This document shows positions 1-64,000 of a DNA stretch of 64,000 nucleotides, one piece after another (within the stretch, counting starts at the first letter, position 1; each line of letters starts with the position of its first letter). The translations under genes and the position numbers were made by a program. The notes under the pieces were generated by a model that had not been told where the DNA came from, searched no databases, and saw nothing but the letters and a program-made list of their open reading frames with translations. Source of the DNA: Kribbella pittospori (GTDB lineage Bacteria > Actinomycetota > Actinomycetes > Propionibacteriales > Kribbellaceae); NCBI RefSeq assembly GCF_004331465.1, contig NZ_SJKB01000003.1:1-64000 (forward strand), written 5' to 3'.

Positions 1-78
1 GTCATCTGGCGCTGCTGGCAAAACCACACCACCTACAACCCCCAGCTCCACGGAGGCGCCATGCAAATCGCGCCCTGA
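1..78 (+). CDS. C-terminal tail of a possible transposase (partial, cut by window edge)
   Basis: Frame 1 is open from the first base and ends at TGA 76-78. The 25 visible residues include WRCWQNHTTYNPQLHG, which resembles the basic aromatic tail (W-x-C-W-Q...Y-[ND]-P...H-G) I associate with IS110-type transposases. Only the tail is present, so neither family nor intactness can be judged. It ends 17 bases before the stop codon of the convergent fluoride-channel gene, and no terminator hairpin is visible between them. It could equally be an unrelated protein tail. Confidence 0.35.
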   Translation, partial: VIWRCWQNHTTYNPQLHGGAMQIAP

Positions 79-95
79 GGTTGACCTAGGGAATC

Positions 96-569
96 TCATC
101 GGGCCACCAGGGTTCGAGTTGCGGTGACGGTTGCCCAGACGGCGATGAGGGCTCCCGCGACCGTGGCCGCAAGGTAGAGGAGCGCCGTTCCGGGATGCCG
201 GTTGGCGATGAGTTGCTGGATGTCGAGGGTGTACGTCGAGAACGTCGTGAATCCGCCGAGTACGCCGGTGCCGAGAAAGGGCCGGATCAGCCGTTGCCGG
301 GTCAGGACCTCGCTGACCACGACCATCAGGATCCCGATCAGGCCGCAGCCGACGACGTTGATGATCAGCGTCGCCCAGGGGAAGCTGCCGATTGGGGTCG
401 GCCACGCTTGCCCGACCAGATACCGAGCCACCGCGCCGATCGCTCCGCCGGCCGCGATGACGGCCAGGACCGCGGTGTCCCCGGTACGGCGTACCGGGCG
501 GTCGTGGCGCAGGTCGACGTCGGGGTCGACGGGTTCCCAGGGAGCTGGGTCCGTCCGCTCGTGCTGCAT
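96..569 (-). CDS. crcB: Fluoride ion channel CrcB/FluC
   Basis: A small four-helix membrane protein that exports fluoride as a dual-topology dimer. Visible family signatures are GGAIGAVARYLVG in helix 1, the INVVGCGLIG helix-2 motif, and GGFTTFSTYTLD, the fluoride-coordinating Phe/Thr/Ser motif, in helix 3. A longer frame runs back to 680, but ATG 569 has AGGAG about 7 bases upstream (577-582 region on the minus strand). The upstream residues are low-complexity, so I chose 569 (157 aa). About 27 polar residues (QHERTDPAPWEPVDPDVD...) precede helix 1, an N-terminal extension relative to the usual ~125 aa. There is one copy here, whereas many Gram-positives carry two adjacent copies. Confidence 0.9.
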   Translation of the reverse strand: MQHERTDPAPWEPVDPDVDLRHDRPVRRTGDTAVLAVIAAGGAIGAVARYLVGQAWPTPIGSFPWATLIINVVGCGLIGILMVVVSEVLTRQRLIRPFLGTGVLGGFTTFSTYTLDIQQLIANRHPGTALLYLAATVAGALIAVWATVTATRTLVAR

Positions 570-750
570 CCGATCTCCTACCTGGACATGCGCAGGCGCC
601 TCGTGCTGCGGCGCCGCGCGGTTCGACAGGTAGGGACTGTTGGCCGCCGGGTGGCGACGGTTCGGTCCGGCGAGCCCCACCGCCGGTCAAGCCCCGCCAG
701 CATACCTACTGCCCTGGCCGTCCGGATCGCCCAGTCCGCCTACCGGCAGG

Positions 751-894
751 TCAGAACCGCTCGAACGGGAACTCCCGCGACTGGACGCCGAAATGGGTGT
801 CCAGCAGTACGTCGTCGTCCGCCGCCGTGGACTGTGAGCGCTCTCCCTCCAGAAGCCGCAGTAACGCCAACATCCTGCGGGTCGCCTCGCACAT
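751..894 (-). CDS. Small uncharacterised protein (47 aa)
   Basis: Reads from ATG 894 to TGA 751-753. An unusually strong Shine-Dalgarno run, AGGAGGGGG, lies about 8-10 bases upstream of the ATG. Codon third positions are mostly G/C, as in its neighbours. The product starts MCEATRRMLALLRLLEGERS, an amphipathic leucine-rich helix, followed by an acidic TAADDDVLLDT segment and a tail ending REFPFERF. I do not recognise a family. It is too short for default gene calling, lies between crcB and the regulator/exporter pair, and has no obvious partner. The strong RBS is the main evidence that it is expressed. Confidence 0.5.
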   Translation of the reverse strand: MCEATRRMLALLRLLEGERSQSTAADDDVLLDTHFGVQSREFPFERF

Positions 895-979
895 ACCGGA
901 TCACCCCCTCCTGAGACCTATCGTCACCAGCCCCCGAAACGTTTCGCCGGGCTTGGTTGCAATTGGCAACAGGACCGAG

Positions 980-1840
980 TCAGGAGGTGATTTCCGCGGT
1001 GCCGCGGTCGAGGAGGTCGAAGGCTGCGGCTGAGGGGGAGTCGGGTTGAGCGGTGTACATGAGGAGGCGGTGGGCTGAGGAGTCCGGGAACTGCACAGCC
1101 TCGTAGCCGAGTTCCAGCCGGCCGACCGTCGGGTGCTGGAAGAGCTTCGTGCCGAAGGAGCAGTTGAGGACGGAGTGGCTCGACCAGAGCCGGGCGAACT
1201 CGGGGCTCTTCATCGAGAGCTCACCGATCAGCTCGGCCAGGTAGCGGTCGTCCGGGTGCCGACCGGCGACCAGCCGCAGCGACGCGACAGACCGCTCGGC
1301 CTCCAGTTCCCACTCCACGTACAGCTCGCGGGTGTGGAGGTCCAGGAACAGCATCCGGGTCAGGTTCGGCCGGGTGTCGGGCGAGTCGGGGCTGTGCTCG
1401 TCGTAGTGGCCGGCCAGCAGGCGGTGGGCAGTGGAGTTCCAGGCCAGTACGTCGCTGCGCCGGTCCATCGCGACTGCAGCGACACCGCTCATCGCGGTGA
1501 CCAGACGGCGGGCGCCGTCCCGGGCCGCCTCGGGCGCCGGTGCCTGTGGACGGCGGTGGTTGGACGGGCGGGCCAGGTTGCGCAGGTGGGCAGTCTCGTC
1601 GTCGTCCAGGCGGAGTGCCCGGGCGATGGCGAGCAGGATCTCGTCGGAGGCCTGCTCACTGTGGCCCTGCTCCAGCCGGGTGTAGTAGGTCATGCTGACC
1701 CCGGCCAGCTGGGCGAGTTCCTCCCGGCGCAGTCCCGGCACCCGGCGGGCGCCGTACGAGACCAGTCCGACGTCCTGAGGCTGCAGCCGGGCTCGCCGGC
1801 TGCGCAGGAAGTGTCCGAGGTCGGTCTCCACGAAATCCAT
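980..1840 (-). CDS. Helix-turn-helix transcriptional regulator, MmyB/XRE type
   Basis: A 286-aa DNA-binding regulator. Residues ~1-75 form an XRE-type HTH (RSRRARL...VPGLRREELAQLAGVSMTYYTRLEQG), and the C-terminal ~170 residues form the PAS-like MmyB ligand-binding domain (DVLAWN...LFLDLHTRELYVEWE...). The start is ATG 1840 (MDFVETDLGHFLR). An upstream in-frame ATG at 1885 would nearly touch the transporter stop and adds a non-conserved MCRNCAEW stretch. It lies 47 bases downstream of the MFS exporter on the same strand, so it is probably co-transcribed with it. Proteins of this type usually control a neighbouring transporter or oxidoreductase; the ligand is unknown. Confidence 0.85.
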   Translation of the reverse strand: MDFVETDLGHFLRSRRARLQPQDVGLVSYGARRVPGLRREELAQLAGVSMTYYTRLEQGHSEQASDEILLAIARALRLDDDETAHLRNLARPSNHRRPQAPAPEAARDGARRLVTAMSGVAAVAMDRRSDVLAWNSTAHRLLAGHYDEHSPDSPDTRPNLTRMLFLDLHTRELYVEWELEAERSVASLRLVAGRHPDDRYLAELIGELSMKSPEFARLWSSHSVLNCSFGTKLFQHPTVGRLELGYEAVQFPDSSAHRLLMYTAQPDSPSAAAFDLLDRGTAEITS

Positions 1841-1887
1841 CGTAGATCGGGTGCCTGGGTCCCACTCCGCACAATTCCGGCACATGG

Positions 1888-3300
1888 TCACTCGCCGCCC
1901 TTCGCCGGCCGCAGCAGAGCACCAGTCAGTACGGCGCCTAGCACGCACAGGCCGGCGTTCACCCAGATGGCCGTCGTGACCCCGTTGATCACCTGGTCCG
2001 GACCGTCCGCGCCGTGCATCGCAGCCGTGGCGATGGCGCTCATCACCGGGATGCCCATCGTGATGCCGACCTGCTGACTCATCGTGGTCAGGCCGGTCGC
2101 GAGGCCCTGCTCTTCGTTGGGCAGGTTGGATGTCGCGGTGACCATGAAGCCGACGATGGCGATCAGGTTGGCCACGCCGCCGACGAACGTGGTGATGAGC
2201 AACAGAACCATCCAGCCGCTCGAGGTGCCCAGCAGCACCAGCGGGACGGTTGCCGCAGCCTGGAGCCCGAAGCCCGTCACGATCGTCTTCCGCGAGCCGA
2301 TCCGGCCCAGCACCTTCGGTGCGACCAGGCCGCCGAGGACTGTGCCGATTCCGAGGACCGCAAACGACAGACCGGTCGTCAGAGGCGAGTAGCCGAGCAC
2401 CTTCTGCAGATAGAGGGTCAGCAGGAAGACCAGCGAGGTCTCGGTGGCGAACGCGAGCAGACCGGCCAGGTTGCCCCACCGGACCGACGGACGACGCAGT
2501 ACCGGCAGTGGGACCAGCGCGTCCTGCACCCGCCGCTCGACCAGGAGGAAGCTGACCAGCAGTACGACGGCCGCCGCGAGCGCGATCAGAGCGTGGGCAT
2601 CGGTCCAGGAGGTTTCGCCGACCCTGGTCAGGCCGTACACGAGGACCAGCAGGCCGCCGGTAGCGGTCAGCGCGCCCCAGACGTCCAGCCGCAGCCGGTC
2701 CTTCGGCCGGCCCTCGACCAGAGTGCGTGGGCCGAGGAGCAGCACCATGGCAGCGACCGGGATGTTGATGAAGAACGCCCAGCGCCAGCTCAGGATGTCG
2801 GTCAGCAGACCGCCGAGGATGGCGCCGGTGGTGAAGCCCGCAGCCATCAGAGCGCCGTTCAGGCTGAGCGCGCGCTCCCGCAGAGGTCCTTCGGGGAACG
2901 AGGTGGTCAGCAGCGACAGCGCGGCCGGGGTGACTGCGGCGGTGGCGAGGCCCTGGGCGATCCGGGCCGCGATCAGGATCGTCGGCGAGGTGGCGAGTCC
3001 GCCGGCCAGCGAGGCGATGCCGAGGACGGCCATGCCGATCAGGAAGAGCCGCTTACGGCCGAACAGGTCGGCGACGCGGCCGAACAGCAGCGTGAAGCCG
3101 GCGGCGCAGAGCGCGAACGCGGTAGCGATCCACTGCAGCTGCGCGAGCGGCAGCCCGACGTCCTGGCCGATGGTCGGCAGCGCGACGTTCAGGATGGAGA
3201 AGTCGACCGCGAGGGTGAACCCGGCGGTCAGCAGCACCAGCAACACCAGTCGCTGCCGCGAGGGGCTGACCGCGGGGGTGGTCAGGCCGACGACACTCAT
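1888..3300 (-). CDS. MFS drug-exporter-like transporter, DHA2 (14-helix) type
   Basis: A 470-aa integral membrane protein of the EmrB/QacA type. Visible signatures are the DFSILNVALPTIGQDVG motif of helix 1, the GRVADLFGRKR loop 2-3 motif (MFS motif A) and about 14 hydrophobic segments. It probably exports small hydrophobic compounds by proton antiport; the substrate is unknown. The start is ATG 3300, preceded by CCTCCGAAAGGAC, a good Shine-Dalgarno. It is the first gene of a two-gene unit with the MmyB-type regulator and is divergent from the LLM oxidoreductase at 3490, so a regulated efflux/detoxification role is plausible but inferred. Confidence 0.88.
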   Translation of the reverse strand: MSVVGLTTPAVSPSRQRLVLLVLLTAGFTLAVDFSILNVALPTIGQDVGLPLAQLQWIATAFALCAAGFTLLFGRVADLFGRKRLFLIGMAVLGIASLAGGLATSPTILIAARIAQGLATAAVTPAALSLLTTSFPEGPLRERALSLNGALMAAGFTTGAILGGLLTDILSWRWAFFINIPVAAMVLLLGPRTLVEGRPKDRLRLDVWGALTATGGLLVLVYGLTRVGETSWTDAHALIALAAAVVLLVSFLLVERRVQDALVPLPVLRRPSVRWGNLAGLLAFATETSLVFLLTLYLQKVLGYSPLTTGLSFAVLGIGTVLGGLVAPKVLGRIGSRKTIVTGFGLQAAATVPLVLLGTSSGWMVLLLITTFVGGVANLIAIVGFMVTATSNLPNEEQGLATGLTTMSQQVGITMGIPVMSAIATAAMHGADGPDQVINGVTTAIWVNAGLCVLGAVLTGALLRPAKGGE

Positions 3301-3489
3301 GGGAGAAAGTCCTTTCGGAGGTTGGTTTCTCCACTGTCGTGAATCCGGACCCGCCGTACCTCACTCCCTTCTGCCTAGCACTGACAGTGACAGGCAGGAC
3401 CGGCAGGACCGGTCAGCTGACGGATTCGGACCGTGACCGGCGTCCGTAGCGTCCGGAGCACCCACAGCTCCCGACCGAAAGGCCAGTCG
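3301..3489. promoter_or_regulatory. Divergent intergenic region between exporter and LLM oxidoreductase
   Basis: 189 bases separate the divergent MFS and LLM starts. The stretch 3379-3414 contains short repeats (ACTGACAGTGACAGGCAGG, then two CAGGACCGG-like units ending in GGTCAG) that could hold the operator of the neighbouring MmyB-type regulator. A TAGCGT hexamer lies at about 3447 in + orientation, upstream of the LLM gene's own GAAAGG ribosome site. The assignments are by eye only. Confidence 0.35.
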
Positions 3490-4497
3490 ATGAAGTTCGG
3501 AGTCGAGGCTCCTACCTGCACGGCCGGAATGATGTACCCGACCCCGTTCGCCACCGCGCAGGACGTCGTCCGCGTCGCTGTGGAGGCCGAGCAACTCGGG
3601 TACTACGACGTCGGCGGCAACGATCACCTGAGCACGATGCAGTTCATCCGGGACGCGTGGACCGAGCCGCCGGACTTCTTCGAGCCACTGGTCACGCTCT
3701 CGAACATCGCCGCCCGGACGTCGGTGATCCGGCTGACCACCGGGATCCTGGTGCTGCCGATGCGCGATCCGGTGCTGCTGGCCAAGCAGGTCGCGACGCT
3801 CGACCAGCTCAGCGGTGGCCGGGTGATCCTCGGCGTCGCGGTCGGCGGCTACCGTGACGAGTTCGAGGGCGTCGTACCGGATCTGGCGGACGCACCGCGA
3901 GCCCGGCTGGCGGTCGAGGGCATCGAGTCGCTGCGGGCGCTGTGGACCGAGCGGCGGGCCGGGTACGCCGGGAGGTATCGCCGGTTCGACTCGGTCGAGT
4001 CGTACCCGAAGCCGGTGCAGGATCCGCTGCCGATCTACTCCGGCGGCAATGTGGAGGGCTCGCTGCGCCGGGCGGGGGAGCTGTGTGACGGCTGGCTGCC
4101 GGCCAAGGTCGGTCCGGACAAGATCCGGGCCGGCCGCGAGAAGGTCGACGCGTACGCCCGGGCCGCGGGTCGCGATCCGGCGGCGATCACCACCGCGCTG
4201 CAGTCGGTGGTCTGCCTGGGCGACACTGCGGAGCAGGTGCGTGAGCGGTTCGAGCGTTCCGCCTTCGATCTGTTCCGCCGGTCGTTGCAGACCACGATGA
4301 CCAAGGGCGTCGACCTGGACGCGTACTTCGACGCCAACCTGATCGGTACGCCGGACGAGGTGTGCGCCAAGGTCCAGGCGTACCAGGAGGCCGGGCTGGA
4401 GCACTTCTGTGCGAGCCTCTTCGTCGGCAACACCGTCGACGAGATGCTCGACCAGCTCCGGATGTTCGCGAAGTACGTGATGCCTGCGTTCCAGTAG
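3490..4497 (+). CDS. LLM-class (F420-dependent) oxidoreductase
   Basis: A 335-aa luciferase-like monooxygenase-family TIM barrel. Features typical of the F420-binding branch are the N-terminal MKFGVEAPT strand, the LTTGILVLPMRDPVLLAKQVATLDQLSGGR block (the most conserved segment of this family), YPKPVQDPLPIYSGG, and a C-terminal DEVCAKVQAYQEAGLEHF. The start is ATG 3490 with GAAAGG upstream; the longer open frame from 3433 lacks family similarity. It begins a same-strand array with a giant LuxR regulator (43 bases downstream) and a second LLM paralogue. The substrate cannot be deduced; F420 use is known for the family, not proven here. Confidence 0.85.
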   Translation: MKFGVEAPTCTAGMMYPTPFATAQDVVRVAVEAEQLGYYDVGGNDHLSTMQFIRDAWTEPPDFFEPLVTLSNIAARTSVIRLTTGILVLPMRDPVLLAKQVATLDQLSGGRVILGVAVGGYRDEFEGVVPDLADAPRARLAVEGIESLRALWTERRAGYAGRYRRFDSVESYPKPVQDPLPIYSGGNVEGSLRRAGELCDGWLPAKVGPDKIRAGREKVDAYARAAGRDPAAITTALQSVVCLGDTAEQVRERFERSAFDLFRRSLQTTMTKGVDLDAYFDANLIGTPDEVCAKVQAYQEAGLEHFCASLFVGNTVDEMLDQLRMFAKYVMPAFQ

Positions 4498-4540
4498 CAC
4501 CGGCGTCCACAGCGGGCGGTGGACGCAGTAGCTTGTGGGC

Positions 4541-7303
4541 ATGTTGTTCGGCAGGGAGCCGGAACGGGTCCGGCTCCAGCAGTTGGTCGCCGCCGTTGAG
4601 GACGGCCACCCAGGCCTGCTGGTGGTGCGTGGCGAGGCAGGCTCGGGCAAGTCCACACTGCTCGAGCACGCCGCCTCCTGCTGTGCCGACGACACCCTGA
4701 TCCTGCGGGCGACCGGCGGCGAGAGCGAGGCCGAGCTTCCGTTCGCCGGACTGCACCAGCTGCTTCGCCCACTCCTGTGGCGGACAGGCGATCTCCTGCA
4801 ACCGCAGGCGGACGCCCTGGACAGCGCGTTCGGTACGACGCCTGCCCGCCACGCGGACCGCATGCTCGTGGGACTCGCCGCGCTGACTCTGCTGTCGGAG
4901 GCCGCCGACGAGCATCCGGTGCTGTGCTTGGTCGATGACGCGGACAAGCTCGATCGGCCATCGGTGGACGCACTGTGGTTCGTCGCCGGCCGGCTGCTCG
5001 CGGAGCGGATCGGGCTGCTGATGGCCGCCCGGGACGAGTTTCTGAGCGGCGCACCGGAGCTATGGCTGACCGGTCTGGACGAGGAGGCAGCCACTTCGTT
5101 GCTCCGGGCCCGCAATCCTGAGCTGACCGATGACATGGTCGCGCGAGTGATCGAGGAGACATCCGCCAACCCACTCGCGTTGCGTGAGGTGCCAACCGCG
5201 CTGTCCGCCGCGCAGCGAGCCGGTGTGGAGCCTGTTGTCGGGCCGTTGCCGCTGACTGAGCGGTTGCAGGACATCTTCAGCGCGCGGGTGAGTGAGTTGC
5301 CGGAATCGACGCAGAAGCTGCTCCTGCTCGCAGCCGCCGAGGACAGCGGGGAGCTGGCGGTCATCCTGCGGGCGGCGCGGTTCGGCGGCATCGAGGCGAC
5401 CGGACTGGACGCGGCCGAGGCTGCGGAACTCGTCAGGATCGAGGACGACGTACGCGGTGCGCGGGTGCGGTTCCGGCATCCGCTGGTGCGCGCGGCTGTC
5501 TACCGGTCGGCGACGCAGACTGCACGCTTCGCCGCCCACACGGCACTGGCCGAGGCACTGGACCCTGCTCTCGACCCGGACCGGCGTGCCTGGCAGCTCG
5601 CTGCCGCCGCGCCAAGTCCGGACGACCGGATCGCTGACGAGCTGGATCGCTGCGCAGTGCGAGCCCTCCAGCGGGGTGGACCGTCGACCGCGGCCACCGC
5701 TTACGAGAAGGCTGCCTGGCTGACCGAGTCCGAGGCTGCCCGCGCCCAGCGGCTCGCCTCTGCGGCCGAGGCGGCGGACTCGGCCGGCCATCCGGTGCAG
5801 GCCGTGCGGCTCGCCGACCAGTCCGATCAGCTGACCACCGATCTGGTTGTGCACGCCCGGAATCGTCGTCTACGCGCCAACCTGGCCTTCGACCGGGGAT
5901 CACCGGTGACGGTCCACCGACTCTTGATGACTGACATCGCTGCTGTCGCCGCAGCAGATCCCGATCTGTCCGCTCGGTTGCTGGTCGATGCGGTGAAGAA
6001 CGCTTGGTTCGCCAACGAACGCGAGTGGTCTCGTGAGGCGATCGCTGGGCTGCGCACGCTGCGACTCCCGGAGAACAGTTCGCAGCGGTCCGCGGCGCGG
6101 GTGGTTCTGGAACTGTCGGATCGGCTGGAGGTGATGACCGGCGGGCGGCCGCTCGGGTTGCCGGCGTCGTACGACGTATCGCTCGTGGACGATCGGACGC
6201 CGCTGGAGCTGGTGCTGCGAGGGGGCGCGGATCTGTCGCTCGCCGACGACAGCGGTGCGTTGGGCCGTGCGGAGACGGCGGTCAGGGTCTGCCGGGCCGG
6301 CGGTCAGCTCGCGCTGTTGGTGCTGTCGCTGCAGATCCTCGCGACAGTCGAGACGATCACTGGCAGATACCGGTTCGCGCGGGCCAACGCACGTGAGGGA
6401 CTCGAGCTGGCGACCGCGCTGGGGCAGGACAACCGGTCCTGTCACTTCCAGGCCCTACTGGCCTGGCTGGAAGCCGTTGCTGGCAACGAGGAGTCGTGCC
6501 GGAAGCTGGCTGCTGAAGCACTCGGGCACGCGCGGCTGCAGCGCATCGCCCCGGTGGTCGCACTCGGCCGCTGGGCACTCACCCTGCTCGATCTTGGCCT
6601 GGGGCAACCAGTCCAGGCGCTCGAGCAGGCGACGTACGGCGATGTGGAGGAGTCCGAACATCCGGTGGTTGCGATGCGCCAGAGTCCCGATCTGATCGAG
6701 GCCGCTGCCCGCTGCGGCCGCGCCGCGGAGGTCCGTGAACGACTCGAGCAGCTGGCGTCCTGGGCGGAGGACAACGGCCGACCGTCGGCACTCGCGGTCA
6801 GTCTCCGCTGCCAGGCGTTGCTGGCTGACGACGAGACCGCCGATGACCTGTACGTGAGGGCGCTCGAGCTGCACGACGAGGCCGGCCGCGGTGGTGAGGT
6901 CCGTCCGTTCGACCGGGCGCGCACGCAGCTGCTGTACGGCGAGTGGCTGCGCCGCCAACGCCGGCGTACCGATGCGAGCGCACCACTGCGGGCCGCGGCG
7001 GACACGTTCGACCAACTCGGTGCCGTGCCGTGGAGCCGGCGCGCGAACGGCGAACTGCGCGCGACCGGCATCGGGGGACGGCCGAGTCGATCGATGCCGC
7101 TGGAGACGCTCACGCCGCAGGAGCTGCAGGTGGCCCGGCTGGCCGGTGAAGGCGCGAGCAACCGCGAGATCGGCGCGCAGCTGTTCCTCAGCCCGCGGAC
7201 GGTCGCCTACCACCTGCACAAGATCTTCCGGAAGCTGCACCTGCGGTCCCGGGTCGAGCTGGGTCAGCTGGCCGCCGAGGAGTTCGCGGACGGTCAGCGG
7301 TAA
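4541..7303 (+). CDS. Large LuxR-family transcriptional regulator with AAA-type ATPase domain
   Basis: A 920-aa protein of the LAL/MalT-like class. The N-terminus has a Walker A motif, RGEAGSGKST (residues ~30-39), and a hydrophobic Walker B-like VLCLVDDADKLD. A long helical, TPR-like middle follows. The C-terminus carries a LuxR HTH (LTPQELQVARLAGEGASNREIGAQLFLSPRTVAYHLHKIF...). Such proteins act as ATP-dependent, signal-integrating activators. ATG 4541 is preceded by TAGCTT (4529-4534) with a 6-base gap, the leaderless signature; a GTG at 4535 is the alternative. It is sandwiched between two LLM oxidoreductase genes on the same strand, which are likely targets. Confidence 0.88.
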   Translation: MLFGREPERVRLQQLVAAVEDGHPGLLVVRGEAGSGKSTLLEHAASCCADDTLILRATGGESEAELPFAGLHQLLRPLLWRTGDLLQPQADALDSAFGTTPARHADRMLVGLAALTLLSEAADEHPVLCLVDDADKLDRPSVDALWFVAGRLLAERIGLLMAARDEFLSGAPELWLTGLDEEAATSLLRARNPELTDDMVARVIEETSANPLALREVPTALSAAQRAGVEPVVGPLPLTERLQDIFSARVSELPESTQKLLLLAAAEDSGELAVILRAARFGGIEATGLDAAEAAELVRIEDDVRGARVRFRHPLVRAAVYRSATQTARFAAHTALAEALDPALDPDRRAWQLAAAAPSPDDRIADELDRCAVRALQRGGPSTAATAYEKAAWLTESEAARAQRLASAAEAADSAGHPVQAVRLADQSDQLTTDLVVHARNRRLRANLAFDRGSPVTVHRLLMTDIAAVAAADPDLSARLLVDAVKNAWFANEREWSREAIAGLRTLRLPENSSQRSAARVVLELSDRLEVMTGGRPLGLPASYDVSLVDDRTPLELVLRGGADLSLADDSGALGRAETAVRVCRAGGQLALLVLSLQILATVETITGRYRFARANAREGLELATALGQDNRSCHFQALLAWLEAVAGNEESCRKLAAEALGHARLQRIAPVVALGRWALTLLDLGLGQPVQALEQATYGDVEESEHPVVAMRQSPDLIEAAARCGRAAEVRERLEQLASWAEDNGRPSALAVSLRCQALLADDETADDLYVRALELHDEAGRGGEVRPFDRARTQLLYGEWLRRQRRRTDASAPLRAAADTFDQLGAVPWSRRANGELRATGIGGRPSRSMPLETLTPQELQVARLAGEGASNREIGAQLFLSPRTVAYHLHKIFRKLHLRSRVELGQLAAEEFADGQR

Positions 7304-7354
7304 CTGTTCGATCGACGGATGCGGCTCCGGCCCGGGCCGGTGAGAATCCGGATC

Positions 7355-8383
7355 ATGTCCACGCCTTCCGAGACCGACTCGTTGACGTTCGGCGTCCAGC
7401 TCCCGACCGGCCTGGCCGGTGCGGGCCGGGCGGCGTCGTACAGCTGGGTCGACCGGGTGATCCGGGTCGCCGTCGAGGCCGAGCGGCTCGGGTTCCACGA
7501 GGTCGGCTGCAGTGACCACTTCAGCAGCACCCATGTCGTCCGCGAGAAGTGGGAGAACCCACCGGAGTACTTCGAACCGCTCGTGACGCTGACCGCCGTC
7601 GCGGCCCGGACCTCAGTGGTGCGGCTGGCCGCCGGTGCGCTGGTGCTGCCCCTGCGCGAGCCGGTGCTGCTGGCCAAGCAGGTCGCGACACTCGATCGGC
7701 TCAGCGACGGCCGGACGACGCTCGCCGTGGGGGTCGGACCACACCGGGACGAGTTCGAGTGTGTGCTGCCGAGTCTCAAAGGCGCCAGACGGTCGCGGCT
7801 GACCCGGGAGAGCATCCAGTGCCTGCGCGGCCTGTTCACCGAGCGGCTGACCAGCTTCAGCGGCAACTACCGGCACTTCCGGAACGTCGAGTGCTACCCG
7901 AAGCCGGTCCAGACGCCGCTGCCGATCTACTCCAGTGGCAACGACGACGGCGCGATCCGGCGCGCCGGTGAACTCTGCGACGGCTGGCTCGCCGACCGGA
8001 TCGGTCCGGACGACCTCCGCAACGGCCGCAAGAAGGTGCTCGAGTACGCCGATCGCGCCCGCCGGGACCCGGACACGATCCACACCTCCTTGCGGTCGAT
8101 CGTTGCGTTGGGCACGACAGCGATGCAGGCTCGCGAGCGGTTCGGGCGGTCTGCACTGGTCCGGTCGCCGCACGTGGCCGGCCCGGATCCGTACCTGGAC
8201 GGCAATCTGGTCGGTACGCCGGACCAGGTGTGTGCTCAACTCGAAGCCTTCGCCGAGGCCGGACTCGATCATTTCAGTGCCTCGTTCGTCGGGAACACAG
8301 TCGACGAACTGCTCGACCAGCTGCAGGTGTTCGCCGACCAGGTTCTGCCGGCCTTCGCCGAGCGCGTGGACCGGACGGCATGA
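7355..8383 (+). CDS. LLM-class (F420-dependent) oxidoreductase, paralogue of the 3490 gene
   Basis: A 342-aa luciferase-like TIM-barrel protein. It shares most blocks with the gene at 3490: REPVLLAKQVATLDRLSDGR, YPKPVQTPLPIYSSG, RRAGELCDGWLADRIGPDDLRNGRKKV and the FVGNTVDELLDQLQVFADQVLPAF ending, so the pair arose by duplication. ATG 7355 follows GAGAAT (7342-7347) by 7 bases, consistent with a leaderless start; the longer open frame from 7319 is arginine/proline-rich and not family-like. Its stop TGA (8381-8383) overlaps alternative starts of the methyltransferase gene. The substrate is unknown. Confidence 0.85.
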   Translation: MSTPSETDSLTFGVQLPTGLAGAGRAASYSWVDRVIRVAVEAERLGFHEVGCSDHFSSTHVVREKWENPPEYFEPLVTLTAVAARTSVVRLAAGALVLPLREPVLLAKQVATLDRLSDGRTTLAVGVGPHRDEFECVLPSLKGARRSRLTRESIQCLRGLFTERLTSFSGNYRHFRNVECYPKPVQTPLPIYSSGNDDGAIRRAGELCDGWLADRIGPDDLRNGRKKVLEYADRARRDPDTIHTSLRSIVALGTTAMQARERFGRSALVRSPHVAGPDPYLDGNLVGTPDQVCAQLEAFAEAGLDHFSASFVGNTVDELLDQLQVFADQVLPAFAERVDRTA

Positions 8384-8391
8384 TGAATGGC

Positions 8392-9090
8392 ATGAGCGCG
8401 ATCCGTGAACTCCCGCGTGTGGTGCCGGCCGATCCCGGCAAGCCGGTCCGCAAGGAGGCAGCAGCCAGCCAGCAGGCGTCACTCAACCTCGCGGTCCACC
8501 CGTCGTCGTGGTCGCAGGACCAGGCCGACGAGGTGGTACGCCGTTACACCGAGCTGGCACCGGAGTGGGACGGCGAACGCGGTGGCTACCGGCCGGTGCC
8601 TTTGTCGGACGCGTTGCAGCGTGGTGGGCCGTGGCCCGACGGACTCTGTCTGGAGGTCGGCTGCGGTACGGGTCTGCTGACCGGTCTGATCGAGGACGTG
8701 TGGCCGCGGGTCGTGAGCATGGACCTGACCTGGGAGATGCTGCGCCGGTCGTCAGCGCAGCAGCGGCTGCAGGGGGACGCGTCGCGGTTGCCGGTCCGGG
8801 ACTGTTGCGCGCAGGCCGTCGTACTGGCTGATGTGCCGTTGTTTGCGGACGAGGTGGTGCGGGCGCTGGCGCCGGACGGTGTGGTCGTGTGGTCGAACGC
8901 GCTGGGTGTCGACGCACCGCACCACGTGCCGATCACCACTGTGCTGGGCGTGCTCGAGGATGCGTCAGGCCGATCGTGGTCTGCTGTGACCTCTCACGCC
9001 GGTTGGGGACTCTGGGCGGTACTGCGAGTCAACGCCAGCGCAACTGCGGAGACCAGGCAGGTCACCGCGGAGCCGAGGATCAGCGGCTGA
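8392..9090 (+). CDS. SAM-dependent class I methyltransferase
   Basis: A 232-aa protein with a Rossmann-type methyltransferase core: LCLEVGCGTGLLTGLI (motif I), VVSMDLTWEMLRRS (motif II), GDASRLPVRD, and LAPDGVVVWSN (motif IV/post). The start could be ATG 8392 (MSAIRELPR), 7 bases after a CATGAT hexamer, or ATG 8380 overlapping the LLM stop as ATGATGA. The frame ends at 9090 inside the convergent MFS gene, giving a 97-base tail-to-tail overlap; the final ~30 residues (NASATAETRQVTAEPRISG) look like read-through into the antisense of that gene. It is the last gene of the LLM-LuxR-LLM array. The methyl acceptor is unknown. Confidence 0.8.
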   Translation: MSAIRELPRVVPADPGKPVRKEAAASQQASLNLAVHPSSWSQDQADEVVRRYTELAPEWDGERGGYRPVPLSDALQRGGPWPDGLCLEVGCGTGLLTGLIEDVWPRVVSMDLTWEMLRRSSAQQRLQGDASRLPVRDCCAQAVVLADVPLFADEVVRALAPDGVVVWSNALGVDAPHHVPITTVLGVLEDASGRSWSAVTSHAGWGLWAVLRVNASATAETRQVTAEPRISG

Positions 9091-10160
9091 TAGCCCACGG
9101 CAACGGCCAGTGCGGCAGCGATGAGCGGTGCCGTCGCCCGGCCGACAGTGGTGGGGGTTCCGAGAATGCCGGAGATGGTGGCGTACCCCTCGTCGCCGTA
9201 CCGGTCGAGCAGGATGGCCGGAGTAGCGACCGAGGCGACGCCGAAGCCCAGCCCGAACAGGATCAGGCTGATCGCGGCCCCGGTGATGCTGCGCCCGATG
9301 AACGGCAGCAGTCCGATCGCGATGCCCTGCAAGGTCATCACCGCCGCGGTGATGAGCGTGATGGACAGCCACCGCTTGGCCACGGTGGTGACGATCCGGC
9401 CGGTGACGGACAGTACGCCGAGCAGTCCGGTGAGGCCGGCGGCGACAGTGGGCTTGTGACCCAGCTGCACCAGGTACGTGACCAGGTGCACGGCTATGAC
9501 CGCCAACGCCGCGTTGTGCAGGACGAAGGCGCACGCGATCAGCCAGAAGCCGGGATCACGCAGCACGCGGGCCGGTGAGCGCGTGCTGCCCTGGTGCGTG
9601 ACAGCGGCCGTCGGTCTGGTCCCGCGCAGGCTGATCCCGTGCAGCGGAATGGTCAGCCCGACGAAGACGGCCAGCACCAGGACCGCATGCCGCCAGCCGA
9701 GTGCATGGATGAGCTGACCGGCGAGCGGGATGAAGATCGAGCTGGCGAAGCCGGCCACCAGCGTGATGCTGAGGATCGCGCTCGCCCGCCGGGCCGGTGC
9801 GGTGATGGCGACGATGACCGCGAACGCCGGTTGATAGAGCACCATCGCCGAGGCAGCGCCGATGAGGACGAAGACGCCGTACAGCTGGGTAGCCGTCTGG
9901 ACCTGCGACCACGCGAGTACGGCGATTGTGGCCAGCGCGGACCCGAAGGTCATCACGCCGTACCCGCCGTGGGTGTCGAGCCAGCGTCCGACCGGGACAG
10001 CCATTGCTGCACTGACCAGGACCGATGTGGTGAGTGCTCCGGTCGCTGTGGTGGTGCTGAGGCGCAGATCGCTGCGCATCGGTTCGAGCAGCGCGCTGAA
10101 GGCGTAGTACAGGATCCCGTAACCGATGGTCGTGGTGACCGCGAGCGTGGCGATCACCAC
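8994..10160 (-). CDS. MFS transporter (12-helix)
   Basis: A 388-aa permease with about 12 hydrophobic segments. Motifs include PVGRWLDTHGGYGVMTFG after helix 2 and GVLSVTGRIVTTVAKRWL after helix 7, as in MFS permeases of the oxalate/formate-antiporter or monocarboxylate type. The annotated start is GTG 10160 (GTGGTGATC...). An in-frame CTG at 10190, positioned just after GGAGAGGAGTGAGGACCG, could be the true start and would add LRLSERPRGP. It is convergent with and overlaps the methyltransferase gene. The substrate is unknown. Confidence 0.8.
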   Translation of the reverse strand: MVIATLAVTTTIGYGILYYAFSALLEPMRSDLRLSTTTATGALTTSVLVSAAMAVPVGRWLDTHGGYGVMTFGSALATIAVLAWSQVQTATQLYGVFVLIGAASAMVLYQPAFAVIVAITAPARRASAILSITLVAGFASSIFIPLAGQLIHALGWRHAVLVLAVFVGLTIPLHGISLRGTRPTAAVTHQGSTRSPARVLRDPGFWLIACAFVLHNAALAVIAVHLVTYLVQLGHKPTVAAGLTGLLGVLSVTGRIVTTVAKRWLSITLITAAVMTLQGIAIGLLPFIGRSITGAAISLILFGLGFGVASVATPAILLDRYGDEGYATISGILGTPTTVGRATAPLIAAALAVAVGYQPLILGSAVTCLVSAVALALTRSTAQSPQPA

Positions 10161-10285
10161 CGGACCGCGTGGCCGTTCGCTGAGTCGCAGCGGTCCTCAC
10201 TCCTCTCCACCGATCCCTTCGCACTCTAGGCGGACGACGCGCCTACCGCATCCGTCGGCTGACCGGTCCGACGTAGGGTTCCAGG

Positions 10286-11362
10286 GTGACTCTCTCCCGG
10301 CATGTGGTCAGCTCCGTCACGACCGCCGAGGTCGGCTCGCGCTATCTGCGGGCCGTCGGACGGAACTCCTTCCGCGGTCATCACGGCAGCGGCAACACCT
10401 CGACGGCGTACGTCGTCGAGACCGATCGCGGCGCCAGTGGCTGGGGACTGCCGCTGTACGGCGGTGATCCGGCGAGGCTGATCGGGAAGAACGTGGCCGA
10501 GCTGATCGATCCGGAGCGGGGAGTGGTCGATCCGGCCGCGGAGTTCCTCGACTATCCGTTGCACGATCTGGCCGCGCGCATCCTCGACGTACCCGTGTAC
10601 GCGATGCTCGGCGGTACCGGGTCGCCGCGGGTGCGGAGCTACAGCGGCGGGATCTACTTCGACGACCTGGATCCGGAGGACGCGCCGGCCGGGACGGACG
10701 CGATCCGGACGAACCTGGCGCAGGACTACGAGTCCGGCTTCCGCGACTTCAAGCTGAAGCTCGGCCGCGGCTACCGCTGGATGGACCCACAGGAAGGCCT
10801 CGAGCGCGACATCGAGGTGACACTGCTGACCCGCGAGCTGTACCCGGACGCGGACATCCTGGTCGATCCGAACGACGGCTACACCGCGAACGCGCTGACC
10901 GCCTACCTGGCCGCCGTGTCCACCTGCCACCTGTACTGGATCGAGGAGCCGTTCGCCGAACGCTGGGAGGACTTCCGCTTCCTGCGCGAGCACCTCGCGA
11001 CGCTCTCCTGGCAGCCGAAGATCGCCGACGGTGAGTTCGACCCGGACGAGGACCACATCCTCCGGCTCGCGCGGGAAGGTCTCGTCGACGTCGCCCTGAT
11101 GGACGTCGTCGGCCACGGCCTGACCGCCTGGCGCCGCACCATACCGCGCCTCGCCGAGACATCGGCCGAGGCATCCCCGCACGCCTGGGGGATGCCGCTC
11201 AAGACCTTGTACGCCGCTCACATCGCGGCCGGACTCGGCAACGTCCCTATCATCGAAGGCGTGCCCGGCAACACGTTGGGCACCGATGGCAACGGCTACA
11301 CCCTCGCCGACGGCCACCTCACCCTGTCCGACGAACCCGGCTTCGGCATCACGTTGAAGTAG
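10286..11362 (+). CDS. Enolase-superfamily enzyme (mandelate racemase / muconate-lactonizing type)
   Basis: A 358-aa two-domain enzyme that would abstract the alpha-proton of a carboxylate using Mg2+. Visible elements are the capping N-terminal domain, FKLKLGRG (the KxK catalytic pair), ILVDPNDGY (first metal ligand), YWIEEPF (second ligand) and KIADGEFD (third). The final part, SPHAWGMPLKTLYAAH, carries the conserved His/Trp region. GTG 10286 follows TAGGGT (10274-10279) by 6 bases, a leaderless pattern. The exact reaction (dehydratase, racemase or cycloisomerase) cannot be told. The last 14 bases overlap the convergent nhaA gene. Confidence 0.85.
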   Translation: MTLSRHVVSSVTTAEVGSRYLRAVGRNSFRGHHGSGNTSTAYVVETDRGASGWGLPLYGGDPARLIGKNVAELIDPERGVVDPAAEFLDYPLHDLAARILDVPVYAMLGGTGSPRVRSYSGGIYFDDLDPEDAPAGTDAIRTNLAQDYESGFRDFKLKLGRGYRWMDPQEGLERDIEVTLLTRELYPDADILVDPNDGYTANALTAYLAAVSTCHLYWIEEPFAERWEDFRFLREHLATLSWQPKIADGEFDPDEDHILRLAREGLVDVALMDVVGHGLTAWRRTIPRLAETSAEASPHAWGMPLKTLYAAHIAAGLGNVPIIEGVPGNTLGTDGNGYTLADGHLTLSDEPGFGITLK

Positions 11363-13232
11363 CCAACTGCTGGTCGTACGCCAGTTGGATGGCCTGGTTG
11401 AGGACGGGCAGGTCTTGTGGGCCGTCGTGACGGTGGTCGTTGATGAAGAACGTCGGAGTACCGGCCACGCCGCTGCGATCGGCGGAGTCGACGTCCTGCG
11501 CGACGCGGGTGGTGTGGTCGTGCTCGACGAGGTCCTCGCGGAAGCGGTCGACGTCGAGGCCGAGGTCGGCGGCGTACCCGAGCAGGTCGTCGAGTTCGAG
11601 ATTCTGCTGGTTGGTGAGCAGGACGTCGTGCATCTGCCAGAACATGCCCTGCCGGCTGGCAGCCTCGGCGGCTTCGGCGGCGAGTTGGGCGTGCGGGTGT
11701 ACGTCGGGCAGCGGCAGGTGCCGCCAGACGTAGCGGATGTGGCTGTTCTCGGCGAGCAGTTCGCGGGCTGTCGGTGCAGCCATCTGCGTCCACGGGCACT
11801 CGAAGTCGCCGTACTCGACCACTGTCACAGTCGCCTCCGCCGGACCGCGGATGTGGTCGCGGGACGGGTCGACCGGTGGGGCGAGGTCGATGGGCAGAGT
11901 GGCGGCCCCGAGCAGCGCGCGGGTGCGGGTGCGGACCGGCAACAGTCCGATCAGCCGGTAGAAGCTCACGCTCAGCACCGCAGCGCCGATCGCGGCGGCC
12001 AGTACGCCGAGCTTCGCCTCCTCCAACGTCGGGCCGGTGAAGGCGAGGTCCGCGATCAGGAGGGAGACAGTGAACGGTACGCCGGAGATCATGCCGCTGC
12101 CGAGTACGCCGGCCCAACCGACCGACGGACGTACGGCGCCATGCGTCGACCGAGTGAGGATCCACGAAGTGCCCGCCACGGCGATCGGCTTGCCGACGAC
12201 GAACGCGACGAAGATCCCGACCGTCACCGGAGCGGTCAACGCTGCCTTCAGCAGGTCCGCGTCGATCACGATCCCGGCGTTGGCCAACGCGAACAGCGGA
12301 ACGATCACATAGCTGGTCAGTCGGTGAAAGGCGTGCTGCAACCGCGCGTTCGCCGACAGCGTCCCCGTGAGCTCACGCGTCGCCTCGCGAGCGAGCTCGG
12401 GTGTGGGTTGCTCGCGGAACAGCCGAACAAGAGTGGTCGCCTGCTCCAACGCATCCCGCCGCGGCACGTACGCCGATGTGGCCAGACCGACCGCGAGACC
12501 TGCGACGACCGGGTCGATGCCGCTGGCAAGCAAACCCGCCCAGACCACGAGCGCGAGCACAGTGAAGACCGGCCGGCGGTAGCGGTAGCCCAACCGCGTG
12601 CTGGCGAGGACCCCGGCGTACGCCGCGATCGCGACCAGCAAGCCGGTCAGGTGGATCTCGCTGGTGTACGCGACCGCGATGACGAGCAGGGCAACGACGT
12701 CGTCGACGACGAACACGGTGAGCAGGAATGTCCGGATGCGGTCCGGCACATGCTTCCCGGCCACCGCGAAGACACCGAGTGCCAACGCGGTGTCGGTCGA
12801 CATCGCCGCACCCCAGCCGTGCACGCCGGTGCCGGAGCGGTTGATCGCGAGGTAGATCAGGACCGGGATCAGCATGCCGGCCAGGCCGGCCGTGACGGGC
12901 AGGATCATCCGTCGTCGCTCGCGCAGTTCGCCGAGGTCGAACTCGCGCCGTGCCTCCAGGCCGACGACCAGGAAGAACAACGCCATCAGCCCGCTGTTCA
13001 CCCAGGTGCGCAGATCCAGCTCGGCCGCCCACGGCCCGAGCCGGATCGCGAGAACCCAGTCCCAGAACGCGTCGTACTGCTCGGTGGCGACGTTCGCCCA
13101 GATCAGCGCGAGCACGATCGCGGCGGCCAGGATCGCGGCGCTGGCGGCCTCGGTCCGCAGGAACGCACGCAGCGGACTGGTGGCCGGACCGACCATGGAC
13201 ATCGGCAGGTCGGCCGGGTCCTTCGGTTTCAT
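11349..13232 (-). CDS. nhaA: Na+/H+ antiporter NhaA fused to a DsbA/thioredoxin-like domain
   Basis: A 627-aa protein. Residues ~25-410 are an NhaA antiporter with the paired aspartates (Asp177-Asp178 in FVVDDVVALLVI) that carry Na+/H+, and GLMALFFLVVGLEARREF near the start. Residues ~430-625 are a DsbA-like fold (TVVEYGDFECPW..., GVAGTPTFFIND). The redox site reads CPWT rather than CxxC, so the fused domain has one active-site Cys and is probably not a classical oxidoreductase; this variant seems common in actinobacterial NhaA fusions. The start ATG overlaps the stop of the VOC gene by 4 bases (ATGA), making it the last gene of the 16.5-11.3 kb operon. Confidence 0.92.
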   Translation of the reverse strand: MKPKDPADLPMSMVGPATSPLRAFLRTEAASAAILAAAIVLALIWANVATEQYDAFWDWVLAIRLGPWAAELDLRTWVNSGLMALFFLVVGLEARREFDLGELRERRRMILPVTAGLAGMLIPVLIYLAINRSGTGVHGWGAAMSTDTALALGVFAVAGKHVPDRIRTFLLTVFVVDDVVALLVIAVAYTSEIHLTGLLVAIAAYAGVLASTRLGYRYRRPVFTVLALVVWAGLLASGIDPVVAGLAVGLATSAYVPRRDALEQATTLVRLFREQPTPELAREATRELTGTLSANARLQHAFHRLTSYVIVPLFALANAGIVIDADLLKAALTAPVTVGIFVAFVVGKPIAVAGTSWILTRSTHGAVRPSVGWAGVLGSGMISGVPFTVSLLIADLAFTGPTLEEAKLGVLAAAIGAAVLSVSFYRLIGLLPVRTRTRALLGAATLPIDLAPPVDPSRDHIRGPAEATVTVVEYGDFECPWTQMAAPTARELLAENSHIRYVWRHLPLPDVHPHAQLAAEAAEAASRQGMFWQMHDVLLTNQQNLELDDLLGYAADLGLDVDRFREDLVEHDHTTRVAQDVDSADRSGVAGTPTFFINDHRHDGPQDLPVLNQAIQLAYDQQLATST

Positions 13233-13654
13233 GAGCGCCTGATCTCCTGCAGCGTCCAGGTGTTGCCATCGGGGTCGGCGAAGTCGGCCAGGCTCGCGTA
13301 GCTGCGGCGTTCGGGGTCCACACCGGGTGCGAACGCGCCGTCCCAGGTGTCCACCGGCGCCTTGTGCCGGATGTCGGAGACCTTGATGCCGCGAGCAACC
13401 AGTTCGCCGTGCGCGGCGGTCAGATCGGCGACGACGAGGTAGTTCGCACGGGCCGATCCGGGCGCCGCGTCGGTCAGTCCCTCGCCGAACTGGATCGAGC
13501 AGGCCGAGCCGGGCGGCGTCACCTGGACGACCCGGAAGCCGTCGCGCGGGTGGTAGTCGACGTCGAGGGCGAAGCCGAGCTTCGCGGTGTAGAAGGCCTT
13601 GGCCTCGTCGACGTCGCGGACGGCCAGGGTGACGACTTCCAGTGAAAATTCCAT
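13229..13654 (-). CDS. VOC-superfamily (glyoxalase/bleomycin-resistance-like) protein
   Basis: A 141-aa betaalphabetabetabeta-repeat protein (vicinal oxygen chelate fold). VVTLAVRDVDEAKAFYTAKLGF opens the first module, GFRVVQVTPPGSACSIQFG follows, and the end is the typical FADPDGNTWTLQEI. The start is ATG 13654 or GTG 13657; both overlap the upstream reductase stop (GTGATG). It is clearly paralogous to the VOC gene at 23026 (shared FYT-LGF, RVVQ-TPPGSACSI, FxDPDGNxWTxQE). Metal-dependent turnover of an electrophile or antibiotic sequestration are both possible. It is translationally coupled to the MOSC-reductase and nhaA genes. Confidence 0.85.
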   Translation of the reverse strand: MEFSLEVVTLAVRDVDEAKAFYTAKLGFALDVDYHPRDGFRVVQVTPPGSACSIQFGEGLTDAAPGSARANYLVVADLTAAHGELVARGIKVSDIRHKAPVDTWDGAFAPGVDPERRSYASLADFADPDGNTWTLQEIRRS

Positions 13655-15336
13655 CACATGTCCAGAACTAGATCGGTGGTCGGTCGGGCGCAGCAGACCA
13701 GCGTCTGACCTTCGGGCGGTGGCTCCAGCGGCGTGGGGGAGTAGGTGACCTCACCGGACAGCAGCGGAGTGATGCAGTTGTGGCAGACGCCGGTGCGGCA
13801 GCTCCAGCGCGTCGGTACGTCGCAGGCCTCGGCGAGCTCGAGCACACTGCCGTCCCGGAACGGTGTGGAGATGCCACTGCGAGCAAACCTCACCAGAGGC
13901 CCGTTGCCAGGCGGTCCTGGTGGCTGGTGCGGAGGGCGCGTGGTCTGGTCGGTGATGCCGGGGTTCGTCGGCGGCAGCGCGCCGAACAGCTCGGTCCGGA
14001 TGCCGGCCGGATCGATGCCGACCGCGGTGAGCGCCTCGCGCATGTCCGTCATGAACCCAGCCGGTCCGCAGATGTACGCCGTCGCGTCGACCGGGAGGTC
14101 CAGGTCGACCAGCTGGTCCTTGGTGAGGCGGCCCGCGGTCGCGGTGTAGCAGATGTACTCGTGCGTGTTGGGCAGAGACCGGAGCAGCTCCCGCGCCTCA
14201 GCGGCCAGCGGATGCTCGTCCGGCCCCCGAGCACAGTGGATCCACCAGACCTCGCGCGTACTGCGTTGTTCCGCGAGGTCGTGCAGCATCGACAGCACCG
14301 GCGTCAGCCCGATCCCGGCGGACAGCAGCACGATCGGACCGGTCGTCTCCTCCAGCACGAACTCGCCCCGCGGCGCGGCAACCTCCAGTACGACGCCCGG
14401 CCGCAGCTGCGTGGTCAGGTAGCCGCTCCCGACACCGTGCGGTTCGTGCTTGACGCTGATCCGGTAGGAGCCGGTCCCGGGCGAGGAGGACAGCGAGTAG
14501 CTCCGCACCGGGACCGGCAGACCGGCATCCGCGAGTTTGAACGTCAGGTACTGGCCGGCCCGTGCGGCCGGCAGCCGGCTCCCGTCCGCAGCGGCCAGGC
14601 GGATCGAGGAGACGGTCGCGGTCTCCGGGATCACCTCGGTCACTCGCAGCGGACGGAAGCCGTCCCAGGCCGGCTTGGGGGTGGTGGTCTCTTCCAGCAG
14701 ATCGCGGAACGAGCCGAGCCAGCCTGGGCTGAGGGCCGGGATCTGCGTCGCGATGCGCAGCTTCGCGACGTCCCTGTTCGGTAGGTAGAGCAGGGCATCG
14801 ATGTCCGCGACGCTCAGGGCACCCGGGCCGGTTTTGGTCTTGACGATCCGGTCACCGGCCTCGATGTGCCCTTCGGTGATCACCCGGCAGTAGAAGCCGG
14901 GCCGGTGACGGCTGACCAGGAGCGCGGGCAGCTCGGGTTCGCCCATCCGCAGGCCGACGCGGTAGCAGGTGACTCGCGGCTGGGTCACCTCGAACTCGGC
15001 CTCGCCGATCCGGTAGCGGTCGCCGATGCACACCTCGTCGTCAGGTAGCCCGTCGACGGTCAGGTTCTCGCCGAACTGCCCGTAGACGAAGTCGTCCCGC
15101 CCGAAGTGCTGCTCCCAGTACCGGTACGAGTCGAGCTGATAGACGAGTACGGCGCGCATCTCGCCGCCGTGCCCGGCGGTGTCGCCTTGCCCGTCGCCGT
15201 CGATGTTCAGCCGCCGGACCATGACCGGGCCGTCGACCGGTTCCTTCCACACGCCGGTGTAGACGGTCTTGCCGTTCCAGCCGACGTCTTTCGGCCGGCC
15301 GACGTTCACCGCCAGCACTGTTGCCGCATCGCTCAT
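13654..15336 (-). CDS. MOSC domain / ferredoxin-reductase fusion protein
   Basis: A 560-aa, four-module protein. Residues ~1-150 are a MOSC domain (YiiM-like: NVGRPKD, GDGQGDTAGHGGEMRAVLVY, QFGENLTVDGL, and the candidate Mo-cofactor Cys in PRVTCYRVG). Residues ~150-215 are a 3-alpha linker (SVADIDALLYLPNRD), ~230-460 a flavin-reductase FAD/NAD(P) module (VRSYSLSSSPG, LLSAGIGLTPVLSML, YICGPAGFM), and ~475-560 a plant-type 2Fe-2S domain (CDVPTRWSCRTGVCHNC...LVCCA). It probably reduces an oxidised or hydroxylated compound at a Mo centre. The start ATG 15336 overlaps the DUF427 stop (ATGA); longer upstream reading is antisense-like. Confidence 0.88.
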   Translation of the reverse strand: MSDAATVLAVNVGRPKDVGWNGKTVYTGVWKEPVDGPVMVRRLNIDGDGQGDTAGHGGEMRAVLVYQLDSYRYWEQHFGRDDFVYGQFGENLTVDGLPDDEVCIGDRYRIGEAEFEVTQPRVTCYRVGLRMGEPELPALLVSRHRPGFYCRVITEGHIEAGDRIVKTKTGPGALSVADIDALLYLPNRDVAKLRIATQIPALSPGWLGSFRDLLEETTTPKPAWDGFRPLRVTEVIPETATVSSIRLAAADGSRLPAARAGQYLTFKLADAGLPVPVRSYSLSSSPGTGSYRISVKHEPHGVGSGYLTTQLRPGVVLEVAAPRGEFVLEETTGPIVLLSAGIGLTPVLSMLHDLAEQRSTREVWWIHCARGPDEHPLAAEARELLRSLPNTHEYICYTATAGRLTKDQLVDLDLPVDATAYICGPAGFMTDMREALTAVGIDPAGIRTELFGALPPTNPGITDQTTRPPHQPPGPPGNGPLVRFARSGISTPFRDGSVLELAEACDVPTRWSCRTGVCHNCITPLLSGEVTYSPTPLEPPPEGQTLVCCARPTTDLVLDM

Positions 15337-16190
15337 CCGGACAGTTCCTCCACGGTCAGATCGCGGTCGACCCCATGCGAGATCACGCTCTGCCCAGGCT
15401 CCAGCCGCAGCCGCGTGCCGTCCAGTTCCACCTCGACCTTGTCCGGCTCGAACGAGATCATCCCGGAGATCCGCCGTACCTCGGTCCAGGCGTCTTCGTA
15501 GCCCCAGGCCGCACCACGGGCGTCGCCGATGTCCCAGTAGCTGCACAGACCCTTGTACGGGCAGAACGTCTGGCCCTCGACCGGAGTCAGCGCCGAGTCG
15601 TCCACGTCCTCGCGCGGCACGTACCACCGCGGTGCGAAGCCAGATTCGTAGAGGGCCAGCGGCCGGGTGGACTCGGCGACGACACGGTCGCCGTCGCGAA
15701 CGATGAGGTGGCGGCTGGTCTGCCGGATGTCGATCCGGTGGTAGGCGTCGGCCGCGTGGCCGACGATCCGCTCATCCTCCTCGTAGAACGCATCCATCGC
15801 CCGCCACGCGAACGCGACGCGTCCCTTCAGATCGCTCGCGTGGTCGGGCAGAGCGGTGTGCTGCCAGGCCGAGCGGGCCTTGCTGCTGTCGCCCGCGGTC
15901 ACGGTGTACCAGGTCGTCTCGCCGAGGTCGCGATGCTGTGTGGTCCGCTCGGCGGCCTCCAGGACACCGGTGACGATGTCACCGATCGGGAAGTACGCCA
16001 CCGGATATCGCGCCGGCTCGTGCAGCAGTACGACGTCCGCACTGTCGGCGATCCACCGATCGCCGAACTTGACCCGCATCCGCCGGCGCAGTGGCTCGGC
16101 GAACAGCAGTCGCTCCGGCAGCGGATCGGGGACCAGGAATCGGCCGATCGCCGCGGTGGCGAGCGGACCCTGTTGCCAGGAAAGGCCCAT
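15333..16190 (-). CDS. DUF427 family protein (two DUF427 modules)
   Basis: A 285-aa protein with two copies of the DUF427 beta-fold. The first is around MRVKFGDRWIADSADVVLLHEPARYPVAYFP, the second around RHLIVRDGDRVVAESTRPLALYESGFAPRWYVPREDV, followed by TFCPYKGLCSYW. DUF427 has no established reaction. The start ATG 16190 has GAGAGGAG upstream. It lies 13 bases after the deleted SDR gene and overlaps the MOSC-reductase start by 4 bases, so it is the first intact gene of the operon. Confidence 0.85.
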   Translation of the reverse strand: MGLSWQQGPLATAAIGRFLVPDPLPERLLFAEPLRRRMRVKFGDRWIADSADVVLLHEPARYPVAYFPIGDIVTGVLEAAERTTQHRDLGETTWYTVTAGDSSKARSAWQHTALPDHASDLKGRVAFAWRAMDAFYEEDERIVGHAADAYHRIDIRQTSRHLIVRDGDRVVAESTRPLALYESGFAPRWYVPREDVDDSALTPVEGQTFCPYKGLCSYWDIGDARGAAWGYEDAWTEVRRISGMISFEPDKVEVELDGTRLRLEPGQSVISHGVDRDLTVEELSG

Positions 16191-16203
16191 GGTTCAGCTC
16201 CTC

Positions 16204-16542
16204 TCAGATGAGCGGTTCGCCGCCGTCGATGCGCAGCGTCGTACCGGTCAGGAAGGTGTTGGTCATCGCGAACAGGACCGCCGTGGCGATGTCTTCGGTG
16301 GTGCCGATCCGCCGGGCGGGATTGCGGGTGCTCACGTCCTCGAAGTAGTCCGCCTTGCCCGCGTCGCCGAGGGCGTCCCACGCGCCGGTGTCGTCGGCGT
16401 ACGCCTTGGCGAGGGCCTCCTGGTCCCGGCCGGCCGCGATGACCTGTGCTCCCGCGTCGCGCGCGGCCGTGGTCACGGCGCGGGCGATCCCGCCGCCGCG
16501 CCCGATCACGAGCACGGTGCGGTCCTGGAGTGGTCTGGCCAT
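16204..16542 (-). pseudogene. Internally deleted short-chain dehydrogenase/reductase
   Basis: An open 112-aa frame with an intact SDR start (MARPLQDRTVLVIGRGGGIARAV, the Rossmann glycine motif) and an intact SDR end (RIGTTEDIATAVLFAMTNTFLTGTTLRIDGGEPL). They are joined without the middle ~120-130 residues that normally hold NNAG, the catalytic Ser and YxxxK. The junction reads ADDTGAWDALG; in relatives as I know them a DDTG follows the first alpha-beta units and a DTGAWDALG comes after the catalytic Tyr/Lys. An in-frame deletion between short GACACCGGC-like repeats (around 16384-16392) is likely. The ribosome site (GAAAGGACC) is intact, so a short non-catalytic protein may still be made. It heads the operon opposite the LuxR gene. 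Confidence 0.75.
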
Positions 16543-16720
16543 GGCGAGGGTCCTTTCGGAGGGCAGCCGATTACCGGACGCGAACGGATCGCTCCGGCGA
16601 TCCGCGGCTCGGGATGCAGGTCCGCGCGCCCTGCACGAGCCTGCGGGACGGGGATCCACGTCCGCATCCGCCACTGGCCAGCCAGGTCCGCTCGTGCTCG
16701 CCAGCCGCTAGCGTGATGAC
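16543..16720. promoter_or_regulatory. Divergent promoter region, LuxR (16721) versus SDR-DUF427-MOSC-VOC-nhaA operon
   Basis: 178 bases between divergent starts. A TAGCGT hexamer at 16709-16714 sits 6 bases before the LuxR GTG, so the + transcript looks leaderless. The minus-strand leader ends in CCTCCGAAAGGAC, the same 13 bases found before the exporter start at 3300. No clear palindrome was found. Confidence 0.4.
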
Positions 16721-19468
16721 GTGCATGGGCAGGGCGAGCCGCCGGGTTGGCGGCGTGCGATCGAGTTGACGGGCCGCGACCTGGAGTGCGGCGTGCTCGA
16801 CCGGCTGATCGGCGCTGTCCGGGCCGGCGAGAGTCGCGCGCTGGTGCTGCACGGCGAGGCCGGTGTCGGGAAGAGCGCACTGCTCGACTACCTCGAGACA
16901 CAGTCGGCCGGATGCCGGGTGACGCGTGCCTCGGGAGTGCAGTCGGAGATGGAGCTGGCATTCTCCGGTCTGCACCAGCTGTGCGCACCGGTGCTGGACC
17001 GGATCGAGGTGCTGCCGCCACCACAGCGGGAGGCGCTACGGACGGTGTTCGGTATCAGCGCAGGCTCCGCACCGGACATGTTCCTGATCGGACTGGCTGT
17101 GCTCGGCCTGCTGTCCGAGGCGGCCGAGCAGGAGCCGCTCGTCTGTCTGGTCGACGACCAGCAGTGGCTCGACCGGTGCTCGGCGCAGATCCTCGCGTTC
17201 GTCGCCCGCCGGCTGGACGCCGAGTCGGTGGCGATGGTCTTCGCGACCCGTGCGGTCGCCGGCGACCTGGCCGGCGTACCCGGGTATCCGATCGGTGGTC
17301 TGCACGACACGGAGGCGCGCCGGCTGCTGGACGCCGTACTGACCGGGCCGATCGATGCGCAGGTGCGGGACCAGTTGGTCGCCGAGGCGCACGGCAATCC
17401 GCTGGCCCTGCTCGAACTGCCGCGTGGGCTGTCTCCGGCTCAGTTGGCCGGCGGCTTCGGTCTGCCGGGTGCGGGCACGATCGAGGAGAGCTTCGTCCGC
17501 CGGGTGAACGCCGTACCGGACGAGACCCGGCGGCTGCTCGTGCTGGCCGCCGCGGATCCGTCCGGAGACGCTGTTCTGGTACGACGTGCCGCCGAGCGAC
17601 TGGGGATCGGTCCAGAGGCAGCGAGTGCGGCGGCCGATGCCGGGCTGGCGGAGTTCGGGACGCGGATCCGGTTCCGGCATTCGCTGGTGCGATGGGCGGC
17701 GTACCGGTCGGCCTCGGCCGCGGAGCGGCGTCAGGTGCACGGCGTACTGGCCGAGCTGACCGACGCCGAGGCCGATCCGGATCGGCGGGCGTGGCACCGG
17801 GCGCAGGCCACCCCCGGACCCGACGAAGAGGTTGCGGCCGAGCTCGAACTGTCAGCCGGGCGGGCGAGTGCGCGGGGTGGACTGGCCGCGACCGCCGCTT
17901 TCCTGCAACGGGCGGCCGAGCTGACGATCGACCCGGCGAAGCGGGCGGACCGGGCGCTGGCGGCCGCACACGCGGAGCTCGGGACCGGCGCCTTCGACTC
18001 AGCGGCGGACCTGCTCGCGATGGCCGAGGCAGAGCCTCTGAGCGACCTGCAGCAGGCTCGGGCCGACCTCGTCCGTGCGCAGCTCGCCTTCTTCACCAAC
18101 CGCGGCAACGACGCACCGCAGCTGATGCTGAAGGCAGCCAAGCGGCTCGAGACCATCGACGTGGCGTTGTCGCGGGCGACGTACCTGGACGCTCTGTCGG
18201 CCGCGATCTTCGCCAGCGGGCTCGCGACTCCGGGCGGCGACGTCATCACCGTGGCCCGCGAGGCAGCCAACGCACCGCGGCCGGTAGTGATGCGGTCGGC
18301 GGATCTGTTGCTGGACGGCACCGCGACGTACTACCGGGACGGGTACGTCGCCGGAGCGCCGACACTGCACAAGGCTCTGGCGGCGTTCGGCACTGATGTG
18401 ACCGTCGAGGAGGAGCTCCAACTCCTCTGGATGGCGACCACCACCGCACTGCGGCTGTGGGACGCGGACCGGTGGGAGCAACTGTCCAGGCGGCACCTGC
18501 AGCTCGCTCGCGAGACCGGTGTGGTCAACGACCGCGCGCTGGCGCTGACCTCACTCGCCTATGCGTCGTTGTTCGCCGGCGATCTGGACGCGGCGGCGTT
18601 GCTGACCGACGAGGTCCAGGCGGCCAACGAGGCAACCGGCGGGAACCTCGCGCCGTACGGGCGGCTCGCGCTGGCAGCGTTCCGCGGCGACCGGACCGAG
18701 ACGCTGGCGCTCGGTGAAGCCACCAAGAAGGACGGGTCGCGGCGTGGTGAGGGGATCGGGATCGCGTTCGCCGGGTGGTCGGCCGCGGTCCTCGACAACG
18801 GGCTCGGCCGCTACCAGGACGCGGCCGAGGCGGCGGAGCGAGCCTGTGAGGATCCGCGCGACGCGTTGTCGGTGATGCTCGTACCGAGCGAGCTCGTCGA
18901 GGCGGCTGTCCGCAGTGGGTCGATCGACACGGCGTACCGCGCCTGTGAGCGGCTCGGCGAGATGGCGACCGCGACCGGCACCGACTGGGCGCTCGGAGTC
19001 CACGCCCGATCGCTGGCACTGGTCAGTGCGGGCGACACCGCCGAACGGCTGTACCGGGAAGCGATCGCGCACCTGGACAAGACCCGGCTGCGGGTCGAGC
19101 TCGCCCGCGCCCACCTCCTGTACGGCGAATGGCTGCGACGCGAGCGTCGCCGTACCGATGCCCGGGAGTCTCTGCGGACGGCACACGGGATGTTCGAGGC
19201 GATGGGGATGGCCGGCTTCGCCGAGCGGGCCCGCCGGGAGCTTCAGGCCGCCGGGGCCGCCGCCCGCAAACGCGTCGTACCGGCTCAGAGCGAGTTGACC
19301 GCGCAAGAGGCGCAGATCGCGCGGATGGCTCGCGACGGTCTGTCCAACCCGGAGATCGCCACGCGCCTGTTCATCAGCGCCCGCACGGTCCAGTACCACC
19401 TGCGCAAGGTGTTCACCAAGCTCGAAGTCACCTCCCGCAGCCAGCTCGACCGGGTGCTTCCGCCCTAG
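16721..19468 (+). CDS. Large LuxR-family transcriptional regulator with ATPase domain (second paralogue)
   Basis: A 915-aa LAL-type regulator. Walker A is HGEAGVGKSA (residues ~44-53), with a Walker B-like LVCLVDDQQWLD, long helical repeats, and a C-terminal LuxR HTH (LTAQEAQIARMARDGLSNPEIATRLFISARTVQYHLRKVF). Architecture and wording match the regulator at 4541. GTG 16721 follows TAGCGT by 6 bases. It is divergent from the SDR-to-nhaA operon, its probable target. Its TAG stop shares a CTAG palindrome with the stop of the convergent phosphotransferase gene (19465-19468). Confidence 0.87.
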   Translation: MHGQGEPPGWRRAIELTGRDLECGVLDRLIGAVRAGESRALVLHGEAGVGKSALLDYLETQSAGCRVTRASGVQSEMELAFSGLHQLCAPVLDRIEVLPPPQREALRTVFGISAGSAPDMFLIGLAVLGLLSEAAEQEPLVCLVDDQQWLDRCSAQILAFVARRLDAESVAMVFATRAVAGDLAGVPGYPIGGLHDTEARRLLDAVLTGPIDAQVRDQLVAEAHGNPLALLELPRGLSPAQLAGGFGLPGAGTIEESFVRRVNAVPDETRRLLVLAAADPSGDAVLVRRAAERLGIGPEAASAAADAGLAEFGTRIRFRHSLVRWAAYRSASAAERRQVHGVLAELTDAEADPDRRAWHRAQATPGPDEEVAAELELSAGRASARGGLAATAAFLQRAAELTIDPAKRADRALAAAHAELGTGAFDSAADLLAMAEAEPLSDLQQARADLVRAQLAFFTNRGNDAPQLMLKAAKRLETIDVALSRATYLDALSAAIFASGLATPGGDVITVAREAANAPRPVVMRSADLLLDGTATYYRDGYVAGAPTLHKALAAFGTDVTVEEELQLLWMATTTALRLWDADRWEQLSRRHLQLARETGVVNDRALALTSLAYASLFAGDLDAAALLTDEVQAANEATGGNLAPYGRLALAAFRGDRTETLALGEATKKDGSRRGEGIGIAFAGWSAAVLDNGLGRYQDAAEAAERACEDPRDALSVMLVPSELVEAAVRSGSIDTAYRACERLGEMATATGTDWALGVHARSLALVSAGDTAERLYREAIAHLDKTRLRVELARAHLLYGEWLRRERRRTDARESLRTAHGMFEAMGMAGFAERARRELQAAGAAARKRVVPAQSELTAQEAQIARMARDGLSNPEIATRLFISARTVQYHLRKVFTKLEVTSRSQLDRVLPP

Positions 19469-20460
19469 CTGATGGGCGGCTTCCCGGTCAGGGTCGCGCG
19501 GGCGTCGAGAGCGTCGATCGCGGCCAGCGACGTCCGGTACCACCTGACGCTGCGCTGGAAGACCGACTGGAAGAGATTGCTGATCACCGAGAACCGGAAG
19601 TCCCACTCGCAGAGCTCCCAGCTGTAGTCATCCATACCGGCGGCGCGCAACGCCTCCCAGTAGCGCCGCAGCAGTTCACGATCGCGAGCGAGCCGGTCGC
19701 CGGTCGGGACCACCGACAGGCAGTAGGCGAGATCGTGCGGTCCGAGCCCGGGCTTCAGCTCCGACCAGTCGATCACCTTCGGCCGGGGGTCGTCCGCGGT
19801 GAAGAACACGTTGCCGAGGAAGTGGAGATCGCCGTGGATCAGCGTGATCGCGCGGCCGTCGGCGACGCGGGCCAGGAACTGGAGCTCCCAGTGCTCCAGG
19901 ACTTCCTCGAGCACTGAGCGCTCTGCGTCGTCGAGTTCCGTCGCCGCTGGGATGAACCGGGCGGTCTCGCTGCGCACCGCCGCGGCATTCCGCGCGATCA
20001 TCTCAGCCGGCAACGCCTGCGCCGAACTGGTCACCGACGGCTCCGAAGCGCTGAGCAGGTACTCCGGTACGTCGTCCCAGAACCGCGCGTGCAAACCCGC
20101 CAGCATGTCGATCGTGCCGTGCAACTGGGCGTCCGACACCTCGGCACCGACCACGCGGTAGCCGGCCGCCTCCAGGTCCTCGCTCAGCAACAGGATCTCG
20201 TCACCAGCATCCGTAGCTCCCAGCAACCGTGGTGCCGGATGGTCCCATCGCGGCGCGAGCTCCTCGAAGAACCGGATCTCACGCCGCGCCGCCGCCACTC
20301 CAGCACCGGTCGCGTGCTTGGCGATGACAGTGGTCTCGGATCCCGCCGAACGCACCCGCAACCGCACGACCTCGGCCTCCGACGCGGCGAACGTATCCAG
20401 CACCTCCACACCGGACACGGGCGTACCCAAGGCTGCACTCACGTCGGCGGTGCTGGTCAT
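19465..20460 (-). CDS. APH-family phosphotransferase (kinase-like)
   Basis: A 331-aa protein kinase-like fold. Motifs are TVIAKHATG (ATP-binding Lys), LIHGDLHFLGNVFF (catalytic HGD-H..N loop) and KVIDWSELKPGLGPHDLAYCL (metal-binding D). Family members phosphorylate aminoglycosides, choline, sugars or other small molecules; this one looks like the choline/ecdysteroid-kinase-like branch rather than a classical resistance enzyme. The start ATG 20460 overlaps the sulfatase TGA (ATGA), and the longer upstream frame is antisense-like. It is coupled to the sulfatase. The substrate is unknown. Confidence 0.82.
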   Translation of the reverse strand: MTSTADVSAALGTPVSGVEVLDTFAASEAEVVRLRVRSAGSETTVIAKHATGAGVAAARREIRFFEELAPRWDHPAPRLLGATDAGDEILLLSEDLEAAGYRVVGAEVSDAQLHGTIDMLAGLHARFWDDVPEYLLSASEPSVTSSAQALPAEMIARNAAAVRSETARFIPAATELDDAERSVLEEVLEHWELQFLARVADGRAITLIHGDLHFLGNVFFTADDPRPKVIDWSELKPGLGPHDLAYCLSVVPTGDRLARDRELLRRYWEALRAAGMDDYSWELCEWDFRFSVISNLFQSVFQRSVRWYRTSLAAIDALDARATLTGKPPIS

Positions 20461-21911
20461 GCGGTCCATGGCCAGTGCGGGTGCGGCGTTGCCGGGCCGG
20501 TGTACGGAGTGTCTTGGTAGTGCTCCTGCAGCTCGGTGAGCCGCTGGGTCAGTCCGGACCGGATCTCGGCGTACGTCGGATCGTCCGCGACGTTCGCCAG
20601 CTCCTCGGGGTCGTTCACCAGGTCGTAGAGCTCCCACTCCGGTTCGGACAGCTGCTCCGACGACCCGGGTACGCCGAGGCCGGCGCCGTAGTAGTGGATG
20701 AGCTTGAACTCCTTCGTCCGTACGCCGTAGTGCGCGGGCGCGTGGTGATTCGGATCGTCGTGCTCCCAGTACCGGTAGTACATGGCGTCCGGCCAGTCAG
20801 CGACCTCCTCTCCACGCAGCAGCGGCAGGAAGCTCCGGCCCTGCGACGAGGGCAGAACGGTGGCGGTGTCCATCCCGGTCATGTCCAGGAACGTCGCAGC
20901 GAAGTCGACGTTTGTCACCATCGCGTCGCAGGTGGTGCCGGCCGGGATCCGGCCCGGCCAGCGGATCAGCATCGGCATCTGCAGCGACTCGTCGAACATC
21001 AGCCGCTTGTCGAACCAGCCGTGATCGCCGAGGAAGAACCCCTGGTCGGACGTGTAGACGACCACCGTGTCCTCGGCCAGCCCTTCGGACTCCAGTACGT
21101 CGAGCAGCCGGCCCACGTTGTCGTCGATCGACTGGACGCACTGCAGGTAGTCGCGCAGATAGCGCTGGTACTTCCACCGCATCCGCTCGGTCCGGTTCTC
21201 CGGCCCGCGCAGCTCCGTCGGCAGCTCCTCGCCGAGCTCCTCCGCACCGAGGTCGTCCGCCACGGACATCCGGACGCTGCGCACCGCACGGCTGCGGGTG
21301 GAGTAGTCGTCGAAGAGCGTGCTCGGCTCGGGGATCGAGCCGACCGGGTAGAGCTCCTTGTGCTTCTCGTCCGGCACCCACGGCCGGTGCGGTGCCTTGT
21401 GATGTACGAGCAGCAGGAACGGCCGGTCCGGGTCGCGCTGCCGCAGCCAGTCGATGCTCTGGTCGGTGACGATGTCGGTGGCGTACCCGACCACGGTCTG
21501 CGCTCCGTCCGGCCCGATCATCAGCGGATCCACGTAGTCGCCCTGACCAGGGAACACCTGCCAGGAGTCGAAGTGCCGCGGCGCCGACTCCGGCCGCTCG
21601 CCGAGGTGCCACTTCCCGAACAGAGCGGTCTGGTACCCGGCGCCGTGCAGCACCTCCGCGAACGTCGGCACGCGGTAGTCGATGTCGGTGTAGATCGAGG
21701 CGACCCCGTTGATATGGCTGTACGTACCGGTCAGGATCGAGGCCCGCGAGGGAGAGCAGATCGAGTTCGTGCAGTAGGTGGCGTCCATCCGTACGCCGTC
21801 CCGGGCCAAGCGGTCCAGGTGCGGGGTCTGGTTGACCTTGCTCCCGTACGCCGAGATGGCGTGCGCGGCGTGGTCGTCTGACATGATGAACACGAGGTTG
21901 GGCGAAGGCAT
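20457..21911 (-). CDS. Type I (formylglycine) sulfatase
   Basis: A 484-aa alkaline-phosphatase-superfamily sulfatase that would hydrolyse sulfate esters. It shows N-terminal metal ligands (FIMSDDHAAH), the C-x-P-S-R sulfatase signature ICSPSRASILTG with Cys52 as the residue converted to formylglycine, FGKWHLGE, and the C-terminal metal site YTSDQGFFLGDHGWFDKR. No signal peptide is visible, so it is probably cytoplasmic. The start is ATG 21911. It is followed by the coupled phosphotransferase and divergent from an AXE1-type esterase, suggesting a small unit processing decorated sugars. A formylglycine-generating enzyme is not in the window. Confidence 0.92.
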   Translation of the reverse strand: MPSPNLVFIMSDDHAAHAISAYGSKVNQTPHLDRLARDGVRMDATYCTNSICSPSRASILTGTYSHINGVASIYTDIDYRVPTFAEVLHGAGYQTALFGKWHLGERPESAPRHFDSWQVFPGQGDYVDPLMIGPDGAQTVVGYATDIVTDQSIDWLRQRDPDRPFLLLVHHKAPHRPWVPDEKHKELYPVGSIPEPSTLFDDYSTRSRAVRSVRMSVADDLGAEELGEELPTELRGPENRTERMRWKYQRYLRDYLQCVQSIDDNVGRLLDVLESEGLAEDTVVVYTSDQGFFLGDHGWFDKRLMFDESLQMPMLIRWPGRIPAGTTCDAMVTNVDFAATFLDMTGMDTATVLPSSQGRSFLPLLRGEEVADWPDAMYYRYWEHDDPNHHAPAHYGVRTKEFKLIHYYGAGLGVPGSSEQLSEPEWELYDLVNDPEELANVADDPTYAEIRSGLTQRLTELQEHYQDTPYTGPATPHPHWPWTA

Positions 21912-21935
21912 GGTTCCACCTTAGGTTTGTTGCCC

Positions 21936-22949
21936 ATGGCCATGTTCGACTTTTCCCTCGACAAGCTCCGCGCGTATCGGCCCGAGGTGGCCGCGCCCGC
22001 CGACCTGGTCGATTTCTGGCGCCGCTCCTTGGAGAAGGCGCGGACCGACGACCTCAACGCGACGTTCACCCAGGTGGACAACAAGCTCGCGGTGATCGAC
22101 ACCTACGACGTGACGTACGCCGGCTTCGGCGGCGCGCCGATCAAGGGCTGGCTGCACGTGCCGGCCGGGGCGACCGGACCACTGCCGACGGTGGTCCAGT
22201 ACTTCGGATACTCCGGCGGCCGCGGGTTCCCGCACGCCACCAACCTGTGGGCGCAGGCCGGCTACGCCCATTTCGTGATGGACACCCGCGGTCAGGGCTA
22301 CAGCGCCGGCGGCGGCAGCGGTACGGCGGACGACAGCCCGTACGCCGGTCTCAACCACACTCCCGGCTTCATGACCGCGGGCATCACCGACCCGGAGACC
22401 TACTACTACCGCCGGGTGTTCATCGACGCGATCCGGGCGCTGGAGGCGGCCCGGACGTCACCCTTCGTGGACCCGGACCGGATCATCGTCACCGGCAGCA
22501 GCCAGGGCGGCGGGATCGCGATCGCGGCCGCCGGGCTCGCAGGCCTGGCCGGGATCGAGTTGCTCGGCTGCGCTCCCGACGTACCGTTCCTGTGTCACTT
22601 CCAGCGTGCGCTGCAGATCACCGACAAGGACCCGTACGGCGAGATCACCCGGTTCCTGAAGGGGTTCCGCGAGCACGTCGAGCCGGCGCTCCGGACGCTG
22701 GGTTACTTCGACGGCGTCAACCTCGGCCGCCTGGCCACCGCACCGGCGCTGTTCTCGGTCGCGCTGATGGACGCGACCTGCCCGCCGTCGACCGTGTTCG
22801 CGGCGTACAACCACTACGGCAGCGCGCAGAAGGAGATCGAGGTCTACCAGTACAACGAGCACGAGGGCGGGCAGGCGTACCAGCAGCTCGCGCAGCTGAA
22901 CTGGTTCGCGGAGATCTTCGCCGGAACGGAGTCATCGGCGGACCGATGA
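21936..22949 (+). CDS. Acetyl-xylan esterase (AXE1 / cephalosporin-C deacetylase family, CE7)
   Basis: A 337-aa alpha/beta hydrolase that removes acetyl groups from xylo-oligosaccharides or related acetates. The triad is visible: Ser189 in TGSSQGG, Asp279 in LMDATCPPS and His309 in NEHEGG, together with the family RGQGYSxGG loop (DTRGQGYSAGGGSG). The start is ATG 21936, 8 bases after TAGGTT (21922-21927); ATG 21942 is an alternative. No signal peptide is seen, so it likely acts on imported oligomers. It is divergent from the sulfatase with only 24 bases between the starts. Confidence 0.9.
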   Translation: MAMFDFSLDKLRAYRPEVAAPADLVDFWRRSLEKARTDDLNATFTQVDNKLAVIDTYDVTYAGFGGAPIKGWLHVPAGATGPLPTVVQYFGYSGGRGFPHATNLWAQAGYAHFVMDTRGQGYSAGGGSGTADDSPYAGLNHTPGFMTAGITDPETYYYRRVFIDAIRALEAARTSPFVDPDRIIVTGSSQGGGIAIAAAGLAGLAGIELLGCAPDVPFLCHFQRALQITDKDPYGEITRFLKGFREHVEPALRTLGYFDGVNLGRLATAPALFSVALMDATCPPSTVFAAYNHYGSAQKEIEVYQYNEHEGGQAYQQLAQLNWFAEIFAGTESSADR

Positions 22950-23025
22950 GTTTCCGCCGCGGCTGTCGTTACACGGTCAACAGCGTCGGTCAGACTGTGA
23001 CCGACCCGACCGCAGGAGGCAGCAG

Positions 23026-23439
23026 ATGGACTGGAAGCTCGAACTCGTGATCGTGCCGGTGTCGGACGTCGACCGGGCCAAGAAGTTCTACACCGAGCAG
23101 CTCGGTTTCACCGAGGACGTCGACCACCGGGCCGGTGACGACTTCCGGGTCGTGCAGCTCACGCCGCCCGGATCCGCGTGCTCGATCACGATCGGCACCG
23201 GACTGACCAAGGCCACGCCGGGCACGTACGAGGGCACGCACCTGGTGGTGAACGACGTCGAGGCGGCCCGGGCCGAGCTGGTGGAGCGCGGTGTCGAGGT
23301 CAGCGAGCCCTTCCACTTCACCGCGGCGGGCAAGCAGGACGGCGTACACCCGGACCGCAGCGACTACGGCACCTTCCTCAGCTTCCAGGACCCGGACGGC
23401 AACGGCTGGACGGTCCAGGAGGTGGGCAAGGCCTCATGA
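23026..23439 (+). CDS. VOC-superfamily (glyoxalase-like) protein, paralogue of the 13229 gene
   Basis: A 137-aa protein with the VOC fold: LVIVPVSDVDRAKKFYTEQLGF, FRVVQLTPPGSACSI, and SFQDPDGNGWTVQEV at the end. GGAGG lies 6 bases before ATG 23026. It overlaps the following ECF sigma gene by 4 bases (ATGA), so the two are translationally coupled. It is closely similar to the VOC protein in the nhaA operon. Function could be detoxification or ligand sensing; the coupling to a sigma factor suggests a stress-responsive unit. Confidence 0.85.
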   Translation: MDWKLELVIVPVSDVDRAKKFYTEQLGFTEDVDHRAGDDFRVVQLTPPGSACSITIGTGLTKATPGTYEGTHLVVNDVEAARAELVERGVEVSEPFHFTAAGKQDGVHPDRSDYGTFLSFQDPDGNGWTVQEVGKAS

Positions 23440-24407
23440 GCACGCTGGAAGAGGCGGCGTTCGCGGGTGACGAGACCGCGTTCGCCGACCTCGCCGGCCG
23501 GTACCGGCGCGAGCTGCATGTGCACTGTTATCGGATGCTGGCGTCCTTCGACGATGCGGAGGACGCCGTACAGGAGACGCTGCTGCGGGCCTGGCGCGGC
23601 CGGGACTCCTACGACGGCCGCACGTACTTCCGGGCGTGGTTGTACCGGATCGCGACCAACGTGTGCCTGGACGAGACCCGGCGGCACGCACGCAGGCAGA
23701 ACGCGTCGCCGGGCGAGATGGTGTGGCTCCAGCCGTACCCGGACCGGTTGCTGGACGAGATCGCTCCGTCCGCCGACCAGCCGGACTCGGTCGCAGTGGA
23801 CCGGGAGACGATCGAACTGGCCTTCCTGGTCGCACTGCAGGCGTTGCCGCCGCGGCAGCGGGCCGCACTGATCGCCCGGGACGTGCTGGGCTGGCCGGCC
23901 ACCGACACCGCCACACTGCTCGAGACCAGTGTGGCGGCGGCGAACAGTGCTTTGCAGCGGGCTCGGGCGACGATGCAGCAGCAGTTGCCTGCTCGCCGTA
24001 CCGACTGGACGGCACCGCGACCAACGGCCGCCGAGCGGGAGCTCCTCGATCGCTTCATCGACGCGCACGAACGGTGCGACACGGCGGCCGCGGTCGCCAT
24101 CGCAGCCGAGGATCTGCGCGTGTCGATGCCGCCGGACTTGCTGTCGTTCGAGGGTCTGGACGCGTGCCTGCCGTTGTTCGAGCGGGCGTTCGGCCCGGAC
24201 CGCGACGGCGACTGGCGGCTGGTGCCCACCTCGGCGAACCGGCAGCCGGCCGCGGCGACGTACCTGCGCCGGCCGGGGGACACGGAGTTCCGTGCGTTCA
24301 AACTCGACGTGCTCCGCGTCACCCCCGACGGGCTGATCTGTGAGATCACCACGTTCGGCTACTCCCGTTTCCCCGCTTTCGGGCTGCCGCCCCTGTTGTC
24401 TGTCTAA
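23436..24407 (+). CDS. ECF RNA polymerase sigma factor with SnoaL-like C-terminal domain
   Basis: A 323-aa sigma factor. Region 2 reads [27 protein letters not shown] and region 4 reads [44 protein letters not shown]. An extra ~130-residue SnoaL-like domain ([34 protein letters not shown]...) follows, as in the SigG/ECF56-like group, where the tail is thought to control activity in place of an anti-sigma factor. ATG 23436 overlaps the VOC stop. A paralogue is present at 55338. No anti-sigma gene lies next to it. Confidence 0.88.
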
Positions 24408-24444
24408 TCTGGAGGCACGCTCACCGGACACGAGAAGGTGGAAG

Positions 24445-25188
24445 ATGCTGGGACTGCCCACGGGGATCCGGGCTTGTCTGTTCGACCTCGACGGTGTGCT
24501 CACCGACACCGCGGCCGTCCATGCCGCCGCCTGGAAAGAGATGTTCGACAAGTTCCTCCAGGCGTACGCCGACGAGCACGGCCGGCCGTTCAAGCCCTTC
24601 GACGCCCGCGAGGACTACGACGCGTACGTCGACGGCAAGCCCCGCGTCGACGGAGTCCGGGACTTCCTCACGTCGCGCGGGATCAGTCTGCCCGAGGGGA
24701 CACCGGACGACCCGCCGGACGCGATGACCGTCAACGGTCTCGGCAACCGGAAGAACGAGGCGGTCCAGCGGCGGATCCGGACCGAGGGCGTGCACGTGTT
24801 CGAGGGCTCCCGGCAGTACCTGCAGGCTGTCGAGGCGGTCGGACTCCGGCGGGCGGTGGTGTCGTCGAGCGCCAACACCCGCGAGGTCCTCGCCGTCACC
24901 GAGCTGGCGCAGTACGTCGAAGAGGTTGTCGACGGCATCACGATCCGGACCGAGGGACTGCGCGGGAAGCCGGCGCCGGACACGTTCTTGGCCGCGGCGA
25001 AGAAGTTCGGCGTGGATCCGTCCGAGGCCGCGGTGTTCGAGGACGCATTGGCCGGCGTGTCCGCCGGCCGATCCGGGCATTTCGGGCATGTGATTGGTGT
25101 TGACCGGGTCGGACAGGCCGATCAGCTCAAGGTCCACGGTGCCGACGTCGTGGTCCGCGACCTGGCCGAGCTTCTGGAGGGTCGATGA
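24445..25188 (+). CDS. Beta-phosphoglucomutase family HAD hydrolase
   Basis: A 247-aa HAD-superfamily protein that likely interconverts beta-glucose-1-phosphate and glucose-6-phosphate. Motif I is [15 protein letters not shown], motif II VVSSSAN, and motif [13 protein letters not shown] and [16 protein letters not shown] 24445 follows GGTGGA. It overlaps the GH65 phosphorylase start by 4 bases (ATGA). This is the classic pairing: the phosphorylase releases beta-glucose-1-phosphate, which this enzyme feeds to glycolysis. Confidence 0.9.
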
Positions 25189-27551
25189 TCGATCGCGGGC
25201 ACCATCCGATCGAGCCGTGGCGGCTGCGGGAGACGCGGCTGCAGATGGACCGGCTGGCCCAGTCCGAGTCGCTGTTCGCACTGTCCAACGGGCACATCGG
25301 ACTGCGCGGCAATCTGGACGAGGGCGAGCCGTACGCGATCCCGGGCACCTATCTGAACTCGTTCTACGAGCAGCGCCCGCTGCCGTACGCCGAAGCCGGG
25401 TACGGCTACCCCGAGTCGGGCCAGACGCTGGTGGACGTGACGAACGGCAAGCTGATCCGGCTGCTGGTGGACGACTCGCCGTTCGACATCCGCTACGGCT
25501 ACCTGACCCAGCACGAGCGCTCACTCGACTTCCGCACCGGCATCCTGCAGCGCGACGTGGACTGGACGTCACCAGGTGGCAAGCGGATCCGGGTCCGCAG
25601 CCGCCGACTGGTGTCGCTGACGCAGCGTGCGATCGCCGCGATCGAGTACGTCGTGGAGCCGGTGGACCAGCCGGCCCGCTTCGTGGTCCAGTCCGAGCTG
25701 GTTGCGAACGAGAGCCAGCCGAAGCTGTCCGACGATCCGCGGGTGGCCGCCGTACTGGACAACCCGTTGAAGCCGGTCAGCCACGACGGTGGTGACAACG
25801 GCGTCGTGCTGATCCACCGGACCACGCGAAGCCGGCAACTGATGGCGGCCGCGATGACGCATGAGGTCGAGGCACCCGCGCGATACGCGATGGACCTGGA
25901 CGTGCGGGAGAACTGGGCCCGGTCGACGGTCATCTGCCAGCTGCAGCCGGGGGAGAGCCTGCGGGTGGTGAAGTACCTCGCGTACGGCTGGTCGAGTCTC
26001 CGCTCGGAGACGGCGATCCGGGACCAGGTCGCCGCCGCCCTGTCCAGTGCGCGCTTCTCGGGCTGGGACGGTCTGGTCAAGCAGCAGGCCGACTTCCTGG
26101 ACGACTTCTGGGACGGCGCAGACGTCGAGGTGCACGGTCACTCCGAGCTGCAGCAGGCCGTCCGGTTCGCGCTCTTCCATGTCCTGCAGGCGGGTGCACG
26201 CGCGGAGCGACGAGCGATCCCGTCGAAGGGCCTGACCGGGGCGGGGTACGACGGCCACACGTTCTGGGACACCGAGGGCTTCGTGCTTCCGGTGCTGAAC
26301 TACACAATGCCCGATGCGGCAGCCGACGCACTCCGCTGGCGCCACTCCACCCTTGGCATGGCCAAGGAGCGGGCAGCGGTGCTGGGGTTGCGCGGTGCGT
26401 CGTTCCCGTGGCGGACGATCCGTGGTCAGGAATGCTCCGGCTACTGGCCCGCGGGGACGGCAGCGTTCCACATCAACGCCGACATCGCCGACGCCGTGAT
26501 GCGGCACTACACCGTCACCGGCGACGACCAGTTCCTCGAGGAGGTCGGGCTGGAACTGCTGGTGGAGACGGCCCGGCTGTGGATGTCGCTCGGCCACCAC
26601 GACCGGCACGGCCGGTGGCATCTGCCCGGCGTGACCGGACCGGACGAGTACAGCGCCGTTGCCGACGACAACGTTTTCACCAACCTGATGGCCGCGCGGA
26701 ACCTGCGGTCGGCCGCCGAGGTGGCGGTCAAGCACCCGGCCAAGGCCCGGGAGCTCGGCGTCGACAGCGAGGAGGAGGCGTGCTGGCGCGACGCGGCGGC
26801 CGCTGTCCATATTCCGTACGACGAGGACCTCGGCGTACACCCGCAGTCCGCGGGCTTCACCGGGTACGCCGAGTGGGACTTCGAGGCGTACAAGGACAAG
26901 TACCCGCTGCTGCTGCACGCGGCGTACTTCGAGCTGTACCGCAAACAGGTGATCAAGCAGGCCGACCTGATGCTCGCGACGTTCTGGTGCGGCGACGCGT
27001 TCACGCCGGAGGAGAAGGCCCGGAACTTCGACTACTACGAGCGGCTGACAGTGCGGGACTCGTCGCTGTCGGCCTGCGTCCAGGCCGTGATGGCGGCCGA
27101 GGTGGGTCATCTGGACCTGGCCTATGACTACGCGTACGAGGCCGCGCTGATCGACATGCGGAACCTGCACCACAACACCGGCGACGGCCTGCACATGGCC
27201 TCACTCGCCGGCGCGTGGACCGCTCTGGTCTCCGGCTTCGGCGGACTGCGCCAGGTGCAGGGCGGTCTGTGCTTCGATCCGGCCCTGCCCGAAGGCCTGC
27301 CCCGGCTGGTGTTCACGATCCGCTGGCGCGGCGTCCGGCTGAAGGTGGACATCAACTCGGTCGACGTGACCTACAGCGTCCATGACGGTCCGGGCGCCAG
27401 CATGACGTTGCGACATGCAGGAGAGCGGATCACCGTGACGACGGATTCGCCGGTGACCCGCTCCCTGGAGAAACGCCAGCCGTTGCTACCGCGGCCGACC
27501 CAGCCGGTGGGCCGGGAGCCGCGGTCGGCCATTGCGCACAACGACCACTGA
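25185..27551 (+). CDS. Glycoside hydrolase family 65 (disaccharide phosphorylase)
   Basis: A 788-aa, inverting alpha-glucoside phosphorylase of the maltose/trehalose/kojibiose type. The N-terminal beta-sandwich is followed by an (alpha/alpha)6 barrel with [18 protein letters not shown] and the catalytic acid in [17 protein letters not shown] (Glu near residue 488), then the phosphate-site region [14 protein letters not shown]. Specificity among maltose, trehalose, nigerose or kojibiose cannot be read by eye. ATG 25185 overlaps the stop of the beta-phosphoglucomutase gene, and GGAGGG lies just upstream. The two form a phosphorolytic disaccharide-use operon with no transporter beside it. Confidence 0.92.
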
Positions 27552-27575
27552 GCTTCGGACTGATGCCTGGTCGGG

Positions 27576-27845
27576 TCAGTGCTGGCTGATCGAGCGCTTG
27601 CGGCGGGCGGAGAGGGACTCCGCGGTGCCGACCAGCAGGACCGAGGAGATGACCGCGACGATGAAGCCGAGGACGTTCAGTTCGAAGATGCCGCCGGTGC
27701 CGAGAATGCCGGCGATCGTGCCGCCGATGACGGATCCGGCCAGGCCGAGTAGCAGGGTGGCGAGCAGGCCGAGCTTCTGCTTGCCGGGCGTGAAGAGTCG
27801 GGCGAGCGCGCCGATGATGAGTCCGGCAACGATGAAGCCGATCAT
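27576..27845 (-). CDS. GlsB/YeaQ/YmgE family stress-response membrane protein
   Basis: An 89-aa, three-helix membrane protein. It shows MIGFIVAGLIIGALARLFTPGKQKLG, then the glycine-rich LLLGLAGSVIGGTIAG helix, and VLGFIVAVISSVLLV. Members of this transglycosylase-associated family are induced in stationary phase or general stress; the molecular role is unclear. ATG 27845 has GGAGGAATC about 8 bases upstream. It is convergent with the GH65 gene, with 24 bases between the ends. Confidence 0.9.
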   Translation of the reverse strand: MIGFIVAGLIIGALARLFTPGKQKLGLLATLLLGLAGSVIGGTIAGILGTGGIFELNVLGFIVAVISSVLLVGTAESLSARRKRSISQH

Positions 27846-27949
27846 GGTCTGATTCCTCCGGGTGCGAACGATTCTGTCTCCAGTGTCCGGCAGATCGGCT
27901 CACCGCACAGTTGGAGTTGACCCTGATCGCACCCGGAGCCGACCCTGGG

Positions 27950-28783
27950 TCAGCCGCGCGCCAGAGCCGCGAACAGCCTGGTCGTCTCCAGCAGTTGCGG
28001 AGTCCGTTCCAGCAGGTTCAGCACCGAGGTGCTGGTCCGCTGGGCGGCTCGCTCGTCGTTGGAGAGCAGCGCCTTGTAGCTCGCGCGGCAGGTGGACTCG
28101 GCGCCGAGCACCTCCGCGTAGAGCTGGATGTCTCCTAGATCCGGTCGCTCCTTGAGCAGTTGCAACGTGCTCTTCGCGCACTCCAGCAGCGTGGTTCCAG
28201 GCTTCTTCGTCTTCGAGACCAACTGGTCCGCCAGTCCCTTGACGACGAAGTACTCCGCACTGGACGCCTTGTCCCTCAGGTAGCGCACGCTCGCCGGCTC
28301 ACGGACGTCGTCGGACAGGGCACACACCGCCCAGCCCGGTGGCACGATGACCGCCTGGCTGGACGGGAACCCCGTCGGCAACTCGGTCACCGCGCTGAGA
28401 CCGCCGCTACCGATCACGGCTGCCAGCGCCGCCACCGAGGCCGGATCGGTCGGGTTGGCGTGCCGCGCGGCCGTCAGGCGCGTGGTCCAGCGCTCGTCCG
28501 GGATGACGACGACCGACAGGAGCCCGGTGTTCTTGAGCAGCAGCGACGTCTGGGTCGCGTCGGTGCTGGCATCCAGCCGTACGCCGTCCATCGCCGACGC
28601 CGGCTCCACCGGTACGTCGGACTTGAAGCAGTCGGCCGCCGGCCTCAGTGGAGCTGCCTTGCTCGGCGGTGGAACCAACGGAGTGACCGTGTCCCCACTC
28701 GATTGGTCGGCCCCCGCGGCACTCGAACATCCCGCGACCAGACCGAGTACCGCGACACATGCCAACGTCCATGCGCGAACCAT
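27950..28783 (-). CDS. Putative secreted lipoprotein, function unknown
   Basis: A 277-aa protein. Starting at ATG 28783 (AGGGGG about 8 bases upstream), it opens MVRAWTLACVAVLGLVAGCSS: a short charged end, a hydrophobic core and a lipobox LVAGC, so it should be diacylated on Cys19 and anchored on the outer face of the membrane. A Pro/Ser-rich linker (PLVPPPSKAAPLRP) follows. The mature part carries five further cysteines and a helical C-terminus (LLECAKSTLQLLKERPDL...). I recognise no family. It is divergent from the AlkZ-like gene. The longer frame from 28804 would put MVAGGIV ahead of the signal peptide. Confidence 0.75.
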   Translation of the reverse strand: MVRAWTLACVAVLGLVAGCSSAAGADQSSGDTVTPLVPPPSKAAPLRPAADCFKSDVPVEPASAMDGVRLDASTDATQTSLLLKNTGLLSVVVIPDERWTTRLTAARHANPTDPASVAALAAVIGSGGLSAVTELPTGFPSSQAVIVPPGWAVCALSDDVREPASVRYLRDKASSAEYFVVKGLADQLVSKTKKPGTTLLECAKSTLQLLKERPDLGDIQLYAEVLGAESTCRASYKALLSNDERAAQRTSTSVLNLLERTPQLLETTRLFAALARG

Positions 28784-28866
28784 CACGATGCCCCCTGCGA
28801 CCACGCCTCCGAGCTCACCAGGTCCCCACCTGCTCGGGCGTGTACAAGACCAGTTTGCATCGCCCG

Positions 28867-28910
28867 GGGTTCATCGCCAACGTCCTGCGCGGCGGGTTGT
28901 CGATGAACCC
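28867..28910. repeat. Interrupted inverted repeat in a divergent promoter region
   Basis: GGGTTCATCG at 28867-28876 is matched by its exact reverse complement CGATGAACCC at 28901-28910. A nested CAAC (28878-28881)/GTTG (28896-28899) extends the stem inward. It lies between the divergent lipoprotein and AlkZ-like genes and could be a hairpin in either transcript or a wide operator. Confidence 0.45.
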
Positions 28911-28968
28911 GGCAGTGTCGAAATCCGCTCGGCCGGAACTTGTCCGCGGGGTGGATTAGCCTCGGGAC

Positions 28969-30072
28969 GTGACTGTTCATCAGCTGTCCCGGCGGGATGC
29001 GCGGCGCCTTGCCGTGCGTGCGCAACTGCTCGGGCGCGAGCGGCCGGCCGGTCTGATGGAGATGGTTCGTGGCCTGACCGCAGTGCAGCTGGATCAGACG
29101 GCTGCCGTCGCACCCAACGCCGACCTCGTGGCGTGGAGCCGGCTCGGATGGTCGTACTCGCCGTCCGAACTGGCCGACTCGCTGGCGACGCTGGAGCTGC
29201 TGGAGTTGCGGGGATTCGCCCGGCCGAGTGAGAGTCTCGTGCTGTTCCGCGCCGAGATGGAGGCGTGGCCGGGCACGGGTCCACTGCTCGACTGGCAGGA
29301 GTACCGGCGCGACTGGGTGAAGGCCAACGAGGGTTGCCGGCTGGACATCTTGGAGCGGCTGCGGCAGGACGGTCCGCTGATCATGCGCGAGCTGCCGGAC
29401 ACCTGCGTGGTGCCCTGGAAGTCGAGCGGATGGACCAACAATCGCAACGTCTCGCAGATGCTGGAGTTCATGATCCAGCGCGGCGACGTCGCGATCGCTG
29501 GCCGGGACGGGCGCGACAAGCTGTGGGACCTGGCCACCCGGGTCTATCCGGACGAGCCGGTGATCCCGATCGAGGAGGCGCGGCGGATCCGGGACGGACA
29601 GCGGCTGCGATCGCACGGGATCCTGCGGGTCAGAGGTGAATCGTGCCCGGGCGAGCCGCTCGATGCCGGCGTCGCGGGGGAGCGGGCCGTCGTCGACGGC
29701 GTCCGGGGCGAGTGGCGCGTCGACCCGGAGCTGCTGGATCAGCCCTTCGCCGGACGGACGGCATTGCTGTCGCCGCTGGACCGGTTGGTCTACGACCGGA
29801 AGCGGATCCTGGAGCTGTTCGAGTTCGACTACCAGTTGGAGATGTACAAACCGGTCGCCAAACGCCGCTGGGGGTACTTCGCGCTGCCGATCCTGCACGG
29901 CGACCGGCTGGTCGGGAAGGTCGACGCCACCTCGGACCGGAAGGCCGGTGTCTTCCGGGTCGACGCCATCCACGAGGACGCGCCGTTCTCCAAGACACTG
30001 AGTGCGGCGGTGCATCGCGAGCTGCAGGATCTGGCCAACTGGCTCCGGCTGCACCTCGTCGTGAAGTCTTGA
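28969..30072 (+). CDS. AlkZ/YcaQ-like winged-helix DNA glycosylase family protein
   Basis: A 367-aa protein of the HTH_42 (AlkZ/AlkX/YcaQ) family of tandem winged-helix glycosylases. It begins QLSRRDARRLAVRAQLL, has the Q-x-D-type element in LTAVQLDQTAAV corresponding to the catalytic Q-Phi-(D/Q) motif, and ends with the family block LLSPLDRLVYDRKRILELFEFDYQLEMY-KPxxKRRWGYFALPIL. Relatives excise alkylated bases or unhook interstrand crosslinks; the substrate here is unknown. GTG 28969 is 6 bases after TAGCCT (28957-28962), a leaderless arrangement. Confidence 0.82.
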   Translation: MTVHQLSRRDARRLAVRAQLLGRERPAGLMEMVRGLTAVQLDQTAAVAPNADLVAWSRLGWSYSPSELADSLATLELLELRGFARPSESLVLFRAEMEAWPGTGPLLDWQEYRRDWVKANEGCRLDILERLRQDGPLIMRELPDTCVVPWKSSGWTNNRNVSQMLEFMIQRGDVAIAGRDGRDKLWDLATRVYPDEPVIPIEEARRIRDGQRLRSHGILRVRGESCPGEPLDAGVAGERAVVDGVRGEWRVDPELLDQPFAGRTALLSPLDRLVYDRKRILELFEFDYQLEMYKPVAKRRWGYFALPILHGDRLVGKVDATSDRKAGVFRVDAIHEDAPFSKTLSAAVHRELQDLANWLRLHLVVKS

Positions 30073-30081
30073 CGAGGCGGC

Positions 30082-30097
30082 ATGTTTACGTGAACAT
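30082..30097. promoter_or_regulatory. LacI-type operator-like palindrome upstream of GH5 gene
   Basis: ATGTTTACGTGAACAT is a 16-bp near-perfect palindrome (one mismatched base pair, T at 30086 opposite G at 30092) with a central CG, the shape of a LacI/GalR-family operator. It sits 6 bases upstream of the GTG of the secreted glycosidase and 9 bases after the previous stop, so a bound repressor would block initiation. No LacI gene is nearby. Confidence 0.5.
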
Positions 30098-30103
30098 CGC
30101 AGC

Positions 30104-31516
30104 GTGAGATCAACCGCCCGCCGTATCGCAGCCGCCCTGTTCTCCGTCGCCACGCTCAGCACCGCGCTGACCGTTCCCGCCGTCGCGGCACCACCGCCGC
30201 CGACGACGAACGACTTCCGCGGGGTCAACTGGGCCGATCCGAGGGACAACTACGCCGACGACGAAGTGGTCCCGTCCGGACTGAGCACGGCCGACGACTA
30301 CCAGACGACGTACCGGAAGGCGACCGGCATCGTCGGCGAGTTCCGGCACGAACTGAAGGCCAACACGATCCGGCTGCCGATCAACCCGTCGAGCGTCGGC
30401 ACGGCCTGGTGGAACTCGTACCGCGCCGCGATCGACGCGTCCGTCGCGAGCGGCTTCAAGGTGATCCTGAGCTACTGGGAGGCCGACAACGCCAAGGACG
30501 GCCGGGTCGACGACCCCGCGAAGTTCGACACGATGTGGGACACCGTGTTCAACGCCTACGGCAAGAACCCGCGGGTGTACTTCGAGCCGATGAACGAGCC
30601 GTTCGGCTACTCGCTGCCCGAGTGGGTGTCGCTCACCTCGTCCTGGATCCAGCGGCACAACAGCGTTCCGCGCGGCCGGTTCGTCATCTCGGGCACCGGC
30701 TACAACGACAACGTCACCGGTGTCGGCGCGGCTCCTGAGCTCACGGGCACGCTGTTGTCCCTGCATTTCTACGGCTTCTGGGCCTCCGACACGACCGAGG
30801 CCGCGTGGCTGGCGAACCTGCGGCCGCGGATCGGTTCGTACGGCTGGCGCACGGTGATCGACGAGGCCGGCTCACCGATGACGATCGGCCTGAACTACGG
30901 CAACCACGAGGGCAACGTCTATACGGCGTACCTCGGTGCACTCACGCAGGTCGCGCGCGAGAACAAGATGGGCATCGTCTACTGGCCCGGGCTGCGGACC
31001 GGCGACTCGTACTCGATGACCACGCAGGTCGGTCCGGCGGACCTGGAGGTGAACAGCCAGAGTGGTCGCGCGCAGCTGTGGTGGGGCTGGGGTCTGCTCA
31101 AGACGGAGCCGACGAACGACCTGCCGCCCGCGCCTCCGGGTGAGCCGCTGCGCGGAGTCGCCAGCGGCCGGTGCGTCGACGTACCTGGCTTCTCGACCAG
31201 CCCTGGTACGGCGCTGGACCTGTGGGACTGCAACAACGGCGGCAACCAGTCGTGGAACTACACCGCCGACAAGCAACTCACGGTCTACACCGACAAGTGC
31301 ATGACTGCCGGGGCAGCCGCTGGGAGCGCGGTCACGATCGAGAACTGCACCGGAGCCGCCAACCAGGCGTGGGAGCTAAACGCCGACCAAACCGTCACCA
31401 GCGTCGCCGATCCCACTCTGTGCCTGGACGCCGCCGGCGCCGGGACGGGCAACGGTACGGCGGTCGACCTGTGGCTCTGCAACGGCGCGGACAATCAGAA
31501 ATGGACTCGCTCCTGA
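30104..31516 (+). CDS. Secreted GH5-like endoglycanase with C-terminal ricin-type CBM13
   Basis: A 470-aa exported enzyme. Residues 1-28 are a signal peptide (RSTARRIAAALFSVATL...AVAA). Residues ~35-340 are a GH5-type TIM barrel with the acid/base Glu165 in YFEPMNEPFG and the likely nucleophile Glu254 in TVIDEAGSP. Residues ~350-470 are a beta-trefoil lectin domain with QxW repeats (NQSWNY, NQAWEL, NQKWTR) that binds polysaccharide. Cellulase, mannanase or a related activity is likely. GTG 30104 starts a Sec signal directly after the LacI-like palindrome. Secreted polysaccharide attack fits the intracellular esterase and sulfatase nearby. Confidence 0.9.
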   Translation: MRSTARRIAAALFSVATLSTALTVPAVAAPPPPTTNDFRGVNWADPRDNYADDEVVPSGLSTADDYQTTYRKATGIVGEFRHELKANTIRLPINPSSVGTAWWNSYRAAIDASVASGFKVILSYWEADNAKDGRVDDPAKFDTMWDTVFNAYGKNPRVYFEPMNEPFGYSLPEWVSLTSSWIQRHNSVPRGRFVISGTGYNDNVTGVGAAPELTGTLLSLHFYGFWASDTTEAAWLANLRPRIGSYGWRTVIDEAGSPMTIGLNYGNHEGNVYTAYLGALTQVARENKMGIVYWPGLRTGDSYSMTTQVGPADLEVNSQSGRAQLWWGWGLLKTEPTNDLPPAPPGEPLRGVASGRCVDVPGFSTSPGTALDLWDCNNGGNQSWNYTADKQLTVYTDKCMTAGAAAGSAVTIENCTGAANQAWELNADQTVTSVADPTLCLDAAGAGTGNGTAVDLWLCNGADNQKWTRS

Positions 31517-31530
31517 CTACAGTCCAGCGA

Positions 31531-32031
31531 GTGGATCTGTTTGATGAAGACCTCGCCCGGACCGCGGGTGAGCGCGAGGTGCTCGAGGCGTTCCTCGACG
31601 CGCACCGGCGGGTCGCGGTCGAGAAGCTCCGCGGCCTGTCCGAGGCGGACGCCCGCCGGCGGCTGGTGCCGTCGCTGACCACGCCGATCGGGCTGGTCAA
31701 CCATCTCGCCGGCGTCGAGCGCAACTGGTTCCAGCACAGCATCGCCCGGCGGCCCCGCGAGGAGATCGCGGGTGACGCACGTGGCGGCGAGGCGAGCTGG
31801 ACGGTTCCCGACGACGTGACCATCGACGAGGTCATCGCCGCGTTCGAGGAGGCGTGCGCAGAGTCCCGCCGGATCGCAGCCGATCTGCCGCTGGACCACG
31901 TCGTACCGCATGAGCGGCTCGGGGAGGTTTCGCTGCGCTGGGTCTATGTCCACATGATCCGCGAGCACGCCCGCCACGGCGGCCACGCGGACATCCTCCG
32001 CGAACAGATCGACGGTGCGACCGGAGCTTAG
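31531..32031 (+). CDS. DinB/DUF664 family protein
   Basis: A 166-aa four-helix-bundle protein of the DinB superfamily, members of which include metal-dependent thiol transferases (bacillithiol/mycothiol) and isomerases. Metal-ligand histidines are seen in LVNHLAGVERNWFQHS and in the C-terminal EHARHGGHADILREQIDG. GTG 31531 follows TACAGT (31518-31523) by 7 bases; the upstream ATG 31501 overlaps the glycosidase tail. The stop overlaps the convergent SDR stop by 4 bases. A mycothiol-linked role is possible but not shown. Confidence 0.82.
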   Translation: MDLFDEDLARTAGEREVLEAFLDAHRRVAVEKLRGLSEADARRRLVPSLTTPIGLVNHLAGVERNWFQHSIARRPREEIAGDARGGEASWTVPDDVTIDEVIAAFEEACAESRRIAADLPLDHVVPHERLGEVSLRWVYVHMIREHARHGGHADILREQIDGATGA

Positions 32032-32795
32032 GCGAAGCCGCCGTTGCTCAGCAGGAGCTGGCCGTTGATCCACTGGCCCCGTGGTGAGCAGAGGAAGTCG
32101 ACCAGGTTGGCCGTGTCCTGCGGCGTACCGAGGCGGCCGAGCGGGGTCTGGCGGATGCCGCTCGCGCGGATGTCGTCGGTCATCCAGCCGGTGTCGATCG
32201 GGCCGGGGTTGACGACGTTCGAGCTGACACCGAGGTGGGCCAGTTCCTCGGCCGCGGCCAGGGTGATCCGGTCCAGCGCGCCCTTGCTCGCGCCGTACGG
32301 GAGATTGCCGACGGTGTGATCGCTGGTCAGCGCGATGATCCGGCCGGTGCCCGGCGTGGCCTTGAACCGTAAGCCGTACTCGCGGATCAGCAGCCACGTC
32401 GCCCGCGCATTCACGGCGAAGTGCCGGTCGAAGCTCTCGAGGGTGGTGTCGAGGATGCCGGAGTTGACCGATTCGGTGTGGCACATCACCAGCGCGGTCA
32501 CGCCGCCCAGCCGCTCCTCGGCCGCGGTGAAGATCCGCTCGGGAGCCGCTGGGTCGACCAGGTCCGCCTCGATCGGGACCGCGGTCGCCCCGAGGCCGGT
32601 GAGTTCCTTGGTGATCTCGTCGGTCGCGCCCGACTGCACGCCCCACGTCATCCGCTCGTCGTACGCCGTCCAGTAGGTGAAGGCGATGTCCCATCCGGAC
32701 GCGGCGAGTTGGCGGGCGATGCCCGCGCCGATGCCGACGGTGCGGCCGACGCCGGTGACGAGCGCGACAGGACGGTCCGAGGTGGGTTGAGTCAT
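32028..32795 (-). CDS. Short-chain dehydrogenase/reductase (SDR)
   Basis: A 255-aa NAD(P)-dependent oxidoreductase. The Rossmann start is VALVTGVGRTVGIGAG. The active site shows Ser in ALTSDHT and the Y-x-x-x-K pair in LPYGASKGALDRIT, and the end NPGPIDTGWM...GQWINGQLLLSNGG is typical. The interior (AYDERMTWG, CHTESVNSGILDTTLESFDRHFAVN) resembles FabG-like/3-oxoacyl-ACP reductase relatives. ATG 32795 is 6 bases after CAGAAT, again leaderless-like. The long upstream open frame is an antisense artefact of the kinase gene. The substrate is unknown. Confidence 0.88.
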   Translation of the reverse strand: MTQPTSDRPVALVTGVGRTVGIGAGIARQLAASGWDIAFTYWTAYDERMTWGVQSGATDEITKELTGLGATAVPIEADLVDPAAPERIFTAAEERLGGVTALVMCHTESVNSGILDTTLESFDRHFAVNARATWLLIREYGLRFKATPGTGRIIALTSDHTVGNLPYGASKGALDRITLAAAEELAHLGVSSNVVNPGPIDTGWMTDDIRASGIRQTPLGRLGTPQDTANLVDFLCSPRGQWINGQLLLSNGGFA

Positions 32796-32878
32796 GCCGT
32801 GATTCTGCCGGTCCGGGCTTCTGGATGAGAAATCTGTAATGTTCGGCTCATGCGGTTCACCGGGAGGGATCGCAGGCT

Positions 32879-33178
32879 GTGAGCATGCGGTCTCCACGTC
32901 TGATCTACGGGCTTGTCGCCGGTGTGCTGGTGGTGGCCGGTTTCGTGCTGCCGCGGTACCTGGCCGAGCGGTCCCAGCCTGAGCTCGGCGACACGGTCGT
33001 CGTCCCCGCCGCCACGAGCCCGTCGACGCCGCCACCGACCGCGAACCCGCGGCCGTCGACGCCGCCACCCAGCGTGACCCCTGGCCAGGGCGCCGAGCAG
33101 GTGTCGCCGGCCCCGGCCCGCACCGCGGGAGACGACGATGACGATCTGTGGGACGACCCGGACGACGACGATGGATGA
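32879..33178 (+). CDS. Small membrane-anchored protein with Pro-rich stalk and poly-Asp tail
   Basis: A 99-aa protein. One N-terminal transmembrane segment (LIYGLVAGVLVVAGFVLPRYL) is followed by a Thr/Pro/Ser-rich stalk (SPSTPPPTANPRPSTPPP) and a strongly acidic end with about ten Asp in DDDDDLWDDPDDDDG. The tail is probably exposed outside the membrane and could bind divalent cations. GTG 32879 has GGAGGGA upstream. It overlaps the histidine-kinase start by 8 bases, so it is the first gene of the sensor operon and may be an accessory sensor. No family recognised. Confidence 0.72.
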   Translation: MSMRSPRLIYGLVAGVLVVAGFVLPRYLAERSQPELGDTVVVPAATSPSTPPPTANPRPSTPPPSVTPGQGAEQVSPAPARTAGDDDDDLWDDPDDDDG

Positions 33179-34592
33179 TCTCCGGCCGTGGCCCGTGGTC
33201 AGCGCCCGGGTGCGGATCATCGGCTGGATGTTCGGCGTACTGACGCTCGCCCTGTCCGCGCTGGTCTTCCTCACCTGGCAGGTGCTCGCGGCCCGCGCGG
33301 ATGACGCGGCCGACGACGAGCTGACCCACGAGGCGAACAAGTTCCGTGCCTTCGCGGGCTCCGGCGAGGCGGCCGCCTTCGACCGGCCCGAGGAGCTGCT
33401 GGACCGCTGGCTGCAGAGCAATCTCCCGGACGACTCGGAGGCACTGTTCACCATCGTCGACGGCCGCGCGTACCACCGCAGCCAGGGCAGTCCACCGGCC
33501 CGGCTCGACACCGACTCGGCCTTCGTGCAAGGCATCGCCGGTGCGAAGGAGCCGACGTACGGCTGGATCGAGAGCACGGCCGGACGCGTCCGGTACGCCG
33601 TGATGCCGGTGCAGATCGGGAGTCAGCCGGTCCGGGCTCAGCTCGTGATGCTCGAGTTCCGGGACATCATCGCGAAGCCGTCGATCGACGCGGCCCGCGC
33701 GCTGGTCATCATCGGTGCGCTCACCCTGGTGCTGGCCGCGGGTGCGTGCTGGCTCGTCACCGGCCGGATCCTCGCACCGATCCGGCAGGTGCGGGCCACC
33801 GCCGAGCAGATCGGGGAGAGCGATCTGCGGCGCCGGATCGAGGTCGTCGGGAACGACGACGTGGCGCAACTGGCGCGCACGTTCAACACCATGCTGGACC
33901 GGTTGGAGGACGCGTTCGTGGCCCAGCGGGAGTTCGTCGACAACGCCGGGCACGAGCTGCGGACGCCGATCACGGTGATCCGCGGGCACCTGGAGTTGAT
34001 GGGCGACGACCCGCGCGACCGGGCCGAGACCAAGGCGCTGGTGCTGGACGAGCTGTCCCGGATGAACCGGATGGTCGACGACCTGCTGGTGCTGGCGACG
34101 ACCGAGCGCCCGGACTTCCTCGAGACCGGCGAGATCAACCTGACCGAACTGGTCGTCGAGGTGATCGCCAAGGCCCGGCCGCTGGCCGACCGGGTCTGGC
34201 GGGTGGACGAGTCGGCCGACGCGACGATCGTTGCCGACGGCCAGCGGCTCACCCAGGCATTGATGCAGTTGGTGTCCAACGCTGTCCGGCACACCACGAC
34301 CGGTGACCGGATCACGCTGGGATCCCGCCTGAACGGCGACCACGTCCTGCTGTGGGTGGCCGACTCGGGTCCCGGTGTCCGCGCGTCGGACCGCGAGCGC
34401 ATCTTCGAAAGATTTGCCCGCGGCAACGATCAGCGGCGGACGGGCGGTGCCGGACTCGGACTGGCGATCGTACGCTCGATCGCGCAGGCCCACGGTGGCG
34501 ACGTCCGGCTGGCCGACGGCCCGGGCGGCGCCCGCTTCGAGCTCACCTTGCCACTCACCGTGCCGGCCGACCGAGCGGTGGTCGCGCCGTGA
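33171..34592 (+). CDS. Sensor histidine kinase
   Basis: A 473-aa membrane kinase. The first helix (VRIIGWMFGVLTLALSALVFLTW) is followed by an extracytoplasmic sensor of ~130 residues, a second helix (ALVIIGALTLVLAAGACWLVT), HAMP, HisKA with His261 in DNAGHELRTPIT, and HATPase with N (QLVSNAVRH), G1 (VADSGPGV) and G2 (GGAGLGLAIV) boxes. The start ATG 33171 overlaps the small Asp-rich protein gene. Its stop overlaps the response-regulator GTG (GTGA), so it is co-translated with its partner. The signal is unknown; the following DUF4956-VTC pair is a probable regulon member. Confidence 0.9.
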   Translation: MDDLRPWPVVSARVRIIGWMFGVLTLALSALVFLTWQVLAARADDAADDELTHEANKFRAFAGSGEAAAFDRPEELLDRWLQSNLPDDSEALFTIVDGRAYHRSQGSPPARLDTDSAFVQGIAGAKEPTYGWIESTAGRVRYAVMPVQIGSQPVRAQLVMLEFRDIIAKPSIDAARALVIIGALTLVLAAGACWLVTGRILAPIRQVRATAEQIGESDLRRRIEVVGNDDVAQLARTFNTMLDRLEDAFVAQREFVDNAGHELRTPITVIRGHLELMGDDPRDRAETKALVLDELSRMNRMVDDLLVLATTERPDFLETGEINLTELVVEVIAKARPLADRVWRVDESADATIVADGQRLTQALMQLVSNAVRHTTTGDRITLGSRLNGDHVLLWVADSGPGVRASDRERIFERFARGNDQRRTGGAGLGLAIVRSIAQAHGGDVRLADGPGGARFELTLPLTVPADRAVVAP

Positions 34593-35251
34593 ACCGGATC
34601 CTGATCGCGGAGGACGAGGAGCGGATCGCCTCGTTCGTCGAGCGCGGACTGCGCAGCAACGGCTTCATCACGACGGTGGTCGGCGACGGCGAAACGGCGT
34701 ACCAGGAAGGGGTCAGCGGCTCCTACGACCTGCTGGTCCTGGACATCGGCCTGCCGCGAGTGGACGGGTTCACCGTGCTGCGACGGTTGCGCGAGGCAAG
34801 GGTGACGATGCCGGTGGTGATCCTGACCGCGCGCGACAGCGTGCGTGACACGGTCGCCGGGCTCGAAGGCGGCGCGGACGACTACATCGCCAAACCCTTC
34901 GCCTTCGAGGAACTGCTGGCCCGGGTGCGGTTGCGGCTGCGTGGTGGCGACGGTACGCCGGACGCCACCATCCTGCGGGTGGGGGAGTTGAGCCTGGATC
35001 TGCGGACCCGGCGTGCCCTCGTGGACGGACAGTCGGTCGAGCTCACCGCGCGGGAGTTCGTGCTGGCCGAGGTGTTCTGCCGGCATCCCGATCAGGTGCT
35101 GTCCCGGGAGCAGCTGCTGTCCCAGGTCTGGGGCTTCGACTTCGACCCGGGCTCGAACGTGGTGGACGTCTACATCCGGTATCTGCGCCGCAAACTCGGC
35201 CCCGACCGGATCCAGACGGTCCGTGGGATGGGCTACCGCCTGCTTCCGTGA
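34589..35251 (+). CDS. OmpR/PhoB-family response regulator
   Basis: A 220-aa regulator: receiver domain with acidic pocket AEDEE, phospho-acceptor Asp52 in LLVLDIGLP, Thr in ILTARDS and Lys in YIAKPFAF, then a winged-helix DNA-binding domain (VELTAREFVLAEVFCRHPDQVLSREQLLSQVWG...VVDVYIRYLRRKLG...IQTVRGMGYRL). GTG 34589 overlaps the kinase stop. It should bind direct repeats with ~11-bp period; such a repeat lies 18 bases downstream of its own stop, ahead of the DUF4956 gene. Confidence 0.92.
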   Translation: MNRILIAEDEERIASFVERGLRSNGFITTVVGDGETAYQEGVSGSYDLLVLDIGLPRVDGFTVLRRLREARVTMPVVILTARDSVRDTVAGLEGGADDYIAKPFAFEELLARVRLRLRGGDGTPDATILRVGELSLDLRTRRALVDGQSVELTAREFVLAEVFCRHPDQVLSREQLLSQVWGFDFDPGSNVVDVYIRYLRRKLGPDRIQTVRGMGYRLLP

Positions 35252-35284
35252 GAGCACTCTCACGTGAACCTCAGACCATCCTCA
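35249..35284. promoter_or_regulatory. Palindrome and 11-bp-spaced direct repeat between response regulator and DUF4956 gene
   Basis: TGAGAG-CA-CTCTCA at 35249-35262 is a perfect 6+6 palindrome that begins in the regulator's stop codon. It is followed by CCTCA at 35269-35273 and again at 35280-35284, exactly 11 bases apart, one helical turn, as expected for tandem binding of an OmpR-type regulator. A TAGAAC hexamer (~35301) follows before the DUF4956 ribosome site. It is a candidate autoregulatory/target promoter. Confidence 0.45.
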
Positions 35285-35347
35285 CCGCCGGACGAGACGG
35301 TAGAACCACCATCGTCCAGCTAGGGCGTGTCTCCCGAGGAGGAATCC

Positions 35348-35944
35348 ATGTCCGGTCTGGGAATCGCCATCCCCGCCGATCTGCTCGCCATCGCTCTGCT
35401 TGCCTATGGCACCTACTTCCGCCGGTACCACCGCCGGGACCTGCTGCTCGCGTACGTCGCGCTCAACGTCGGGGTGCTCGCGGTCACCGCGATGCTGGCC
35501 GGCAGTGGTGCCGGCATGGGCCTGGGACTGGGGCTGTTCGGCATCCTGTCGATCATCCGGCTCCGCTCGGACTCGATCACCCAGGAAGAGGTCGCCTACT
35601 ACTTCATCGCGCTCGCGATGGGGCTGGTGAACGGGCTGCATCCCGGTCCGTTCTGGCTCGCGCCGGCGTTGAGCTTCCTGCTGGTAGGACTCATGTACGT
35701 CGTCGACCATCCGCGCCTCACCCTGCGTTCGCGGCGGCAGCGCGTCGTACTCGACCAGGCCTACCCCGATACCCGCGATATCGGTCCCGCGCTCGAGCGG
35801 TTGCTGCAGGCCGACGTCCGGTACTTCGTGGTCCTCGATCTGGATCTGGTCACCGACACCACGGTCGTCGATGTCCGATTCCGGGTCCGGCACAACGCCG
35901 TACCCGCGAACACCGTCCGCCGGTTCGAGCGGTACGCGTCGTGA
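35348..35944 (+). CDS. DUF4956 family membrane protein
   Basis: A 198-aa protein with about four transmembrane helices in the first 130 residues (ADLLAIALLAYGTYF, LLLAYVALNVGVLAVTAML, GLGLGLFGILSIIRLRSD, YYFIALAMGLVNG) and a soluble ferredoxin-like end (RYFVVLDLDLVTDTTVVDVRFRVR). The IIRLRSDSI segment after the glycine-rich helix is the family's signature. The start is ATG 35348 with GAGGAGGAATCC just upstream. It overlaps the VTC-domain gene by 4 bases (GTGA). DUF4956 proteins commonly neighbour VTC polyphosphate polymerases and may provide their membrane partner. Confidence 0.87.
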   Translation: MSGLGIAIPADLLAIALLAYGTYFRRYHRRDLLLAYVALNVGVLAVTAMLAGSGAGMGLGLGLFGILSIIRLRSDSITQEEVAYYFIALAMGLVNGLHPGPFWLAPALSFLLVGLMYVVDHPRLTLRSRRQRVVLDQAYPDTRDIGPALERLLQADVRYFVVLDLDLVTDTTVVDVRFRVRHNAVPANTVRRFERYAS

Positions 35945-36720
35945 GCCCGCGCTTGCAGGCAGCGATGGCGGGAGCACTCTCCGGCTTGCCGTCCGTCTCG
36001 CTCGACGAAGTGCTGGCCGAGGCCGCTCTGCAGGTCCGCGTGGATCGTAAGTACCTGGTGCCGATCGGGACGTTCGTGGAGCTGGTGGCCAGACTGCGCG
36101 ACCGGTTCGCCGTACTCGAGATCGACGGCCGGCGAAGTTTCCGGTACGAGTCGGTGTACTTCGACACGCCGTCGCATCAGTTGTATCGGCAGCACGTGCA
36201 GCGGCGGCGGCACCGGTACAAGGTGCGCACGCGGTCGTACCTCGACAGCGGGGAGTGCAGTTTCGAGGTGAAGTTGAAGAGCAACCGGTCGGAGACGGTC
36301 AAGTCGCGGATGCCGTACTCGCCGGCCGACCGCGCTCGGCTGACCGGGCCGGCCCGTGAGTTCCTCGGCGAGCAGTTGCGGTCGGCGTACGGCACGACTG
36401 CTGACGAAGGACTGCGGCCGTCGCTCATCACGACGTACCGTCGGAGCACATTGGTCGATCCGGTGGAGCACGCGCGGATGACCTGTGACGTCGGGCTCCG
36501 GTTCCTCGACGCGGGGAAGTCCATCGAGGTACTGCCGGACACCGTGCTGGTGGAGAGCAAGACGGCCGGGCGTGCGGGACTGGCCGACCGGGTGCTGCGC
36601 GAGCTTCAGGTCCGGCCGATCTCGGTCAGCAAGTACTGCGTCGCCGCCGCGCTGCTCAATCCCGATCTGCGGTCCAATCCGTGGCACCGGACCGTACGGC
36701 TGTTCACCCGGCCGGGATGA
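35941..36720 (+). CDS. VTC-domain polyphosphate polymerase-like protein
   Basis: A 259-aa tunnel-fold (CYTH/VTC) protein related to the catalytic subunit of the yeast vacuolar transporter chaperone that makes polyphosphate from ATP. The expected basic and acidic tunnel residues are visible: VDRKYLVP, YESVYFDTP, RRHRYKVRTRSY, CSFEVKLK, LITTYRRSTL, MTCDVGLRF, VLVESKT and ISKYCVAAALL. It has no membrane helix of its own; the coupled DUF4956 protein could anchor it. GTG 35941 overlaps the DUF4956 stop. The last 17 bases overlap the convergent DUF1918 gene. Confidence 0.88.
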   Translation: MSPRLQAAMAGALSGLPSVSLDEVLAEAALQVRVDRKYLVPIGTFVELVARLRDRFAVLEIDGRRSFRYESVYFDTPSHQLYRQHVQRRRHRYKVRTRSYLDSGECSFEVKLKSNRSETVKSRMPYSPADRARLTGPAREFLGEQLRSAYGTTADEGLRPSLITTYRRSTLVDPVEHARMTCDVGLRFLDAGKSIEVLPDTVLVESKTAGRAGLADRVLRELQVRPISVSKYCVAAALLNPDLRSNPWHRTVRLFTRPG

Positions 36721-36892
36721 TGTGTGCGTCCGGGCCCGGGAAGAACAGGGACTCGGTGTCGGTGTCGGACCAGTGCACCAGGTACGGCGGTGCGCCGCCG
36801 GGGTCGTGGACCTCGACGATCTGGCCCTCCCGCCGGTGCGCGCTCAGGTGGGTGCTCTCGACAACTACCTGGTCGCCGGCCGCCGCCTTCAC
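36704..36892 (-). CDS. DUF1918 domain protein
   Basis: A 62-aa small actinobacterial protein. VKAAAGDQVVVESTHLSAHRREGQIVEV is followed by PPYLVHWSDTDTESLFFPGPDAHI, the near-invariant DUF1918 ending (YxVRWxDGxxxLFxPGPDxxV). GTG 36892 has AGGTGGG upstream; a longer frame to 36988 adds glycine/aspartate filler. The function is unknown. It converges with and overlaps the VTC gene end by 17 bases. Confidence 0.85.
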   Translation of the reverse strand: MKAAAGDQVVVESTHLSAHRREGQIVEVHDPGGAPPYLVHWSDTDTESLFFPGPDAHIIPAG

Positions 36893-37036
36893 CGAGCCCA
36901 CCTGCTCGCGTCGAACATCTCCTTCGCTCCCATCACAACCTCCGTCGCCGCTGGTCGGACGGCGATCCCCGTTGCCGCCCCGATTCACCCCCAGCTTGGC
37001 CCCGAACCCCGGCCCGGCACCACCCCTTGCGGCCGG

Positions 37037-37423
37037 TCAGATCACCGCGATCGCATCCACCTCGATGAGCTGCTCGGGGTGGGCGAGCGACTGGATGCCG
37101 ACGAGTACGTCGGTGGGTTTGTGCTCCCCGAACAGCGAGTAGCGACCGACCTCGACCGCCGCCTGGTGCTCGCGGCGGTACCCGACGAGGTAGATGGTGA
37201 TCTTGGTGACCTGATCGGGGCGCGCTCCCGCTGCGGCCAGGGCGCGACCGAGGTTGGCGAACGCCTGCCGGGACTGTGCTTCCAGGTCGCCCGCTCCGAC
37301 CAGGTTCCCGGCGGCGTCCTCCGGTTCCTGGCCGGCGACGAACACCAGCTTCGTCCCACTGGCGATCGCGACGTGACTGTAGGTCTCCGGTTCCAGGAGG
37401 CCTTCGGGGTTGATCAGTTCCAC
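37037..37423 (-). CDS. RidA family (enamine/imine deaminase) protein
   Basis: A 128-aa YjgF/YER057c/UK114-fold protein, a trimeric enzyme that hydrolyses reactive enamines and imines released by PLP enzymes. It contains the block EAQSRQAFANLGRALAAAGARPDQVTKITIYLVG and the C-terminal LIEVDAIAV; the catalytic Arg position of true RidA near the end (PxARxxVEV) is not evident here, which suggests a divergent subgroup (LAHPEQLIEV). GTG 37423 follows GGAGAA. It is 27 bases downstream of the LysE exporter on the same strand. Confidence 0.82.
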   Translation of the reverse strand: MELINPEGLLEPETYSHVAIASGTKLVFVAGQEPEDAAGNLVGAGDLEAQSRQAFANLGRALAAAGARPDQVTKITIYLVGYRREHQAAVEVGRYSLFGEHKPTDVLVGIQSLAHPEQLIEVDAIAVI

Positions 37424-37450
37424 GGCTTCTCCGGCAGGTGTCAGGCAATG

Positions 37451-38095
37451 TCAGTGGATGTCGGTGGCGAGGCGGGCGGCCAGGGCGGCGAAGATGCCAG
37501 CACAGACGCGTTCCAGGCGGCGACGGACGGTGCTGCCCGCGCTGAGGAACTTGCTGGTCAGGCCGCCCGCGAGCAGCGCGACCGAGACGTCGACCGGGAA
37601 GCCGACCAGGATGAAGATCGCGCCGAGGATCAGGAACTGGACGGTGGCCGGCCAGGCGCCCGCGCCGGTGCTGATGAACTGCGGGACGAACGCCAGGTAG
37701 AACAGGATGACCTTCGGGTTGGCGAGGTTGGTCAGCGTCGCCATCACATACGTCTTGCGCAGCGTCCGCTGGGGTACCTCGGGCCCGTCCTCGAGCTCAC
37801 CGACGTGCTGTCGGCTGGCCCGCCAGGTCAGGTAGGCCAGGTACAGCAAGAACGCCGCTCCCGCGATCCGTACGCCGTTCAGCACCTGGGGTGCCGCCTG
37901 GATCAACGCGCCGAGCCCCAGTGCCGCTGCCACGGTGTGCCCCACCAGTCCGGACGACATCCCCGCCGCGGCGACCACCCCGGCTCGTCGGCCCCCGACC
38001 GCCGCATTCGCCACCACGAACAGCATGTCCGGGCCCGGTACCACGCTCACCAGGAACACTGCCACCACGAACCCCACGACTACCGAAGTCTCCAT
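37451..38095 (-). CDS. LysE family amino-acid exporter
   Basis: A 214-aa, six-helix RhtB/LysE-type translocator. The N-terminal VVPGPDMLFVVANAAVGGRRAG contains the family's P-G-P-(D/N) helix break, LYLAYLTWRASR ends helix 3, and TNLANPKVILFYLAFVPQF is the most conserved segment. It exports amino acids or derivatives; the substrate is unknown. The start is ATG 38095 with AGGATGGGG upstream; upstream reading in the long frame is non-family. It is probably co-transcribed with the RidA gene. Confidence 0.9.
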   Translation of the reverse strand: METSVVVGFVVAVFLVSVVPGPDMLFVVANAAVGGRRAGVVAAAGMSSGLVGHTVAAALGLGALIQAAPQVLNGVRIAGAAFLLYLAYLTWRASRQHVGELEDGPEVPQRTLRKTYVMATLTNLANPKVILFYLAFVPQFISTGAGAWPATVQFLILGAIFILVGFPVDVSVALLAGGLTSKFLSAGSTVRRRLERVCAGIFAALAARLATDIH

Positions 38096-38154
38096 CGCCC
38101 CATCCTGACCCGGCCTCGCCCAACCCTCACGCGAATTTCCACGTCGTGAAACCG

Positions 38155-40179
38155 TCAGAGAGCGCTCACCCGGATGACGCGGGCGGAGGGCTCGGGAACG
38201 GTGGTCGTGACGGTGAGGGAATCGCCTGACCAGGTGTAGGTCCAGCCGTCGAGGTCTGTGGGGAAGACAGGCGTGATGTCGCCGTGTGGGAGAGAGAACG
38301 TGATCTCGGACGGGCCAGGGCTCCGGTGCCACAGACTCAGATAGGTGGTCGAGGAGTCGCTCAGGCCGAGGGCGATCCACTCGTCATCCCAATCCGGGAG
38401 GCCCAGAGGCCAGCGGGGGAGCAGGTTCGGCAGATCCTCGAGTACGCCGCGGTGCGCGCTGACCGCGGATCGGACCAGCTCCCGCTCGGACTCGCTCATC
38501 TGGTTGAGGTGACCGGACAGATACAGCCGCCCGAGGATGCCGTTGACCAAGGCGAGAGTGAACTCTTCGCGCGTCGTCCCGGTGATCGGATACGCCCAGT
38601 GACCGGCCTGCTCGGGGAGTACGGCGGCCGGCGCGGCAGCCGCGATCGGTATGTAGAGCAAGGGGTGTTGCTGGTCGGACGTCGACTGCAGGTGGAGCCG
38701 CGACAACATCGCGTAGTCCATCCGCATCGCGCCGGACGCGCAGTTCTCGATCAGTAGGTCTGGGTGCCGTGCCTGGACGCCGTCGAGCCAGCTCAGCAGT
38801 GCGCGGTTGTGTTCGAGCAGTCCGTGGCCCAGCGACGTACCACCCTTGTCGGTGCCGGGGCCGGTCATGGTGTTGTTGTCGAACTTGAAGAAACCGATGC
38901 CGAAGTCACCGACCAACCGGTCGACGGTGTCGTCGAGGTGCTGGCGGGCGAGCGGGCTGCGCAGATCCAGGAGGTAGCGGCCGTGTTCGGCGACCCGGAC
39001 GCCCTGGCGGGTGAGGAACGCGTCGTCGGGCAGGCTGCCGGCGATCGGGGAGTCGATACCGATCACCTCTGGCTCCAGCCACAGACCGGGCACCATGCCG
39101 CGCTCGTGGATCCGATCGATCACCTCGCCGAGTCCCTTCGGGAAGCGGGTGATCGACGGCTGCCACGCACCGACGGTGCTCCACCAGTCGCCTTCGGCGT
39201 ACCAGCCGGCGTCGATGCAGAAGTAGTCCGCGCCGGCCTCGGCCGCGGCGTCGATGAGCGGCAGCAGCTTCTCCGTCGTCGGGTCGCCCATCAACGTGTT
39301 CATGTAGTCGTTGAAGATCACCGGCATCCGGTCGTCGGCCGGCCGCCGCATCCGCAGCGCGCGCCGCTGCCGCGTGAGGGCGCCGAAAGCGCCGTCCGAG
39401 TCGGCACCGATTACCAGCGAGACAGGCACGGTGGTGAAGGGCGCGTCCGCGGTCAGCCGCGCGGTCCACTGGTGTTCCTGATCGGTCGGGCCGCTGAGCA
39501 GCAGGTAACCGCCCTGCCGGTTCTCACCTAGTTCGTAGTGCCACGGTCCGTTGTGCTCGATCTGCCATCCCAGCGCGTACTCGCGCTCAACCAGAACGCC
39601 GACCGGCAACGACTCGCCACTCGACCACGAGCCCGTACTCGTCACCGCGTGCCGACCCTTCGCTACCGGGTAGTGCGGATCGCGGACGATCTTCGGGACC
39701 CCGCCCGACCGCAGTGATTGGACCGACCATCGGTTCTCGGCCATCCAGTCGTTGGCGGCCGAATGCAGCTCCCCTTCGACCGACTCGAGACCGACGACCA
39801 GCGACGACAGGAAGGTCAGCACGAGTTCGCCCGGCCCGGTCAGCGACGCCTCGGACCACGCCCGCACGCCGGCTCGCGCCTCGAACACACTGGTGATCCG
39901 CAGACCGGTCCCGGCGTCTTCCTGGACGATGCGCACCGTGGATCCGTCGTCGTGATGATCGACGTACCGCAGGCGCTGGCCGAGGATCGTGTCGACGTGC
40001 CGGTTGGTCCCCGGGGAGCGCCCGTACCCGAGTGCCGAGACCTCGACCAACGCCTGCCCGGGGACCGGGGACTCGGGGGCGGGTGCCCCGATGGCCTGGA
40101 CGGCGATCAGCCGGACCGGACCGTCGTCGAGCGTGAAGGTCAGGGTCAGCTCGGGCGTGCTCCAGCGCAGGAGGTTCAT
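38155..40179 (-). CDS. Alpha-galactosidase, glycoside hydrolase family 36
   Basis: A 674-aa retaining glycosidase. The N-terminal beta-sandwich is followed by a TIM barrel with FNDYMNTLMGDPT, YFCIDAGWYAEGDWW, the nucleophile Asp434 in FFKFDNN, LLIENCASGAMRMDY and the acid/base Asp502 in STSDQQH, then a C-terminal beta-domain. It should remove alpha-1,6-galactose from raffinose-family or galactomannan oligomers. No signal peptide is seen, so it is intracellular. The start ATG 40179 overlaps the EamA stop by 4 bases. A second promoter or operator may lie at 40185-40198 inside the eamA tail. Confidence 0.92.
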   Translation of the reverse strand: MNLLRWSTPELTLTFTLDDGPVRLIAVQAIGAPAPESPVPGQALVEVSALGYGRSPGTNRHVDTILGQRLRYVDHHDDGSTVRIVQEDAGTGLRITSVFEARAGVRAWSEASLTGPGELVLTFLSSLVVGLESVEGELHSAANDWMAENRWSVQSLRSGGVPKIVRDPHYPVAKGRHAVTSTGSWSSGESLPVGVLVEREYALGWQIEHNGPWHYELGENRQGGYLLLSGPTDQEHQWTARLTADAPFTTVPVSLVIGADSDGAFGALTRQRRALRMRRPADDRMPVIFNDYMNTLMGDPTTEKLLPLIDAAAEAGADYFCIDAGWYAEGDWWSTVGAWQPSITRFPKGLGEVIDRIHERGMVPGLWLEPEVIGIDSPIAGSLPDDAFLTRQGVRVAEHGRYLLDLRSPLARQHLDDTVDRLVGDFGIGFFKFDNNTMTGPGTDKGGTSLGHGLLEHNRALLSWLDGVQARHPDLLIENCASGAMRMDYAMLSRLHLQSTSDQQHPLLYIPIAAAAPAAVLPEQAGHWAYPITGTTREEFTLALVNGILGRLYLSGHLNQMSESERELVRSAVSAHRGVLEDLPNLLPRWPLGLPDWDDEWIALGLSDSSTTYLSLWHRSPGPSEITFSLPHGDITPVFPTDLDGWTYTWSGDSLTVTTTVPEPSARVIRVSAL

Positions 40180-41069
40180 CGATAAACCTTAGAAGGTTCC
40201 TCCGTCCGCACTTCAACCCTCGATCCGCGTCGTGGACGACTCAGCGTGATCCCCGCGAGAACCAGCGCCAGCCCGGCCACCTGGCGGAGCGTCAGCGCCT
40301 CACCCGACAACGTCAGCCCGAGCAGTACGCCGGTCACCGGATTGAGCAGCCCGACCAGACCGACCGTCGCGGCACTCAGATGGCGTAAGCCGGTGAACCA
40401 CGCCGTGAACGCAACCGCGGTCGCGATCAGACCGACGTACGCGAACCCGCCGACCGCCGCGAGATCCAGCGCCGGCGGCGCGCCCTCGAAGATGACGGCG
40501 AACGGAATCAGCACGAGACCGCCCGCGATCAACTGCCATGAGGTCGTGGCGAGCGGTCCGTCGGCGCGGCCCCATTTCTTGGCTAGTACGTAGCCGCAGG
40601 ACGACATCGTCATCGCCGCCAGCGACGCGATCACACCCCGTACGTCGACTGCCGTCGTACCCGCGCCGAGCATCAGACAGACGCCCGTGAGGCCGGCCGC
40701 GGCGCCGACCAGCACCGGCATGGTCGGCCGCTCGGACAACAGGCCCCAGGCGAACAGCGTCATCGCGAGCGGCGACGCGGACATGATCGTCGACGCGAGG
40801 CTGACCGGCAGCAGTTGTGATGCGAGGTAGATCAGGGCGAAGAACGCGCCCATGTTGCAGACGCCGAGCAGTAGCGAGCGCCACCACCAGACGCCGCGGG
40901 GGAGGCGGCGTGCCAGGCAAAGGAGCAGCAATCCAGCGGGCAGGGCCCGGAACACCGCGCCGTACAAGGGCGATCCGGCCGGCAGGTACTCGTGGGTGAC
41001 GAAGTAGTTCGTGCCCCACGCCACCGGCGCGATCGCGGTGATCAGCACCCACCGCAAAGTATTTTCCAC
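40176..41069 (-). CDS. EamA/DMT family transporter
   Basis: A 297-aa permease with ten predicted helices in two EamA repeats (AWGTNYFVTHEYLPAGSPLYGAVFRALPAG... and ...LIATAVAFTAWFTGLRHLSAATVGLVGLLNPVTGVLLG). It exports or imports small metabolites; the substrate is unknown. I chose GTG 41069: on the minus strand TATAGT (41077-41082) is followed by 7 bases and then GTG, a mirror image of the marR start. The in-frame GTG at 41078 lies inside the palindrome. It forms an operon with the alpha-galactosidase (ATGA overlap). Confidence 0.87.
   Translation of the reverse strand: MENTLRWVLITAIAPVAWGTNYFVTHEYLPAGSPLYGAVFRALPAGLLLLCLARRLPRGVWWWRSLLLGVCNMGAFFALIYLASQLLPVSLASTIMSASPLAMTLFAWGLLSERPTMPVLVGAAAGLTGVCLMLGAGTTAVDVRGVIASLAAMTMSSCGYVLAKKWGRADGPLATTSWQLIAGGLVLIPFAVIFEGAPPALDLAAVGGFAYVGLIATAVAFTAWFTGLRHLSAATVGLVGLLNPVTGVLLGLTLSGEALTLRQVAGLALVLAGITLSRPRRGSRVEVRTEEPSKVYR
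40185..40198. promoter_or_regulatory. Perfect palindrome in the eamA tail just before the alpha-galactosidase start
   Basis: AACCTT-AG-AAGGTT is an exact 6+6 palindrome, 5 bases upstream of the alpha-galactosidase ATG on the minus strand and still inside the eamA coding end (codons for EPSKV). It could be an internal operator or promoter allowing separate control of the glycosidase, or chance. Confidence 0.35.
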
Positions 41070-41076
41070 GGAAGGC

Positions 41077-41102
41077 ACTATATCTTCCCGGGAAGATATA
41101 GT
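41077..41102. promoter_or_regulatory. Perfect 26-bp palindrome: MarR operator with two mirror-image promoters
   Basis: Two 13-base arms, ACTATATCTTCCC and its exact reverse complement GGGAAGATATAGT, meet without spacer. Each outer end contains TATAGT, a -10 box, on its own strand: 41097-41102 for marR and 41077-41082 (minus strand) for eamA. Each -10 is followed by exactly 7 bases and a GTG start (41110 and 41069). One dimer bound here would cover both -10 elements and stop both leaderless transcripts. Confidence 0.88.
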
Positions 41103-41109
41103 CGTCCGT

Positions 41110-41628
41110 GTGACCGAAGACCACGTGGCCAGGATCCAGGCGGAGTGGCGGGCCGTCCGGCCGGATCTCGACGTCGCGCCGCAGGGCGTGATCGGCCGGC
41201 TGCACCGGATCGCGAATCATCTGACCGGCGAGCTGACGCTGCTCTATGCGAAGTACGGCCTGACCGAGGGGGAGTTCGACGTCCTCGCGGCGCTGCGGCG
41301 TGCGGGAGCGCCGTACGAGCGGGCGCCGGGCGAGATCGCGCTGCACACGATGGTGACGACCGGCGCGGTCACGAAGCGGGTCGATCGCCTGGAGGAGGCC
41401 GGTCTGGTCCATCGTCGGCGCAGCGATGCGGATGGCCGCGGTCGCGTCGTACGGCTGACTCCGGCCGGCCGGAGGCTGATCGACAAGGCGTTCGCCGCCC
41501 ACATGACGAACGAACGGCGGCTGCTCGGCTCTCTCAGTCCGGCGCAGGCGGATCAGCTGGAGGAACTGCTCACGACGTGGCTCGCCGACCTCGAGCCGCC
41601 GGGGGATACTCGAGCCGTCAGCGAGTGA
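41110..41628 (+). CDS. MarR family transcriptional regulator
   Basis: A 172-aa winged-helix regulator: IGRLHRIANHLTGELTLLYAKYGLTEGEFDVLAALRRAG, then the recognition region TMVTTGAVTKRVDRLEEAGLVHRRRSDADGRGRVVRLTPAGRRLID, the family hallmark. It should bind the adjacent 26-bp palindrome as a dimer and repress itself and the divergent eamA-alpha-galactosidase operon until a ligand releases it. GTG 41110 is 7 bases after TATAGT. The ligand is unknown. Confidence 0.92.
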   Translation: MTEDHVARIQAEWRAVRPDLDVAPQGVIGRLHRIANHLTGELTLLYAKYGLTEGEFDVLAALRRAGAPYERAPGEIALHTMVTTGAVTKRVDRLEEAGLVHRRRSDADGRGRVVRLTPAGRRLIDKAFAAHMTNERRLLGSLSPAQADQLEELLTTWLADLEPPGDTRAVSE

Positions 41629-41739
41629 CGGCAAGGCCCTACGACTCCGGTACGATCCCTAGGCTGTCCGTGAAACCGTGCAACGCTTCTGTGCGTTCGG
41701 CACGTTTCCACAGTGCCGAAGTCTCATGAAGGAGAGTAC

Positions 41740-43656
41740 GTGGCCGGCCCCCATGTCGTCATGATCGTCGCGAACGACATCGCCAACGACACCCGAGTCC
41801 TGAAGGAAGCCGTCGCTCTCGGGCAGGCCGGGCGGCGGGTGACGCTGCTGGGCGTCTCGGCGTCCGGCGAGCTGAAGATCGACACGATCGACGCCGGCGT
41901 GGTGATGATCCGGCTGCCCGGGAAGTTCCTGCTGCGCGACGACCGGAACCGGCGCCGCCGGGTCCGCCGGGCTCGCCGGATGCTGATGGTCAGCAAGCCG
42001 GCACCGGTCCGGAAGGCTCTCCTCACGGCCCGGCTGGCCGATCTGAAGGCCGAATCCGGGCGCGCGGTCGCTCAGCGCAAGGCCGGGGCGGTTGGTCCGC
42101 TGGCGTTCAAGGCCGGGACGGTCCGCCGGGCGCTCCAGCGCCGGCAGTTGTCGTTCTCCGGGAAGGGCGCCGGGCTGCTGAACCGCGCGGCCCAGTTCGA
42201 GGCCCGTAAGGCGACCCGGTTCTGGCAGCGGTGGGACCTCTGGATGACCCAGCAGAAGCGGCCGATCAACTGGCGCAAGGTGATCCCGGAGGCCGACGAC
42301 TACGAGACGATCTTCGCCACCGTGCTGGACCGGCTGATGCCCGACGTACTGCATGCCCACGACATGCACGTCATCGGCGTGGCCTCCCGTGCCGCCGGGC
42401 GGGCTGCACTGCGTGGCCGGACCGTGAAGGTCGTGTACGACGCTCACGAGTACGTCCCCGGCCTGTCGACGTACCCGCCGCGTACGCCGCGGTTGGTGGC
42501 GGCCTGGGCGCAGCACGAACGCGACTACATCCGGACCGTCGACCGTGTGGTCACCGTGAGCCCCGCGATCGCGCGGACGCTGCACACCCGCTACAAGCTG
42601 GACCGCGAGCCGAGCGTGGTGATCAACAGCCCGCAGCTGGTCGAGTTGGATCACGATGCGCCGGACATCCGGAGCACGATCGGGCTGGACGCCGACGTAC
42701 CGCTGATCGTCTACAGCGGTGGCATCACCCGTGCCCGTGGCGTCGAGACCGCGATCTCGTCGCTGCCGCAGCTGCCGGGCGTTCACCTTGCCGTGGTCTG
42801 CGTGCCGACGACCGAGATGAAGCCGGTCGACGAACTGCGTGCGCTCGCCGCGAAGGTCGGCGTGGTGGACCGGGTGCACTATCTGAATCCGGTCGCGCCG
42901 AACGACGTGACCAGCTTCCTGCGCACCGCGGACATCGGGCTGATCCCGATCCTGCGCTACCCGTCGCACGAGATGGCCCTTCCGAACAAGGTCTTCGAGT
43001 ACACGTTCGCCGGGTTACCGGTCGTCACCAGCAACATGCCGACGCTGGAAGAGTTCGTCGGCAAGACCGGGATCGGCGAGGTGTTCGAGGCGGAGAACGC
43101 GACCGACCTCGCGGCCAAGGTGTTGAAGGTCCTGGCCGACCCCAAGCCGTACCGCGAGCGCGCCGCCTCCCCGGAGCTGCGGCACGAGATGTCGTGGGAA
43201 GCGCAGGCCGACAACCTCCGCGCGCTGTACGACGAACTCCTCGGGCCGGTGGACGGCGTCGAGACCGTCAAGCCGCGGCTGGTCATCGGACCGGTGGACT
43301 CCGACGGAGTGCCGAGCGCGTGGGTGCGGGAGATCGACGAGGCCGAGGTGGTCGGGCGCCGGCTGACTCCAGCTGACCTCGACGGCATCACGCACGTCGT
43401 GATGGAGGACTGGAAGTCCGTACTCGGTAGCACCGACATCACCACGGATCTCCCGCTGCTGGCGGCGGCGCGGATCAAGCACGGCGTCGTCGTCTACGGG
43501 CGGCCTGACCGCCCGGCGACGCGGGAGCGCGCGAAGGCCTACAACGGCACGGTGTTCGCCACCGACGAGTCAATGCTCGACTCCGTCGCCGACAGCCAGT
43601 GGCTGCCGGCAGGCGAGCAAGGGACCGAGATCCTCCGGAAGTTCATCGCCGACTGA
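41740..43656 (+). CDS. Glycosyltransferase family 4-like protein with basic insertion and C-terminal extension
   Basis: A 638-aa GT-B enzyme. The N-terminal half has VVMIVANDIANDTRVLKEAVALGQAGRRV and DVLHAHDMHVIG, and the C-terminal half has VYSGGITRARGVETAI and the donor-sugar EX7E-type region HEMALPNKVFEYTFAGLPVVTSNMPTLEEFV. It is longer than the usual ~400 aa. A very basic stretch near residues 65-170 (RNRRRRVRRARR..., then Lys/Arg/Ala-rich) is inserted before the catalytic part, and ~110 residues follow the GT domain. AAGGAGAG precedes GTG 41740; the longer frame from 41713 is less likely. A cell-envelope glycan role is inferred from neighbours. Confidence 0.82.
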   Translation: MAGPHVVMIVANDIANDTRVLKEAVALGQAGRRVTLLGVSASGELKIDTIDAGVVMIRLPGKFLLRDDRNRRRRVRRARRMLMVSKPAPVRKALLTARLADLKAESGRAVAQRKAGAVGPLAFKAGTVRRALQRRQLSFSGKGAGLLNRAAQFEARKATRFWQRWDLWMTQQKRPINWRKVIPEADDYETIFATVLDRLMPDVLHAHDMHVIGVASRAAGRAALRGRTVKVVYDAHEYVPGLSTYPPRTPRLVAAWAQHERDYIRTVDRVVTVSPAIARTLHTRYKLDREPSVVINSPQLVELDHDAPDIRSTIGLDADVPLIVYSGGITRARGVETAISSLPQLPGVHLAVVCVPTTEMKPVDELRALAAKVGVVDRVHYLNPVAPNDVTSFLRTADIGLIPILRYPSHEMALPNKVFEYTFAGLPVVTSNMPTLEEFVGKTGIGEVFEAENATDLAAKVLKVLADPKPYRERAASPELRHEMSWEAQADNLRALYDELLGPVDGVETVKPRLVIGPVDSDGVPSAWVREIDEAEVVGRRLTPADLDGITHVVMEDWKSVLGSTDITTDLPLLAAARIKHGVVVYGRPDRPATRERAKAYNGTVFATDESMLDSVADSQWLPAGEQGTEILRKFIAD

Positions 43657-43661
43657 CGTCG

Positions 43662-43820
43662 ATGGACTTTCTGACTGGGGTCGGTGGGCGGGCGCGGGAG
43701 ATCTACCGCCGGCGAGCGCTCGCCGTGGAGGTTGAATTGTTCGACGACGTGGGTCATCTGTTCTGGTGGGAGGATCCGGACCGGACCGCAACGCTGCTGG
43801 TGACCCACACCACGGCCTGA
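43662..43820 (+). pseudogene. Remnant of an alpha/beta-hydrolase C-terminus (candidate)
   Basis: A 52-aa frame from ATG 43662 ending VEVELFDDVGHLFWWEDPDRTATLLVTH. The string DVGHLFWWEDPDRTA matches the catalytic-His end of alpha/beta hydrolases (G-H-x-F-x-x-E-x-P-x-x), but the nucleophile half is absent. It begins 3 bases after the GT4 stop without a ribosome site. It is probably the fused-on stump of a deleted gene; translation is doubtful. Confidence 0.45.
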
Positions 43821-43830
43821 CGGCGCGCGG

Positions 43831-43848
43831 GGGACCGGGTGCGGTCCC
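43831..43848. terminator. Hairpin after GT4/hydrolase remnant
   Basis: GGGACCG-GGTG-CGGTCCC forms a 7-bp GC stem with a 4-base loop. No T-run follows, so it is a weak candidate terminator or attenuator between 43820 and the next gene. Confidence 0.35.
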
Positions 43849-43900
43849 GGGTGGTCGTGGGTGGGTAACCTTCCCTGGTCGTTTGGGTGAGCGATAGGAG

Positions 43901-45361
43901 ATGATGCCCACCGTGACCGGACCACGTAGCCAGGACCCGCAGGACCGGCTGACCCCGTCGGAGGTCGATCCTGCCGTTGCTGGGCTGACCGTGGGGCTCG
44001 GTGGGCCGTTGGGGCGGTTCGCCCGGCTCAGCTCGTCCTGGTGGACGCCGCTGCGGATCGCGCTCGCGGTGTGCACGATCACCTTCGGGCTCGGCGTACT
44101 GCAGAAGGCTCCTTGTATGGAGGCCGGCTGGGACCGGCAGAGCTGGCGGCCGTTCAAGGCGCTGTGCTACTCCGACATCGGCTTCCTGTACCAGGAGCGC
44201 GGCTTCGCGGAGGGCAACCGGCCGTTCCTGGACACCGGCAACTACCCGGTCCTCGAGTACCCGGTGCTCACCGGCGGCTTCATGGAGGTCGCGGCGCGGA
44301 TCACCTGGGTGATCACCGGTGACCCGAAGAACGACCACACGGTCGAGCAGAAGCGCGACACCGCGGGCGTGTTCTTCGTCGTGAACACCGTGATGCTGTT
44401 CCTCTGCGCCCTGATCCTGGTCGGGCTGACCCTCGCCACCGCGCGTGGCGTCGAGTCGCGCCCCGGCGCGGCCCGCGGCCAGCCGATGAACGCCCTGTAC
44501 GTCGCCGCCGCGCCGGTGCTGGCGCTGACGTCGACGATCAACTGGGACCTGTTCGCGGTCGTGCTCACGGCCGGGGCGATGTTCGCCTGGTCGCGCGGCA
44601 AACCGATCTGGTTCGGCATCCTGCTCGGGCTGGGAACGGCGGCGAAGTTCTACCCGTTCCTGCTGCTCGGGCCGCTGCTGATCGTGTGCATTCGCGGCCG
44701 CAAGCTGTGGCCGTGGTTCCAGGCGGTGATCGCGACGGGCGTCTCGTGGGCTCTGGTGAACGCGCCGATCTACCTGCTCGCGAAGAACGAGTGGATGTCG
44801 TTCTGGACGTTCAACGATCAGCGCGAGAGCGACTACGGATCGATCTGGTACGTGCTGAAGCTGGCCAAGCACGAGGTCGCCGACGTCAACCAGCTGAACA
44901 TCGTGATCTTCGCCGGGCTCTGCCTGTCGATCGCGATCCTCGGCCTGATGGCGCCACGACCGCCCCGCTTCGCACAGCTCGCGTTCCTGGTCGTGGCGGC
45001 GTTCCTGCTGATCAACAAGGTCTACTCACCGCAGTACGTGCTCTGGTTGCTGCCGTTGGTGGCGCTGGCCCGGCCGCGGTTGCGGGACTGGCTGATCTGG
45101 CAGGCGTGCGAGTGCTTCTACTGGATGCTGGTGTGGATGCATCTGGCCCAGTTCCTGGCGCCGGGGAATCCCGACGTACCGGACCGGATCTACTGGTTCG
45201 CCGTGATCCTGCGGATGGCGGGGACGCTGTGGCTGATGCTCGTGGTGGCGCGCGACATCCTGCTGCCGGAGAACGATCCGGTCCGGCAAGGTGACCTGCT
45301 CGACGATCCGAGCGACGGCGTCAAGTCCGACGCCGCACCACGTCAGTTGGCCACGGCCTAG
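43901..45361 (+). CDS. Polyprenol-phosphate mannosyltransferase-like membrane protein (GT87/DUF2029)
   Basis: A 486-aa multi-pass GT-C protein. About 10-12 hydrophobic helices follow a polar N-terminus. The first extracytoplasmic loop carries acidic residues (CYSDIGFLYQERGFAEGNRPF...NYPVLEYPVLTGGFME), as in the GT87 family where a loop Asp/Glu is catalytic; NWDLFAVVLTAGAMFAWSRGKP and GTAAKFYPFLLLGPLL are typical later blocks. It would use polyprenyl-phosphate mannose to extend envelope glycans. ATG 43901 or 43904 follows AGGAG closely; GTG 43913 is an alternative. Its stop overlaps the convergent threonine dehydratase stop by 4 bases. Confidence 0.85.
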   Translation: MMPTVTGPRSQDPQDRLTPSEVDPAVAGLTVGLGGPLGRFARLSSSWWTPLRIALAVCTITFGLGVLQKAPCMEAGWDRQSWRPFKALCYSDIGFLYQERGFAEGNRPFLDTGNYPVLEYPVLTGGFMEVAARITWVITGDPKNDHTVEQKRDTAGVFFVVNTVMLFLCALILVGLTLATARGVESRPGAARGQPMNALYVAAAPVLALTSTINWDLFAVVLTAGAMFAWSRGKPIWFGILLGLGTAAKFYPFLLLGPLLIVCIRGRKLWPWFQAVIATGVSWALVNAPIYLLAKNEWMSFWTFNDQRESDYGSIWYVLKLAKHEVADVNQLNIVIFAGLCLSIAILGLMAPRPPRFAQLAFLVVAAFLLINKVYSPQYVLWLLPLVALARPRLRDWLIWQACECFYWMLVWMHLAQFLAPGNPDVPDRIYWFAVILRMAGTLWLMLVVARDILLPENDPVRQGDLLDDPSDGVKSDAAPRQLATA

Positions 45362-46287
45362 AGCATCAGTTTCGACACGTCGAGGTTGCCGCCGCTGACC
45401 ACGCTGGCGGTGACCCCGGCGGGCCGGATGCTGCCCTCGATCATTGCGGCGAACGGTGCTGCGGCCGCAGGCTCCAGCGCCAGCTTGGTCCGCAACATGA
45501 CGAGCCGGGTCGCTTCGAGCAGCGCGTCCTCGCTGACGCGGACGACCTCGTCGACGTACTGCTGGATGAGTGGGAAGTTGCGCGTGCCGCACACCGGCGC
45601 GGCAAGTCCGTCGGCGATCGAGCGTGCGGTCGGGAGCTTCTGCGGTTCACCGGCCGCGAGGCTGCGGCTCACGACGTCCGCCTGCTCGGGTTCGATGCCG
45701 ATCACGCGGATCTCCGGCTTGACCAGCTTGACCGCGAGCGCGACGCCGGAGATCAGGCCGCCACCGCCCACCGGGACCAGGACGGTGTCGAGATCCGGGC
45801 GGTCCTCGAGGAGCTCCAGGCCGAGGCTGCCGTGGCCGGTGATCACGTCCTCGTCGTCGAACGGGTGTACGCCGGTGAGCTTCCGCTCGTCCCGGATCCG
45901 CTCGTACTGACCCATCAGGTCTCCCTCGACGAGTTCGACCGTGGCGCCGTACCCGCGGGCCGCGTCGATCTTGGCCTGTACAGCGGTCTTCGCCATCACC
46001 ACTGTGGCCGGTACGCCGGCATCCCGGGCGGCCCAGGCGAGCGCGCCGGCCGCGTTGCCGGCCGAGACCGTGATGACGCCGCGCTCGCGCTCCTCGGGGC
46101 TCAGCCGCAGCAGCTTGGTGAGCAGTCCGCGGACCTTGAAACTGCCCGTCTTCTGGAACAGTTCGGCCTTCAGCACCAGGTCCGTGCCGAAGCGCTCGTT
46201 GAGCGCGGTCGAGGTGACCATCGGGGTGCGGTGGATGCGGCCCTGCAGTTGCTGCGCGGCCAGGCGGATCTCATCGAGCGTCGGCAT
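45358..46287 (-). CDS. Threonine/serine ammonia-lyase-like PLP enzyme
   Basis: A 309-aa fold-type II PLP enzyme deaminating threonine or serine to 2-oxo acids. The Schiff-base Lys51 lies in TGSFKVRG. The glycine-rich phosphate cup GGGGL (LVPVGGGGLISG), the substrate loop SAGNAAGALAWAA (usually SxGNHxxA) and the ending SGGNLD are typical. There is no C-terminal ACT domain, so this is the catabolic, non-isoleucine-inhibited form. ATG 46287 follows TATCGT (minus strand, 46295-46300) by 7 bases. RidA at 37037 would handle its enamine product but is not linked. Confidence 0.88.
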   Translation of the reverse strand: MPTLDEIRLAAQQLQGRIHRTPMVTSTALNERFGTDLVLKAELFQKTGSFKVRGLLTKLLRLSPEERERGVITVSAGNAAGALAWAARDAGVPATVVMAKTAVQAKIDAARGYGATVELVEGDLMGQYERIRDERKLTGVHPFDDEDVITGHGSLGLELLEDRPDLDTVLVPVGGGGLISGVALAVKLVKPEIRVIGIEPEQADVVSRSLAAGEPQKLPTARSIADGLAAPVCGTRNFPLIQQYVDEVVRVSEDALLEATRLVMLRTKLALEPAAAAPFAAMIEGSIRPAGVTASVVSGGNLDVSKLML

Positions 46288-46369
46288 ACCCCAGACGATA
46301 AATGTCTAGCAAACCGATCATATTTCGAGACATGTCCCACCAGCCCTGACGACGAGATCCCGGGCAGCC

Positions 46370-46450
46370 GGACAGGAGGTATCGGGCGAGATCCGGCTCG
46401 CGACGGGATCCTTGACCGTGCCGGGTGGATGCCAGCCCGACACCTCCTGT
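46370..46450. repeat. Long imperfect inverted repeat (17-bp arms)
   Basis: GACAGGAGGTATCGGGC (46370-46386) pairs with GCCCGACACCTCCTGTC (46434-46450): 16 of 17 positions are Watson-Crick and the remaining one can be a G-U pair in RNA. The 47-base interior contains a smaller GATCC/GGATC hairpin. It occupies the 212-base gap between the PLP lyase and the ATP-grasp gene, both minus-strand. It could be a bidirectional structured RNA, an attenuator or terminator for the ATP-grasp transcript, or a MITE-like element; there is no flanking target duplication. Confidence 0.55.
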
Positions 46451-46499
46451 CGAAATGCACACACCCCCAAGCGACCGTGCGAGGCAGACGCCGCGCCGG

Positions 46500-47348
46500 C
46501 TAGAGGCGCGTGGCGACGGTGGTGGCGAGTTTGTGGGTCGCTTCGGGGGACTGGGGGAGGTACAGGTAGGGCTCGATGAGCTCGAGTTCCATCAGGAGGA
46601 AGCGGCCGTTGACCACAACGCCGTCGATGCGGGCATAGACCGGCGTGCGACCGGCCGCCTGCAGTGCCGCTTGGGCGCTGTCGAGGATGGCCGGGGACGG
46701 CTCGGTGACCGTTGCGTGGCCGCCGTACTCCTCCTGGACGCGGTAGTCGCCTGCCGCGGGGCGCTTCACGACGGCGTGGGTGAACTCGCCGTCGATGAAC
46801 ATCAGCGACCACTCGCCGTCGGTCTGGATCTCGGGCAGGAACGGCTGGACCAGGTACACGATGTCGGGGAGTTCGTCGATCGCCTGGGTGAGCTCGGGGG
46901 AGCCGGCCACGCCGCGGACAGTGTGGCGGGCGGTCGCGCTCACGGTCGGCTTGATCACGATCTGCTGGCCGTCGAGCCCGCCCACGACCTCACGCAGGCA
47001 GGCACCGGCCGCGATCTGCGACGGCACGATCGCGACGCCGCGCTCGCGCAGTTCCAGCAGGTAGCGCTTGTCGCCGTTCCAGCGGACCAGACCGCTGTCG
47101 TTGAAGACCGGTACGCCGCCCTTGTCGACGAGCGCGAGCCATTCGGTGAACTCGTCGTACCTCAGGTGGTAGTCCCACACCGAGCGGAGCAGGACCCCGT
47201 CGTACGCGGACCAGTCGACCGACGGGTCGGTCCAGACCTCGGCGACCGGGTCGAGGCCGGCGGCACGGAGGGCGTCGACGAGTGGGAGGTCATGCGCGTG
47301 CAGCTCAGCGTGATCGGCCGAGGTTGCCAGTGCGATGCGTTTCGTCAC
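46500..47348 (-). CDS. ATP-grasp domain protein
   Basis: A 282-aa RimK/glutathione-synthetase-like ATP-grasp fold. GVLLRSVWDYHLRYDEFTEWL opens the pre-ATP-grasp part, KRYLLELRERGVAIVP leads into the ATP-binding QQIVIKPTVSATARHT, and the metal-binding end reads YARIDGVVVNGRFLLMELELIEPYLYL. It ligates a carboxylate to an amine or thiol; substrates are unknown. GTG 47348 (MTKRIALATSADH) follows AACACT by 7 bases. The first 44 bases overlap the tail of the upstream GT87-like gene on the same strand. Confidence 0.85.
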   Translation of the reverse strand: MTKRIALATSADHAELHAHDLPLVDALRAAGLDPVAEVWTDPSVDWSAYDGVLLRSVWDYHLRYDEFTEWLALVDKGGVPVFNDSGLVRWNGDKRYLLELRERGVAIVPSQIAAGACLREVVGGLDGQQIVIKPTVSATARHTVRGVAGSPELTQAIDELPDIVYLVQPFLPEIQTDGEWSLMFIDGEFTHAVVKRPAAGDYRVQEEYGGHATVTEPSPAILDSAQAALQAAGRTPVYARIDGVVVNGRFLLMELELIEPYLYLPQSPEATHKLATTVATRL

Positions 47349-48744
47349 GCCGATCAGTGTTGGTGGCAGCATCGATCGCGTCAAACCGCTTTGGTGTAAC
47401 GGACCTGTGACGCAGTGTGAGTCCGATGAGGACGATGACAGCGGCTGTGAGGTGGATCAGACCCTGCCGGGTCTCGTGGCCGAAGCTCGCGTAGGCCAGG
47501 TACGACGCGAGTGGTACGGCGAGCCATTCGGGGCGGTGGGACAGGGCTGCGAGGGCTATCAGGGGGAGGCCGTACCAGGGGTACGTCGGGGTGGCGACGA
47601 GGAGTGCGGCGCCGTACAGCCAGCAGCAGGTGATCGCGATCGGTTCGTGGCGGGCGCGGTGGAAGGCGAGGGCGGCGAGGCCGATCGCGAGGGCGGCCGC
47701 GACGAGCTGGCGGGCCTCAGGAGGCAGCAGGAGCGCGAGAATCGCAGATCGGGAGCTGCCGTCGGAGAACCCTTCCTGGGTCAGGTAGCCGGGGAGGAAG
47801 CCGAGGACCAAGGTGCCTGCGGCAATCAGGTGCGGGATGTAGGACGCGGTAAAGGTGCCGATGGCAACGAGGCCGGAGCGTTTGCGGAATGCTGGCAGGA
47901 GTAGCAGCGGCAGGAGCTTGACGCTGGCGGCGGCTCCGAGGATCAGGCCGGCGAGTTTCGGGCGGCGGGCGGCGGTCATCACTGCCGCCGTGATCAGGAG
48001 TGCGCCGAGGACGTCGATGTGCGCGGCGTTGCCGGCTTCGAGCGCGACGATCGGTGACCAACCCCACAACGCAGCCCAGCGCGGATCGCGGCCGCCTACC
48101 GCGAGTAGCCAGGTGAGCGCGATCGCAAGCAACGCGGCGGCGACCTGAAGCCCTAGGGTGCCCGCGGACCACGGGGTGACGAACGCGACCACGGCGAAGT
48201 ACGCCTGCGCCACAGGCGGGTAGATGGTCGGCACCCGAGGTCGATTGATCCGCGTCCTGGGGTCGTCGGCGGACAAGGCGGCAAGCGCCGCCGGATCCTT
48301 CGGGAGTCGCGGGGGACCAGTCACTCCCGATCTCTCAGCGGGTGACAGCCCCGGAAACAGCACCGGATCCCTCAGTTGCGCCAAAGCGTCATCGAGAGGC
48401 ACGTGCGAGTACGGCGAACTCCCCGACAACTGCACCCGCCCGTCCCACACGTACCGATAAGCGTCGGTGCTCGTAATCGGCGCATGAAGCAGCCCCGGCA
48501 CCTGACAAACCCCAGCAACCACTACAACCACCACCACCCCCCACCGCCGCCCAACCCCCCAAACCACCCCCGCAACCACCAAACTCCCCACCACCAACAC
48601 CAAGTTCGGCCACCACTGCCTATCAGCAGCCACAACCACAACCCCAGCAACCCCCACCGCCACGCCCCCACCGACTGCTCCGGCAACCAGCCGCCCGCTC
48701 GCCCCGCCGACCCCGCCGGCCGCTCGCCGGATCACCCCATCCAC
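47305..48744 (-). CDS. GT-C/GT87-like polytopic membrane glycosyltransferase
   Basis: A 479-aa protein with ~11-12 hydrophobic helices. The first loop, APITSTDAYRYVWDGRVQLSGSSPYSHVP (Asp pair then Y-R-Y-V-W-D-G-R), is the catalytic-loop signature of bacterial mannosyltransferase-like GT-C proteins; WSPIVALEAGNAAHIDVLGALLI and ASVKLLPLLLLPAFRKR follow. The N-terminal ~90 residues are extremely Val/Gly-rich (GVVVVVVVAGV) and correspond to G-runs in the DNA. The start GTG 48744 is uncertain: no clear ribosome site is seen, and another frame restarts at 48944 with ATG on the upstream stop. A frameshift in this low-complexity region is possible. Confidence 0.72.
   Translation of the reverse strand: MDGVIRRAAGGVGGASGRLVAGAVGGGVAVGVAGVVVVAADRQWWPNLVLVVGSLVVAGVVWGVGRRWGVVVVVVVAGVCQVPGLLHAPITSTDAYRYVWDGRVQLSGSSPYSHVPLDDALAQLRDPVLFPGLSPAERSGVTGPPRLPKDPAALAALSADDPRTRINRPRVPTIYPPVAQAYFAVVAFVTPWSAGTLGLQVAAALLAIALTWLLAVGGRDPRWAALWGWSPIVALEAGNAAHIDVLGALLITAAVMTAARRPKLAGLILGAAASVKLLPLLLLPAFRKRSGLVAIGTFTASYIPHLIAAGTLVLGFLPGYLTQEGFSDGSSRSAILALLLPPEARQLVAAALAIGLAALAFHRARHEPIAITCCWLYGAALLVATPTYPWYGLPLIALAALSHRPEWLAVPLASYLAYASFGHETRQGLIHLTAAVIVLIGLTLRHRSVTPKRFDAIDAATNTDRRDETHRTGNLGRSR
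48537..48571 (-). other. Canonical G-quadruplex motif in the sense strand of the GT87-like gene
   Basis: On the minus strand four G-runs (5, 6, 3 and 6 G) are separated by loops of 6, 2 and 7 bases, fitting G3+N1-7. It encodes part of the Val/Gly-rich N-terminus and lies ~175-210 bases downstream of the putative start. Confidence 0.6.
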
Positions 48745-48943
48745 CCCGCCGACGCCACCGCCACGCCGCCCCCACCGACTGCCCCGCCAACCACTCGCCG
48801 GTTCAGCCGAGGGACCCCGCCAACCACCTGCCGCTTCACCGGACCAACCCCGCGGACCGCCCGGCCGTTCGCCCCACGCATCGTCGCTCCAGCATCGCCC
48901 CTCGTCTGTCGCGGCGGCGTTCCCGGGCTTGTCTGTTCTGTCA
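48745..48943. other. Low-complexity 199-base gap before the GT87-like gene
   Basis: On the minus strand an ATG at 48944 overlaps the DUF2064-methyltransferase stop as TGATG and opens a 70-codon frame (MTEQTSPGTPPRQTRGDAG...) ending at 48732. It is Gly/Arg/Val-rich and unlike any family I know. It may be a leader peptide, the true N-terminus of the GT87-like protein before a frameshift, or non-coding. I see no promoter hexamer. Confidence 0.35.
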
Positions 48944-50200
48944 TCAGGCGGTGGGGCGGAGGGTTAGGAAGGCTCGGTGGCCGGCGCGCCAGTCTTCGGT
49001 GGGGTGGAGGTGTACGGCGTGAGCGTGCCTGAGCAGAGCGCGGGTTCCCACTCTTGCCCAGGGCAACGGAGTCGAGCGACGGCCGGTGGAGCTGCGCAGG
49101 ACGATCGGAGCGGTCTCGTCCAGGTCGTCATCGGGATCGACCTCGACCAACACCAAGCCGTCGGGGCGGACGAGTTCGGCACACCGTCGCAGCAGGTCGG
49201 CCGGGTCCCCTCCGATCCCGATGTTCCCGTCCATCAACAGAACGCTGCCCCACCGCCCCTCGCCCGGCAGCCGATCCTGCACCGGCCGCCGTAGCGCAGC
49301 CGCCCCACGCGACGTCGTCAGCGAAACCGCCCGCGGCGAGATATCCACCCCAAGAGCAGGTATCCCACGTTCCGCCAGCGCTGTCACGATCCGCCCAGGC
49401 CCACATCCGACGTCCAACACCGGCCCCTCGCAGCGGCTCAACGCCAGCCGGTCCACCTCATCCGCAGGAGACCTCCACCGATCCAGCTCCGACAACGACG
49501 GCACCGTCCGTCCATCGATGCCGGTAGCGACCACCCTCGTCGTACCATCCAACGCCTGCTCGAACAGCAGCCCCGGATGCGCTGCGTGCTGCAACCGCCG
49601 GTACAACCGCGACACCCGCAACGACGGATGCGCCGCCGCAATAGCCGACGCGTCCCGAGGCGTGTCCATGTCCCGCAACGTCGGCAGCAACAACACCCGC
49701 AGCCCGAGATCCTGCAGCCGCCGCAGCTGATCCCGCCCGGTGTGATCCGTCGACATCGGTACGCCGATCAGCGCGCGAGCATCCGGCCTGCGCAACCCGA
49801 GACACCAATAGCCACCGTCCTCAGTCAGCCCGAGCATCGCGTCGTACCCGGACCACGGCACACTCAACAGACCGGCCGTGAGCTGCGGCGTATCCATCCC
49901 GACGAGCAGCATCGGCGTACCGTCGAAGGCGTCCTCGAAGGCCGCCGCCAACCGCTCGTCCAGCCCGTCACCGCGCTGTCCGATCACCTCGAAGCCATCC
50001 GGCAGCCACGGCCCCGGGTCACCGTCGAGCGCAAGGACACGACGGGACGCGCGCGCCGACCGAACCGTGTTCAGCGTGTCCACCAGCGACGCCCGAGCCA
50101 GCGCGGCCGCTTCGTGCGCGGTGAACTCGGTCTGCAGCCGCGTCTTCACCCGCCCCGCCACCGGCTCCTTCGCGATGACGATCAGAGTCCCGCGGTTCAT
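48944..50200 (-). CDS. DUF2064 glycosyltransferase - SAM methyltransferase fusion
   Basis: A 418-aa bifunctional protein. Residues ~1-200 are a TIGR04282/DUF2064 GT-A-like transferase (LIVIAKEPVAGRVKTRL, LLVGMDTPQL, DGGYWCLGLR, STDHTGRDQLRRLQDLGL). Residues ~215-418 are a class I methyltransferase (VLDVGCGPGRIVTALAERGIPALGVDISPRAV, LLMDGNIGIGGDPADLLRRCAELVRPDGLVLVEVD). Fusion of these two normally separate proteins is notable. ATG 50200 overlaps the GT2 stop by 4 bases (ATGA), so glycosyl transfer, DUF2064 and methylation genes form one unit, likely for an envelope glycolipid or secondary sugar. Confidence 0.88.
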   Translation of the reverse strand: MNRGTLIVIAKEPVAGRVKTRLQTEFTAHEAAALARASLVDTLNTVRSARASRRVLALDGDPGPWLPDGFEVIGQRGDGLDERLAAAFEDAFDGTPMLLVGMDTPQLTAGLLSVPWSGYDAMLGLTEDGGYWCLGLRRPDARALIGVPMSTDHTGRDQLRRLQDLGLRVLLLPTLRDMDTPRDASAIAAAHPSLRVSRLYRRLQHAAHPGLLFEQALDGTTRVVATGIDGRTVPSLSELDRWRSPADEVDRLALSRCEGPVLDVGCGPGRIVTALAERGIPALGVDISPRAVSLTTSRGAAALRRPVQDRLPGEGRWGSVLLMDGNIGIGGDPADLLRRCAELVRPDGLVLVEVDPDDDLDETAPIVLRSSTGRRSTPLPWARVGTRALLRHAHAVHLHPTEDWRAGHRAFLTLRPTA

Positions 50201-50847
50201 CCGGCCAGCACCTTCGACATGTCCAGCACGGCCCGGGCAGCACCGAGCGGCGTACCAGTGACCTTGGATCGCCCGGATCGAGGCAGGTAGTCGACGTCCA
50301 CCTCAGCGATCCGCCATCCGGCCTCCGCGGCACGGACCACGGTCTCGAGCGGATAGCCCGACCGCCGGTCACGCAGCTCCAGACCCAGCAACGCCGACCG
50401 ACGCGCCGCGCGCATCGGTCCCAGGTCGTGCAGCGCAACACCGGTACGGCGCCGGATCCGCCGGGACAGCTCGGCGTTCGCCAACCGCAGATGCCACGGC
50501 CAAGAACGCCGCGAGAGCGCCCTACGACGCCCCACCATCAGATCGACCGCGCCCGCGAGCACCGGTGCCGTCACCCGGTCCAGCTGCCGCGGATCGAGCG
50601 AGGCGTCCGCGTCCATGAACGCGACCACCTCGGCCTCGGCCGCTTCCAGACCGGCATGACACGCAGCGCCGTACCCGCGAACCTCGCACCGGACCACCGA
50701 CGCGCCGAAGCGCGCGGCGATCTCCGGCGACCCGTCGGTGGATCCGTTGTCGACGACAACGGCCCGGACGCCCACGGGCAGCCGTTCGAGCACCCAGGGC
50801 AGCGCGGCCGCCTCGTTCAGGCACGGCAGGATGAGATCGACTGACAC
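50197..50847 (-). CDS. Glycosyltransferase family 2
   Basis: A 216-aa GT-A transferase of the dolichol-phosphate-mannose-synthase-like type: VDLILPCLNEAAALPWVLERLP, VVVDNGSTDGSPEIA, the metal-binding DAD in VAFMDADASLDP, and LHDLGPMRAARRSALLGL. It lacks membrane anchors. It could make the polyprenyl-phosphate sugar used by the GT87-type proteins. GTG 50847 is 6 bases after TACGGT (minus strand 50854-50859). It is the first gene of the minus-strand glycosyl operon. Confidence 0.88.
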   Translation of the reverse strand: MSVDLILPCLNEAAALPWVLERLPVGVRAVVVDNGSTDGSPEIAARFGASVVRCEVRGYGAACHAGLEAAEAEVVAFMDADASLDPRQLDRVTAPVLAGAVDLMVGRRRALSRRSWPWHLRLANAELSRRIRRRTGVALHDLGPMRAARRSALLGLELRDRRSGYPLETVVRAAEAGWRIAEVDVDYLPRSGRSKVTGTPLGAARAVLDMSKVLAG

Positions 50848-50969
50848 TCTTCGACCGTAGGGACAATCGCCGGCCGCGGGGCGCCGAACCTGACTACGGC
50901 TCGCTTACGTCCGGTGTCACCCAGGAAGCACCGGGCTCGGCCCCGGCCCGGACGATCTAGGCTCTGATC

Positions 50970-51668
50970 GTGGCTACTCGTGTACTCGTCGTCGACGACG
51001 ACCCGACCGTGTCCAACGTCGTCTCTGCGTACCTGACCAAGGCCGGGTACGACGCCCGGGTGGTGGCCGACGGTGTCGCGGCGGTCGAGGTCTGGCAGCA
51101 GTGGAAACCGTCGGTCGTCGTACTGGACGTGATGCTGCCCGGACTGTCCGGGCTGGAGGTGCTGCGCCGGATGCGCGCGGCCGACGACGGGGCCGCGGTG
51201 ATCATGCTGTCCGCCCGGGCTGACGAGGAGGACCGCCTGGTCGGACTCGAGGTCGGCGCGGACGACTACGTGGTCAAGCCGTTCAGCCCGCGCGAGCTCA
51301 CGCTGCGGGTGCAGGCGATGCTGCGCCGCGAGGAGCGCTTGGCCGGGCTCGATCTGACCCCGACGAAGCTGAGCGCGGGACCGGTCGCGATCGATACGGG
51401 CGCCCGGCTCGCGTCTCTGGACGGGACTGAGCTGTCGCTGACGCATCGCGAATTCGATCTGCTCGCGTTCCTGGTGTCGCACGCGGGGAAGGCGTACACG
51501 AAGGCCGAGCTGCTCCGGCGGGTCTGGGGCTGGGACTTCGGAGACTCCTCGACGGTCACGGTCCACGTACGCCGGCTGCGGGAGAAGATCGAGGCGGATC
51601 CGTCCGATCCGCGGCTGGTGGTGACCGTGCCGCGGACGGGCTACCGGTTCGTCGGGGATGCCGAATGA
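50970..51668 (+). CDS. OmpR/PhoB-family response regulator (second system)
   Basis: A 232-aa regulator: VVDDD acidic pocket, phospho-acceptor Asp53 in VVVLDVMLPG, MLSARADE, YVVKPFSPRE, then a winged helix (SLTHREFDLLAFLVSHAGKAYTKAELLRRVWGWDFGDSSTVTVHVRRLREKIE). GTG 50970 follows TAGGCT (50958-50963) by 6 bases. It is divergent from the GT2 operon with 122 bases between the starts, so it may control it. It is coupled to the kinase by ATGA. Confidence 0.92.
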   Translation: MATRVLVVDDDPTVSNVVSAYLTKAGYDARVVADGVAAVEVWQQWKPSVVVLDVMLPGLSGLEVLRRMRAADDGAAVIMLSARADEEDRLVGLEVGADDYVVKPFSPRELTLRVQAMLRREERLAGLDLTPTKLSAGPVAIDTGARLASLDGTELSLTHREFDLLAFLVSHAGKAYTKAELLRRVWGWDFGDSSTVTVHVRRLREKIEADPSDPRLVVTVPRTGYRFVGDAE

Positions 51669-52816
51669 ATCGAGACATGGTCACGATCCTCGCGCTCACC
51701 ACGCTGTGGACACTGGTGGTCGCGGCAATCGGTGGCGCGATCCTGTGGCAGTTCCGGCGTCGTTCGCTGCGCATCACGATGATCGTGGCGGCGCTTGCGC
51801 CGATGGCGGCTGCGCTCGCGGCGGTGCTGCAGAGCGTGCGGGCGATGTTCATCTCCGAGCATGACTCGTGGGTGGTGCTGTGGACGCTGGCGTTCGCCGC
51901 CTTGCTCGGGCTCGGGATGTCCGTGCTCCTCGGTCAATGGATCAGCACAGGATCGCGGGAGGTCGGCCGGCGGCTTCGCCATCTGGGTACGTCGTACGAG
52001 CCGTCCGAGGTGGTCAGGGGCGCGGTCCCCGCGGAGTTGGCGGCGCTGACGGAGGAGCTGGAGCTGACGCGGCGCAAGCTGGCCGCGTCCAACGAGCGCG
52101 AGCGTGCGCTCGAGTCCAGCCGGCGGGAGCTGGTCGCGTTCATGTCGCACGATCTGCGTACGCCGCTCGCCGGGTTGCGGGCCGTCTCGGAAGGACTCGA
52201 GGACGGCGTGGTCGACGACGTACCGGGGGCGCTACGGCAGATGCGGTCGACCGTGGATCGCATGACCGGATTGGTTGACGATCTGTTCGAGTTGTCGCGG
52301 TTGTCGGCGGCGCCGTTGCCGCGGCGGCGGTCGGCGGTCAGTCTGCGTGAGCTCGCGGAGGACGTGGCGGGGGAGAACGGTGAGCACGCACGGGCATCCG
52401 GCGTGCGGCTGGCGGTCTCGACGCCGGGTGGTGACGATCGGCTCGCGGTTCAAGGCGATCCCGACGAGCTGACCCGCGCGGTGACGAACCTGGTCGGCAA
52501 CGCGATCCGTCACACCGAACCAGGCGGGACGGTCACCCTGACAGTCGACCGTGAGGCTGACGGCCGCGTGCGCCTCGCCGTGACCGACGCGTGTGGCGGC
52601 ATTCCGACCGACGATCTGGAACGCGTCTTCGACGTCGGCTGGCGCGGCGACGAACAACGCACCCCCGCCAACGCCGCCGGCTCGAGCGGCGGAGGCCTAG
52701 GCCTGGCAATAGCCCGCGGCGTAGTCGAATCGCACGACGGCACCATCGGCGTCACCAACATCGCCGGCGGCTGCGCCTTCCAAATAGACCTCCCCCCAGT
52801 CTCAGCCAACAACTAA
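51665..52816 (+). CDS. Sensor histidine kinase (second system)
   Basis: A 383-aa kinase. Three N-terminal hydrophobic helices (ILALTTLWTLVVAAIGGAILW, MIVAALAPMAAALAAVL, WTLAFAALLGLGMSVLLG) have almost no external loop, suggesting sensing within or near the membrane. A coiled HAMP-like linker, HisKA with His162 in VAFMSHDLRTPL and HATPase boxes (NLVGNAIRH, TDACGGIP, GGGLGLAIARG) follow. Its last ~60 codons shift to C-rich and rarer codons (CTA, ATA, GTA). ATG 51665 overlaps the regulator stop. Confidence 0.9.
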   Translation: MNRDMVTILALTTLWTLVVAAIGGAILWQFRRRSLRITMIVAALAPMAAALAAVLQSVRAMFISEHDSWVVLWTLAFAALLGLGMSVLLGQWISTGSREVGRRLRHLGTSYEPSEVVRGAVPAELAALTEELELTRRKLAASNERERALESSRRELVAFMSHDLRTPLAGLRAVSEGLEDGVVDDVPGALRQMRSTVDRMTGLVDDLFELSRLSAAPLPRRRSAVSLRELAEDVAGENGEHARASGVRLAVSTPGGDDRLAVQGDPDELTRAVTNLVGNAIRHTEPGGTVTLTVDREADGRVRLAVTDACGGIPTDDLERVFDVGWRGDEQRTPANAAGSSGGGLGLAIARGVVESHDGTIGVTNIAGGCAFQIDLPPVSANN

Positions 52817-52944
52817 GCACCTCAAGCTCACCGCGCAGCCGAGCTCCTGCAGCTCACCGCCGAGCTGAGCTCGTTCACCACCGCCGCGCCGAGCTCCTCC
52901 AGGTCGCCTGTGTGTGCCGTCGCTCGGCACTTCTTCTTTCTGCT

Positions 52945-52964
52945 GCTCCGGCTCAGGCCGGAGC
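52945..52964. terminator. Convergent-gene hairpin
   Basis: GCTCCGGC-TCAG-GCCGGAGC is a perfect 8-bp stem with a 4-base loop lying at the end of the epimerase gene and downstream of the histidine kinase. There is no T-tract on either side, but TTCTTCTTT precedes it on the + strand. It is likely a bidirectional, non-canonical terminator. Confidence 0.5.
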
Positions 52965-53990
52965 TGGGTCTGTGGACTGGAGGAGGTTGGCTAGGCCGGT
53001 TGCCAGGTCGTAGGTCGGTTTCCAGCCGAGTTGGTCGCGGAGGCGATCGGAGTTCGCGGTGATGTGGCGGACGTCGCCGAGGCGGTATTGGCCGGTGGTG
53101 ACTGGGGGCGGGCCGTTGTAGGCGCGCGAGAGTTCGGCGGCTACGTCTCCGATCGTGTGGATAGTTCCGCTGCCGACGTTGTAGGCGGTGAATGGCTCGG
53201 ACAGCGCTCCGGCGGCGGCGCTCACGGCGGTGGCGATGTCGTGGACATGAATGAAGTCGCGGCGTTGCCGGCCGTCCTCGAAGACCGTCGGCGCCTCGCC
53301 CCGCTCCAGCGTGGACCGGAAGATCGCCGCGACCCCGGCGTACGGCGTGTTCCGCGGCATGCCGGGGCCGTAGACGTTGTGAAACCGGAGCGCGCTCACT
53401 CGGCCGCCGGTCTCGCGCGCCCAGGAGGCAGCGAGGTGTTCACCGTTGAGCTTGCTGGCCGCATACGCATTCCGCGGATCCAGTACGGCGTCCTCCTCGA
53501 CGAGACCGGGCCGGAGTTGGGCGCCGCACCGCGGGCAGGGTGGTTCGAAGCGGCCGGCGTCGAGATCTTCGGTCTGGCGCGGACCGGGCGCGACATGACC
53601 GTGTACGTCGCAGTCGTACCGGCCCTCGCCGTACACGACCATCGAGCTTGCGTAGACGAGGCGCCGGACCTTCGCGTGCGCGAGTCCGCGGAGGAGGATC
53701 GCCGTACCGAGGCTGTTGCTGGAGACGTAGTCGTCCAGATCGTCGAGGTCGACCCCGAGGCCGACCTTCGCGGCCAGGTGGACGACGGTGTCGATGCCGC
53801 GGAGCGCTCTCTGAACGACCTCGGCGTCGCGGACGTCGCCGACGATCAGCCCGGGCCGCGACGCGGGTTTGTGCGCGTGGACGTCGGGGCGGAAGGAATC
53901 GAGTACGACGACCTCGTGGCCCTCGGCAACGAGCTGGGTGTGGACGTGCCGGCCGATGAAGCCGGCCCCGCCGGTCAGTAGGACTCTCAC
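52953..53990 (-). CDS. NAD-dependent nucleotide-sugar epimerase, possibly dTDP-L-rhamnose 4-epimerase-like
   Basis: A 345-aa extended SDR. The NAD site is LLTGGAGFIG, the catalytic residues are Ser in VYASSMVVYG and Tyr/Lys in NAYAASKLNGE, and the ending is NVGSGTIHTIGDVA...YRLGDVRHITANS. An insertion at residues ~125-160 contains CDVHG and CPRCG, a zinc-ribbon-like feature I associate with the dTDP-L-rhamnose 4-epimerase group. GTG 53990 overlaps the MTA-phosphorylase stop (GTGA); the longer frame upstream is antisense of that gene. It would feed the neighbouring glycosyltransferases. Confidence 0.85.
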   Translation of the reverse strand: MRVLLTGGAGFIGRHVHTQLVAEGHEVVVLDSFRPDVHAHKPASRPGLIVGDVRDAEVVQRALRGIDTVVHLAAKVGLGVDLDDLDDYVSSNSLGTAILLRGLAHAKVRRLVYASSMVVYGEGRYDCDVHGHVAPGPRQTEDLDAGRFEPPCPRCGAQLRPGLVEEDAVLDPRNAYAASKLNGEHLAASWARETGGRVSALRFHNVYGPGMPRNTPYAGVAAIFRSTLERGEAPTVFEDGRQRRDFIHVHDIATAVSAAAGALSEPFTAYNVGSGTIHTIGDVAAELSRAYNGPPPVTTGQYRLGDVRHITANSDRLRDQLGWKPTYDLATGLANLLQSTDPAPA

Positions 53991-54769
53991 CAGAGGTCCT
54001 CCGCCGCCGTACCGTCGAGCACATGCCGGCAGCTGCAATCGGCGTCCGGCTTCGGCAGCTGACTGATCACCTCGATGACGAGACCCCTGAGTCGCTCGAT
54101 GCTGTGCTCGAACGCCTCGAGGACCTCGGCCTGCGTGACGCCGCTGCCGGTCTCCACACCCGCATCGTGGTCGGTGACGACGGCGATCGAGGTGTAGCAG
54201 AGCGCGAGTTCCCGCGCGATGGACGCCTCGGGTGCGCCGGTCATGCCGACGACCGACCAACCCTGCGCCGCATGCCACCGAGACTCGGCGCGAGTCGAGA
54301 ACCGCGGTCCGTTGATCACCACCATCGTCCCTTCCGGTACGACGTTGCCGGTAGCAATCACCGTGGCCCGGCCGACCGGGCAGTACGGGTCGGCGGCCGA
54401 CGTGTGGACCACCGGCGTCTCGTCGTACACCGTGTGCGCGCGTCCCCAGGTGCGGTCGACGTACTGGTCGGGGACGACGAACGTCCCGGGAGTGAGCTCC
54501 GGTTTCAGCGAGCCGACCGCGCACGGCCCGAGGACCTGGCGGACGCCGAGCGACCGCAGCGCCCACAGGTTGGCGCGATAGTTGACGCGGTGCGGTGCGA
54601 AGCGGTGATCCGCGCCGTGCCGGGGGATGAACGCCACCTCGCGACCGTCCAGATCACCCACGACCGGCGGCTCGCTGGGCGCGCCGAACGGGGTGTCGAC
54701 CTCGACAGGTTTCGCGTCGGTCAGGAACGAGTAGAAGCCGGAACCGCCGATCACACCGATATCAGCCAT
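53987..54769 (-). CDS. mtnP: S-methyl-5'-thioadenosine phosphorylase
   Basis: A 260-aa trimeric purine-nucleoside-phosphorylase-type enzyme that cleaves methylthioadenosine to adenine and methylthioribose-1-phosphate. It shows IGVIGGSGFYSFL, IPRHGADHRFAPHRVNYRANLWALRSLGV (phosphate site), GTFVVPDQYVDRTWGR, the substrate segment GPRFSTRAESR, and GMTGAPEASIARELALCYTSIAVVTDHDAG. ATG 54769 is 7 bases after TAGCGT (minus strand 54777-54782). It is first in a two-gene unit with the sugar epimerase, an unusual pairing. Confidence 0.92.
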   Translation of the reverse strand: MADIGVIGGSGFYSFLTDAKPVEVDTPFGAPSEPPVVGDLDGREVAFIPRHGADHRFAPHRVNYRANLWALRSLGVRQVLGPCAVGSLKPELTPGTFVVPDQYVDRTWGRAHTVYDETPVVHTSAADPYCPVGRATVIATGNVVPEGTMVVINGPRFSTRAESRWHAAQGWSVVGMTGAPEASIARELALCYTSIAVVTDHDAGVETGSGVTQAEVLEAFEHSIERLRGLVIEVISQLPKPDADCSCRHVLDGTAAEDLW

Positions 54770-54861
54770 GGTCCCGACGCTAGTCGCGGCCGGAGCGATG
54801 ATTACCGGATTCGCCTCGTCCGTCAGCGCTCCGTAAGGGGTGATCGAATAGATTCGTGATG

Positions 54862-55341
54862 GTGTCCTGGGCGCTGCTCGCGATCGGTGTGGTGCTGCTG
54901 CTGTTCGGCGCCTACGCGAGCTGGACGGCCGGACGGCTGGATCGTCTGCACCACCGGGTCGACCTCGCCCGGGCGTCACTGGAGACTGAGCTCGCCCGGC
55001 GTTCCGCGCTGGTCGGTGAGCTAGGTGGCAGTGGGATGCTCGACCCCGCGTCGTCGCTGCTGCTGCTCGACGCGGCGCATCGCGCCCGGACCGCGTCGCC
55101 GGAGGAGCGCGAGCAGCGGGAGTCGGCGCTGACCCGCGCGATCCATGCCACCGGCACCGATGTCGAGCCGTGGACCGCTGAGCTGAACCTCGCGATGCGG
55201 CGGGTCCAGTTGGCACGCCGCTTCCACAACGACATCGTGGTGTCGACGCGCGAACTGCGCCGGCGGCGGCTGGTGAGCTGGTTCCGGCTGGCCGGGCACG
55301 CGCCGATGCCGACCACGATCGAGTTGGAGGACGGCAGTTGA
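54862..55341 (+). CDS. LemA-like membrane protein
   Basis: A ~159-aa protein. One N-terminal transmembrane helix (WALLAIGVVLLLFGAYASW) is followed by a long helical region (RLDRLHHRVDLARASLETELARRSALVGEL...) and the ending RRFHNDIVVSTRELRRRRLVSWFRLAGHAPMPTTIELED, which parallels the LemA ending (YNDxVxxYNTxIxxFP...G.......FE). The function is unknown. GTG 54862 is 7 bases after TAGATT (54849-54854); ATG 54859 is an alternative. Its stop overlaps the TTG start of the sigma-factor gene. Confidence 0.75.
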   Translation: MSWALLAIGVVLLLFGAYASWTAGRLDRLHHRVDLARASLETELARRSALVGELGGSGMLDPASSLLLLDAAHRARTASPEEREQRESALTRAIHATGTDVEPWTAELNLAMRRVQLARRFHNDIVVSTRELRRRRLVSWFRLAGHAPMPTTIELEDGS

Positions 55342-56300
55342 GCACCGACTTCGAGGATTTCGAGAAGCACCGGCATGAGTTGCGGGTGCACTGCTACCGG
55401 ATGCTCGGCTCGTACGACGACGCCGAGGACATGGTGCAAGAGACGTTCCTGCGGGCGTGGCGCCGGCGCGACGACTTCGAAGGCCGCTCTTCGCTGCGTG
55501 CCTGGCTCTACCGGATCGCGACCAACGCGTGCATCGACGACGTACGACGTCCGCAGCGTGTCCTCCCGTATCAGCTCGAACCGGCGTCGTTCCCGGCGAC
55601 CGCGCTCCCGCCTCGCGAGGATCTGCCGTGGCTGCAGCCGTTCCCCGACGTACTGCTCGATCGCGCCGAGGAGCCGGACGCGCAGGTCGTACGCCGGGAG
55701 ACGATCGAGCTGGCGTTCTTGGTGGCAATCCAGCAGTTGCCACCGCGGCAACGCGCCGTACTCATCTTCCGCGACGTCCTCGGCTGGCCCGCTCGGGACA
55801 CCGCCGACGCCACCGATCTGACCGTCGCGGCCGTCAACTCAGCCCTCCAACGCGCCCGTCCCGTCCTCCGCGACCACCTGCCCCCACACCGCTCCGAGTG
55901 GTCCGCCACCCCGTCATCCGCCGACGAACAAGCCCTCCTCCGCAAGTACGTCGCCGCCTGGGAAGCCGGCGACCCCGACGCCCTGGTCGCCCTGATGCAC
56001 GAGGACGTCCGCATCACCATGCCGCCGTACCCCTTCTGGTTCGAAGGCCTAGCCGCCGCCCGCCGCTCCCTGGCCCCCGACCTCAACCCGACCTACCGCG
56101 GCCACTGGCGCTTCCTCCCCACCACCGTCAACCACCAACCCACCCTCGCCGCCTACCTAAAACCCCCCGGCACCCCCACCCACACCCCCTTCGGCCTAGA
56201 CATCTTCCGAGTAGAACAAGGCCGAATAGCCGAAATAACCGCCTACGAAACCACCAACTTCTCCCTCTACAACCTGCCGGACTACTTGGCGTCGGCGTAG
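55338..56300 (+). CDS. ECF RNA polymerase sigma factor with SnoaL-like tail (second paralogue)
   Basis: A 320-aa sigma factor: region 2 LRVHCYRMLGSYDDAEDMVQETFLRAWR, region 4 [42 protein letters not shown], then a SnoaL-like domain (QALLRKYVAAWEAGDPDALVALMHEDVRITMPP). It is colinear with the gene at 23436. The TTG 55338 start overlaps the LemA-like stop (TTGA), a rare start codon in this window. The 3' half becomes strikingly C-rich with CTA, ATA and AAA codons. The last 19 bases overlap the convergent polymerase gene. Confidence 0.88.
   Translation: MSTDFEDFEKHRHELRVHCYRMLGSYDDAEDMVQETFLRAWRRRDDFEGRSSLRAWLYRIATNACIDDVRRPQRVLPYQLEPASFPATALPPREDLPWLQPFPDVLLDRAEEPDAQVVRRETIELAFLVAIQQLPPRQRAVLIFRDVLGWPARDTADATDLTVAAVNSALQRARPVLRDHLPPHRSEWSATPSSADEQALLRKYVAAWEAGDPDALVALMHEDVRITMPPYPFWFEGLAAARRSLAPDLNPTYRGHWRFLPTTVNHQPTLAAYLKPPGTPTHTPFGLDIFRVEQGRIAEITAYETTNFSLYNLPDYLASA
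56163..56189 (-). other. G-quadruplex motif antisense to the sigma-factor 3' end
   Basis: Four C-runs (6, 5, 3, 5) spaced by 4, 1 and 3 bases on the + strand give G3+N1-7 on the minus strand, about 110 bases before the sigma-factor stop. Confidence 0.55.
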
Positions 56301-57937
56301 GTTTTTGCGGTTGTGGTGGTGAAGGCGAAGTTGGTGGGGGTGGGGCCGAAGGTGAGAGTGCCGGCCAGGTTGCTGGCGGCTTGGATGGCTTCGGCGACGG
56401 TCGGGGCCTCTTCGGTGGGGCAGTGGACTATGACCTCGTCGTGTTGGAAGAAGACGAGTTCGGCTTTGAGGTCCGCCAGGGATTGGCGGAGGGCGGCGAG
56501 CATGAGGAGCGCCCAGTCGGCGGCGCTGCCTTGGACGACGAAGTTGCGGGTGAAGCGGCCGCGGGCTCTTGCGTGGCGGGCGTCGGTTTGCGGCTCGTCG
56601 GCGGGTGGACCTTCGAGCATCGCGTCGTCGAGCGGGGCGCCGGCCGGTGGGCAGGTGCGGCCTAGCCAGGTGCGGACGAGGCGGCCTTCCTCGCCGGCGC
56701 GTGCGGCGTCGTCGACGTACGCGACTGCCAGCGGGAAGCGTCTGCGCAGCATGGCCAGGTTCTTGAGCCCGTCGCCGGACGTCTGGCCGTAGATCGCGCC
56801 GAGTACGGCGAGCTTCGCCTTCGCGCGGTCACCGGAGAACGCCTGGTCCGACACAGCCTTGTAGAGATCACCGGGATCACTCGAGACCTCCATCAACGCC
56901 GGATCGCGAGAGATCGCGGCGAGGATACGCGGCTCGAGCTGGGACGCGTCCGCGACCACGAGGCTCCAGCCGGGGTCGGCGACGACCGCGCGACGGATCA
57001 CCTTGGGGATCTGCAAACCGCCACCGCCGTTGGTGATCCAGCGCCCCGAGACCGTCCCACCAGGCACGAACCCAGGCCGGAACCGGCCGTCATGCACCCA
57101 GTCCTGCAGCCAGGACCACCCGTTCGCCGTGTAGATCCGATAGAGCTTCTTGTACTCGACCAGCGGCACGACCGCCGGATGGTCGATCGTCTCCAGCTCC
57201 CACCGCCGGGTCGACTTCAGCTGGTACCCGGCCTGCTTGAACGCCTTCAGCACGTCCGCCGGCAGATCCGGCCGCACCCGCCGCCCGAACGCCGCCGACA
57301 CCTCGTCCGCGAGCTCGGTCAGCCGCCGCGGCTCACCGGTCCCGCCGAATCGCTCACCCAGCAGCTCGGTCAGCACGGCGCGATGGGCTTCCGAGCTCCA
57401 CGGCAAACCGGCCCGGTCCATCTCCGCGGCGACCAGCATCCCCGACGATTCCGATGCCGTGAGCAACCGCATCCGGTCCGGGTACTCCGCCTCTCCATGC
57501 CGCCGGAGCTGATCGGCGTACACCCGGAGCAGCGCCTCGAAGGCAACCGGCTCCTCCTGGATCTCGAACAAAGACGACTGCTCACCTGGTACGACGGCGC
57601 GCAGCGGCGGATCCGGTGGGACAGGCCCACCGCTCAGCCGCCCCCAAGCCGCAGCCGCCGAGCGTGGCTCGCCCAACCGGCCCGCATGCCCGAGCAGCAA
57701 CCCTTCGCTGTTCTCGATGTCGTAGCAGCGCTCCACCCGTACGCCGCCGGCCAGCAACCGTGGATAGATCTCGGCAGACGATCGCCACACCCACCGGGAC
57801 ACGTGCGGACGCGAACCGACCGCGCCTGCCAGCGACGGCTCATGCAGCACCGGACCAGCAGGCTGCCCATCCGGATGCAAGGCGACGAGCACAGCCCCGC
57901 CACCGTCCTCCGGCGCAATCGCCCACCGTTCATCCAC
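56282..57937 (-). CDS. Bifunctional 3'-5' exonuclease / DNA polymerase I-like protein
   Basis: A 551-aa family-A polymerase of the actinobacterial 'second PolA' type that lacks the 5' nuclease. The N-terminal ~170 residues form an exonuclease-like fold (VERCYDIENSEGLLLGHAG). The polymerase has motif A VVADASQLEPRIL (Asp330), motif B AKAKLAVLGAIYGQTS and motif C FFQHDEVIVHCP (Asp500), so the catalytic aspartates are present. It probably serves repair synthesis. GTG 57937 (VDERWAIAPEDGG) is 6 bases after GAGGAT; the longer frame to 58042 is low-complexity. The tail overlaps the sigma-factor tail by 19 bases. Confidence 0.88.
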   Translation of the reverse strand: MDERWAIAPEDGGGAVLVALHPDGQPAGPVLHEPSLAGAVGSRPHVSRWVWRSSAEIYPRLLAGGVRVERCYDIENSEGLLLGHAGRLGEPRSAAAAWGRLSGGPVPPDPPLRAVVPGEQSSLFEIQEEPVAFEALLRVYADQLRRHGEAEYPDRMRLLTASESSGMLVAAEMDRAGLPWSSEAHRAVLTELLGERFGGTGEPRRLTELADEVSAAFGRRVRPDLPADVLKAFKQAGYQLKSTRRWELETIDHPAVVPLVEYKKLYRIYTANGWSWLQDWVHDGRFRPGFVPGGTVSGRWITNGGGGLQIPKVIRRAVVADPGWSLVVADASQLEPRILAAISRDPALMEVSSDPGDLYKAVSDQAFSGDRAKAKLAVLGAIYGQTSGDGLKNLAMLRRRFPLAVAYVDDAARAGEEGRLVRTWLGRTCPPAGAPLDDAMLEGPPADEPQTDARHARARGRFTRNFVVQGSAADWALLMLAALRQSLADLKAELVFFQHDEVIVHCPTEEAPTVAEAIQAASNLAGTLTFGPTPTNFAFTTTTAKTYADAK

Positions 57938-58076
57938 CTCCCAATCCTCACACCTCCCACCGACAGTCCGTCCGCCGGCGACGAGGACGGTTCGATGGCG
58001 GCTTGTTCGACGGCTGGCGGGATGTACGGCGTCAGCCGCCAAACAACCCGCCAGCGGGCGGACGGAGCGACCGCCG

Positions 58077-58103
58077 TCAGGCCACTGGTGTCAGACTGGA
58101 CTT
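58077..58103. promoter_or_regulatory. pdxR promoter with PdxR-like half-sites
   Basis: TCAGGCCACT (58077-58086) matches TCAGTCCACT of the pdxS operator at 9 of 10 bases, and CTGGACT (58096-58102) resembles its other arm GTGGACT. CAGACT (58092-58097) is a possible -10, 6 bases before the pdxR ATG. It is a likely autoregulatory site. Confidence 0.5.
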
Positions 58104-59459
58104 ATGTGGCGGGAGATGGATCTCGACCCGGCGGACGGGACGAAGACCGAGCAGGTCGAGGCGCTGGTCCTGCGCCGGATCGAGCGCGGCGACCTGTCCA
58201 TCGGCTCACGCCTCCCCTCGGAACGCGTCCTGGCCGATCGACTCGGCGTCAGCCGGGTGACCGTCGTACGAGCGCTGGACCAACTGCGGACAGACGGCGT
58301 ACTGGAGACCAAACGAGGCTCCGGCACCCATGTCAGACCACTCGACCGCCTACTGGACCCGATCGCGCCGGCCTCGACAGTCACGGCGGGCGACGAGCCT
58401 GTCCTAGACCTCCGGTTCGCAACCACAGCGGCACCGCACGACGTGGCGGAAGTGGCAGCGCAAGTAGTCGAGAACGCCCTACCGCACGCCATGGGCGGAG
58501 ACGGTCCGCCACCCGGCGGGTCGCTGGAACTGCGCCAAGCCCTAGCAGAGCGCCTCACGATCGAGGGCGTGCCGACCGAGCCGGACCAGCTCACGCTGAC
58601 CGTAGGCGCAGCAGCCGGGCTGAACGCCGCACTGGCCGGACTGGACCTCGGACCGGGGGTAGCGATCACCGAGACACCGACGTACCCCGCTGCCTTCGAC
58701 CTGCTCCGCAAGCACCGCCTCGACGTGGCCGGCTGGCCCGCAGGCGTCTGGGACACCGACCAACTCGCCCACCTCTGCCGACGGCACCGTCCCAAGGTCA
58801 TCTACCTCCAGGCCGACAACCACAACCCCACCGGCCTCAGCATCCCGGCAGATCGCCGTACGACGATCATCGAGATCGCCCGCCGGTACGGCGCCGCACT
58901 GATCAGCGACGAGACCATGCGACCGCTCTGGCTGGCCAGTGGGGAACAAGCCGAGCCACTGAGTCGCTACCCGCGCACTGTGAGTGTCGGCTCGCTCTCG
59001 AAGACGGTGTGGGGCGGACTGCGCGTCGGCTGGGTCCGGACGGGCAAGCAGCTCCGCAGACGCATCAACACGGCCGCACAGCTCAGTGTGGCGTCGCCCA
59101 GCGCTCTCGACGACCTCCTGGCCCAGGCCATCATCCAGAAGCTCGACAAGGTGATCGGCCGCCGCCGTACCCGGCTGAGGGCGAACCTGATGGCGCTGGA
59201 GGCCGGTCTCAAGACGCTCGACGGTGTGGCGTGGCCCACGCCGACCGGAGGTATGACGCTCTGGCTCGAGCTGACCGAAGTACGCGCACGACGGGTGCTG
59301 GAGGCGGCGAGAGAGCACGGACTGCTGTTGGGGGCCGGAGACCTGTTCACACCAGAGGGCACGGACCGCCGTCATATCCGCATTCCGTTCACCGCGCCGC
59401 CTGCCACGCTCCGGCTGGTGGTGGCACGTCTGGGTACCGCGCTGGCTCAGTCCACTTGA
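58104..59459 (+). CDS. pdxR: MocR/PdxR-type transcriptional regulator (GntR HTH + aminotransferase-like domain)
   Basis: A 451-aa protein. The N-terminal winged helix (TEQVEALVLRRIERGDLSIGSRLPSERVLADRLGVSRVTVVRALDQL) is joined to a fold-type I aminotransferase domain (YLQADNHNPTGLSIP, and the PLP-Lys in VGSLSKTVWGGLRVGW). MocR proteins sense PLP with the aminotransferase domain. Lying directly upstream of pdxS on the same strand, it is the expected activator of pdxST. ATG 58104 is probably leaderless. Its stop codon lies inside the pdxS operator palindrome. Confidence 0.88.
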   Translation: MWREMDLDPADGTKTEQVEALVLRRIERGDLSIGSRLPSERVLADRLGVSRVTVVRALDQLRTDGVLETKRGSGTHVRPLDRLLDPIAPASTVTAGDEPVLDLRFATTAAPHDVAEVAAQVVENALPHAMGGDGPPPGGSLELRQALAERLTIEGVPTEPDQLTLTVGAAAGLNAALAGLDLGPGVAITETPTYPAAFDLLRKHRLDVAGWPAGVWDTDQLAHLCRRHRPKVIYLQADNHNPTGLSIPADRRTTIIEIARRYGAALISDETMRPLWLASGEQAEPLSRYPRTVSVGSLSKTVWGGLRVGWVRTGKQLRRRINTAAQLSVASPSALDDLLAQAIIQKLDKVIGRRRTRLRANLMALEAGLKTLDGVAWPTPTGGMTLWLELTEVRARRVLEAAREHGLLLGAGDLFTPEGTDRRHIRIPFTAPPATLRLVVARLGTALAQST

Positions 59460-59501
59460 TCCAAGGTGGACTGAGGATCGGTGCCCACTGCCCCCTAATC
59501 T
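59446..59501 (+). promoter_or_regulatory. pdxS promoter with PdxR operator palindrome
   Basis: CTCAGTCCAC (59446-59455) and its exact inverse GTGGACTGAG (59466-59475) are separated by 10 bases (TTGATCCAAG, itself partly symmetric). The half-site resembles the AAAGTGG-type motif I recall for the corynebacterial PdxR. A -10 box TAATCT lies at 59496-59501, so the operator covers the -35 side, suiting an activator. The left arm includes the last pdxR codons and overlaps its TGA. Confidence 0.7.
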
Positions 59502-59531
59502 GGAGGGGAGCCCCACGACCAGGAGGATGTA

Positions 59532-60455
59532 GTGACCGAGAACCAGACCCCCCAGACCGGCCCTGTGACCGGCCCTGAGACCGGCACCGCGAAGGTCAAG
59601 CGCGGCATGGCCGAGATGCTCAAGGGCGGCGTGATCATGGACGTCGTCACCGCCGAGCAGGCCAAGATCGCCGAGGACGCCGGTGCGGTCGCGGTGATGG
59701 CGCTGGAGCGGGTCCCGGCCGACATCCGCGCGCAGGGCGGCGTCTCGCGGATGAGCGACCCGGACATGATCGACAGCATCATCAACACTGTCTCGATCCC
59801 GGTGATGGCCAAGGCCCGGATCGGTCACTTCGTCGAGGCGCAGGTGCTGCAGAGCCTCGGTGTGGACTACATCGACGAGTCCGAGGTGCTCACCCCGGCC
59901 GACTACGCGAACCACATCGACAAGTGGCAGTTCACCGTGCCGTTCGTCTGCGGTGCGACCAACCTGGGCGAGGCGCTGCGCCGGATCACCGAGGGTGCCG
60001 CGATGATCCGCTCGAAGGGCGAGGCCGGCACCGGTGACGTGTCCAACGCGACCACTCACATGCGCCAGATCCGCCAGGAGCTCCGCAAGCTGCAGGGCCT
60101 CCCCGAGGACGAGCTGTACGTCGCCGCCAAGGAGCTGCAGGCGCCGTACGAGCTGGTCAAGGAGGTCGCACAGGCCGGCAAGCTCCCGGTGGTGCTGTTC
60201 ACCGCCGGTGGCATCGCCACCCCGGCCGACGCCGCGATGATGATGCAGCTCGGCGCCGAGGGCGTGTTCGTCGGCTCCGGCATCTTCAAGTCCGGCAACC
60301 CGGCCCAGCGCGCCGAGGCGATCGTCAAGGCCACCACGTTCCACGACGACCCCGACGTGATCGCCAAGGTCTCCCGCGGCCTGGGCGAGGCCATGGTCGG
60401 CATCAACGTCGACGAGATCCCGCAGCCGCACCGGCTCGCCGAGCGCGGCTGGTGA
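59532..60455 (+). CDS. pdxS: Pyridoxal 5'-phosphate synthase, synthase subunit PdxS
   Basis: A 307-aa TIM-barrel that makes PLP from ribose-5-phosphate, glyceraldehyde-3-phosphate and ammonia delivered by PdxT. It shows [53 protein letters not shown], Schiff-base Lys94 in [21 protein letters not shown], and GEAGTGDV. A ~20-residue Thr/Gly/Pro-rich N-terminal tail ([13 protein letters not shown]) precedes the core. GTG 59532 has AGGAGG 5 bases upstream. It overlaps the next gene by 4 bases (GTGA). Confidence 0.97.
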
Positions 60456-61018
60456 CCAACAGCCTGCAGTCAGTGGACGAGCGGACCGCGCGGGAGCTGC
60501 GCGGCCTCGCTCGCGTCCTGGTGCGGTCCGGGTACGCCGACCACGCGGCCATCACCGCTGCGCTGACGGAGGCGGTCCAGGAGGACGCTCCGTCGATGGA
60601 CGCTGCCGCTCTGGTGCCGCTGCTCATCGGTGAGGCCGTGATGGACCTGAACGCCGAGTCTGCCGAGTGGCCGGCGGCGACGGATCCGGACCGGCTGGAC
60701 GCCGTACTCTCCGAGCTCGAGAAGCTGGGACTCGTGGTGGTCCGGTACACGTCGGACCACCACGCCGCCCGGCAGGCGCTCGAGGCAGCTCCGGATCCCA
60801 AGGGGCTGGTGTTCTTCACCGACACCGACGTCTGGCACGCGGTCGACTTCAGCATGCTCGAGCTCAAGCTGTGGCACCCGGACACCGCGAACGTCGCACC
60901 TGGTGAGCCGCTCCTGGAGGACGTACTCACGCTGCTGCACGAGCACGACCTGCCCGCCACGTTCGACGAAGGCCGCATCGAGGTCACGCTCGACTGGAAG
61001 CGAAGGGTGACGCTATGA
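60452..61018 (+). CDS. DUF6891-like protein inside the PLP operon
   Basis: A 188-aa soluble, acidic, helix-rich protein between pdxS and pdx[76 protein letters not shown], and a C-terminal VTLDWKRRV. It resembles what is called DUF6891, whose function is unknown to me. It overlaps both neighbours by 4 bases (GTGA with pdxS, ATGA with pdxT), so it is made in step with the two synthase subunits. A role in PLP synthase assembly or PLP handling is inferred from position only. Confidence 0.82.
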
Positions 61019-61608
61019 CAGTCATCGGTGTGTTTGCGTTGCAAGGCAATGTGCGGGAGCACGTCGCGATGCTGACCGAGGTCGGTGTCGAGGCGCGGCC
61101 GGTCCGGCGTCCGTCCGAGCTGGAGCAGGTGGACGCGCTGGTGCTGCCGGGCGGCGAGTCGACCACGATGGACAAGCTGGCCCGGGCGTTCGAGCTGTTC
61201 GAGCCGCTGCAGAAGCGGATCGCCGACGGGATGCCGGTCTTCGGCACCTGCGCCGGGATGATCATGCTGGCGAACGAGATCACCGGCGGGATCGAGGGTC
61301 AGGAGACCCTCGGCGGACTCGACGTGACGGTACGCCGCAACGCGTTCGGGCGGCAGGTGGACTCGTTCGAGGCGGACCTGGACTTCGCCGCGTTCGACAC
61401 GCCGTACCACGCCGTGTTCATCCGGGCACCGTGGGTGGAGCGGGTCGGACGGGATGTCGAGGTACTCTCGACGGTGAGCTCGGGCCCCGCCGCGGGTAGG
61501 ATCGTCGCCGTTCGCCACGATCGGCTGCTGGCCACGTCGTTCCATCCGGAGATGACCGGGGACGCCAGGCTGCACGGCTACTTCGCCGAGCTGGTCCGCG
61601 GCCTCTGA
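61015..61608 (+). CDS. pdxT: Pyridoxal 5'-phosphate synthase, glutaminase subunit PdxT
   Basis: A 197-aa class I glutamine amidotransferase. It shows [26 protein letters not shown], the nucleophile Cys79 in [11 protein letters not shown], and the His-Glu pair in TSFHPEMT. It supplies ammonia to PdxS in the 24-subunit synthase. ATG 61015 overlaps the stop of the DUF6891 gene rather than that of pdxS, because the two subunit genes are separated here. Confidence 0.96.
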
Positions 61609-61641
61609 GTCGGTAGCAGCAGTAGAAGGGTTGGGTTCGCC

Positions 61642-62403
61642 ATGTCAGGCCACTCCAAGTGGGCCACCACGAAGCACAAGAAAGCCGTCATCGACGCGAG
61701 GCGCGGCAAGCTCTTCGCGAAGCTGATCAAGAACATCGAGGTGGCCGCCCGGATGGGCGGCGGCGACCCTGGCGGGAACCCGACCCTGTACGACGCCATC
61801 CAGAAGGCGAAGAAGTCCTCGGTCCCGAACGACAACATCGACCGCGCGGTCAAGCGTGGCTCCGGTGCCGAGGCCGGTGGCGCGGAGTACCAGACGATCA
61901 TGTATGAGGGCTACGGCCCGAACGGCGTGGCGATGCTGGTCGAGTGCCTCACCGACAACCGCAACCGCGCGGCGGCGGATGTCCGGACGGCGATGACGCG
62001 GAACGGCGGCTCGCTGGCCGACCCGAACTCGGTCGCCTACATGTTCAACCGCAAGGGCGTCATCGTCGTGGCCAAGGACCAGGACGGGAAGTCGCTGTCC
62101 GAGGACGACGTGATGGAGGCCGTGCTCGAGGCCGGTGCCGAGGAGGTGAACGACCTCGGCGAGTCCTGGGAGGTCGTCACCGAGGCCACCGACCTGGTCC
62201 AGGCCAGGACCGCACTGCAGGGCGCGGGCATCGACTACGACTCGGCCGACGTCCAGTTCGTCCCGTCGATGACGGTCGAGCTGGACGCCGACGGCGCCGG
62301 CAAGATCTTCCGCCTGATCGACGCGCTCGAGGACAGCGACGACGTCCAGAACGTCTACGCGAACTTCGACGTCTCCGACGAAATCATGGCCGAAGTCGGC
62401 TGA
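61642..62403 (+). CDS. yebC: YebC/PmpR family protein (TACO1-like translation/transcription factor)
   Basis: A 253-aa protein starting with the near-invariant [28 protein letters not shown], with [23 protein letters not shown] and the end [17 protein letters not shown]. Family members help ribosomes through proline stretches or regulate transcription. In actinobacteria yebC typically precedes ruvCAB and follows pdxT; here ruvC is absent and a pectin-lyase-like gene faces it, so the conserved block ends at this point. It is 33 bases after pdxT, probably the same transcript. Confidence 0.95.
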
Positions 62404-62412
62404 CACAGCCAA

Positions 62413-62441
62413 CGGAGGGCGCGGGAATCCCGCGCCCTCCG
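62413..62441. terminator. Strong intrinsic-type terminator between convergent genes
   Basis: CGGAGGGCGCGGG (62413-62425) pairs perfectly with CCCGCGCCCTCCG (62429-62441) across an AAT loop, a 13-bp GC stem, followed on the + strand by GCCTTT. It closes the pdxR-pdxST-yebC block and can also serve the convergent gene ending at 62446. Confidence 0.85.
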
Positions 62442-62445
62442 GCCT

Positions 62446-64000
62446 TTACGGATTGACGATCTGGTCGCCGACCAGCGCGAGCGTCTGGATGGCGGCCAGG
62501 CCGTAGAGGGCCGTGGTGTTGGTCGAGACCCACTTGGCGGCCTGAGTCGGGTTGAGCGTCGACTTCACCTCTTCGGAGGCCCATGGGAGGTTCGGGCCGT
62601 AGCCGTCGCCGGTGTAGAACTCCTTCCACGCCCGCGCGGCCAGGTCGTCGCGATCCAGGCGTACGGCGGCGTACGCGGTGAGCCGGGAGTGGCCCTGGCG
62701 GAGGATCAGGTTGCCGAAGTACGCACCGCACTCCGCCGTCTGCTCCTCCCGGGTGGCGTTGAAGAGACGGCAGTACTGCAGCCAGGCCGCCTCGAACGCC
62801 GGCATGTCCACCAGGTCGATGATCTCGGCGCAGATCTCCACCTGGCCGAACATCGCGCTGAGGTGCGACACACTGACCGTCTTCGCCGTGACCGGCGCGA
62901 ACCGTCCGGTGTCCAGGTCGTACAGACCGCCACCGGTGACGAAACCGTTCGGCATCGCGCCGATCGTCTCCATCGTGCCGAGAAGCTTGCTGTGGGCAAC
63001 GTCCGCCTTCGGCCCCTGCCGCTCCCATTCGGTCAGCCAGGCGGCAGCCAGACCGCTCCAGTCCGTGCCGAGACCGATCGCGAGCGCATGCGGGTCCGGC
63101 TCGTACGGCTCGGTCCTGATCTTGCGTAGCGGGTCCAACACCAGGAACGTCTGGTCGGAGTCGACCAGCTCGGACAACAGATCGCCAGTGCGCTCGTCGG
63201 CCGTGAGGTAGTAGTAGAACCGCCGGTAGATCGCCGTACTGATGCGCTGCTGCTTCGCGCTGTCCGCCCAGTGCTGTACGCCGTGCCGCGTACCCAGACC
63301 GGCCCACTGCCCGAGGTGATAGACGTCGACCTCGCCGGTATGACGGGTCATCGCTTCCGCGAACCGGAAGATGTCGGCCCGTCCGGAGCGCAGGAACGAG
63401 TACCAGAGCCACAGATCCGGTGACAGTTCCGAGTTGTCCCACGCATACCCGCCGACGTCGTACCGCCAGACCAGCCGGTCCTCGTCGAACGTGTGCATGA
63501 TGTCGCCGTAGTCCCAGAACCCGTACCAGTGCCGCGACTCGACCTGGCCCCGGTAGAAGTCGAAGAGGAAGTCCAGGTGGTCCTCGATCGCCTTCTTCGC
63601 CGGCACCGAGCGGTCGACGGGCGAGACGAGCCCGCCGAAGACGCGCGTACTGATGAGCTGATCCACCGGATTGATCAGCTGCGGGGGAGTCCGCACCTGG
63701 TCGGCCAGGTCGCCGAGCCGGGCGGCCGTCGGCGTCGCCGCAAGCGCCCAGAAGGTGAGCTCGGACGTCCGCGCGATCCCGTACGGCGTACCGAACTTGG
63801 GCTCGTAGTCCTCGTAGGTGATCTCGAGGGCGTCCAATTGCTCCGGATACGTGTCCTCGCCCATGCCGTCGTGGTAGAACCGCGTGTCCATCGCGCCGGC
63901 GTCCGGCGACCACAGCCACACAGTGACCTCGGCCTCCTCGGTGAACGCACCCCGGATGTCCAGTTGCGTGGGGTGGCGCTGCCAGAAGTCCCTGAGACCG
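62446..64000 (-). CDS. Exo-rhamnogalacturonan-lyase-like protein (partial; 5' end outside window)
   Basis: The frame stays open to the window edge (517 visible codons plus stop); GTG 63921 is not a real start because the reading upstream (RDFWQRHPTQLDIRGAFTEEAEVTVWLWSP) continues the fold. The visible part has LWSPDAGAMDTRFYH, a helical toroid-like domain with WYGFWDYGDIMHTF, GGYAWDNSELSPDLWLWYSFLRSG, EAMTRHTGEVDVYHLG, RHGVQHW, and a C-terminal TTALYGLAAIQTL. This resembles the PcRGLX/PL26-type exo-rhamnogalacturonan lyases; related toroidal polysaccharide lyases or GH154 cannot be excluded. It likely degrades pectin-derived oligomers. Confidence 0.6.
   Translation of the reverse strand, partial: GLRDFWQRHPTQLDIRGAFTEEAEVTVWLWSPDAGAMDTRFYHDGMGEDTYPEQLDALEITYEDYEPKFGTPYGIARTSELTFWALAATPTAARLGDLADQVRTPPQLINPVDQLISTRVFGGLVSPVDRSVPAKKAIEDHLDFLFDFYRGQVESRHWYGFWDYGDIMHTFDEDRLVWRYDVGGYAWDNSELSPDLWLWYSFLRSGRADIFRFAEAMTRHTGEVDVYHLGQWAGLGTRHGVQHWADSAKQQRISTAIYRRFYYYLTADERTGDLLSELVDSDQTFLVLDPLRKIRTEPYEPDPHALAIGLGTDWSGLAAAWLTEWERQGPKADVAHSKLLGTMETIGAMPNGFVTGGGLYDLDTGRFAPVTAKTVSVSHLSAMFGQVEICAEIIDLVDMPAFEAAWLQYCRLFNATREEQTAECGAYFGNLILRQGHSRLTAYAAVRLDRDDLAARAWKEFYTGDGYGPNLPWASEEVKSTLNPTQAAKWVSTNTTALYGLAAIQTLALVGDQIVNP

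Follow-up and report, generated by a model that had tools for sequence, protein, structure and literature searches.

PecS-PecM systems combine a MarR regulator carrying a tryptophan in its N-terminal helix, a divergently encoded EamA/DMT transporter, and two or more palindromic sites of the form TATCTT..AAGATA (PMC6391409, PMC12288460). Those of Dickeya, Agrobacterium fabrum, Vibrio vulnificus, Klebsiella, Pectobacterium, and Streptomyces coelicolor (SCO2647/SCO2646) are the closest known systems to the locus described here. Binding to two or three sites is documented for PecS proteins of other organisms (PMC6391409, PMC12288460); in A. fabrum, PecS occupies two overlapping sites that span the pecM promoter and the start of the coding sequence (PMC12288460). 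In Streptomyces, PecS has been reported as paired with a further MarR regulator, TamR (PMC6391409), whose ligands are citrate and trans-aconitate (PMC5487221).

We analyzed a 64,000-nt stretch of Kribbella pittospori DNA (hereafter, the window), in which marR and eamA genes diverge from a gap of only 40 bp, compared with 96 bp in A. fabrum and about 200 bp in Vibrio. Unlike PecS-PecM systems elsewhere, both promoters appear leaderless and one predicted operator (op1) is common to the two -10 boxes. A second predicted operator (op2) is centred on the start codon of eamA, 21 bp from op1, whereas 57 bp separate the site centres of Vibrio PecS. The urate-responsive MarR protein HucR of Deinococcus also has its site in a divergent intergenic region but differs in its partner, uricase, and in having a single site (PMC5487221).

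Features of the marR-eamA locus in the window. Strand is given where it applies.
Feature	Position	Strand	Description
marR	41110-41628	+	PecS-like MarR repressor (predicted), 172 aa
eamA	40176-41069	-	PecM-like DMT/EamA transporter (predicted), 297 aa, two EamA domains
Melibiase gene	38155-40179	-	GH36-like alpha-galactosidase / beta-L-arabinopyranosidase; ATGA overlap with eamA
op1 (operator 1)	41081-41098		predicted 18-bp PecS-type core TATCTTCC-CG-GGAAGATA, axis 41089/41090
Perfect palindrome, 26 bp	41077-41102		in each arm, the outermost 4 bp form part of the -10 box and lie outside the conserved operator
op2 (operator 2)	41060-41077		predicted, TATTTTCC-AC-GGAAGGCA, axis 41068/41069, centre on the eamA start codon
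-10 box TATAGT of marR	41097-41102	+	followed by 7 nt (CGTCCGT), then GTG at 41110
-10 box TATAGT of eamA	41077-41082	-	followed by 7 nt (GCCTTCC), then GTG at 41069

The marR-eamA pair is a PecS-PecM-type divergon by sequence

The MarR protein matched the Pfam model MarR_2 (53.5 bits), and no NCBIfam equivalog model scored above its cut-off for this protein. Its W13, in the N-terminal helix, is invariant in 15 orthologs and lines up with the Trp in the solved structures of two homologues (8ylf/8ylh). Three further residues, D57, R90, and R102, are likewise invariant in orthologs and align with HucR positions 73, 106, and 118, which we take to be the urate-binding residues of that protein. The eamA product contains two EamA stretches (128.5 bits). 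Because an N-terminal Trp helix is combined with a divergent partner of two EamA domains, we assign the pair to the actinomycete PecS-PecM-type divergons, a known kind of arrangement that the first-pass annotation of this DNA had overlooked along with op2. The pair recurs, again divergent, on a Klebsiella aerogenes plasmid (45% and 35% identity), where two TATCTT-type sites lie in the intergenic DNA. All 12 of the 12 outer bases of op1 are common to the Vibrio PecS site TATCTTTATATTAAGATA (TATCTT..AAGATA; PMC6391409), and op2 is a weaker match.

The same genome encodes a second MarR protein, 49% identical (L119, 3315-3812, minus strand), divergent from a homologue of trans-aconitate 2-methyltransferase (3925-4698, plus strand), and this neighbour marks the paralog as TamR-like. 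TamR is thus the closest paralog class, with a partner gene that differs from eamA.

For comparison, we aligned 92 divergons from about 14 actinomycete genera on the operator axis. They comprise 27 from Kribbella (the marR orthologs found in 38 genomes of the genus, window included) and 65 from further named relatives in Streptomyces, Actinomadura, Amycolatopsis, Kutzneria, Cellulomonas, Sanguibacter, Nakamurella, and others; with 27 Kribbella and 46 Streptomyces divergons among the 92, the conservation counts below are not phylogenetically independent. Among named organisms, the regulators most similar to that of the window come from Kribbella (K. capetownensis, 96%). By tblastn, 79 of 80 contigs had an EamA relative beside the MarR gene and divergent from it.

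The alpha-galactosidase gene, which the first-pass annotation had counted as part of the switch, would share the eamA transcript via the ATGA overlap, but it lies downstream of eamA in just 6 of 15 named Kribbella and never in the 65 divergons of other genera. By this distribution it is a lineage-specific passenger of the presumed eamA transcript, outside the core switch. An ORF for a LysE-type exporter (window 37451-38263, minus strand) begins close to, or within, the end of the glycosidase gene, possibly extending that transcript.

MarR proteins 68-71% identical to that of the window are encoded on at least 15 Streptomyces plasmids, L162 among them. In the one examined, the EamA gene is again divergent and both operators are present, which raises the possibility that the divergon moves horizontally.

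Operator 1 is conserved together with the regulator gene

The first-pass annotation had described a perfect, spacerless 26-bp palindrome with TATAGT in both arms, each followed by seven bases and GTG, and this is correct to the base. A repeat finder returned arms at 41077-41089 and 41090-41102, each of 13 nt and 100% complementary, with no spacer. The arm ACTATATCTTCCC, for which a genome search had been proposed, occurs nowhere else in the 9.49-Mb genome. Only two perfect 26-bp palindromes were found in 844 kb sampled from the K. pittospori genome, window included, and the other is GC-rich; first-order random sequence contained none of that length in five runs.

The full 26-bp palindrome is present in just 10 of the 27 Kribbella divergons. 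Across all 92, the conserved unit on the operator axis is TANCTTCC-NN-GGAAGNTA, in which the CTTCC..GGAAG arms are invariant or almost so on both sides, while the central pair is free, and so is position 7 of either half-site (numbered from the axis). Judging from this alignment, the unit under conservation is the inner 18-bp core and not the 26-bp palindrome. A perfect inverted repeat of 26 bp could in principle fold as a hairpin or cruciform, and the palindrome would then work as RNA, for example as a terminator, or as extruded DNA instead of as a protein site. We give this almost no credence, since with leaderless starts the palindrome would be transcribed in neither direction, and since its conservation, with the free central pair and free position 7, is like that of a protein site.

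The exact motif TANCTTCCNNGGAAGNTA occurred as one copy per genome in 26 of the 27 Kribbella genomes with the MarR gene; in the 27th it differs by one base. The 11 Kribbella genomes without an ortholog have no copy. A reversed-pattern control gave zero matches in every Kribbella genome scanned. The presence of the motif only with the MarR gene across Kribbella ties motif and regulator together. A regulon search of the K. pittospori genome returned, beyond op1 and op2, two weak matches with two mismatches each; this is fewer than the reversed-pattern control gave, and we therefore do not claim a wider regulon.

Both -10 boxes coincide with the operator ends

A TANNNT box lies 6-8 nt upstream of the marR start in 89 of 92 divergons, upstream of the eamA start in 80, and upstream of both in 79, including all 27 of Kribbella. 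As a rule, the terminal TA of the operator, read outward, forms the first two bases of this box. The spacing from box to start is kept while the intervening bases vary and the box itself changes or shifts, as in loci L022, L026, and L029, which have TATGCT on the marR side. No -35 box was recognisable on either the marR or the eamA side. Spacing of this kind is a published signature of leaderless genes, which are common in actinomycetes (PMC3160421); in S. coelicolor, 21% of primary transcription starts are leaderless (PMC4895711). From this geometry, marR and eamA are both probably leaderless, and the view of the first-pass annotation, that a common MarR-type operator covers the -10 boxes of two such genes, is borne out across the divergons at the level of sequence.

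The layout in the window is also symmetric. Both starts lie 20 bp from the op1 axis, and each GTG has the first T of TATAGT 13 bp upstream. We scanned the 844 kb, window included, on both strands for mirrored TANNNT, 6-7 nt, and RTG before two ORFs of at least 90 aa, with the -10 boxes no more than about 30 bp apart; this was the sole such place. The complete symmetry claimed at first holds for the starts and boxes, but as a description it is incomplete, given op2 on the eamA side. Nor does the mirror arrangement seem a special design: it follows from the palindromic operator, whose ends double as -10 boxes. The two starts are exactly equidistant from the axis in 53 of the 92 divergons (in Kribbella, 19 of 27); symmetry is frequent across the divergons and not strictly kept.

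A predicted second operator lies on the eamA start codon

Op2 is present in 91 of the 92 divergons. Its axis is 21 bp from that of op1 in 83 of the 91 two-site divergons, among them the window, where this equals two helical turns, and 20-23 bp in the remainder. The dyad falls within the eamA start codon; Streptomyces typically has TAGCTTCC-AT-GGAAGCTA, with ATG in the middle. The window copy has two mismatches to the consensus and may therefore be a weak site.

Codon usage at the beginning of eamA points to conservation of the operator. Codon 2 is GAA in 90 of 91 cases, against a background of 29% of Glu codons. At codon 3, GCT outnumbers GCC by 43 to 5 (background GCT, 3.5% of Ala codons) and GAT outnumbers GAC by 17 to 2 (background GAT, 20%); the otherwise rare GCT, AAT, and GAT at this position all fit op2. 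Such biased synonymous choices at codons 2 and 3 indicate that the DNA, and not the protein sequence, is being kept.

We considered whether TTCC-ATG-GAAG at the eamA start is no operator but a signal for leaderless translation initiation, as it is placed exactly over the start codon, and leaderless mRNAs depend on that codon and nearby bases. However, TTCC precedes the eamA start in 88 of 92 divergons and the marR start, which is leaderless by the same spacing, in just 7 of 92, which argues against a general leaderless or start signal, and the element is a palindrome built of the half-sites of op1. This explanation is very improbable.

A single-site switch, the arrangement envisaged in the first-pass annotation, would have op1 alone bound, one dimer silencing both promoters equally, and op2 as a chance resemblance. 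Op1 by itself overlaps both -10 boxes, op2 of the window is two mismatches from consensus, and a divergon of Saccharothrix has no op2, all of which would suit it. We nevertheless judge it unlikely in view of the near-universal presence of op2 at fixed spacing, the rare codons that preserve it at the eamA start, and the two or three sites bound by PecS proteins elsewhere. The exception, Saccharothrix obliqua (L102), keeps the eamA start and the -10 spacing and represents a natural single-site version.

In a few relatives a third site covers the marR start, and the layout is almost fully mirrored. The extremes are Streptomyces sp. TSRI0281 (L064) and S. rugosispiralis (L088), perfect over 27 bp on each side; in the former, a perfect palindrome of 54 bp (about 5940-6000) holds three operators at 21-bp spacing, and both ATGs lie on the outer dyads. 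A candidate remnant of a third operator on the marR side of the window was dropped, the match being the start codon alone.

Model for regulation by op1 and op2

We consider it very likely, from sequence comparison, that the locus is a two-operator switch of the PecS-PecM type, in which MarR dimers would occupy op1 and op2 at leaderless promoters and be released by a ligand. One dimer would most likely bind op1, over both -10 boxes, and repress its own gene as well as eamA. A second dimer, most likely on op2, would lie on the same side of the helix at a distance of two turns, perhaps bind cooperatively, and repress eamA further, an effect that would extend here to the overlapping glycosidase gene. 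If eamA is leaderless, the centre of op2 would also be its transcription start. The sites of A. fabrum PecS, which reach into pecM, provide a precedent for multiple sites over the pecM start.

The ligand would free the protein and open both genes. Going by relatives, it is probably a purine (urate, xanthine) or another metabolite; the TamR paralog class answers to citrate, not urate. Two polymerases would hardly fit together on the 40-bp gap, and some mutual exclusion is expected even without the repressor. Bacterial bidirectional promoters (Warman et al. 2021, cited in PMC12825309) too have a symmetric sequence that drives divergent transcription, and RNA polymerases can compete on them; they use one -10 element common to both directions, whereas the window has two separate -10 boxes, at the ends of the operator.

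Implications for PecS-type regulation

By this comparison, the layout is unusually compact and deeply conserved, within the known PecS-PecM kind. We see an even chance that the actinomycete form of PecS-PecM has been condensed to a lattice of repressor sites phased by 21 bp, with start codons on the dyads and -10 boxes at the ends, fully mirrored in some species such as Streptomyces sp. TSRI0281 with its three sites. If this is true, one stretch of DNA would serve the repressor, RNA polymerase, and the leaderless ribosome together. For PecS-type regulation in Kribbella, Streptomyces, and their relatives, the divergon provides a cis-code that is exact and can be tested. It is also a clean example from nature of an operator, a -10 box, a likely transcription start, and a start codon lying on top of one another. 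Conservation of an operator on the start codon suggests that the opening codons of a protein are dictated by regulatory DNA, and it opens the question of how a repressor dimer acts when centred on +1 of a leaderless gene.
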